Assembly: GCA_937904325.1 (NCBI GenBank)
Contig: CALGTK010000287.1
Span: forward strand, 1 to 34,272
Direction: 5' to 3'
Source of the DNA: an uncultured Planctomyces sp.
GTDB lineage: Bacteria; Planctomycetota; Planctomycetia; Planctomycetales; Planctomycetaceae
DNA length: 34,272 bases
In this document: positions 1-34,272 of the stretch, piece after piece
Numbering within the stretch: the stretch's first letter is position 1
Layout: each line of letters begins with the position of its first letter
Notes under the pieces: model-generated
The model's database searches: none
Told to the model about the DNA's origin: nothing
The model's input: only the letters and a program-made list of their open reading frames with translations
Position numbers and translations under genes: made by a program

Positions 1-8
1 TGCTGGAT

Positions 9-55
<47 letters not shown>

Positions 56-126
56 TCTATAAACGATCAATCGGAATGGCTTAGCACAGAACCGGTTTGC
101 ACTCTTCTCAACTACGAGGTACTCAG

Positions 127-819
127 ATGAAAACAGAGGCTCTGAACACATTGCTCCTGGTATTGGCTGTAATGGCCAGCGCCATGCTTCCCTGCACCTC
201 GCAGGCCGGTGACTACAAGCCGGAACTGTTTAAGTCGGTGAAGCTCATCTACGCCGAAGAATTCGAGAAGGACGGCCCTCATAAGAACACAATGCAGTGG
301 GAGATCCGTCAGAACACTCAGTGGAACGTTAAGGATGGTGTCCTGACCGGCGGGATTGCTACGGAAAAATATCAAAAGAAGATGCAGGCGATTGGCGACG
401 GACATGACGGAACACGACCAGTGATCTGGATAAAGCCGGTGCCAGAATCCTTCGTCGTGCAAATGCGCATTCGATACAACGAAACCTCAAAGAAGGGCAG
501 GAATCGGGGATCGCTGCTCGATCTCGGACACCATGTGAACTCGTTCATTTTTGGCGAAGAGCAAACAAAACTGACTCTTCAGAAGAAAAAGAAGATCTTC
601 ATCAAAGACAAGTTCTTTCCACTTAACCAGTGGAATGAGGTCACGATTGAAATCAAAGAGGGAGTCATCCTCATCCAGGTGAACGACCGCAGGGAGATCA
701 TCAGAAACCCGTTGGTAACCCTTAAGACGGACGACGACGTTCAGCAGATTGATTTCAAGGGACAGGACTTCGGCACGGTTCAGATCGACTGGGTGAGGTT
801 ATACAAGGGAATCGAATGA
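127..819 (+). CDS. Exported DUF1080/LamG-like jelly-roll protein
   Basis: The protein has about 230 residues. A Sec signal peptide covers roughly residues 1-28, with a hydrophobic core rich in Leu, Val and Ala and a cleavage site near SQAGD. I chose the ATG at 127 over the in-frame ATG at 97 because GAGGT at 114-118 sits 8 nt upstream and because it puts the signal peptide at the N terminus. The rest is a beta-rich concanavalin-like fold of the DUF1080 (3-keto-disaccharide hydrolase-like) type: an early 'EEFEKDG' strand, 'WEIRQNTQWNVKDGVLTGG', and a terminal 'VQIDWVRLYKG' strand. DUF1080 proteins are common next to planctomycete sulfatases and are thought to bind or cut sugars; no catalytic residue can be assigned here. 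It is followed 155 bp later by a sulfatase on the same strand. Fold confidence is good; function is uncertain. Confidence 0.8.
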   Translation: MKTEALNTLLLVLAVMASAMLPCTSQAGDYKPELFKSVKLIYAEEFEKDGPHKNTMQWEIRQNTQWNVKDGVLTGGIATEKYQKKMQAIGDGHDGTRPVIWIKPVPESFVVQMRIRYNETSKKGRNRGSLLDLGHHVNSFIFGEEQTKLTLQKKKKIFIKDKFFPLNQWNEVTIEIKEGVILIQVNDRREIIRNPLVTLKTDDDVQQIDFKGQDFGTVQIDWVRLYKGIE

Positions 820-862
820 CGTCTGCCGGCGTTCCCAACTGCTACACGGAACTTACGGGAAC

Positions 863-889
863 GGTAACCAGAAGTGTGAGCGAGGGAAC
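863..889 (+). repeat. REP-like motif, degenerate copy
   Basis: The stretch from GGTAACC through GAAG to AGCGAGGGA lies in the 155-bp gap before the sulfatase gene. It shares most positions with the left arm of the inverted repeat at 22802-22819 (pattern GGTAAYCMGAAG followed by AGCGAG). This copy has no obvious opposing arm. I read it as a decayed single arm of the same dispersed element. Confidence 0.5.
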
Positions 890-974
890 ATTCGAAAACG
901 TCTTTTGGTCCTTCGTCCACGCGTCCATTTATCGCAAAGACTGAATCCGGCCCACATCAGAAAGACAAACTCGA

Positions 975-3164
975 ATGAAATATCTCGCTACGACCTGGCT
1001 CTGCAGCATGGTCGTTATTTCGAGCCTCGTCCGTGCCGAGGATCGGCCCAACATTCTCTGGATCACCAGCGAAGACAACAGCATCTCCTGGGTCAGCTGT
1101 TACGGATCGAAGAATGCGAAAACGCCAAATATTGATCAACTCGCCGCGGAAGGGTTTCGCTACAAGCATTGTTTCGACAATGCCGCAGTGTGTGCTCCGA
1201 CAAGGTCGACATGGATCACCGGGCACTATGCAATTTCGATCGGCACGCAGCCGATGCGCAGTCGCTACGCGATTCCTCACGACAGAATTCCCTATTACCC
1301 GGACCAGCTGAAGAAGGCTGACTATTTCGTAGGGAATGGAGGGAAGACCGATTTCAACATCGGTGGCCGCGACGACAAAGACACCTGGAAAGGTGGTGGT
1401 CCGTGGGAGAAGCGGCAACCGAATCAACCGTTCTTCACAATCAAGAACATCGGCGACAGCCACGAGAGTCGTGCTTTTCCGAAGAACACTCCGACAGTCA
1501 ACGATCCGGCGAAGATGACGCTGCATGCGTATCACCCGGATTTGCTGGAAGTACGGCAGACTTACGCTCGATACGCCGACGCCGTCGCCAACATGGACCG
1601 CAAAGTCGGCGACGTGATCACATCTCTTAAAAAGGATGGTCTCTACGAAGACACCATCATCATCTACTGCTCCGATCATGGCGGCGTGATCGCAAGGAGC
1701 AAGCGTTTTCTCTACTCGAGCGGCACACACTGTCCGCTGATTGTTCGCATTCCGGAGAAGTGGAAGAACTGGTGGCCAGCTGAAAAGCCGGGGATGACAG
1801 TGGATCGCATTGTCAGTTTTGTTGACATGCCGAAAACCTGGCTCAGCCTTGCGGGAGCCGAAATTCCTGACGGATATCAGGGACGAGTTTTCCTTGGTCC
1901 CGGTACCGAATCTGCGCCGGATTATCACCTCAGCTTCCGCGAACGCGCTGACGAAGCATGCGACATGGTTCGTGGCATGAGAGATGAGCGGTTTGCCTAC
2001 ATCAGAAACTACATGCCCTGGGCTCCGAATGGCCAGCAGCTCAGGTACATGTACACGATGCGAGCGACCCGCGCGTGGCATAAGCATCATCAGGAGGGGA
2101 AAACGAACGCCGTCACCGGCCGCTTTTTCCGAACTCGAGTATCCGAAGAGTTCTACGACACCGCGGAAGACTTCGACAACGTTCACAACCTGATCGACGA
2201 TCCTGAGAGCCAGGAGAAAGTCTCCGAACTGCGGGCCGCACTTCGGAGACGACAACTTGAGCTGTTCGACTCCGGCCTGCTGCCCGAAGCGATGAGGGTG
2301 CGGCGGGCAGAAGAGAATAATCTCACCATCTACGACATGGTGCGTGTTCCTGAACTCTATCCGCTGGAACGGTACCTCGATCTATCCGACCTTGCTTTGT
2401 CTCGTGACCCGAAGAACCTCGACGCCTTCGTTGAAGCCATGGCTGATGCCGACGAAGGAGTTCGCTACTGGGGCATCTGCGGTTTGTTCCTGCTTAAAGA
2501 GAATGCAAGGCCTGCCCACGGAGCTATCGAAAAGGCATTGAAGGACGAGGCTGGCGAAGTCTGCATGATGGCGACATGGACGATGGACCGCATGGGGTAC
2601 ACCGAGATCGCCGATGCAACACTGGAGACGCTCAGGAATCACAAGCGTTCAGACAACCGACTCTATGAGTGTCTTCTACGCTGGATGGACCGAAAGGTCT
2701 TTGTCCCCGACGAGCAAACATCCCGATCTCCGCGTAAGCCTGTCGCGGGACTCATTACAAAGTGGAAGATCATCGGTCCGTTCGATGACAAAACGAGCAA
2801 CAACCTTGAAGCGTTTGCCCCAGCATTCAAAAAAGACGCCAGTTGGATGTCGATCACAAAAGGATTCGAGCCCAGCCGGATCGATGTCCAGGCCAGCATT
2901 GGTGAACACGACGACTGCAGCGCATTCGTCAGAACGACAGTCACCTCTCCAGTAAAACAGACCGTCACGCTCGTTCTGCAATGCGATGACCTTGCCCGAA
3001 CCGTGCTGAATGGTCGACTGGTCGAAGGAAATCAAGTCGACCTCGACAAGGGCGAAAATGAATTGATCCTTAAAGTCATCGATCACAAGAAAGGCTGGCG
3101 ATTCAGCTGTGCTCTCACGAAACAGGGGAAGCCAGTGAAAGGCCTGAGCTTCGAGGCCAGGTGA
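975..3164 (+). CDS. Secreted type I sulfatase with HEAT-like and C-terminal beta domains
   Basis: A 729-residue protein with a signal peptide at about 1-21. The N-terminal metal-site block 'RPNILWITSED' is followed by the sulfatase signature C73-A-P-T-R, whose Cys would be matured to formylglycine. Later blocks include 'YCSDHGG' (metal Asp/His) and a Lys-rich segment before 'GTHCPLIVRIPEKW'. The 'ILWITSEDNS' start resembles heparan N-sulfatase-like (SGSH-type) S1 subfamilies, but the substrate cannot be proven. The length exceeds a usual sulfatase (450-550) because helices resembling HEAT repeats (about 470-590) and a beta-rich module (about 600-729) follow. That module has 'KWKIIGPFDD' and 'LVLQCDDLARTVLNG', which resemble galactose-binding or PA14-like domains. 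It probably acts in the periplasm or at the cell surface. No strong ribosome-binding site is seen. A long antisense reading frame over its 5' part is a shadow. Confidence 0.93.
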   Translation: MKYLATTWLCSMVVISSLVRAEDRPNILWITSEDNSISWVSCYGSKNAKTPNIDQLAAEGFRYKHCFDNAAVCAPTRSTWITGHYAISIGTQPMRSRYAIPHDRIPYYPDQLKKADYFVGNGGKTDFNIGGRDDKDTWKGGGPWEKRQPNQPFFTIKNIGDSHESRAFPKNTPTVNDPAKMTLHAYHPDLLEVRQTYARYADAVANMDRKVGDVITSLKKDGLYEDTIIIYCSDHGGVIARSKRFLYSSGTHCPLIVRIPEKWKNWWPAEKPGMTVDRIVSFVDMPKTWLSLAGAEIPDGYQGRVFLGPGTESAPDYHLSFRERADEACDMVRGMRDERFAYIRNYMPWAPNGQQLRYMYTMRATRAWHKHHQEGKTNAVTGRFFRTRVSEEFYDTAEDFDNVHNLIDDPESQEKVSELRAALRRRQLELFDSGLLPEAMRVRRAEENNLTIYDMVRVPELYPLERYLDLSDLALSRDPKNLDAFVEAMADADEGVRYWGICGLFLLKENARPAHGAIEKALKDEAGEVCMMATWTMDRMGYTEIADATLETLRNHKRSDNRLYECLLRWMDRKVFVPDEQTSRSPRKPVAGLITKWKIIGPFDDKTSNNLEAFAPAFKKDASWMSITKGFEPSRIDVQASIGEHDDCSAFVRTTVTSPVKQTVTLVLQCDDLARTVLNGRLVEGNQVDLDKGENELILKVIDHKKGWRFSCALTKQGKPVKGLSFEAR

Positions 3165-3436
3165 CACCCTGTTCTCTCAATGGAATGGATCGTGACGTTT
3201 GTGATGGCCACAAATGAAAAGATCAGCCGCTTGCTTCGGATTAACAGGGCAATGCTGCTTCGTTTAAGACTCAGCCGCTCTGGCATTTCCGATCAGGCGC
3301 TGTTTCTAACCTCAATGTGTGGCCGTACTATGAAACGCTTGCCCTCCCACACATCGACTCCGTCGTTTGAAGTGATCCTGGTAGAATTTCGCATTCGTTG
3401 TTCGGCCGGCGCCTTCGCGAACAGTATGATTCAAAA

Positions 3437-5854
3437 ATGCCATTTATCTCGTCGTTGAAAACCAAGCTGATTCTGCTTGCGACTCTGGTTGCCTGCACGT
3501 CAGAGTTTGCGCGTGCTGACCTCAAGCCTGACGTGAAAGGGTTCGATAACGCGGTCAAACCGCTGCTTCAGAAGTATTGCGTGCGATGCCACGGTGGGAA
3601 AACTCCCAAGGCCGAGATCGGATTGGACAACATCGATCCGGATATCATTGCTGGCGAGCATCTCGGGAAATGGGAAGACGTTCGGGAAGCCTTCAACACT
3701 GGTGAAATGCCTCCCGAGGGCAAACCGCAACCGACAGATGCTGAACGTGACCTGATGATTCGCTGGCTGGATGCGGAGTTCAAGAAGGCGTTGAAGTACG
3801 GAAGTACGGTCAAACGCGGCAGCGTCCGCCGCCTGACGCGTTATGAGCTTCGCTACGCTCTGGAAGACCTTCTGCATACTTCAGTTAAGCGACAGGTCAA
3901 CGCACTGCCGGAAGAGGGGGCCAGTGTCGAAACTGGTCTCAAGAACAATTCGCAACTGCTGATGATCAGCAGCCCGCATCTCGAAAGTTATCTCAACGTC
4001 ATCCTGTCGATCATCGACGAGTTGAAGGACATCACGTCTTACGAGCCCTATAGCGTCAGCGCAGATATTGAGAACCTGGACGTCAATCCGCCCGAGACCT
4101 TCGCGGACAAAGGCAAACGAAATAAGCCCCCCGTTGCGAAGGTGGAACGTGCTGACAAAGGAGTGATGGTCAACGTCGGCGGATATATCGATCTGCGAAT
4201 CCCGTCCATCTCCAGATACGTGTTTGATACCTCAATCGCGGTAAAAACGGACACTCCTGGGAAGGCTCTGATTTCCATTGGCTTTCAGCGTTCGGCTGTC
4301 GACCCTCGCCAGGTCGTCCAGACACTGGGAACGATAAGTCTTCAGCCTGGTGACGAGGTCAAGACATACTCGCTCAGGTCTTGGCCCAATGATCTTCCTG
4401 CAGAATTTGCGCGTGCTCTGGATCGCCCTTTCTTTATCCGGATCACCAATTCAGCCAGACAACCGTTCTATCTTGAAGCGTTCGACTATCAGGGAAACAA
4501 CAATACTGATTTGACGTCAACGCTCGTCCCTGCCGACATCGCTGAGTCCAACATTGACAATCACATTCGACGAAGCGTTGCCTCGTTTCTTGAAAAGGCG
4601 TTTCGGCGATCGCCAACCGAGTCGGAACTCAGTCAATACAACGCCGTCTACGACCGGTACGCGAAGGATGAATCTCCAATCATTGCTCTGCTGAGCACCT
4701 ACAAATCGATTCTGTGTTCGCCCGGGTTCTTCTACCTCGGCATGCCCGGAGATCTCTCTGAAAAAGCAAACGCAAATTACAGACTGGCCGAACGACTGGC
4801 ATTCTTTCTGTGGTGTTCCGTCCCCGACGAACAACTTCTGAAAGCGGCTTCGACTGAAAGGCTGACAACGCCTTCGGTGCTTGCGGAACAAGTCGATCGC
4901 ATGCTGGCCGACGAGAAGTCTCGAAGGTTTGTCGAACACTTCACGGACCAGTGGCTTCAGACTTCACTGCTGTTCAACGTGGCCGTCGATCGAACGTACT
5001 ATCCACGCTTTAGAGATCCGTTAAAGGATCTGATGCGTCAGGAAACTCTGGAAACCGTCAACGATGTCTTCAGAAACGGCTCGACCGCTCTTGATTTCCT
5101 GAAAGCCGATCATGTTTTTGTGAATCAGGCATTGGCATCCTTTTATCAGCTCAAGGGTGTCAGAGGCGACGAATTCAGGAAGGTCGATGTTGATGAGGAG
5201 AGCCATCGTGGAGGCTTGTTGACGCAAGGGACGTTTCTCGTTGGCAATTCGGACGGAATGAATTCACACGCGATTCTCCGCGGAGTGTGGCTGGCCGGAA
5301 TAGTTCTCAACGATCCACCGCCGGATCCGCCAGCCAACGTCCCGCCGCTCGACGAGAGCATTCCGGGCTTCGACAAAATGACGCTGAACGAAAAACTGTT
5401 TACTCATCGAAACAATGCGGCATGCCGGAGCTGCCACCAGCGAATCGATCCCTGGGGCATTCCGTTCGAAAACTACGATGCCAGTGGAGCGTGGCGTGAG
5501 AAGGTGCTCGTCGTGTCCAAAGCGGCGAACGCACCGCAGAAGGGAAAGAAGAAAAAGCGAAAGCCAGCGTTTGAAAAGAGCTACGTCCCGATCGATCGAG
5601 AATCGACCCTGCCGGACGGCAAGATCATCGACGGTATTGCTATACTTAAGAACTACCTCGTCAATCACCGCAAGCGTGATTTTGCCAAAGGCCTGACAGA
5701 GCGAATTCTGGCTTCCGCACTCTCACGCGATATCGGATACCACGACGAAGACCTGGTGAATCTCCTGGTTGATCGTTTCGAAGAAGGTAGCTACTCCGTC
5801 CCGACACTTATTCGAAACATCGTTCAGAGCGAACAGTTTCAGAGAGGATATTGA
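3437..5854 (+). CDS. DUF1592-class planctomycete cytochrome c protein (PSCyt1-DUF1587-1595-1592-1588-1585)
   Basis: An exported protein of about 805 residues. An upstream TTG at 3398 is in frame, but the ATG at 3437 gives a clean signal peptide (about 1-27, ending SEFARAD). Domain order by motif: PSCyt1 with a C48-V-R-C-H heme c site; a DUF1587 region ('RRLTRYELRYALEDLL'); DUF1595/DUF1592 ('LAERLAFFLWCSVPDEQLL'); DUF1588 ('GGLLTQGTFLVGNSDG', 'LNDPPPDPPANVPPLDE') with a second C663-R-S-C-H; and DUF1585 at the C terminus. These families were defined in planctomycetes and remain biochemically uncharacterised; two CxxCH sites suggest redox or structural heme. A Lys-rich insert (KGKKKKRKP) lies after the second heme site. 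The stop is 4 bp before the DUF1552 gene, so the two are surely co-transcribed. Confidence 0.93.
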   Translation: MPFISSLKTKLILLATLVACTSEFARADLKPDVKGFDNAVKPLLQKYCVRCHGGKTPKAEIGLDNIDPDIIAGEHLGKWEDVREAFNTGEMPPEGKPQPTDAERDLMIRWLDAEFKKALKYGSTVKRGSVRRLTRYELRYALEDLLHTSVKRQVNALPEEGASVETGLKNNSQLLMISSPHLESYLNVILSIIDELKDITSYEPYSVSADIENLDVNPPETFADKGKRNKPPVAKVERADKGVMVNVGGYIDLRIPSISRYVFDTSIAVKTDTPGKALISIGFQRSAVDPRQVVQTLGTISLQPGDEVKTYSLRSWPNDLPAEFARALDRPFFIRITNSARQPFYLEAFDYQGNNNTDLTSTLVPADIAESNIDNHIRRSVASFLEKAFRRSPTESELSQYNAVYDRYAKDESPIIALLSTYKSILCSPGFFYLGMPGDLSEKANANYRLAERLAFFLWCSVPDEQLLKAASTERLTTPSVLAEQVDRMLADEKSRRFVEHFTDQWLQTSLLFNVAVDRTYYPRFRDPLKDLMRQETLETVNDVFRNGSTALDFLKADHVFVNQALASFYQLKGVRGDEFRKVDVDEESHRGGLLTQGTFLVGNSDGMNSHAILRGVWLAGIVLNDPPPDPPANVPPLDESIPGFDKMTLNEKLFTHRNNAACRSCHQRIDPWGIPFENYDASGAWREKVLVVSKAANAPQKGKKKKRKPAFEKSYVPIDRESTLPDGKIIDGIAILKNYLVNHRKRDFAKGLTERILASALSRDIGYHDEDLVNLLVDRFEEGSYSVPTLIRNIVQSEQFQRGY

Positions 5855-5858
5855 GACC

Positions 5859-7202
5859 ATGGCGATGAAATCCTGGCACTTACCGCGAAGAGCGTTTCTC
5901 CGAGGCACCGGCATTTCGCTGGCGCTGCCATTCATGAATGCAATGGCCACCGGGAACGAACAACAGGCTCTCAACGCTCTGCCCAAACGAGCGGCATTCA
6001 TCTTCTTTCCGAACGGGGTCAGTCTCCCGCCAGAGAACGACCCACAGCATGAAGACTGGTTCTGGTTTCCCCGAGGAGCAGGCCGGGACTACGAATTCAG
6101 AACCAGTCAGGAATCACTGAATCCTTATCGGGACGACATCTCGGTCGTATCGGGGCTCTCTCATCCTCTGAACCGAAATAGCGGCGATGCGCACGTCAAT
6201 CCAACCGGATTCCTGACTTCGGAAGAGATGGTCAAGGGTAAGACGACCTTCAATTCGATCTCCATTGATCAGGCCATCAGCACGCATCATCGAGGCCAGA
6301 CGCAACTGGCTTCCATGCCGCTTTCGACCGTCGGAGGCGTCGGAAATATCAGTCGGACCTATACGTTGTCGTTCGACGAGGACGGCAAGGGGATTCCGGC
6401 CTGGTCGAACCTGCAGGAAATCTACGAGCGAATGTACGGCGCGAGCAGTCCGGCTGCACAAGCTAGATTAAGGGAAAAGCAGAATCTGCTCGATGAGATA
6501 TACGGGGACGCCAAAGACTTCAGACGAAAGCTAGGCAAAGAAGACCAGGCAACACTCGACGAGTACCTTGCCGCAATCTCCGGCCTGGAAAAGAAAATTG
6601 AGAATGACAGGCTGTGGGCTCAAAAGGGAGCTGCTGCAGCTCCGCCTGAAATGAATCTGGAGATCGAATTCACGGATGTGGAGAACTATATCCGTGCGAT
6701 GTACGACCTGATGTATCTCGCCTTCAAGGCAGACATCACTCGGGTCGCGACTTATCAGATTGCATCGGAAGGTGGCACCGCGCCGACCAACAACCTGTCG
6801 AAGCAGATCGGCATGGGTAAAGACCTGCACCAGCTCAGCCACTCCGCCGCAAAGAGTGACGACGGGTTCAAAGACTGGGGTTTGTGGGATCAGTTCGTCG
6901 CCAGACAGCTCGCGTACTTCATCAACCGACTGAAGGAAACCAAAGAGGGTGACGGTTCGATGCTCGACCGTTGCCTCGTCTTCCAGGGGGCCGCGACTTC
7001 CCGAGTCCACGACAACACGAACTTCCCCCTCATTCTCGCCGGCGGCAAACATATGGGCCACAAAACCGGCCAATTCGTCTCCTACGACGAAGAGAAGAAT
7101 GTCCTGTCGAATCTCTTTGTCAGAATCGCCAACGCGATGGACGTGCCGATCGAAAAGTTCGGAGACAGTACAGGCATTTCGATGAGCGAGCTCTTCACTT
7201 GA
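5859..7202 (+). CDS. Tat-exported DUF1552 protein
   Basis: A protein of about 447 residues. I chose the ATG at 5859 because AGAGAGGA at 5841-5848 lies 10 nt upstream and it follows the previous stop by 4 bp; a TTG at 5769 would overlap that gene. The N terminus carries a twin-arginine motif (PRRAFLRGTG) followed by a hydrophobic stretch, so it is predicted to be exported folded. The body matches DUF1552: 'KRAAFIFFPNGVSLP' near the start, 'MYDLMYLAFKADITRVATYQ', and a terminal 'LSNLFVRIANAMDVP'. The family's His motif (Pfam name HXXSHH) appears as HQLSHS, so the last His is replaced by Ser. The function is unknown; the family is nearly always paired with DUF1592-class cytochromes, as here. Confidence 0.92.
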   Translation: MAMKSWHLPRRAFLRGTGISLALPFMNAMATGNEQQALNALPKRAAFIFFPNGVSLPPENDPQHEDWFWFPRGAGRDYEFRTSQESLNPYRDDISVVSGLSHPLNRNSGDAHVNPTGFLTSEEMVKGKTTFNSISIDQAISTHHRGQTQLASMPLSTVGGVGNISRTYTLSFDEDGKGIPAWSNLQEIYERMYGASSPAAQARLREKQNLLDEIYGDAKDFRRKLGKEDQATLDEYLAAISGLEKKIENDRLWAQKGAAAAPPEMNLEIEFTDVENYIRAMYDLMYLAFKADITRVATYQIASEGGTAPTNNLSKQIGMGKDLHQLSHSAAKSDDGFKDWGLWDQFVARQLAYFINRLKETKEGDGSMLDRCLVFQGAATSRVHDNTNFPLILAGGKHMGHKTGQFVSYDEEKNVLSNLFVRIANAMDVPIEKFGDSTGISMSELFT

Positions 7203-7296
7203 ATCCTGAGCCGGACAGAACGACGCCCCCACAGAGCACACTGCGGAAGCCGAACCTTGCTGGCTGAGACGCCCCTCTTTTGATCACTACTAAACC

Positions 7297-8853
7297 ATGA
7301 GTGAGTCTATGAAACAGTTTCGGATCGCATTTTTAATCCTGCTCCTCGCCTCTCCGGTATTTGCAGAAATCTCCGTACCGAATTTTTTCGGTCACCACAT
7401 GGTCTTGCAGCAGGGCGGCAAAGCAAAACTCTGGGGCCGGGCTGACGCTGGTGCTTCGGTAACTGTTTCCTTCAAAAATGCACAGTCCGCAACAAAGGCC
7501 GGCCACAACGGAAAATGGTCCGTCGAAATCGGTACGGGAATGGCAGACTCGAAAGGGGCCGATCTCACAATTACGTCCGACAATGATACTCTAACAATCA
7601 AAGACGTCCTGGTTGGTGAGGTCTGGCTGGCTTCCGGTCAATCTAACATGGCCTTTACGGTTTCGAGATCGGACAACGCCACCGAGGAAATCGCCGCCGC
7701 CGATTATCCGGGACTCCGGATGTTTAATGCCCCCAGCGTCACCGCCGCGGAGCCGATGGAGAATATCACAGGAAGCTGGTCGCTTACTTCGCCCGAAACT
7801 ACTGGTAGCTATTCCGCGGTGGCGTACTACTTCGCCCGCAAATTACACAAAGACCTCGGGGTTCCGGTGGGAGTGATCAAGACTGCCTGGGGTGGCAAAC
7901 CGGTGGAAACCTTCACTAGTCGCGAAGCTCTCAGCTCCATTCCGGAGACTAAAGAAATGGTGACCAGGCTACTCGAAGCCGACAGAACGTTTGATCTCGA
8001 AAAGGCCAATCAGCAATATGAGAAACGTCTTGAATCATGGAACAAAGCTGTCAAAGCCTGGAGAGATAAAGGCAAGGCCGACGGAAAACGAGCCCCTCGT
8101 CGTCCCGGCAAACCCAAACGCCCTCTGCTGACAGAGGGGCAACCAGGCGTTCTCTACAACGCAATGATCCACCCCTTCGTCGGATACACCATCAAGGGCG
8201 TGATCTGGTACCAGGGCGAAGCCAACGCCAGAGAAGGAAAAGTTCCATACGACATTACTCTCCCCCTGATGATCAACGATTGGCGCAGTCGATGGGGCAA
8301 AGACTTTTCGTTTCTGTACGTCCAGCTTGCGAATTTTAAAACGGCCACAACCGCCCCAGGTAACAACGACCCGTGGCCGCTACTGCAGAATCGGATGCGC
8401 CTCGTACTGGACACAACGCCGAAGACGGGCATGGCAACAATTAATGATGTTGGAGCGGCCAACGATATCCATCCGAAGAATAAACAGGCCCCTGGTGCCC
8501 GTCTCGCACGCTGGGCGTTGTTTCATGAATATGACCAGAAAGACGTGGTCTATTCCGGACCGCTGTATACTGAGTCAAAGACTGAAGGCAATGCGATTAC
8601 CGTGAAATTCAAATCGGTCGGAACGGGACTGAAGTCTCGAGACGGAAAAACTGTCGAGCGTTTCGAAATTCAGAATGAAAACAAAAAATGGTACTGGGCG
8701 ACAGCCGAAATAATTGATAAAGATTCAGTCAGAATCTCCAGCAAATCCGTTAACAATCCAATTGCCGCACGCTACGCATGGGCAGCCAATCCCGAGGGAG
8801 CAAACCTCGTCAACAGCGAAGGTCTGCCTGCTTCAGTTTTTTCGACCAGGTAG
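7297..8853 (+). CDS. Sialate O-acetylesterase-like SASA-family esterase
   Basis: A 518-residue exported protein with a signal peptide at about 5-23. Two close ATGs (7297, 7309) are possible; 7309 gives a shorter n-region and I could not separate them by ribosome-binding site. An N-terminal beta domain ('FGHHMVLQQGGKAKLWG') precedes the SGNH/SASA catalytic domain: 'SGQSNM' with nucleophile S116, 'WYQGEANA' (oxyanion/Gly block), and 'NDIHPKNK' carrying the Asp-x-x-His pair near residue 390. The family removes O-acetyl groups from sialic acids or, in many bacteria, from acetylated plant or algal polysaccharides. Next to sulfatases, the latter is more likely. A Lys/Arg-rich insert (KAWRDKGKADGKRAPRRPGK) lies at about 250-270, before the YQGE block. 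It stands 95 bp after the DUF1552 gene. Confidence 0.9.
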   Translation: MSESMKQFRIAFLILLLASPVFAEISVPNFFGHHMVLQQGGKAKLWGRADAGASVTVSFKNAQSATKAGHNGKWSVEIGTGMADSKGADLTITSDNDTLTIKDVLVGEVWLASGQSNMAFTVSRSDNATEEIAAADYPGLRMFNAPSVTAAEPMENITGSWSLTSPETTGSYSAVAYYFARKLHKDLGVPVGVIKTAWGGKPVETFTSREALSSIPETKEMVTRLLEADRTFDLEKANQQYEKRLESWNKAVKAWRDKGKADGKRAPRRPGKPKRPLLTEGQPGVLYNAMIHPFVGYTIKGVIWYQGEANAREGKVPYDITLPLMINDWRSRWGKDFSFLYVQLANFKTATTAPGNNDPWPLLQNRMRLVLDTTPKTGMATINDVGAANDIHPKNKQAPGARLARWALFHEYDQKDVVYSGPLYTESKTEGNAITVKFKSVGTGLKSRDGKTVERFEIQNENKKWYWATAEIIDKDSVRISSKSVNNPIAARYAWAANPEGANLVNSEGLPASVFSTR

Positions 8854-8967
8854 AAAACAAATAGAGCAACCGATTCAAGGCGAATGCCGTATTCATCGCA
8901 AAGAAGACAAGCTTCGCTTGGCAGCACGTCTCGTTTTATGCTTAGCATGGCGACCATAAACGTTGTG

Positions 8968-8991
8968 CGATGCGTTTAACCATTCGCATCG
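8968..8991. repeat. Perfect 7-bp inverted repeat, CGATGCG / CGCATCG
   Basis: A hairpin-capable inverted repeat with a 10-nt loop sits in the 196-bp gap between the esterase and the PhoD-like gene. No run of T follows it, so an intrinsic terminator is doubtful; it could be an mRNA-processing or REP-type element. Nothing else was recognised in this gap apart from a short AAGC-TTC-GCTT hairpin near 8909. Confidence 0.45.
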
Positions 8992-9049
8992 TTGTCTAAG
9001 GGCCTTGAAGAACAGCAACCACTGATCTCCAACAGAGTGAAACGAGACA

Positions 9050-10342
9050 ATGAGAAGAAAACGAATCCCGATCTTACTGCTACTCGCCGGCCTGACGATT
9101 ACATCCATCACGTCGCGACCTCTGTTTGCTCAGGCTTCCAAGCCGAAAGTAAACAACGAGAAGCCCGCGAAGGTGACCGGGCAGGTTAAGCGTATCCACC
9201 CGCATGCCCTCAAACTGATCCTGCAGGGCAAGACCACCGAAGCGATTGCCTACCTCGAAAAGTCTGAAGCGGCGAAAGTGAACCCCGCGCACACGAAACT
9301 GCTGCTGGATATTGCCCATGGTAAGCCCGGCGCCTGGAAATTTGACGCCAGGACCTGGCCCTGGAACCGGACGCTTCCGGACACCTCGCTGAAAGAGAAC
9401 GCACCGACGGACCGGTTCACAATCGCGTTCGGCGGAGGCGCAGGATACGTGCCGGAGAATGAGCACATGTGGAACACGATCGGCGCAATTGACCCGCGTG
9501 CGCTGCTGCTTCTGGGTGATAACGTTTACATCGACGATCCGGAAACTCCGGCAATGCAACTGTTCCATTACTATCGACGCCAGAGTCAACCGGAGTGGGC
9601 GAAGCTCGCAAAACGTGTACCGATTTACTCGATCTGGGACGACCACGACTTTACCACCAACGACGGCTGGGGCGGGCCAGCCATCGACGAACCTGCCTGG
9701 AAACGCGACGTTTGGAAAGTCTTCAAAGGTAACTGGGACAACCCGTACTACGGTGGCGGCGATAAGAATCCCGGATGCTGGTATGACTTTCGCATCGGCG
9801 ATGTCCACTTCATTATGCTCGACGGTCGCTACTACCGTGAGTCACCGAAGGCTGACGACCCGTCCATGCTCGGCCCCGTACAAATGAAGTGGCTCAAGAA
9901 GACGCTCACCCACAAGCCAGCGACATTTACGGTCATCTGCTCCAACGTTCCGATGGCTCCAAAAGTCAAACCAGGATCGAAAGACACCTGGGACGGGTAC
10001 GACGGTGAACGGCAAAGGATCTACCAGTTCATCGCGGATCAACAGATTCAGGGCGTCATCATTCTCTCTGCGGACCGGCACCGCTCCGACGCATACCGGG
10101 TCGACACAAAGATCGAAGGAATGTACCCGCTGTATGAATTCAGTTCGTCGCGGCTCACGAACCAGCATGTGCACCCAATCATCAAGTCGTCGCTGTTCGG
10201 GTACAACGAGAAACAGTCGTTCGGGCGTGTTGACTTCGATCTGAAAGCATACGACCCGACGGTGAAATACACGGTTATCAACATCGATGGCAAAGCAATT
10301 CACTCCCTCAGGGTGAAACTGAGCGATCTTCAGTTCAAGTAG
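9050..10342 (+). CDS. PhoD-like exported metallophosphatase
   Basis: A 430-residue protein with an N-terminal signal (RRKR, then a Leu-rich core, ending about residue 27). Residues about 45-95 are helical, with a TPR-like look ('QGKTTEAIAYLEKSEAA'). The catalytic part holds the PhoD-type metal motifs in order: 'LLLGDNVYID' (D157, N158), 'WDDHDFTTND' (D197-D200, N204), 'GPVQMKWLKKTL' and 'SADRHRSDAYR'. These match the alkaline phosphatase D / phosphodiesterase superfamily, with two metal ions expected in the active site. Planctomycetes carry many such proteins, often near sulfatases; substrates are unknown, with phosphoesters on glycans or phospholipids both possible. It is followed 24 bp later by a broken sulfatase gene, suggesting one transcript originally. 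Confidence 0.88.
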   Translation: MRRKRIPILLLLAGLTITSITSRPLFAQASKPKVNNEKPAKVTGQVKRIHPHALKLILQGKTTEAIAYLEKSEAAKVNPAHTKLLLDIAHGKPGAWKFDARTWPWNRTLPDTSLKENAPTDRFTIAFGGGAGYVPENEHMWNTIGAIDPRALLLLGDNVYIDDPETPAMQLFHYYRRQSQPEWAKLAKRVPIYSIWDDHDFTTNDGWGGPAIDEPAWKRDVWKVFKGNWDNPYYGGGDKNPGCWYDFRIGDVHFIMLDGRYYRESPKADDPSMLGPVQMKWLKKTLTHKPATFTVICSNVPMAPKVKPGSKDTWDGYDGERQRIYQFIADQQIQGVIILSADRHRSDAYRVDTKIEGMYPLYEFSSSRLTNQHVHPIIKSSLFGYNEKQSFGRVDFDLKAYDPTVKYTVINIDGKAIHSLRVKLSDLQFK

Positions 10343-10366
10343 GTCACCCATCGGATACAGAACACG

Positions 10367-10753
10367 ATGAGATTCGTGCCCCTGATAATCGTTCTGCTGT
10401 TCGCTGTCATTGCGAGGGCGGCCGAGAAGCCCAACATCATCGTCATTTATGCGGATGACATGGGGTACGGTGATTGCACGATCAACAACCCGAATCCGAA
10501 GATCACGTCTAACATCGACCGACTGACAAAAGAATTACGTATCAAAGCTTCGGCAAAAGCTGGACGAGTCCTGACGCATGAGCACAGGGAAGGCCGCAAA
10601 GCCAAACAAAAGCAGGCACTCGTCGAGGGCCTGTAAGGAATAAAGCAACAAGCGTCCGCTGATACCGCCGTCAGAATGACTGGCGAACAGAAGACACTGA
10701 TCGACGAATTGCATCAGGCAATTACAAACCCCGGTCTCAAAAACGTCGATTGA
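10367..10753 (+). pseudogene. Truncated sulfatase remnant
   Basis: The reading frame 10367-10636 begins as a normal sulfatase: a signal peptide ('IIVLLFAVIARAAEKPN'), the metal-binding block 'IIVIYADDMGYGDC', then 'NIDRLTKE'. Directly after that point the expected catalytic CxPSR region is missing and the frame runs through unrelated basic sequence to a TAA. A further short open stretch at 10676-10753 (MTGEQKTLIDELHQ..., ending NPGLKNVD) resembles the helical tail that ends many sulfatases. I infer a large internal deletion joining head to tail. The 89-residue product could still be exported but cannot be an active sulfatase. The N-terminal identification is solid; the tail identification is tentative. 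Confidence 0.75.
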
Positions 10754-10834
10754 AAAGTCACGCTATCGAGAAGGACAGGAAACAGGCTTCCCAATCGCGG
10801 CCAGCGGCTTACAGCAGACTGCGCCCTTGAAACA

Positions 10835-12709
10835 ATGAATAAGATATCTGATATGGAATTGCAAAACTTCAAACGATCGCGGTGTATTGCCGTTTTCTGG
10901 CTTGGCATGGCAGTCGTCACGTTAAACACACAGGCTGCCGAGACCTTCAGGAAGTATGAACCAGGCAACGTTCCGCAGAATGTGGTTGACCTCTGGCAAG
11001 ACTTTGACGCTCGCAAAGAACCGCTCGACGTCACGGTTGTCAAAGAGTGGAAGGCAGACGGAGTTGTCACGCGGTACGTGACGTTCAAGGTCGGCTCTTT
11101 TAAAGGAGCTGACGCTCGCATCGCTGCTTACTACTCTTTTCCAGACAATAAAAAACAGAAGAACGCGGCATTCGTGTGGAGCCACGGTGGTGGGCAGCGA
11201 GCCGAACGCGGTCGCGGCATCTACTTCGCGAAACAGGGATTTGCTACAGTCGATATCAACTGGCTCGGTCGACCGATGGAGCCGGGGATCGATATCAACA
11301 CAGACTGGGGAAAAGTCGATCCGACACAGGGGCCTCGATTCTACTCCAAAGCACTGCGGAAAGGCTGGAAGCGGAATCTTCAACCGGATGAACACTCCAT
11401 CGATCCAGTCGCCAGTCCACGGAATTCCAACTGGTTTCTACTGACTGTCGCGGCTCGGCGGGCCATTACGTTTCTCGAACAGCAACCAGAAGTCGACCCC
11501 CATCGCATAGGCTTCTCAGGCTTCTCCATGGGCGGAATGATCACAGCGCTGACGGCAATCGATTCTCGGATCAAAGCAGTCGTCCCTTTTGTAGGCGGAT
11601 CAGGATTCAAGTTCCTGGACTTTCCAGGAGGCATTGAAGGGAGCAGCATTCGTGCACATTTCCTGAATCTGGAACTCTACAAGAACACCGTCGACGCCAG
11701 CGCGTACTGGCCGCTGGTGGAATGCCCTGTGCTGTTCATCAGCTCGTCCAATGATTTCCACTCGACGTTCGAACGCATCTATCAGTCAATGGCCTTACTG
11801 AAACACGGCGACTGGCGAGTTTCCACCAACATTCACCAGAACCACGGACCCGGTCCGGAACAATGGGTACTCCTGAATAAATGGTTCAACCAGCACCTGA
11901 AAGGAATCGATCAGAACATTCCTGTAACACCACCATCGACATTCGACGTGAGTGGCGGCACGGCAACATTCACAGTGACTCCCGCCGATCAGAATCGACT
12001 CACGGACACGGAGATTTATTTCAGCTACGACCCCAATTCGAGAACGCGGTTCTGGAACAAGGCTGATGCGAAACGATCTGGTGCAAAGCGATCTGTTCCA
12101 CGCTGGTCGGTCCAGTTGCCGGTCTACGATGATCTTCCGTTATATGTCTTCGCGTTATGCCGCTATCGCCTGCCGCAGTCCGTCCCGCTTGAGCGGGGGG
12201 AAACCTCAACCTTTGTGTTAAACTCCATTGAACAGTCAATTGTTCCGAAGTCGGTCAACCTGCAAGCATTGACAAAGCTGCTTAAAATCCGGACGGCGTT
12301 CGAAGACTTCAGCAATGGCATTCAGGACTGGTCCACGAGAGACCAGCGGTCCATCAAAACCTACAAATTCCAGAACCCGGAACTGATTCGCTCCAACACC
12401 AGGAAGCTTTCCCTGACGATCGATCCGCAAGGCAAACGTCTGTTACTGCGACTAAACGCCGGTAGTAAATTTCTCAGCAGACAGAATAATCTCGGCGACT
12501 TCTCATCTGTGAAGAGCATCAGCGGTGACGGTCCCCAGGAAGTTCTCATTCGAAGAGAAGACTTCGGGAGTACTGACGAAAAAATGCTGGAGTGGTCAAA
12601 GATCGCGACGTTTGAAATCACGATTCTGGACGAGGCGACCAAACAGAAAATTAATCTGACAAGCAAAGCAGGACACACCATTTTAAAGCGAATCCAGCTC
12701 GTTAAGTGA
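10835..12709 (+). CDS. Exported alpha/beta-hydrolase (acetyl xylan esterase / dienelactone hydrolase-like)
   Basis: A 624-residue protein. The signal anchor lies at about 8-35; starts at 10835 or 10853 are both possible. The hydrolase fold occupies about 85-370: 'FVWSHGGGQRA' (oxyanion-hole block), the nucleophile elbow G-F-S231-M-G-G, an acid residue at D307 ('SSSNDFHS') and the His at 337 ('HQNHGPG'), all in the expected order. The 250-residue C-terminal extension (about 375-624) is beta-rich, with 'IYFSYDPNSRTRFWNKA' and a last part that looks like another jelly-roll, and probably binds carbohydrate. The family removes acyl groups or cleaves esters on polysaccharides. Its stop lies 21 bp from the stop of the convergent phosphoesterase gene. 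Confidence 0.87.
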   Translation: MNKISDMELQNFKRSRCIAVFWLGMAVVTLNTQAAETFRKYEPGNVPQNVVDLWQDFDARKEPLDVTVVKEWKADGVVTRYVTFKVGSFKGADARIAAYYSFPDNKKQKNAAFVWSHGGGQRAERGRGIYFAKQGFATVDINWLGRPMEPGIDINTDWGKVDPTQGPRFYSKALRKGWKRNLQPDEHSIDPVASPRNSNWFLLTVAARRAITFLEQQPEVDPHRIGFSGFSMGGMITALTAIDSRIKAVVPFVGGSGFKFLDFPGGIEGSSIRAHFLNLELYKNTVDASAYWPLVECPVLFISSSNDFHSTFERIYQSMALLKHGDWRVSTNIHQNHGPGPEQWVLLNKWFNQHLKGIDQNIPVTPPSTFDVSGGTATFTVTPADQNRLTDTEIYFSYDPNSRTRFWNKADAKRSGAKRSVPRWSVQLPVYDDLPLYVFALCRYRLPQSVPLERGETSTFVLNSIEQSIVPKSVNLQALTKLLKIRTAFEDFSNGIQDWSTRDQRSIKTYKFQNPELIRSNTRKLSLTIDPQGKRLLLRLNAGSKFLSRQNNLGDFSSVKSISGDGPQEVLIRREDFGSTDEKMLEWSKIATFEITILDEATKQKINLTSKAGHTILKRIQLVK

Positions 12710-12730
12710 AGAGTCTTCAGGCGAGCTTAC

Positions 12731-13813
12731 TTAGTCGATGTCTGGAATTCTGACAGATTTCGTCCACATCCGGTCCCAGTTGTGAGTCGCCCAGTTGTCT
12801 CTGGTGGCATAGCTGCGGACGACAAACCGATCGTTTTTCGCACCTGCCTCGTCGATCAACTCGACGTAAAGAAAACCATGCCGCAGACCCTGCCCCGTTC
12901 CCGAATTGCGACGATCAGACTTTGCAGCCGCCAGGTCATCGGGATCGAAGACGTCGACGCCTGATTCCAGCCTGGACGAGAATTGTTTGCCGTCCCATCG
13001 CAGACGTTTCGGTGGCGATCCATGAGTATGCCCGTGAAATAGAGCGATCACGTTGTAAGCCTGTGTGATCTCCCACAACTCGGCGAGGTCCTCTTTGGGC
13101 CAATCGTACTCTGGACAGTTTGGATGCAGATGGAACGACAGAATGACCGGACGCCCACTGTTACCGACGTGCTTTGTTAAGTCGCTCATCAGAAAACCAA
13201 AGCTGGCTCGAGGCGAGTAGTGGTGATCGTCGCGACGCTTCTCTCCCCTACCGACAAAGATTCCAAGGTTGACCAGATGCAAAGGCCCCCAATCCCATGA
13301 GTAGTGCAGCCCGTTACCTTCGTTATGGATTCCCATTCGTTGCTTATTCCGCTGGATGATTTCGTCAATGACGAACGTATCGCCCTGTGGGCCATCGTGA
13401 TTACCGTGCAATTCGTAAGCGGGAAACGGAATGCGGCCATCGTCCGGACCTACTCCAAAGTCCGAAATGAAACGCTCCCATTCGAACCGCTGCATTGCCG
13501 GATAAGGTCCACCGTTCTTGTCGGCACTGTCGATTAAATCTCCGGTAACAATAAGTCCCCGAATTTCACTACTGACGTTACCTCCGCCAAACTGCTGTGG
13601 GATGTCTCGACCTGGGAACTGCTTCAACAACTGAACCATCCGCACAGCCGCCTGCTCAGAGAACGGATCGAGCCGCGTTGGGGAAGCCGACTTCTCGGCG
13701 AGATACTGCGGATCGCCTCCTACGAGAAACGCGACTCTATCCTCTGCTTCGATTGATCCGACAAGCAGCAACGGCGTAATTGCAACCGTCAGAAGATTCA
13801 ATTTCTGTTTCAT
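12731..13813 (-). CDS. Exported calcineurin-like metallophosphoesterase
   Basis: A 360-residue protein with a signal peptide (about 1-23, cut near IEAED). Metal motifs appear in order: 'GGDPQY' (D34; the usual D-x-H has become D-x-Q), 'GDLID' (D92), 'GNHD' (N138, H139), 'SFHLHP' and 'GHTHG'. The fold is therefore secure, but the His-to-Gln change at the first metal site is worth noting; some exported phosphoesterases show the same DPQ form. 'GGPYPAMQRFEWE' and 'WDWGPLHLVNLG' mark the inserts. The substrate is unknown. It converges on the hydrolase gene and diverges from the DUF3472 gene; the 193 bp between the divergent starts must hold both promoters. There I see only a GACAA/TTGTC short inverted repeat at 13901-13915. 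Confidence 0.88.
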   Translation of the reverse strand: MKQKLNLLTVAITPLLLVGSIEAEDRVAFLVGGDPQYLAEKSASPTRLDPFSEQAAVRMVQLLKQFPGRDIPQQFGGGNVSSEIRGLIVTGDLIDSADKNGGPYPAMQRFEWERFISDFGVGPDDGRIPFPAYELHGNHDGPQGDTFVIDEIIQRNKQRMGIHNEGNGLHYSWDWGPLHLVNLGIFVGRGEKRRDDHHYSPRASFGFLMSDLTKHVGNSGRPVILSFHLHPNCPEYDWPKEDLAELWEITQAYNVIALFHGHTHGSPPKRLRWDGKQFSSRLESGVDVFDPDDLAAAKSDRRNSGTGQGLRHGFLYVELIDEAGAKNDRFVVRSYATRDNWATHNWDRMWTKSVRIPDID

Positions 13814-14006
13814 TGCGTACCCGTCATAAACCCGGCGTCATTGGAATTCAGCATTTCGGAGGCTCGCTTATATCGGTCTCCGTCGCGGAAAAGAACACCG
13901 GACAATAAGCTTGTCGGATTTATGTGCCCTCATTGTGCGTGAACGCGAGTGATCTGCGAGGGTATGAGAGGTTGCTGAGAGAATTCCTTTCATTCGGATC
14001 TTGTCC

Positions 14007-15896
14007 ATGCGCGTCTGTCTCCTCGTTCTGACTATCAGTTCCGCCACGCAAACCACTCGTGTTCTGGCAGATGGAGCGGAACAGGTTTTACTCGATGCAT
14101 TTGAACTCAAAGACGTCTATTCGACGCCTGATAGCCCATCGCCTGTTCGGTACATGGCGCAAGCGGCAAGAGACGGCGTCATCGACCTTACAGCAACGAA
14201 CGGATTTTTTGACAGGTGTTTCGAGGCTCGCGACCAGCGTCCTGGTTTGGCCAGTGATGACAGACTGATTAACAACAGATTCGGATACCTGACCGGACGG
14301 AACACGGAAGCAGGTGGAATCGCTCGATGGCATCTGTGGTGCTCTCAACCCGGAAAGATTGAAGCTCAGTTTTTCCTCCACGTTCCGCCTGACGAAGCAG
14401 GGCACACCTGGACGATTCGAATTGGTGATGATGTCCGAAAAATGAGCGCCAATAAATCTGATGCCTCTGGGCCACAGAAACAGTCGCTGACGTTCGAGAT
14501 CAAAAAGCCAGGCAAGGTGACATTCACAGTCGATTGCTCAAAGCAGTTGCCGTCGGCGAATACCCGCCTTCATTTTATCCGTTTAACGGGCTCGGCGACT
14601 GAAAAGGCAAGTCTGCTTAGAACACGCTGGCGACCTTCGGCAGTGCATGCACGCTACAGTGCACCGGAGTCCTGCAATGATCCCGACATGTGGGTATTTG
14701 AGACGCAGGCCGTGAGCACTGAGTCAAGCTATTCGCCGCTGACCACTCCGTTTGGCTACTTCGGCACATCTCTTGTTAGCGGCCGAGTTCCCGAAGCTGC
14801 TGGATTCAACTTCTCCATGTGGATCACCGGGCGTAACGCGACCGAGGTTCCACCAATCGCTCATCTGCCGCAATTGATCGGCACTGCACTACGCGACGCC
14901 GACTACAGCAGCTTTGGACACGAAGGCACAGGTATCAAATTCCGCAACGCGGTCGCCTATCCGCGCGGAGCCAACCGCATTATCCAGGCGATGCGAGTAA
15001 CAATCTCCAATGGGCTGACAACGTACTACGGATACTTCTACGACGAAGATGCTGGTCGCTGGAAGCTGTACGCATCGGCCATCAAGCCGAGCAAACAATT
15101 GATTCGCGAACCTGAATCCGCCGACTCGCTTGATCACATCACGCTGACGTCGACAGGTTCGTTCTGCGAAATTCCCGGCCCACCAAACCGGCAACGATCG
15201 GGAGACGTCGTTCGCGAGATCAAACGCCGCGGCTGGTTTCACGGCAGTGACGGCCGATGGTATCGGGCACAGTTCCCCGCAAATACTCGGAAGAACAGAA
15301 AGCTCGAACAGACTATCACACAAATTAAACGTGGCGAACGGGTTATGCTGGATGCCAGACGGGTTTACTACATGGACGACTACTTGACGGCTGGATGGAT
15401 GGGCATGGCCACAGGCGGAATTGAGTGCTACTCGCCGGAATTCCCAGGTATCACCACTCCGGGCCCGCGGCCGAAGGGTGACACCGAAGTCGAAATCCCG
15501 GAGTATCTCACGAAAGAAAAGACAGCTCAGTTGTTCAAGTTACCTGTCGATTTTGGTTCGTCAAAGATAATCGATGTTACCGCAACAGACGCGACGATCG
15601 AATATGACATCAGCAAGACCGGCCCTGACTCGAAAGCCATTCTCTACTACGGCGTATTCGACGCACTGACCTATACGCCGAAGCCGGATCAGAGAGGATC
15701 GGTCGTTCAGAAACAGTTATTCAGCGTGGACAGAACCTGGCAACATGCCACTCCACAAAGACACGTCTCTCAGGGCATCAATCGTTTCACACTTCGCAGC
15801 CTCAAGCCAAGCACAACGTACCACTACCGGCTCTTTGTCACTCACGATGAAGGCCAGAGTTGGGATTACCGTTCCTGGAGTTTCAGGACACGATAG
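14007..15896 (+). CDS. Exported DUF3472 protein (with DUF5077-like N-terminal part)
   Basis: A protein of about 629 residues. An in-frame TTG lies at 14001; the ATG at 14007 gives the signal peptide directly (MRVCLLVLTISS, cut near VLADG). The N-terminal third is beta-rich ('HLWCSQPGKIEAQFFLHVP') and resembles DUF5077. The central part has the DUF3472 pattern: 'TPFGYFGTSLVSGRVPEAAG', 'FNFSMWITG', 'RNAVAYPRGANRIIQ' and 'YYGYFYDEDAGRWKLYA'. The C terminus ('INRFTLRSLKPSTTYHYRLFV') is a fibronectin III-like or phosphatase-N-like strand pair. The function is unknown; the domain is found in secreted proteins of polysaccharide degraders. Its stop faces the DUF1501 stop across 79 bp with a small hairpin between. 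Confidence 0.82.
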   Translation: MRVCLLVLTISSATQTTRVLADGAEQVLLDAFELKDVYSTPDSPSPVRYMAQAARDGVIDLTATNGFFDRCFEARDQRPGLASDDRLINNRFGYLTGRNTEAGGIARWHLWCSQPGKIEAQFFLHVPPDEAGHTWTIRIGDDVRKMSANKSDASGPQKQSLTFEIKKPGKVTFTVDCSKQLPSANTRLHFIRLTGSATEKASLLRTRWRPSAVHARYSAPESCNDPDMWVFETQAVSTESSYSPLTTPFGYFGTSLVSGRVPEAAGFNFSMWITGRNATEVPPIAHLPQLIGTALRDADYSSFGHEGTGIKFRNAVAYPRGANRIIQAMRVTISNGLTTYYGYFYDEDAGRWKLYASAIKPSKQLIREPESADSLDHITLTSTGSFCEIPGPPNRQRSGDVVREIKRRGWFHGSDGRWYRAQFPANTRKNRKLEQTITQIKRGERVMLDARRVYYMDDYLTAGWMGMATGGIECYSPEFPGITTPGPRPKGDTEVEIPEYLTKEKTAQLFKLPVDFGSSKIIDVTATDATIEYDISKTGPDSKAILYYGVFDALTYTPKPDQRGSVVQKQLFSVDRTWQHATPQRHVSQGINRFTLRSLKPSTTYHYRLFVTHDEGQSWDYRSWSFRTR

Positions 15897-15952
15897 GTTT
15901 GACCTAATGCGTCGATGCGCACAACGGGTTACTCCTACGCGATGACTGTTAC

Positions 15953-15966
15953 CCCCTCGCCAGGGG
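15953..15966. terminator. Possible weak bidirectional terminator hairpin
   Basis: CCCCT and AGGGG form a 5-bp GC-rich stem around a 4-nt loop, placed between two converging stop codons (15896 on +, 15976 on -). The stem is short and no T-run follows on either side, so the call rests mostly on location. Confidence 0.3.
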
Positions 15967-15975
15967 CCAGAACCG

Positions 15976-17448
15976 CTACGCAATGATTTCATCAATCGGA
16001 TGTCCGTAGTCGATTTCCAGACGCTTGCGACCTGGTACTTCCAGTCGGTGTGGATCGAGGCCGAGTTGCTTCATCACTGTTGCATGGATATCGGTCACGT
16101 AGTGCCGATCCTCGACGGCGTGGAAGCCCAGTTCGTCTGTCGCTCCGTGAACCGTTCCACCTTTGATCCCGCCGCCCGCCATCCACACGGAAAAACCGAA
16201 GTTGTGATGGCCTCGGCCATTTGAACCCTGACCGCCGGGAGTCCGTCCGAACTCTGAACCCCAAACGACGAGAGTTTCGTCGAGGAGGCCTCGCTGTTTG
16301 AGATCCTTCAGTAGTCCTGCGATGGGCTGATCAATTTGCTGGCAGTTCTTCGCGTGATTCGTCTGCAGATTACTGTGAGCATCCCAGGCACCGGCACCAC
16401 CACCGCCGTGATAAATCTGCACGAAGCGCACTCCACGTTCGACGAGGCGTCTCGCTGTCAGGCAGAGCCGTCCAAACGACTGAGTTGGGCCGCCGCTTGT
16501 CCCGTAGAGCTTGTGAGTCGCTGCAGTCTCACCCAGCGAATTCACAACATCAGGCACGGCTGTCTGCATGCGAAAGGCGAGTTCGTAAGACTTGATGCGA
16601 GCCGCCAGCGCAGCATCGCGCGGATAGTCACCGGCCGTAAGCCGGTTAAGACGACCAAGTAGTTGCTGTGCTTTCAATCGCTCGGCCGAGCCAGCACCTG
16701 CGGCAGGGATTGCAAACGGCAGCGGGTTCTTCGGATCGACCGACAGAGTGACTCCATCGTGTTCCGGGCCGAGGTAATCGGCTCCTTCCGTCCCCTTGCC
16801 GCCGCAGCAGTCTCCAATCTTGTTCCCCATAACAATGAACTGTGGCAGGCTGTCATTCAGCGAACCAAGTCCGTAATGCACCCAGGCGCCAATCGTCGGA
16901 AAGAAACCGTCGAAGCGGTTTCTTCCAGTATGAAACTGCAGCTGAGCGTCATGATTGCTTGCCGTCGTCCACATCGACCGAACGATTGCCATGTCATCAA
17001 CACAGTCAGAAAGATGCGGCAGCCAGTCGCTGACCTCGATACCGCTTTCGCCGCGTTTCTGATAACCGACCTGCAGTGGATAAAGCTTGTCGTAAATTTT
17101 TCCGTTGGCATCGCCCTTCACCAGCTCGATGCGATTCTTAATGTAGGGCGATTCGAGCACGCTGGCGAACGGCGTATCCGGTATAGTCTTCCCGCCATGC
17201 TTCGTCAGTTCAGGTTTAGGATCGAACGTCTCAACCTGACTGACGCCTCCAGCCATAAACAGCCAGATCACGCTTTTCGCTTTCGGAGCAAAATGGGTCA
17301 GACCATCCGGCGGAGCCCAGTTGGGTTGGGCTCCGAATCCGTCTTGCTGCAGCATCGATCCGAGCGCCAACGACGCGAATCCAGTTCCGAGATCGGAGAG
17401 AAAACGCCGGCGAGGTCTTGCAGAATTATTCATCAGATTTTCCATCAT
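15976..17448 (-). CDS. Tat-exported DUF1501 protein
   Basis: A protein of about 490 residues. The frame stays open further upstream, but the ATG at 17448 overlaps the preceding gene's TGA as ATGA and places the twin-arginine motif ([12 protein letters not shown]) near the N terminus. The DUF1501 blocks are clear: '[21 protein letters not shown]', '[20 protein letters not shown]', '[19 protein letters not shown]' and '[18 protein letters not shown]', with a C-terminal '[16 protein letters not shown]'. DUF1501 belongs to the alkaline-phosphatase-like fold clan, but no reaction is established. It is the usual partner of DUF1549/DUF1553 cytochromes, here its immediate upstream neighbour. Last gene of the four-gene operon. 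Confidence 0.93.
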
Positions 17449-20400
17449 CGGATTGTCACGAAGTCGTTGTGGTTCAACAGCACCAGGGCGAGCTGACGTC
17501 GCGCCTCTGCGCCGCCATTGAACTCTGTAAGAAACCGAGTGCACTCGGCCTGTTCTTCCAAGCTGGGCTCGCGACAGAGCACGTGTCCGAACATCGCTTC
17601 GACCAGCTCGCTGCCGTTTAGTGTGCTGTAAATTCCAGAGATATTCTGCGCTTGCTCTACCGCGATGTGGCTATTGAACATAGCAAGAGCCTGTTGCGGA
17701 GCGACCGTTGATTTCCGCTGGTAGCACTCGTTGACCTTCGCTCCATCGAACAGGCTGAGGAACGTCATTTGCTGTTCCTTGTTCTGGCGAAAGTACAGGC
17801 TGCGGCGAAGAACTTTCTGCCCCTGCGTGTGCTCGATAGGTGGGCCGCCCGTCGTCAGATCGAGGCTGCCTCCCAGCGACAACAGACTGTCACGCACGAC
17901 TTCGGCTTCCATCCGGCGAGCATTCATTCGCCACAGCGTATGGTTGTCGGGATCAGCCGCTCGTGTCGCGACCGATGCTGCGCTTGATGAAGAACTCAGT
18001 CGATAGATGCCGGACATGACGATCCGCTTGTGCAGCTTCTTCAGGCTCCAGTCATCTTCCATAAATTGCACCGCCAGCCAGTCGAGCAGCGCAGCATGAC
18101 GAGGTTTCTCCGACCGTAGTCCAAAATCAAATGCGCGTTCCAGCAGCGGTGTGTCGAAGTGACGCAGCCAGACGTGATTGACGAGAACTCGCGCGGCGAG
18201 CGGATTACTTCGACCAGTGATCCACCGCGCAAAGGCGAGGCGGCGGCCGGTACTGATTTTCGGATACTGTGGACCGAGCGCAGCGTACTGCTTTGAATCG
18301 TTGTCGAACTGCTCTTTCGCAACAGCCAGCTTTTTCTGCACATCCGCGATCTGTTTTTCCGCCATCTGAAGTTCTGATGTCGCTTTCGCTCGAATCGCCG
18401 CCGTCGAGGTATCATGCTTCTGCCGGGCCTGCTCAATCTTCAGCTGAGCCTGCGCGACCTGCTCGGAAAGTTGATCGACGGCGTGCTGACGAATCGCACG
18501 TCCAGCGGCCACGGCCAGTGTGTCGACGTTGCCTTCGGCCAATCCAAACTTCACGGTCTCTGCTGCGATGCGTGCTTCGAGTGAGGCTGCTGCGGATTGA
18601 GTGACACGGTAATGTACAACAGCGATTTTCTCCTCGGCTTCGGCGACTTTCAAAGCCAGTTGCAGGTCTTTTTGAGTGAGCAACTTCGACGGTACTGTCG
18701 AGCGTCCGGCTGCTGGCTCAAGCTGTGTTTCCGGTGGCAGCGTCGTGACGTCGAGTTGATCGAATTCCGCAGTCGCGGAAAAAGCCCAGATCGATATTTT
18801 TCCGGCTTTCCGTTGCGGCAGGTTGTAAGCCACTTTCAGTTCGTCATCGAGCAGCACATTCAGCAACTGGTCCCGCACGGCCAGTTCCAGCACGTAATCC
18901 TGGCCAACCTTAATCGAGTGCACAGCCGCTCCGGCGGCCGGGTATTGCCAGCGACCGCCGTTGCCCTGACTGCTGAACTGCACCTTCGCCCCGGACGCCG
19001 AAAGATAAACGGAGTTCATCGCCAACCCATGTCCATCAAAGCCGATACCGACAGACTTGTACGTCTCACCGCCGGTAATCCGCAGCCGCAGCTTTACTCG
19101 AAAGTCGCGAGGATGATCGACCGACGAAACCAGACGGTGTTGCTTTGTCACTCCAACTGACTGGACGATTCGCCCACCTTTCACCGACCAGGTTCCGCCT
19201 TCCACATTCCACTGACCGGCATCCAGTTCAGAGAAGTCGTCGCTCAGCACAGGCGTGCCGGGATCAACGGATATTTCTGCTATAGTCTTCTTTGAAGAAT
19301 CAACGGGCGACGGCTTCGGTTCCTTGAAATCTGCAAGCTTTTTTCGCGACGCAGTCAGCATCGCACGCGAATTTTTGAGGCCGGTGTCGGCAGCAGCGAT
19401 CTGCGCTCTCGCAGCCTTGAGCGCAGCATCGCGCTTATCTTTCTGCAGTGAGGGATACCAGACGGTCACCGGAAAGGACACAGGCTCGACCGACAGATCG
19501 CCGAGTAGCTCCGGCAAACCGGGAGGCAACGGATCCGTGGATGGGCGGTCCTCATTGCCTTGCAGAAACGTAAAAGTCTTTCGATCCAGATGAGCGTCGT
19601 AGACCCGGACGAGCATTCCGTTTGCCGAGCCGTCCGCTGCCAGTTGTAGCGGGTCATCGCGGACGTCGTGAGTCTCAAAAATTGCCCGCATCCGGTAGTA
19701 ACCCGCCTGTTCAAACGGGTCGTACTTGTGGTCGTGGCACCGAGCACAGTTGACGGTGAGACCGAGGAACGCCTTCGAAGAATGCTCAACGATATTGTCC
19801 AGCCAGACGTTCCGATTGAACTTGTACCAGTTCCTCGCAAGAAAACCAGTTGCTCGAAGCGATGCCTGATCCTCGGGCGAGGCCTCATCCGCGGCAAGCA
19901 TCTCGACGATCATTCGATCGTAACCTTTATCGGCATTTAGCGACTCAACGATCCAGTCCCGCCACCGCCAGATGTGCTGTCGACCGTCACGGATTTCCTT
20001 GCCATAGCCGGACGGATCGCTGTACCGCCAGATGTCCATAAAGTGCCGAGCCCACCGTTCCCCGTATCGTGGACTCGCCAGTAAACGATCGACCGCGTTC
20101 TCAAAAGCGCCGTTGGATTCGTCATCGAGAAAAGCACGTCGTTCGACCGGAGTCGGCGGCAGGCCAGTCAGTGCGAGAGACGCTCGTCGAAGGCGCATCG
20201 AACGCGAACTCTCAGCAACCGCACTGACTCCGACGCGTTTGTGCTCGGCAGCGAGAAATCGGTCGATATCACTGCGAATCCAGTCAGCCGAAACGCTCGG
20301 CACATCAGCCTTTAAGGGCGGCAGAAAGGACCAGTGCCCCGCGGGATGTTCAGGGATCACTTCATCGGGTGCTGTGGCTCCCGATTTGATCCATGCAGTT

Positions 20401-20810
20401 AGCTTTGCGACCTCTTTCGCCGTCAGTCGCGAGCCGTCCTCCGCCGGCGGCATCCGGTTGTCATCATCGTCGGTGACTCGTTCCAGAATGAGACTCTTCG
20501 CAACAGCGTCGGCTGCGTAAGCCGAACCGCTCTCGCCGCCCTTCTGAATGAGGCTCGCCGCATCCAGTCGCAGACCACCTTCCTGCTTAAGCGAACCGTG
20601 GCACGAAAAACACTTGTCACGTAACAGAGGCTTGATTTCCGTCAGGTAGTCGATGTCGGATTCAACCTCTCCGCGAACCATGCGTGTTGCGAACACGACG
20701 GAGATAACAAGCAGCAGAAGGCTACCGCGGAGCGATTTCTGTAGTCTCATGAATGATCCCCGAAGCAACATGACGGCACACAGGTGAGTGGTCTCATACC
20801 GTTCGCTCAT
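17445..20810 (-). CDS. PSCyt1-DUF1549-DUF1553 cytochrome c protein with internal jelly-roll domain
   Basis: A 1121-residue protein if started at the ATGA overlap (20810). The signal peptide core begins after Met21 (20750), so that start is a good alternative. Domain order: PSCyt1 with C67-F-S-C-H; DUF1549 (about 155-365) containing '[19 protein letters not shown]', '[17 protein letters not shown]' and a second heme-type site C355-A-R-C-H ahead of DHKYDPF; a laminin-G/DUF1080-like jelly-roll (about 530-690, '[20 protein letters not shown]'); a coiled-coil stretch (about 715-830, '[10 protein letters not shown]', '[13 protein letters not shown]', '[20 protein letters not shown]'); and DUF1553 at the C terminus ('[19 protein letters not shown]', '[20 protein letters not shown]'). 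The families are uncharacterised; the jelly-roll suggests glycan binding. The stop overlaps the DUF1501 start. Confidence 0.92.
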
Positions 20811-21838
20811 TTTGCAGCATTGCCTTTATAATCGTTTACCCGGCTCCCAACGAGTTCTTTACCTGGCTCGATCGCCCACACTTGACTGGCGGCGGTAAAA
20901 TTCGTGTGGTCGGTAAACGTCCAGTCCACCTGCTTGTCTTTTGTCAGTCTGAAGGCATGTGCGCCGCGGCCTGAATTGCCACGCAGAAAGTTGGTAACCA
21001 GAACGCAGCCCTCTCTCAGCTTCTGCAGATTACAGGCATTGGTAAAATTGAGTTCGGGATGATCGTTGCCAGTGAATTCCCAGACAATCTTTCCGGAGCG
21101 ATCCACTTCCAGTAAACGCGTCTGAGTCCCACAGGCCAGCAGGGTATTGCCGTTGTCCAGTCGCAGAAGATCCTGAATGGTCCCCGCCGGGTAACGACCG
21201 TTTCCGGATTTTGGCACCTGGTATCGCCAGACCTCGTTGCCGTTTCCATCGACTTCAAGAGCCGTCCCTTCGCCCCAAAGCTGCGCCAGATAGTGCTCGT
21301 TGCCGATGGCATACACGTTTCCCAGCTGGCCATGATGATGCTTATACCTGGCGGGTATTGGCAGCCTCTTTCGAATCGTTCCATCCAGGTCCATCAAAAT
21401 GGCCTCGGACGGCTGCTGGCCACTCACAATCAGTTGTGATTGATGCCCGGTGATATTGATGATCTCTTTGAACTCGCTGGCATAAGGCCAGGACCATTTC
21501 ACGTTCTTTTCTAAATCAATGCAGCGGACTTCCTGCTTGTCGGTGATGATCGGGTAGATGAGCTTGTTGTCGTCCGTGAGAACGAAGTCCCACACTTTTC
21601 CTTGCGGACGGTGTTCCCAGATGACTTTCCCATGCGTGTCTACTCTGGACAGCTTGAACTGCACGTAATCGCAGATCATCAACTCACAGAGAAATTTCTG
21701 CGGTTGCGTTCCACTATCCTTGGCGGCCTTCTGTGGCTGGCTCTTTTCCTGTGCCAGTGCCACACGTCCCAGCCCAGACGCGGACGTGGCGAGGCCAACA
21801 GACTTCAAGAATTGACGTCGTGATGGTGGTGAGGTCAT
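20807..21838 (-). CDS. Tat-exported PQQ-like beta-propeller protein
   Basis: A 343-residue protein with an exact twin-arginine motif, SRRQFLK, at residues 6-12 and a signal ending near ALAQE. The mature part consists of repeated blade motifs of the type 'D-GK-V-WE': '[16 protein letters not shown]', '[12 protein letters not shown]', '[12 protein letters not shown]', '[15 protein letters not shown]', '[14 protein letters not shown]' and '[13 protein letters not shown]'. This is the pattern of quinoprotein-type or arylsulfotransferase-like propellers; I see no catalytic site, and its role could be scaffold, sensor or lyase. It lies between the regulator and the cytochrome gene with ATGA overlaps on both sides, so it is probably a functional partner of the exported cytochrome/DUF1501 pair. 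Confidence 0.85.
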
Positions 21839-22710
21839 CTCTTATCTCTCCGTCCAGAAAAGCCTACGATCTGGCTCAGGATCGGGTGATTGTCGAGTAT
21901 GTGATGCGACAGCGCTTTCCTTGCCCTGGACCAGTTCTTTTGTAGTAATGCTGTCAAAATGTTGTGGTGCTGACGCATTGTCTCAATCGCAACAGTGCCA
22001 TCGTGATCTTCCCACTCAAACAACAGTCGGTAGTAGCGACCTTGACGATCGAAGAAGTCCTTGATGTAAGCGTTGCCGGCGGTCGAGATCAGATATTCGT
22101 GTAAAGATTCATCGACACCTGGTGAGACGCCGGATGGTGCCGGCGGCACATTCAAATCGAGCATGCGTTGCAGTTCAGCGGCATCCAGTTTTGGGCGAGC
22201 CAACTCCAGTGCTTTCAGTTCCAGCACCTCACGCACTTCAATGAATGCCTGCAGGTCGTCCTGCCGAAACGGACGCAGACGCCAGCCACGTCGTGGAATG
22301 TGATCGAGCATCCCTTCGCCAGCCAGTCGATGCAGTATGTTGCGCATCACTGACCGACTGATGGCGTACTTCTCGGCCGTCGCTTCCTCACGGAGATAGG
22401 CCGCATCGCCCCGTAGACTAAGCTGCACCAGATCCCTGGAAACGACTTCATAGGGATCACGTGGCGGGTCAGGCGGCTTCGGCTGGCGTGATCGGCTTCG
22501 GTTGCGACGTGAGTCAGTGGTCTTCAACCGGCGATTCGGACCTTTCTCCAGCAGCCCTTCGTCGATTAATTCACCGATCGCGGTACGTACGGGCGTGAAG
22601 CTGACGTTGTAGTAACCCGCCAGCGAATCAAGGGTCAGTTCAATCGGCAGCTGACGCCCTGAGTTCAATTGAGCCGCGAGGTCGTTTTTGATGTACGTCG
22701 CGATTGACAT
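21835..22710 (-). CDS. GntR/FCD-type transcriptional regulator with two winged-helix domains
   Basis: A 291-residue cytoplasmic protein with no signal peptide. Residues about 1-64 form one GntR-like winged helix ('[20 protein letters not shown]', then '[12 protein letters not shown]'). A basic Arg/Pro linker (about 64-86) follows. A second winged helix occupies about 87-148 ('[20 protein letters not shown]', '[20 protein letters not shown]'). The C-terminal half is an FCD-like helical domain (about 150-280): '[18 protein letters not shown]', then '[14 protein letters not shown]', and His residues in '[12 protein letters not shown]' and 'ALSHHIL' that fit the FCD metal/ligand site. FCD regulators often sense sugar acids or other carboxylates. 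It heads the operon and overlaps the propeller gene by ATGA, so it probably controls itself and the exported proteins; a candidate operator lies just upstream. Confidence 0.88.
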
Positions 22711-22723
22711 GCCACCAGCGTAT

Positions 22724-22773
22724 TTGTCTTCGGCTACAAAGACAAGTATATTGAGGACAAAGTAAAATATCGA
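22724..22773 (-). promoter_or_regulatory. Candidate promoter and overlapping operator of the GntR-led operon
   Basis: Reading the - strand, TCGATA (22773-22768; 4 of 6 match to the -35 consensus) and TATACT (22750-22745; 5 of 6 match to -10) are separated by exactly 17 bp. A perfect inverted repeat, TTGTCTT/AAGACAA (22724-22730 and 22739-22745, 8-nt spacer), overlaps the end of the -10 and the expected start of transcription. It carries the TTGT...ACAA character of many GntR operators. A further GACAA half-site lies at 22755-22759. The ATG follows 13 bp downstream of the repeat. I infer negative autoregulation. Confidence 0.5.
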
Positions 22774-22801
22774 GTTGGATGTCTACGCTCGGCCGGGCAT
22801 C

Positions 22802-22879
22802 GGTAATCCGAAGCCTCAGCGAGAGTATTAGCTGGGCGAAATCAGCCGATACAGATCCCCTCTGAGGCTTCGGGTTACC
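22802..22879. repeat. REP-like inverted repeat (18-bp arms)
   Basis: GGTAATCCGAAGCCTCAG at 22802-22819 pairs with CTGAGGCTTCGGGTTACC at 22862-22879 (17 of 18 positions complementary), around a 42-nt centre that contains a smaller GCTG/CAGC hairpin. The left arm resembles the motif at 863-889. It lies in the gap between the GntR gene and the dehydratase remnant; between 22880 and 23122 I recognise no gene or further signal. Confidence 0.65.
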
Positions 22880-23122
22880 TGTTCCAAACGCGTGCTGGAC
22901 CTCTGCTCTCAAGCGGACACTGAAACTAACAGCATGAGTGTCACTGCGATCAAAACGCATGCCTGTCACGCCCACATGTGTAAGTGAGTCTTCGTCAAAA
23001 TTGTCACCGACCATCGAGGATGGTATACGGTTGAGGCGAGGCGACGCTGGACTGCCATGCACAGCCGTCTCTGGAGTTCGGTTTTTCTCAGTCAAGTTAA
23101 ATCATCTGCGAGTCGGTGCACA

Positions 23123-23333
23123 ATGCACGTCCCCTGGCGGAATGATGTTGTGGAAGAAGGATTCAACGTCAATGAAACAACGCGAACCGTAACACCAAAC
23201 ACCCGGGCCGGGTGTCGAAATCAACGAAGACAAAATCAGGAAGCATCCGTTCGAACTGGAAACCCAACAACGCGTCTTCTATCAGGGCGGCAGCGTCGGC
23301 GACTGGTCACGGTTCGGCCTGGTAGTTGCTTAA
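23123..23333 (+). pseudogene. C-terminal remnant of an enolase-superfamily (mandelate racemase/MLE) dehydratase
   Basis: Two adjoining frames together give the recognisable end of an MR/MLE-type sugar-acid dehydratase. 'HVPWRNDVVEEGFNVNETT' reads in one frame (from 23123), then after a one-base shift near 23200 comes '[18 protein letters not shown]', followed by '[12 protein letters not shown]' and a TAA at 23331. The 'PG-GVEI-E' block and the '-GSV-DW' ending are characteristic of this family's C terminus. Everything upstream (catalytic barrel, metal ligands) is missing. It lies 38 bp before an intact DapA-family gene, a pairing expected for a dehydratase plus aldolase in sugar-acid catabolism. 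The family call is from recalled consensus, not a search. Confidence 0.72.
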
Positions 23334-23371
23334 CGAGTCGCCGCCCCTGGTCCGACCAGGAATGACAATCA

Positions 23372-24292
23372 ATGAACGTGACACCGAACATAGAAGGTAT
23401 CCTCCCGATCCTGCACACACCGTTCGACGTGAACGACGAGGTCGATCGTGACAGCCTGCACCGGGAAATTGACTGGGCGTTCGAACAAAGCGTCAGCGGA
23501 GTGTGCTCAGCAATGGTGTCTGAGATCCTTCGGCTGACGTCTGAAGAGCGAGTCGAACTAAACAGGTTGATTGTGGAAATGACGGCGGGCCGAGGAATCG
23601 TCGTGGCCAGCGTCGGGGCGGAGAGTACTAAACAGGCGGTCTACTTTGCGAAGGCTGCTGTTGATGCCGGATGTGATGCCATCATGGCGATCCCGCCCAT
23701 TGCAACAGCGTTGCCACTGGCAGCACTTCAAAAGTACTTCAGTACATTGGCAGATGCCGTGCCCGTGCCGCTCATCGTTCAGGACGCGTCGTCTTACGTC
23801 GGCGCATCGATTCCCACGGACTTCTACGTTCGCCTGCTGGATGAATACGGGCCTCAGAAAGTCCTGTTCAAACCGGAAGGCGCGCCCATCGGACCAAACA
23901 TCTCTAATCTGCGAGACGCCAGTGACGGTCGAGCCTGCATGTTCGACGGTTCGGGCGGCATTCTGCTGATCGATGCGTTCCGACGCGGCGTCATTGGCAC
24001 GATGCCAGGCATTGATTTACTGGATGGCATCGCGACTTTGTGGGAAGCGTTGAAAAACGAGGATGACGCAACAGCGTACCGCATCTACTTCCCCATCTGC
24101 GCACTTGTCGCATTGCAACTCCAGGCAGGACTGGACGGTTTTCTCGCCATCGAAAAGTACATCCTCGTAAAACGCGGCGTTTTCAAGACTGCTCGGAGAC
24201 GCGAACCACATGGCTGGAGTCTCGACCCTGAAACAGAGAACGAAGTCGACCGACTTCTGACATTGTTGCTTGATGCTCTGTCCGCTTCCTGA
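23372..24292 (+). CDS. DapA-family (dihydrodipicolinate synthase / N-acetylneuraminate lyase-like) aldolase
   Basis: A 306-residue cytoplasmic TIM-barrel protein of normal family length. 'GILPILHTPFDVNDEVDRDS' is the typical start ('P..TPF...g.vD'). 'ASVGAESTKQAVYFAKAAVD' and 'GCDAIMAIPPI' match barrel strands 3-4. 'LIVQDASSYVG' takes the place of the Tyr-bearing strand (Y142 candidate), and 'VLFKPEG' supplies the Schiff-base Lys167. The usual GxTGE block is changed to 'SAMVSEILRLTSEER', as in divergent sugar-acid or keto-acid members, so true DapA activity is unlikely. A sugar-acid dehydratase remnant upstream and the FCD-type regulator beyond it suggest a 2-keto-3-deoxy-sugar-acid aldolase or dehydratase role (inference). 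AGGA lies 10 nt before the ATG. Confidence 0.88.
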   Translation: MNVTPNIEGILPILHTPFDVNDEVDRDSLHREIDWAFEQSVSGVCSAMVSEILRLTSEERVELNRLIVEMTAGRGIVVASVGAESTKQAVYFAKAAVDAGCDAIMAIPPIATALPLAALQKYFSTLADAVPVPLIVQDASSYVGASIPTDFYVRLLDEYGPQKVLFKPEGAPIGPNISNLRDASDGRACMFDGSGGILLIDAFRRGVIGTMPGIDLLDGIATLWEALKNEDDATAYRIYFPICALVALQLQAGLDGFLAIEKYILVKRGVFKTARRREPHGWSLDPETENEVDRLLTLLLDALSAS

Positions 24293-24392
24293 ATACACAT
24301 CCTGATCACCAATCTGCTCCAATGTCATCCAACAGGTCGCCCCGAATGCAGTACGGTCACAACTCCAGACTCCATAGAAATTCAGTAAAACC

Positions 24393-26261
24393 ATGATCGT
24401 TCGAATGGCAGCAACTACTCTGATAGTACTGTTTCAAATCGTTCCGACCGCTGCAGAATCGGAGCGGCCGGAAAAGCCCAACGTCGTTCTTATTCTGACC
24501 GACGATCTTGGCTGGCAGGATGTGAAGTGCTACGACATCGACAAGCCCTGTCCGATGGCAACGCCCAATATTGATGCCCTGGCGAAAAAGGGCGTCATGT
24601 TCTGGCAAGCGTATTCTCCAGCGCCGACCTGTGGCCCCAGTCGCTGCGCGATTATAAGTTCGACTCATCCCGCTCGCGCGCAAATGACTCATGTTTCAGG
24701 AGGCAAGCCGCCGCGTCCTCATCACACTCGCGGCTGGGCCTACATGTCACCCTGGTACACCGCTCGAATGCCGGCTGACGAAATGACACTGGCGAAGACT
24801 CTAAAGCGATACGGGTATGTCACCGGACACAGCGGCAAGTGGCACATGTCAAAAAATCACAATTCTTTCCCCGCCGCGACCGACCAGGGATTCGATTACT
24901 CGCGTGTCAGCCGCGGAGTTCAAAACCGCATGCCGGACCGACTGGCTGGCTTCGCCACTCGTCAGGCCAACGATCCCTATCGCATGGATGAAAACGGTTT
25001 CCCGCTCGATCAGACAACCGAGGACGCAGTCGCCTTTGTGGAAGAAGCAAGGAACCAGCCGTTCTTCCTCTATTACGCCACCTGGCTGGTACACGCCCCC
25101 TGGCAGATACGCTGTGAGTCGTTGCTCAACAAATATGTCAAGAAACTTGGCGTTGAGCTAACCGAAGAGGCAAGAACAAACTGGAAAGTCGAAGGCCAGA
25201 ACAACCCGTTTTACTGCGCGATGGTCGAACTGCTCGACTATTACGTCGGACGTCTTGTGAACCATCTGGAGACCACAGACGACCCTCGCTGGCCGGGGCA
25301 TAAGCTGATTGAAAACACGTATGTCATCTTCACGTCTGACAATGGAGGTATGGAAGGTGGCCCGAATGAAATCGCGACGGACAACTATCCGCTCGACAAG
25401 GGCAAGATTTCCCTGATGGAAGGCGGCACGCGAGTTCCGCTCATCATTACCGGTGCCGGCATTCCTCAGGGCGTGCAGACAGACGTGATGGTAAATGGAC
25501 TCGATTTCTATCCGACGATTCTTTCGCTGACAGGAGCCGACACACCAACTGGCAAACACTTCGACGGATGCGACCTGAGCACACTTCTGTGGAATGATCC
25601 AACCGACGCCTCGCTGATTCGCGAACCCGGCAGCGACAAAGTCCGTGACACAATGGTCTGGCACTTCCCGAACTCCTCTGCCCAGGAAAGCACGATCCGG
25701 ATCGGCAACTTTAAGCTGGTGCGAAACTATTTCGACGAACCTACCCTGGAGCTTTATCAGCTCTACTCAAATTCCGGCAGCAGAAATGTCCGGTCTGACA
25801 TCGAAGAATTCAGTAACCTGGCCATGTCCATGCCTGAAAAGGCGGCTACCATGAACCGGCGGCTGACCGAAATCCTCACCGAGATGGAGGCCAGCTATCC
25901 CTATTACAATCCGCATTGCCTGCGTTTACCCAAACGAGTCAAAGCCCCCACAGCACTGACGAGTCGCCGCACTGGTGACACCGTCGAATTCACGTATCGC
26001 CAGAACGGAGCCAGCGTCGTCCGAGCCGATCTGATTTACACCACAAACGGCGGCCATCGGGACGAAGAATGGCATCGCGTTCGGGCGACCATAACTGTTG
26101 ATGGAAAAGTTTCGGCCCGGCTTCCGGCGGGCACAACACATTACCTCATCAACCTCATCGACTCCAACAACTTCCTGGTCAGCTATCCGGAAATGCAAGC
26201 GGTCGAAGGGAACAAGGAAATCTCGTCTTATTCCGCTCTTGCGCTGCAGTTTGACGAATGA
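24393..26261 (+). CDS. Secreted type I sulfatase with C-terminal beta domain
   Basis: A 622-residue protein with a signal peptide (about 1-21). 'KPNVVLILTDDLGWQDV' supplies the metal Asp pair (D37, D38). The active-site signature is C80-G-P-S-R. 'GYVTGHSGKWHM' gives the conserved Lys/His, and 'VIFTSDNGGMEGG' the second metal Asp/Asn. After the sulfatase domain (to about 515), a beta-sandwich tail (about 520-620: 'TGDTVEFTYRQNGASVVRAD', 'ISSYSALAL') looks like a fibronectin- or carbohydrate-binding module. It is probably a glycan sulfatase; the substrate cannot be read from sequence. The gene stands 100 bp downstream of the DapA-family gene on the same strand. Confidence 0.93.
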   Translation: MIVRMAATTLIVLFQIVPTAAESERPEKPNVVLILTDDLGWQDVKCYDIDKPCPMATPNIDALAKKGVMFWQAYSPAPTCGPSRCAIISSTHPARAQMTHVSGGKPPRPHHTRGWAYMSPWYTARMPADEMTLAKTLKRYGYVTGHSGKWHMSKNHNSFPAATDQGFDYSRVSRGVQNRMPDRLAGFATRQANDPYRMDENGFPLDQTTEDAVAFVEEARNQPFFLYYATWLVHAPWQIRCESLLNKYVKKLGVELTEEARTNWKVEGQNNPFYCAMVELLDYYVGRLVNHLETTDDPRWPGHKLIENTYVIFTSDNGGMEGGPNEIATDNYPLDKGKISLMEGGTRVPLIITGAGIPQGVQTDVMVNGLDFYPTILSLTGADTPTGKHFDGCDLSTLLWNDPTDASLIREPGSDKVRDTMVWHFPNSSAQESTIRIGNFKLVRNYFDEPTLELYQLYSNSGSRNVRSDIEEFSNLAMSMPEKAATMNRRLTEILTEMEASYPYYNPHCLRLPKRVKAPTALTSRRTGDTVEFTYRQNGASVVRADLIYTTNGGHRDEEWHRVRATITVDGKVSARLPAGTTHYLINLIDSNNFLVSYPEMQAVEGNKEISSYSALALQFDE

Positions 26262-26328
26262 ACCCTGGTTCGGTGATCGAGGAAAGGACCGTGACCGGCG
26301 CCCCCATCAGCTGACGTTGACGATCAGA

Positions 26329-26457
26329 ATGAACCAATTTCTGAAACATGGCATCGCCTGGCTGATGCTCGCAAATTCCGTCGTAATCACTGACGACTGG
26401 CCTCGGTTCCGCGGACCGTCCGGTGCGGGCGTTGCAACCGAATTTTCCGATTGTTGA
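26329..26457 (+). pseudogene. N-terminal fragment of a PQQ-repeat (beta-propeller) protein
   Basis: A 42-codon reading frame. Its first 20 or so residues look like a signal peptide (AWLMLANSVV), followed by 'DDWPRFRGPSGAGVATEF', the hallmark start of planctomycete PQQ-binding-like propeller proteins (normally about 400-450 residues). A TGA stop comes two residues later, and the converging sulfatase gene begins its 3' end only 31 bp further on. The rest of the gene is gone. The match is short but very distinctive. Confidence 0.72.
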
Positions 26458-26488
26458 GCAACTGCTGATCGCGTCTAGCTGATCGTGC

Positions 26489-28384
26489 CTAGTCGAATTT
26501 CAGTTTAAGTTTGCTGATGGTGCCCGCAAATATCGTGGTGGTGTACTTGCCCACCGGTTTAATCTGGTCGTCACCAACCTGCAGACCGTCACCCGCTTTA
26601 GCCAGGACGCACTTCGCGTCCGCACTCGCGACGGGCTTGCCATTGACTGAAATACTCATGATTCCCTTTTTCGAGATGGTAGCGATAACTTCCACCGACC
26701 CAGCAGGGAGTTCGTGTTCGGCAACCGCTTCTGTCAGCTTCCAGTCGCGACGGACGCCCAGAACCGGTTTTCCGTCGCGGATGTACAGTGCGTATCCTTC
26801 CTTATCTCCGCCCTGAGCAAGGATCACTCCATCTGTACCTTTACTATCGACGGTGGCTGTGATGATAAGATTTCGACCAGCGTACCGCGGGGCATTGTTT
26901 CCCGACAAATCAGTGCCCTGCTTCAATACATATTCCTTGCGCGCGGGGGGCTTCGTCTTCACTGTTACCTTGCCCAGTTCCAGACCGTTGTCTTCAGGCA
27001 TGGTCTTGTTCCACGCCAGGACCTTTGCCGTCAGCTCCTTAACCAATTCCGGCTTCACGGTTGCCAGGTTTTTTTCCTCTCCAGGATCATCCGGGACATG
27101 GTAGAGCTGAGGCCGGCTGCCGTCGTAATCGCAAAGAAGCTTCCAGGGTCCCTCTCGCACGGCCAGGTCCGGGAGCTGGTCGAAGCCGTAGTAGTTCTTG
27201 CGGTCTGGCGGACGGCGAAAGTAAATCTCCGCCTTGCGCCCAATCTTCGACTTGCCAAGCAGCGTGTCCAGGACGTCCTCGCCGTCGTATGTTGTGTTCG
27301 CCGGAGCTTTGGCGTCGGCCAGCCTGAGCACAGACGGAACGAGGTCGATGGCTGAAAACATCGAGGCCCTGTTTCGAGTCCCGACGGCGTCCTTCGCCAA
27401 TAAGCCTGGTCCCCACACTACCAGCGGCGAGCGGATGCCACCCTCGAACAAATGAGTCTTGTAACCCTTCAGCGGGCCGGCACGCCCTGCGCCCAGCTCG
27501 CACCCATTGTCAGAACAGATCAGGATCAGTGTGTTGTCCCGTAGTTGTGGATTCTCACGAATGTGTTTGAATAGCTTGTCAAACTGTCGGTCCATCGCTT
27601 CGAGTACCGCCAGGTACAGGCCGCGTTTCCCTTTGCTTTTGGCCACGTTGTATTCCTCCGCTGGCGGCCAGAAGGGGCTGTGAACGTCATCGGGCCAAAT
27701 ATTGACATAGAAGGGTTTATTCGCGGCCAGGGCCTTTTCCATGAAGGGAATGGACGCATCAATAAAACCCCTGGTGATCTCTGATCGCTGCATCCAGATC
27801 ACTGGTTCGCCAAGATTAACCGCGTTGCCCCAGATTCTACCGACCTTTCCGTCGCCGGTTTTCGTCAACGGCAGTAGCTTCGCGCCGATTCCCTCGAAGT
27901 TTGTTAGGGATGCGTCAAAACCATAGTCCGTAATTCGCGGTGCTTCAGCCACATCGCGCTGCCCGCCCATGTGCCACTTGCCAAAATGCCCGGTGGCGTA
28001 GCCTGCCTGCCTGAGGCTTCGCGCCAGCATTGGTGCCTTCGGGTCGAGCCACTGCGCCATGCCTCGCTGCTCGTTGTGTCTACGATTCGACAGGTAAGAC
28101 GTGATCTTCCATCGCTGCGGGTACTGCCCCGTAGAGACAGCCACCCGAGACGGGGAGCAGATCGGGGAGTTCACATAGAACTGCTCGAAAGCAATCCCCT
28201 CTTTCGCCATCCGGTCAATGGCCGGGGTCTCCGCGTCGGTGTTGCCAAAGCACGAGAAATCGGCCCAACCCATGTCGTCAATGAATACGAGAATGATGTT
28301 TGGCTTCGCTGCCGAATCACCTGCCAGACCGATCTGTGGGATCGTAGCAAGAATGAAGGCGACGAAGATGGAAAAATAATTCAT
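26489..28384 (-). CDS. Secreted type I sulfatase with C-terminal jelly-roll domain
   Basis: A 631-residue protein with a signal peptide (about 1-21, ending GLAGD). 'KPNIILVFIDDMGWADFSC' carries the metal Asp pair. C76-S-P-S-R is the formylglycine signature. 'GYATGHFGKWHMGG' and 'LILICSDNGCELGAG' provide the remaining active-site blocks. The C-terminal 140 residues ('RNLIITATVDSKGTDGVILA', 'GYALYIRDGKPVLGVRRDW', 'SISVNGKPVASADAK') form a LamG-like jelly-roll of the kind that binds carbohydrate. It overlaps in style, but not in sequence blocks, with the sulfatase converging on it, so the two probably act on different linkages. A 206-bp gap separates its start from the DUF1592-class gene upstream. 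Confidence 0.94.
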   Translation of the reverse strand: MNYFSIFVAFILATIPQIGLAGDSAAKPNIILVFIDDMGWADFSCFGNTDAETPAIDRMAKEGIAFEQFYVNSPICSPSRVAVSTGQYPQRWKITSYLSNRRHNEQRGMAQWLDPKAPMLARSLRQAGYATGHFGKWHMGGQRDVAEAPRITDYGFDASLTNFEGIGAKLLPLTKTGDGKVGRIWGNAVNLGEPVIWMQRSEITRGFIDASIPFMEKALAANKPFYVNIWPDDVHSPFWPPAEEYNVAKSKGKRGLYLAVLEAMDRQFDKLFKHIRENPQLRDNTLILICSDNGCELGAGRAGPLKGYKTHLFEGGIRSPLVVWGPGLLAKDAVGTRNRASMFSAIDLVPSVLRLADAKAPANTTYDGEDVLDTLLGKSKIGRKAEIYFRRPPDRKNYYGFDQLPDLAVREGPWKLLCDYDGSRPQLYHVPDDPGEEKNLATVKPELVKELTAKVLAWNKTMPEDNGLELGKVTVKTKPPARKEYVLKQGTDLSGNNAPRYAGRNLIITATVDSKGTDGVILAQGGDKEGYALYIRDGKPVLGVRRDWKLTEAVAEHELPAGSVEVIATISKKGIMSISVNGKPVASADAKCVLAKAGDGLQVGDDQIKPVGKYTTTIFAGTISKLKLKFD

Positions 28385-28590
28385 GACTGCACCTTGAGCG
28401 CCCTGTTGGTGGGGCGAACGATCCTGGGATTCGGTAATCGTGCACCACTAATAAACTAGGAAAAACAAACACCGAGGCGACAGGTATCATAAAGAAACGA
28501 TCTCATTCAGATGCCCCATTGTTTTAAAAGGCTGCGGAGATTGGCCAGCTTCATTTTCAAAAACTGCTTTTTGTGGCGTATGGTGTTTAA

Positions 28591-31548
28591 TCACTTCTGC
28601 GTCAGGAATACGTCGCTCTGAATGATGTTCCGAACCAAAGACTTGAGTTTGAAGTTTTCCGGCTCGGCTTTGGCGACGATCTCGTCAACAACAAGAGCGT
28701 CTGCCGGCGATAATTCGCGAGCGAGTGCGAAGCGGAGCAAGTGAGCGGTGAATGCCTTTGCAAATCGCTTTTCTTCTTTCACCAGAACTTCCTTGAAGTC
28801 GACGATGTCGGTGAAGTCGTGCCTCTTCAAAAATGTTCCACTGGCGTCGACCTCGCGATTGTTTTCGTACTTGTCGCGCCAGCGACCAGTGATGTCAAAG
28901 TTTTCGAGAGCGAAACCAAGCGGGTCAATCCGTGCGTGGCAACCGGCGCAGTCCGGACTCTCGCGATGCTTCGCAAACTTCTCTCGAATGGTCTGATTCT
29001 CAGGTCCCGATTCTTCGTCGAGTGGCGGAACGTCGTTCGGTGGTGGTGGCGGAGGATCATTGAATATGACCTCGATCATCCACGCGCCTCGGGCAATGGG
29101 AAGCGTGCGTTTGGGTGCCGAGGTCATGGTCAGGGTAGCAGCAGTGGTAATGATTCCACCATAGCGGGGGTCCCTGATGGGAACTCGTTTGAAGTTTCGC
29201 GATCGCACCTGTGAAATAAGCCGATTGTTGAACCGATTCTCAACTTCCTTGTTGATGTTAATTTTCTGTTTGGGATTTGGCCGTGGGAGCTTCTTCAGTT
29301 GCATTTCGACCTTCTCTCGGGCCTGAGTGAGCTTCGCTACTTCTATTTTCTCTTCAGCCGTCATTCCTTTAGTGAGTTCGCTGTCGGAAACCCAGACGTT
29401 TGAGGCGTCGGAAGAAGCAGCAACTTCTTTTGCCGATAATGCCCGGTCGTATAGACGCGCTTTATCAATCACGACAGATAAATATCGATTTCCAGCTGGC
29501 GGCAAGTGGCGCAGACCGAAGAGTACCGAGCTCCCTTCTTTGGCAAATGCGATGGCCCCCTTTCTATAGGATTCGCCGTACGGGCGGCTGTTGCGGTAGA
29601 GAGTGGTCATGCCATCTTCCTCGTAAACCATTACCAGGTGCAGCAATTCGTCAGCGGTTTCTTCTGGAGTACTTCCTGTAAAGTCCCGGGTTCGAACGTG
29701 GTTATTGCTGCCGGAGATCCAATGTTTGGGTTTTCGCTCGCCGTACACGATTGAATCGAAACCGCCTTGGCCCTGGATCGTCATTACGCCACCGCCGCGC
29801 TGCTTAATGCTTTTAAGCGAACACCAGACTTCCAGCGTTTTGGCTTTCAGTTCGATAGGCAACTTTGGACTTTCGAGATAAGCGCGATCGAGCTGGACGA
29901 ACCCATTGTCGAAAGAAACGTCTCCGTGAGCTGTCAGATGTAGAGACGAGACGGATGCTTTCAGATCTCCATTAAACTCCCAGGCAGCGAAGGGTTTCAG
30001 ATCGACAATCTGTTTGGGCTTGTCGCTGATCGCCTTGATTTTTGTCGTCAGCAGGCGTTCGCGAATAGATGCAGTCAACGATTTGTGTTTTTCCTCAATG
30101 TCTGCGACTTCTTTGGTAAGCCGGTCGCGAGTTTCCTCTCGGATACGGAGTTCCTCGACGACCAGCTCGCGAAACTCGTCCGATGGGGTGAGTTTTTCGG
30201 TGTACCACGTCTTCAGAAAATCACTCTGATAAGCAAACGTCGGCTTAATCAGATCAATCACTGGTCGGTCTTCGACGAATACTGCATCAAAAAGGAGCAG
30301 TGGTTCGAGAGCCATCTGGGCGCTCGCAGGAAAGCCCCCAGTCAAGCTGAACGCTGGATAAATTGCCGGATCGGGAGCAACGCCGAAGAGATTCTCAAGC
30401 TGCATCCATTGTGCTGGAAAGCTGTCTAGAAACCGCTCGATCTTCGGATCTGACATCATGCGATCGACCGTAAAGGCAAGTACTTCCGGCTTTGACAACT
30501 CACCAGATTCCGCCAGAGCAACGAGTTGATCGTCGGGGATGCTGCCCCACAGAAAGAACGACAGTCGGGATGCCAGTTCGTAAGCATCGTCGGCCGGTGC
30601 CTGAGAATCGTATCGGAAAAGAAACAGCGGCGAACACAGAATCGCCGACGCAACTTTCTTCATACTGGCGGTAAATGAGAGCCCTTGATCAAGCTTCGCC
30701 ACGGTGTACTGCGTGTATCGGTCCAGAGCGTCGAGCTCAACTGCTGAGCGAAAGGCTCGTTGCATCAAAGAGCCAAGCCGGCGCCTGACTTCTTTCTCGA
30801 TATCGGCATCTTTCGAGGGAGCACCAAAAAACGAATTCCAGATGCCGACGTTCTGAGGTTTAAAGTCAGGGCTATCGACGATGGAGAGACTCAATCGAAG
30901 ATACGCGTCCAGCAGTAACGGCGAGAGCGTGAGCTGATTCGCCTGATTATCAAATCCGTGAGCAGCTCGCAGGTCTTTTGGGTACGGCTGGACGTCCTCG
31001 AAGCCAGTGCTCGTCATCAATGTGTGGCACGACACCTGAACGGTATCCGGCATGACATTATTCCTGGAATGCAGGTAGTTAACGTGTCGGGCCATCAGTT
31101 TTTCGGTGAGTGGGAAGATGTCCTTGTTCAATCGGAACAAATCGCGAATTGCATTGTTGTACTGAAACCGGTTAAGCCGTCGGGGCTGCAGCGTGGTGGT
31201 AATTCCAATTGTCGCTTCTTTGCGCAAACGCTTAAGCGTGGCGAGAAGCTTAACGCGAACTGGCTCGCCTAGTTGTGGTTCATCTTCTGGCGGCATCGCA
31301 TCAGCGTCGATGACTGCAATCATCTGCTGAATCAATTCGGGAGACGCTCGGAGCTGATCCACCGCTGTAATCGCCTTGAGATTAACTTCGCCTTTGATCT
31401 TCTTTTCGCCGTGACACTTGATGCACTTCTCTATCAGCAGTGGCTTGAGAAATTGATCGAAGTCGTCGGCCTGGCAGGTATGGCCGAGGAAAAGGGTGCC
31501 GACTGCGACGAGCAATAGATTGCGTATTGGTTGATATCGGTCTGACAT
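28591..31548 (-). CDS. DUF1592-class planctomycete cytochrome c protein with inserted LamG domain
   Basis: A protein of about 985 residues. The frame extends to an ATG at 31575, but the start at 31548 has an excellent AAGGAG 7 nt upstream and gives a normal signal peptide (about 10-28). PSCyt1 has C42-I-K-C-H. A DUF1587-like block ('RRLNRFQYNNAIRDLFRL') and DUF1595/1592 ('LASRLSFFLWGSIPDDQLVA') follow. A coiled coil lies at about 470-515. A LamG jelly-roll (about 520-710; 'FAAWEFNGDLKASVSSLHL', 'VIDKARLYDRALSAKEV') splits the usual DUF1592/DUF1588 order. DUF1588 ('FNDPPPPPPNDVPPLDEE') with C867-A-G-C-H and DUF1585 close the protein. The reaction is unknown. It is probably co-transcribed with the DUF1552 gene upstream despite the scar between them. 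Confidence 0.92.
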   Translation of the reverse strand: MSDRYQPIRNLLLVAVGTLFLGHTCQADDFDQFLKPLLIEKCIKCHGEKKIKGEVNLKAITAVDQLRASPELIQQMIAVIDADAMPPEDEPQLGEPVRVKLLATLKRLRKEATIGITTTLQPRRLNRFQYNNAIRDLFRLNKDIFPLTEKLMARHVNYLHSRNNVMPDTVQVSCHTLMTSTGFEDVQPYPKDLRAAHGFDNQANQLTLSPLLLDAYLRLSLSIVDSPDFKPQNVGIWNSFFGAPSKDADIEKEVRRRLGSLMQRAFRSAVELDALDRYTQYTVAKLDQGLSFTASMKKVASAILCSPLFLFRYDSQAPADDAYELASRLSFFLWGSIPDDQLVALAESGELSKPEVLAFTVDRMMSDPKIERFLDSFPAQWMQLENLFGVAPDPAIYPAFSLTGGFPASAQMALEPLLLFDAVFVEDRPVIDLIKPTFAYQSDFLKTWYTEKLTPSDEFRELVVEELRIREETRDRLTKEVADIEEKHKSLTASIRERLLTTKIKAISDKPKQIVDLKPFAAWEFNGDLKASVSSLHLTAHGDVSFDNGFVQLDRAYLESPKLPIELKAKTLEVWCSLKSIKQRGGGVMTIQGQGGFDSIVYGERKPKHWISGSNNHVRTRDFTGSTPEETADELLHLVMVYEEDGMTTLYRNSRPYGESYRKGAIAFAKEGSSVLFGLRHLPPAGNRYLSVVIDKARLYDRALSAKEVAASSDASNVWVSDSELTKGMTAEEKIEVAKLTQAREKVEMQLKKLPRPNPKQKININKEVENRFNNRLISQVRSRNFKRVPIRDPRYGGIITTAATLTMTSAPKRTLPIARGAWMIEVIFNDPPPPPPNDVPPLDEESGPENQTIREKFAKHRESPDCAGCHARIDPLGFALENFDITGRWRDKYENNREVDASGTFLKRHDFTDIVDFKEVLVKEEKRFAKAFTAHLLRFALARELSPADALVVDEIVAKAEPENFKLKSLVRNIIQSDVFLTQK

Positions 31549-31555
31549 CCAGAAG

Positions 31556-31561
31556 CTCCTT
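31556..31561 (-). promoter_or_regulatory. Strong Shine-Dalgarno site deciding the 31548 start
   Basis: AAGGAG on the - strand sits 7 nt before the ATG at 31548 and immediately after the TAG (31564-31562) of the short cytochrome fragment. It favours 31548 over the upstream ATG at 31575 and would allow re-initiation by ribosomes finishing the fragment. Confidence 0.75.
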
Positions 31562-31726
31562 CTATTCCGGCCCATGGCAGCGGATGCAATACTTCTGAAA
31601 GAACGGTTCCAGCTTCGCTTTGGGCAACGGCGTCGCGCGGGAATCTTCGCCTGCGTTAACGCTGGGGAAAGCCATCGTCAGAACGACTGCGAGGACAGCT
31701 ATTCGTATTGGAAGTTGTGTCGTCAT
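31562..31726 (-). pseudogene. N-terminal fragment of another PSCyt1 cytochrome c protein
   Basis: From the ATG at 31726 the frame gives 54 residues: a signal peptide (about 1-24, 'IAVLAVVLTMAF', cut near VNAGE), then 'LEPFFQKYCIRCHGPE' with a full CxxCH heme site, then a TAG. That is exactly the first part of a planctomycete cytochrome c protein (DUF1549- or DUF1592-class, normally 800-1100 residues), cut off right after its heme motif. The product could be a tiny exported heme peptide, but a truncated gene is the simpler reading. It stops 13 bp before the next gene's start. Confidence 0.72.
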
Positions 31727-31760
31727 GGAAAATGAACTCGCATTTACGGGACGCTTGGAT

Positions 31761-32000
31761 TCATGGTTTGGTGTTGCGGTAAATCGCGCGAATCTCTTCA
31801 CCGGATAAGGCAGTGTTCCAGACAGTGAGCTCATCGATGCGACCGATGAAATTCCGGACACGGCGATGCGTGTTTCCAAGCGATTCCGTCCAGTTCCCAA
31901 TGTCCGCCAGGCCAATCTCAAAAACCTGGTCAAAGATCATGGTTTCCGACGAAACTTCACGCCCGTTGTAGAACTGCCGCGAATCGCCTGAGTGCGTCAT
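31761..32000 (-). pseudogene. C-terminal fragment of a LamG (FecR-type?) protein
   Basis: The frame (open from 32006, with ATGA overlapping the DUF1552 stop at 32000-31997) translates as the last strands of a LamG domain: 'DSRQFYNGREVSSE', 'EIGLADIGNWTESLG', 'RVRNFIGRIDELTVWNTALS', 'GEEIRAIYRN', then a stop. 'GRIDEL...ALS-EEI' is the standard LamG ending, and 'IGNW...R--R-F-GR-DE' is typical of the FecR-LamG proteins that planctomycetes place before cytochrome/DUF1501 genes. The N-terminal part is absent. I infer a fused scrap from such an operon. It could be translated through the ATGA overlap, but as a partial domain. Confidence 0.68.
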
Positions 32001-33370
32001 GTCCATAGCTGAGAGATCGTCCCGTCGCTATCTGCATAGGAGTCCGTTTCGACGCCCATAAGCTGAGCAATCGTCAGCCACATGTTTGAATTCAGCGTGC
32101 CACTTTTACATTGCACAAAACGGCCTTGCTTCACCTGGCCCTGAGACTTGCCGGCAACGACCAGCGGGAGGTCGAAATACTGATGTGTGGCTCCGTCACC
32201 CAGTCCCGCTCCGTAAGTGACCAGTGAATTATCGAGCAGCGTGCTGCCGTCGGCTTCCTTGATCTCTTTCATCCGTTCCAGAATGTAGGCGTACTGCTCC
32301 ATGTGGAAGATGTCGATCTTCTGTAGTTCCTTGTATCCGTCGCCCTTCTGGTTGTGCGTCATATTGTGGTGTTGCACAGGCTTGTCGAAGACGCCTTCGT
32401 ACATGAGGGGTGCGTCCCATCGTTCGGGGCCGACCATGAAAGTGCAAATATTGCTGATGCCCATCTGCATGGCCGCGAGCATGAGGTCGCCCATCAGTCT
32501 GATGTACAGTCGTCGCGGCAGTTCTGGATTTTTGGGTTTTTCGATACCAGTTTTCGCAACCATCTTCTTCAGCTTTTCGATGCGCAGTTCAATGTCGCGG
32601 ATCATGGTCATGAATTGATCCATGGTCGCTCGATCGTCGCGGCTGAGTTTTCGTGAAAGACTCTTCGCGTCCGCCAGCATCAGGTCGGTGACGTCCGCAA
32701 CGTGGTCCTGGTAGCTGCTCTTCATGAAGAGGCGATCGTACAGCTTCTGAGGATCGCGAATTGCGGGAGCAATCTTGTCTGGTCCGTACCACGAAATATT
32801 GTCGAAGTAGATGGATTCCTTCGGTGCCTTGTAACCGTTACAGCTGATCTCCAGCGTATTGAAAACGGTCTTGTGGCCGCCATGATCGCCAATGACCTGA
32901 TCAAGGCTCCGACCGTTCGGATACCGCAACCCCTTCAGACCCGCCTGCTCGGGTGAGACGCTCGTCAGGTAACACGAAGCTCCCTGGGCATGCACGTCCT
33001 GGCCATTCTTGTAAGTGCGATCCAGGCCGGTCACCAGCGTCACGTCGCCCGCATGCGGAGCCAGAGGCTGCATCGTCGACGTCAATTCCAGGTCGTAGAT
33101 GCCGGGCTTGTTCGGGATGCGTTTCTCCTTCTTGCTTTTGTCAGCGTTAAAACCACCGACGAAGCCTGGGAGCTCAGCCTCTTCTTCACCAGGAAAGAAG
33201 CAACGCCGTACGAGTCCGTTTGGAACGTACATCATCACCAGCTTCTTGTCTGGCACATTGGCGGATGGCTTCGCGGACTGCGCGATAGATGTCAGGAACG
33301 GCAGAGCCATTGCCGCGCCACCCGTCCTTAGAAACTTTCGTCGGTTCATGCCCGGGATATTTCCTGTCAT
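31997..33370 (-). CDS. Tat-exported DUF1552 protein
   Basis: A protein of about 457 residues. The open frame reaches a TTG at 33400, but the ATG at 33370 has AGGAAG about 5 nt upstream; a later ATG at 33349 (MNRRKFLR) is also possible. The twin-arginine motif NRRKFLRTGG and a hydrophobic run mark Tat export. Family blocks are 'DKKLVMMYVPNGLVRRCFFP', 'VTLVTGLDRTYKNGQDVHAQ', 'LMGDLMLAAMQMGISNICTF' and a terminal 'LTIAQLMGVETDSYADSDG'. The HXXSHH region reads 'VQHHNMTHNQKG', so the Ser is Thr and the last His is Asn. It lies 1 bp after the stop of the degraded PfkB gene and upstream of the DUF1592-class gene, the reverse of the gene order at 3437-7202. Confidence 0.92.
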   Translation of the reverse strand: MTGNIPGMNRRKFLRTGGAAMALPFLTSIAQSAKPSANVPDKKLVMMYVPNGLVRRCFFPGEEEAELPGFVGGFNADKSKKEKRIPNKPGIYDLELTSTMQPLAPHAGDVTLVTGLDRTYKNGQDVHAQGASCYLTSVSPEQAGLKGLRYPNGRSLDQVIGDHGGHKTVFNTLEISCNGYKAPKESIYFDNISWYGPDKIAPAIRDPQKLYDRLFMKSSYQDHVADVTDLMLADAKSLSRKLSRDDRATMDQFMTMIRDIELRIEKLKKMVAKTGIEKPKNPELPRRLYIRLMGDLMLAAMQMGISNICTFMVGPERWDAPLMYEGVFDKPVQHHNMTHNQKGDGYKELQKIDIFHMEQYAYILERMKEIKEADGSTLLDNSLVTYGAGLGDGATHQYFDLPLVVAGKSQGQVKQGRFVQCKSGTLNSNMWLTIAQLMGVETDSYADSDGTISQLWT

Positions 33371-33371
33371 G

Positions 33372-34137
33372 TCAGCTTCCTGGCCTGCGTGATGTCTCAA
33401 CCATTACTAATTGGGGAACTGCTCCTGAATTGGTACACGCCGCCGCTGCGAATTCGCTGGCCCGCCGCAGATTCCAGTCGTCTGGCAAGCAGCGAAGATC
33501 ACCGTCATGGGAATTTATATCAGATCGAGAACGCCGTCAGCAGTAAGCAGTGCGGCTCCGGCAGTTTCTCTCGTCATCACGGCCATATCAAGATCACCAA
33601 GCTTAAGCAGACCTCACAGCGCCATATCAGGATCAGCGGTCGTACTGATCCCACAAGCGGAGCAGACTTCCAGGAGTCCATCGTCGCTCAGCTTCAGAAT
33701 GCTGGGCAGACTGACGGATTCTCGGATCATGTCAGCATCATAGAACGGTACCCGAAGATTGGCATCGAGCACACGTGAAATTCCGGCTCTCGTGGCCAGT
33801 TCGACGACCTGCTGACTGATCGCTCACTATCTTCCTTTTCATTCCCCGACGTTCAAAAGTAGACGGCATCGGCTGCGGTGACTCGCGTCGAAAAAACGTG
33901 ATCCCACGCAAGTCAATCCCATACCGAGCCTGCATGAATCGTAAACGTCGGCCTGCCGTGGCCACGTGGATTGCAGGACAAGGGACGAATTGCCGATAAA
34001 CCCGCCCTATTACTGATCTCACGCCCACCTGCCTGAAACTTGCCAAAGTGACGTACCCATTCAAATTCAAGGGACGGACACTCACCCCGCTGGCCGGACA
34101 GCGTCTCGCGCCGGCGATGTACAACGCTGATCAACAA
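33372..34137 (-). pseudogene. Degraded PfkB-family sugar kinase (fructokinase-like)
   Basis: No single frame is long, but on the - strand successive frames spell a PfkB kinase in the right order. 'PLNLNGYVTLASF' (about 34080) comes first, then 'GRPTFTIHAGSVWD' (ends 33913), then 'AADAVYF' followed by a TGA and 'TSGNEKEDSERS'. After a shift come 'VLDANLRVPFYDADMIRES' and 'ILKLSDDGLLEVCSACGIS'. An in-frame TGA and 'GLLKLGDLDMAVMTRETAG' follow, then a TAA at 33517-33515. After a gap and shift, 'LPDDWNLRRASEFAAAA' and 'GAVPQL' end with a TGA at 33374-33372. 'DANLR-PFYD', 'LKL-DDEL' and 'W-L-RAS-FA' are typical of fructokinase-like members. The GAGD catalytic segment is deleted, with at least two internal stops and several shifts. 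The family was recognised from memory. Confidence 0.75.
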
Positions 34138-34204
34138 ACATCGCGTGTGCTGGTATAGTCAAAGGCGGTGCGTGACGGCGAATGAAAACTAGTGCACCAA
34201 AACT

Positions 34205-34259
34205 GTAGACGCCGGTCAGAAAACGTAGCGCCGGTCGGTCGAAAAACGTAGCGCTGTGG
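34205..34259 (+). repeat. Short direct repeats (GTAGCGCCGGTC...AAAAC)
   Basis: Three imperfect tandem units start at 34205 (GTAGACGCCGGTCAGAAAAC), 34225 (same pattern with a GTCG insertion) and 34248 (GTAGCGCTGTGG, diverging). They lie at the very edge of the window beyond the degraded kinase gene. Repeated short ends are seen at some insertion-sequence termini (for example IS21-type), but no transposase is visible, so the nature is open. Confidence 0.5.
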
Positions 34260-34272
34260 TAGTGAAGTGGGG

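Follow-up and report, generated by a model that had tools for sequence, protein, structure and literature searches.

The DUF1552 and DUF1592-type genes of the analysed window, the whole 34,272-nt stretch that makes up contig C287 of a draft planctomycete genome (488 contigs totalling 7.97 Mb, completeness 99.87%), are separated by a spacer that is probably a recombination scar, in which a contiguous scrap of DNA, most likely without a function of its own, took the place of a short spacer. This scrap, of about 430 bp, would come from a pair of genes of another planctomycete operon, a FecR-LamG gene followed by a DUF1592-type cytochrome gene, and would run from the last part of the first donor gene into the beginning of the second.

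Organization of the locus

Both flanking genes were intact according to Pfam, and the DUF1592-type gene, which likely starts at an ATG preceded by AAGGAG, contained the PSCyt1, PSD3, PSD5, PSD4, internal LamG, PSCyt3 and PSD2 domains (Table 1). The initial annotation had placed a LamG tail and a cytochrome head between these two genes, and their coordinates and order were borne out. The TGA stop codon of the DUF1552 gene (31999-31997) overlaps an ATG in the frame of the LamG tail as ATGA (32000-31997), the first codons of that frame overlapping the end of the DUF1552 gene. The LamG tail ends at a natural stop codon (31763-31761), which is followed by a gap of 34 nt before the ATG of the head, and the TAG of the head (31564-31562) is separated from the DUF1592 ATG by 13 nt that include the AAGGAG. 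Tail and head share one strand, are each in frame and follow one another as they do in natural operons, with matches above chance. The internal LamG of the window DUF1592 protein occupies residues 565-719 of the 994-aa ORF (50.9 bits), between PSD4 and PSCyt3.

Table 1. Features of the DUF1552/DUF1592 locus in the window.
Feature	Positions	Strand	Basis
DUF1552 gene (PF07586, HXXSHH)	33400-31997	minus	Pfam, 221 bits
Spacer with insert between the DUF1552 and DUF1592 genes, 448 nt	31549-31996	minus	Codon positions
LamG tail (PF13385), C-terminal ~80 codons, FecR-LamG type	32006-31761	minus	ORF and Pfam
Cytochrome gene head of 54 codons, DUF1592 type, CIRCHGPE then TAG	31726-31562	minus	Homology
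Intact DUF1592-type gene with its own CIKCHG	31548-28591	minus	Pfam

No RNA families, promoters or terminators were found in positions 31400-32150. Repeats at the borders were limited to some of 9-12 nt and one 15-nt palindrome, all of which were taken as chance occurrences, and the number of viral contigs carrying the downstream junction was zero.

Identity of the two gene fragments

The LamG tail scored 27.9 bits against PF13385 (cut-off 27.6) and aligned with profile positions 88-150 of 151, that is, with the C-terminal part only; the first half of the profile, and more, is missing. No FecR domain (PF04773) stands upstream of it in the same gene, where DUF1552 is found instead. Its best protein match among 397 genomes of the class was the end of a FecR-LamG protein in G427 (47% identity, E 1.6e-15), too distant for this genome to be the donor. 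FecR-LamG C-termini were matched in 46/170 genomes of the family (E <= 0.001), and matches were found in 53/397 genomes of the class (E <= 1e-6), the own genome being counted in both sets. The matched frames were mostly of about 530-640 codons; the FecR part was confirmed by Pfam only in the protein of C470, another contig of the own genome, the other matches being named FecR-LamG by length and by eye.

The head has a start that resembles a signal peptide by eye, followed by the CxxCH motif, and matched the N-termini of DUF1592-type proteins (E 2.7e-7). It had been annotated as the head of a PSCyt1 protein; the CxxCH head and its length were upheld, whereas the fragment alone gave no Pfam match to PSCyt1. 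None of the PSD3, PSD5, PSD4, PSCyt3 and PSD2 domains lies behind it, since the TAG closes the frame right after CHGPE; this TAG may be a mutated donor codon, or the join may fall just there. Of the 29 non-self loci matched by the head, the 10 strongest were scanned with Pfam, which assigned eight to the DUF1587/DUF1592 type and two to the DUF1549 type; a motif check covering all 29 detected a DUF1587-like motif in 17, the others being without the motif or too short. Against the heads of the own genome and of the window, the best two matches were of the DUF1592 type, with weak scores (31.2 and 30.0 bits). Because eight of the 10 strongest matches were of the DUF1587/DUF1592 type, a FecR-LamG/DUF1592 pair appears, on sequence grounds, the likelier source of the scrap, and the same count lowers the candidacy of a mainly DUF1549/1553-type head.

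The same site in related genomes

Scanning of genome contigs recovered 356 loci with a DUF1552 relative, the best 80 of which (68-83% identity) were taken as orthologous. A DUF1592 gene directly followed DUF1552 in 78 of these 80 loci, the exceptions being L082, which reaches a contig end, and L119, where no DUF1592 match was found downstream. In the 78 loci the gap between the two genes ranged from -14 to 372 nt, with a median of 42 nt, and was shorter than 150 nt in 75. A FecR-type LamG tail was present in none of the 80 (E <= 1e-4).

Among the relatives found, G192 (the genome of L082) is the nearest, with a DUF1552 protein 83.5% identical to that of the window at the amino acid level. The end of its DUF1552 gene and its DUF1592 gene lie on another contig (C896), which presumably adjoins the first. 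Measured from the codons, the G192 spacer is 55 nt, in contrast with the 448 nt of the window, and the insert is absent from this orthologous site. Because DUF1592 follows directly in 78/80 loci, the LamG tail occurs in 0/80 and the G192 spacer is only 55 nt, the comparison supports the reading of the piece as a derived insert, foreign to the DUF1552/DUF1592 operon. The initial proposal that a piece of another operon recombined here is thus supported in essence, the piece resembling part of a FecR-LamG/cytochrome operon, and the suggested comparison of orthologous loci yielded mostly short spacers.

The 372-nt spacer, found in G015/G193, is unrelated; by eye, it contains a long inverted repeat in G015 (L024:1238-1410). 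In G031, no DUF1592 was seen by eye in the stretch behind DUF1552. Five genomes of the same genus seem to be without a DUF1552 ortholog, since their best DUF1552 matches were just 49-51% identical. No relative bearing the insert was found in the genomes searched.

FecR-LamG/cytochrome pairs and the search for a donor

A complete operon of the proposed donor type occurs on contig C470, where a FecR-LamG gene (PF04773, 31.5 bits; PF13385, 55.2 bits) stands directly ahead of a PSCyt1-PSD3-PSD5-PSD4-PSCyt3-PSD2 gene, whose first ATG comes after about 51 nt. Like the insert, this operon presents a LamG end, a short gap, a signal-like start and a CxxCH head; unlike the insert, it is complete (516 + 845 codons scanned), and its DNA sequence is not close; it is not the donor. 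Across the LamG-tail matches, the first downstream ORF had a CxxCH head in 24/50. The junction between LamG tail and cytochrome head is therefore a natural operon junction, and the deletion of a large middle part, invoked in the initial annotation, is not needed, the two fragments being neighbours in intact operons. By analogy with these operons, the scrap can have been contiguous in its donor, with only the outer parts missing.

The search for FecR in the own genome gave nine places, none of them on C287. On C253, C356, C470 and C27 (L233-L236), FecR-domain genes were observed immediately before genes of DUF1592-like or DUF1552/DUF1592-like type, Pfam having been run on C470 and C253 only; this suggests a recurrent FecR-led regulation of DUF1552/DUF1592-like pairs in the source genome. 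The same genome contained 149 PSCyt1 matches, a big pool of similar sequence for recombination.

The own genome contains a second LamG tail (C65:8299-8589, L242:1800-2090), which is about 97 residues long and shows 54.6% identity to the ends of FecR-LamG proteins. As in the insert, only the LamG C-terminus is left, directly ahead of a CxxCH gene, but here the cytochrome gene reads open through 962 codons and an in-frame stop interrupts the LamG tail, a decaying FecR-LamG remnant. Six short LamG ORFs from other genomes were fetched, five of which lay at contig ends; the remaining one, in a same-genus genome (G005:C200, L245:1665-2273), has a LamG domain but lacks an open FecR part, and may be a further truncated gene of the FecR-LamG kind.

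A DNA search found no second copy of the insert in the own assembly (all non-self matches had E >= 0.048), and the suggested search for an intact donor operon elsewhere in this genome thus came out negative. LamG-tail protein searches yielded no donor among 170 family, 397 class, 170 order and 392 phylum genomes, the order set being apparently the same as the family set, given its identical number. Since the assembly has no further copy, the donor is to be sought in another strain or species or in an operon that was lost.

Proposed origin and alternative explanations

In the proposed course of events, the scrap would have replaced an ancestral DUF1552-DUF1592 spacer of roughly 55 nt in one event. 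The upstream join would coincide with the stop codon of DUF1552 and the downstream one would lie between the CHGPE of the head and the ATG of DUF1592, which would leave both flanking genes whole. The capture was presumably non-homologous and the scrap would have arrived as one short piece. Pairing at the CHG heme region, put forward earlier, finds no support, because a CHG-CHG crossover would yield one hybrid head; the junction lies before the recipient ATG, and the recipient still has its complete head, with a signal-like start and, about 125 nt downstream, CIKCHG. Alternatively, the additional stretch of about 390 nt could be what remains of a bigger insert after later trimming. A full FecR-LamG/DUF1592 unit, or more, would then once have stood between the two genes and have been shortened by independent deletions at either end until only the gene boundary was left, a course for which there are parallels in the own genome, where FecR genes adjoin DUF1552/DUF1592 pairs (C253, C356) and where the decayed LamG tail before the open cytochrome gene of C65 indicates that loss of the FecR-LamG 5' part happens. 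We consider it unlikely, however, as it needs at least three events instead of one, and a FecR-type LamG was in the spacer of 0/80 orthologous loci. An assembly chimera would have to explain joins that both fall at gene ends and spare both genes, which is rare for a random mis-join, and no other copy of the segment was available in the assembly for mis-joining; although the assembly is a draft, the insert lies 2.3 kb from a contig end and no relative shows it, such an artefact seems most improbable.

The state of the two frames bears on the age of the insert and on a possible role. At four-fold sites, the Jukes-Cantor (JC) distance to G192 was 1.18 for DUF1552 and 1.39 for DUF1592, and despite this deep split both insert frames are free of stops. 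With a Poisson model that ignores indels, the probability that both frames lack nonsense mutations was 0.08 at 0.2 and 0.002 at 0.5 neutral substitutions per site. A neutral insert of almost the age of the split would hardly stay stop-free; hence the insert either clearly postdates the split from G192 or has been kept open. Open frames, together with the ATGA overlap at the DUF1552 end and the 13 nt, with an AAGGAG, that separate the head TAG from the DUF1592 ATG, would also be expected of real small genes or of a translational relay kept by selection. We regard this as quite improbable, given that the LamG tail covers profile positions 88-150 of 151 only, that orthologous loci manage without the insert and that it was seen in no relative. 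Retention of the scrap as a translational spacer made of gene debris, in which a stop/start relay would couple translation of DUF1592 to that of DUF1552 across the longer spacer, is very doubtful. A captured scrap, most likely functionless, remains our preferred reading.

Significance

The scar is a minor, ordinary feature. It resembles the gene remnants and failed transfers of prokaryotes, a subject of pseudogene surveys (e.g. PMC522871), in that recognisable short gene ends lie between intact genes and are missing from relatives; it differs from such remnants in that the scrap crosses a gene boundary, has retained a natural stop as well as a natural start, and has two frames that are still open. 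Among the titles and abstract openings covered, none on DUF1552/DUF1592 operon scars was found. The locus provides a clean example of how DUF1552/DUF1592-type planctomycete operons gain debris of related operons while the flanking genes are left unharmed, and a warning that, in such genomes, a short ORF of LamG or cytochrome type can be debris and not a gene.
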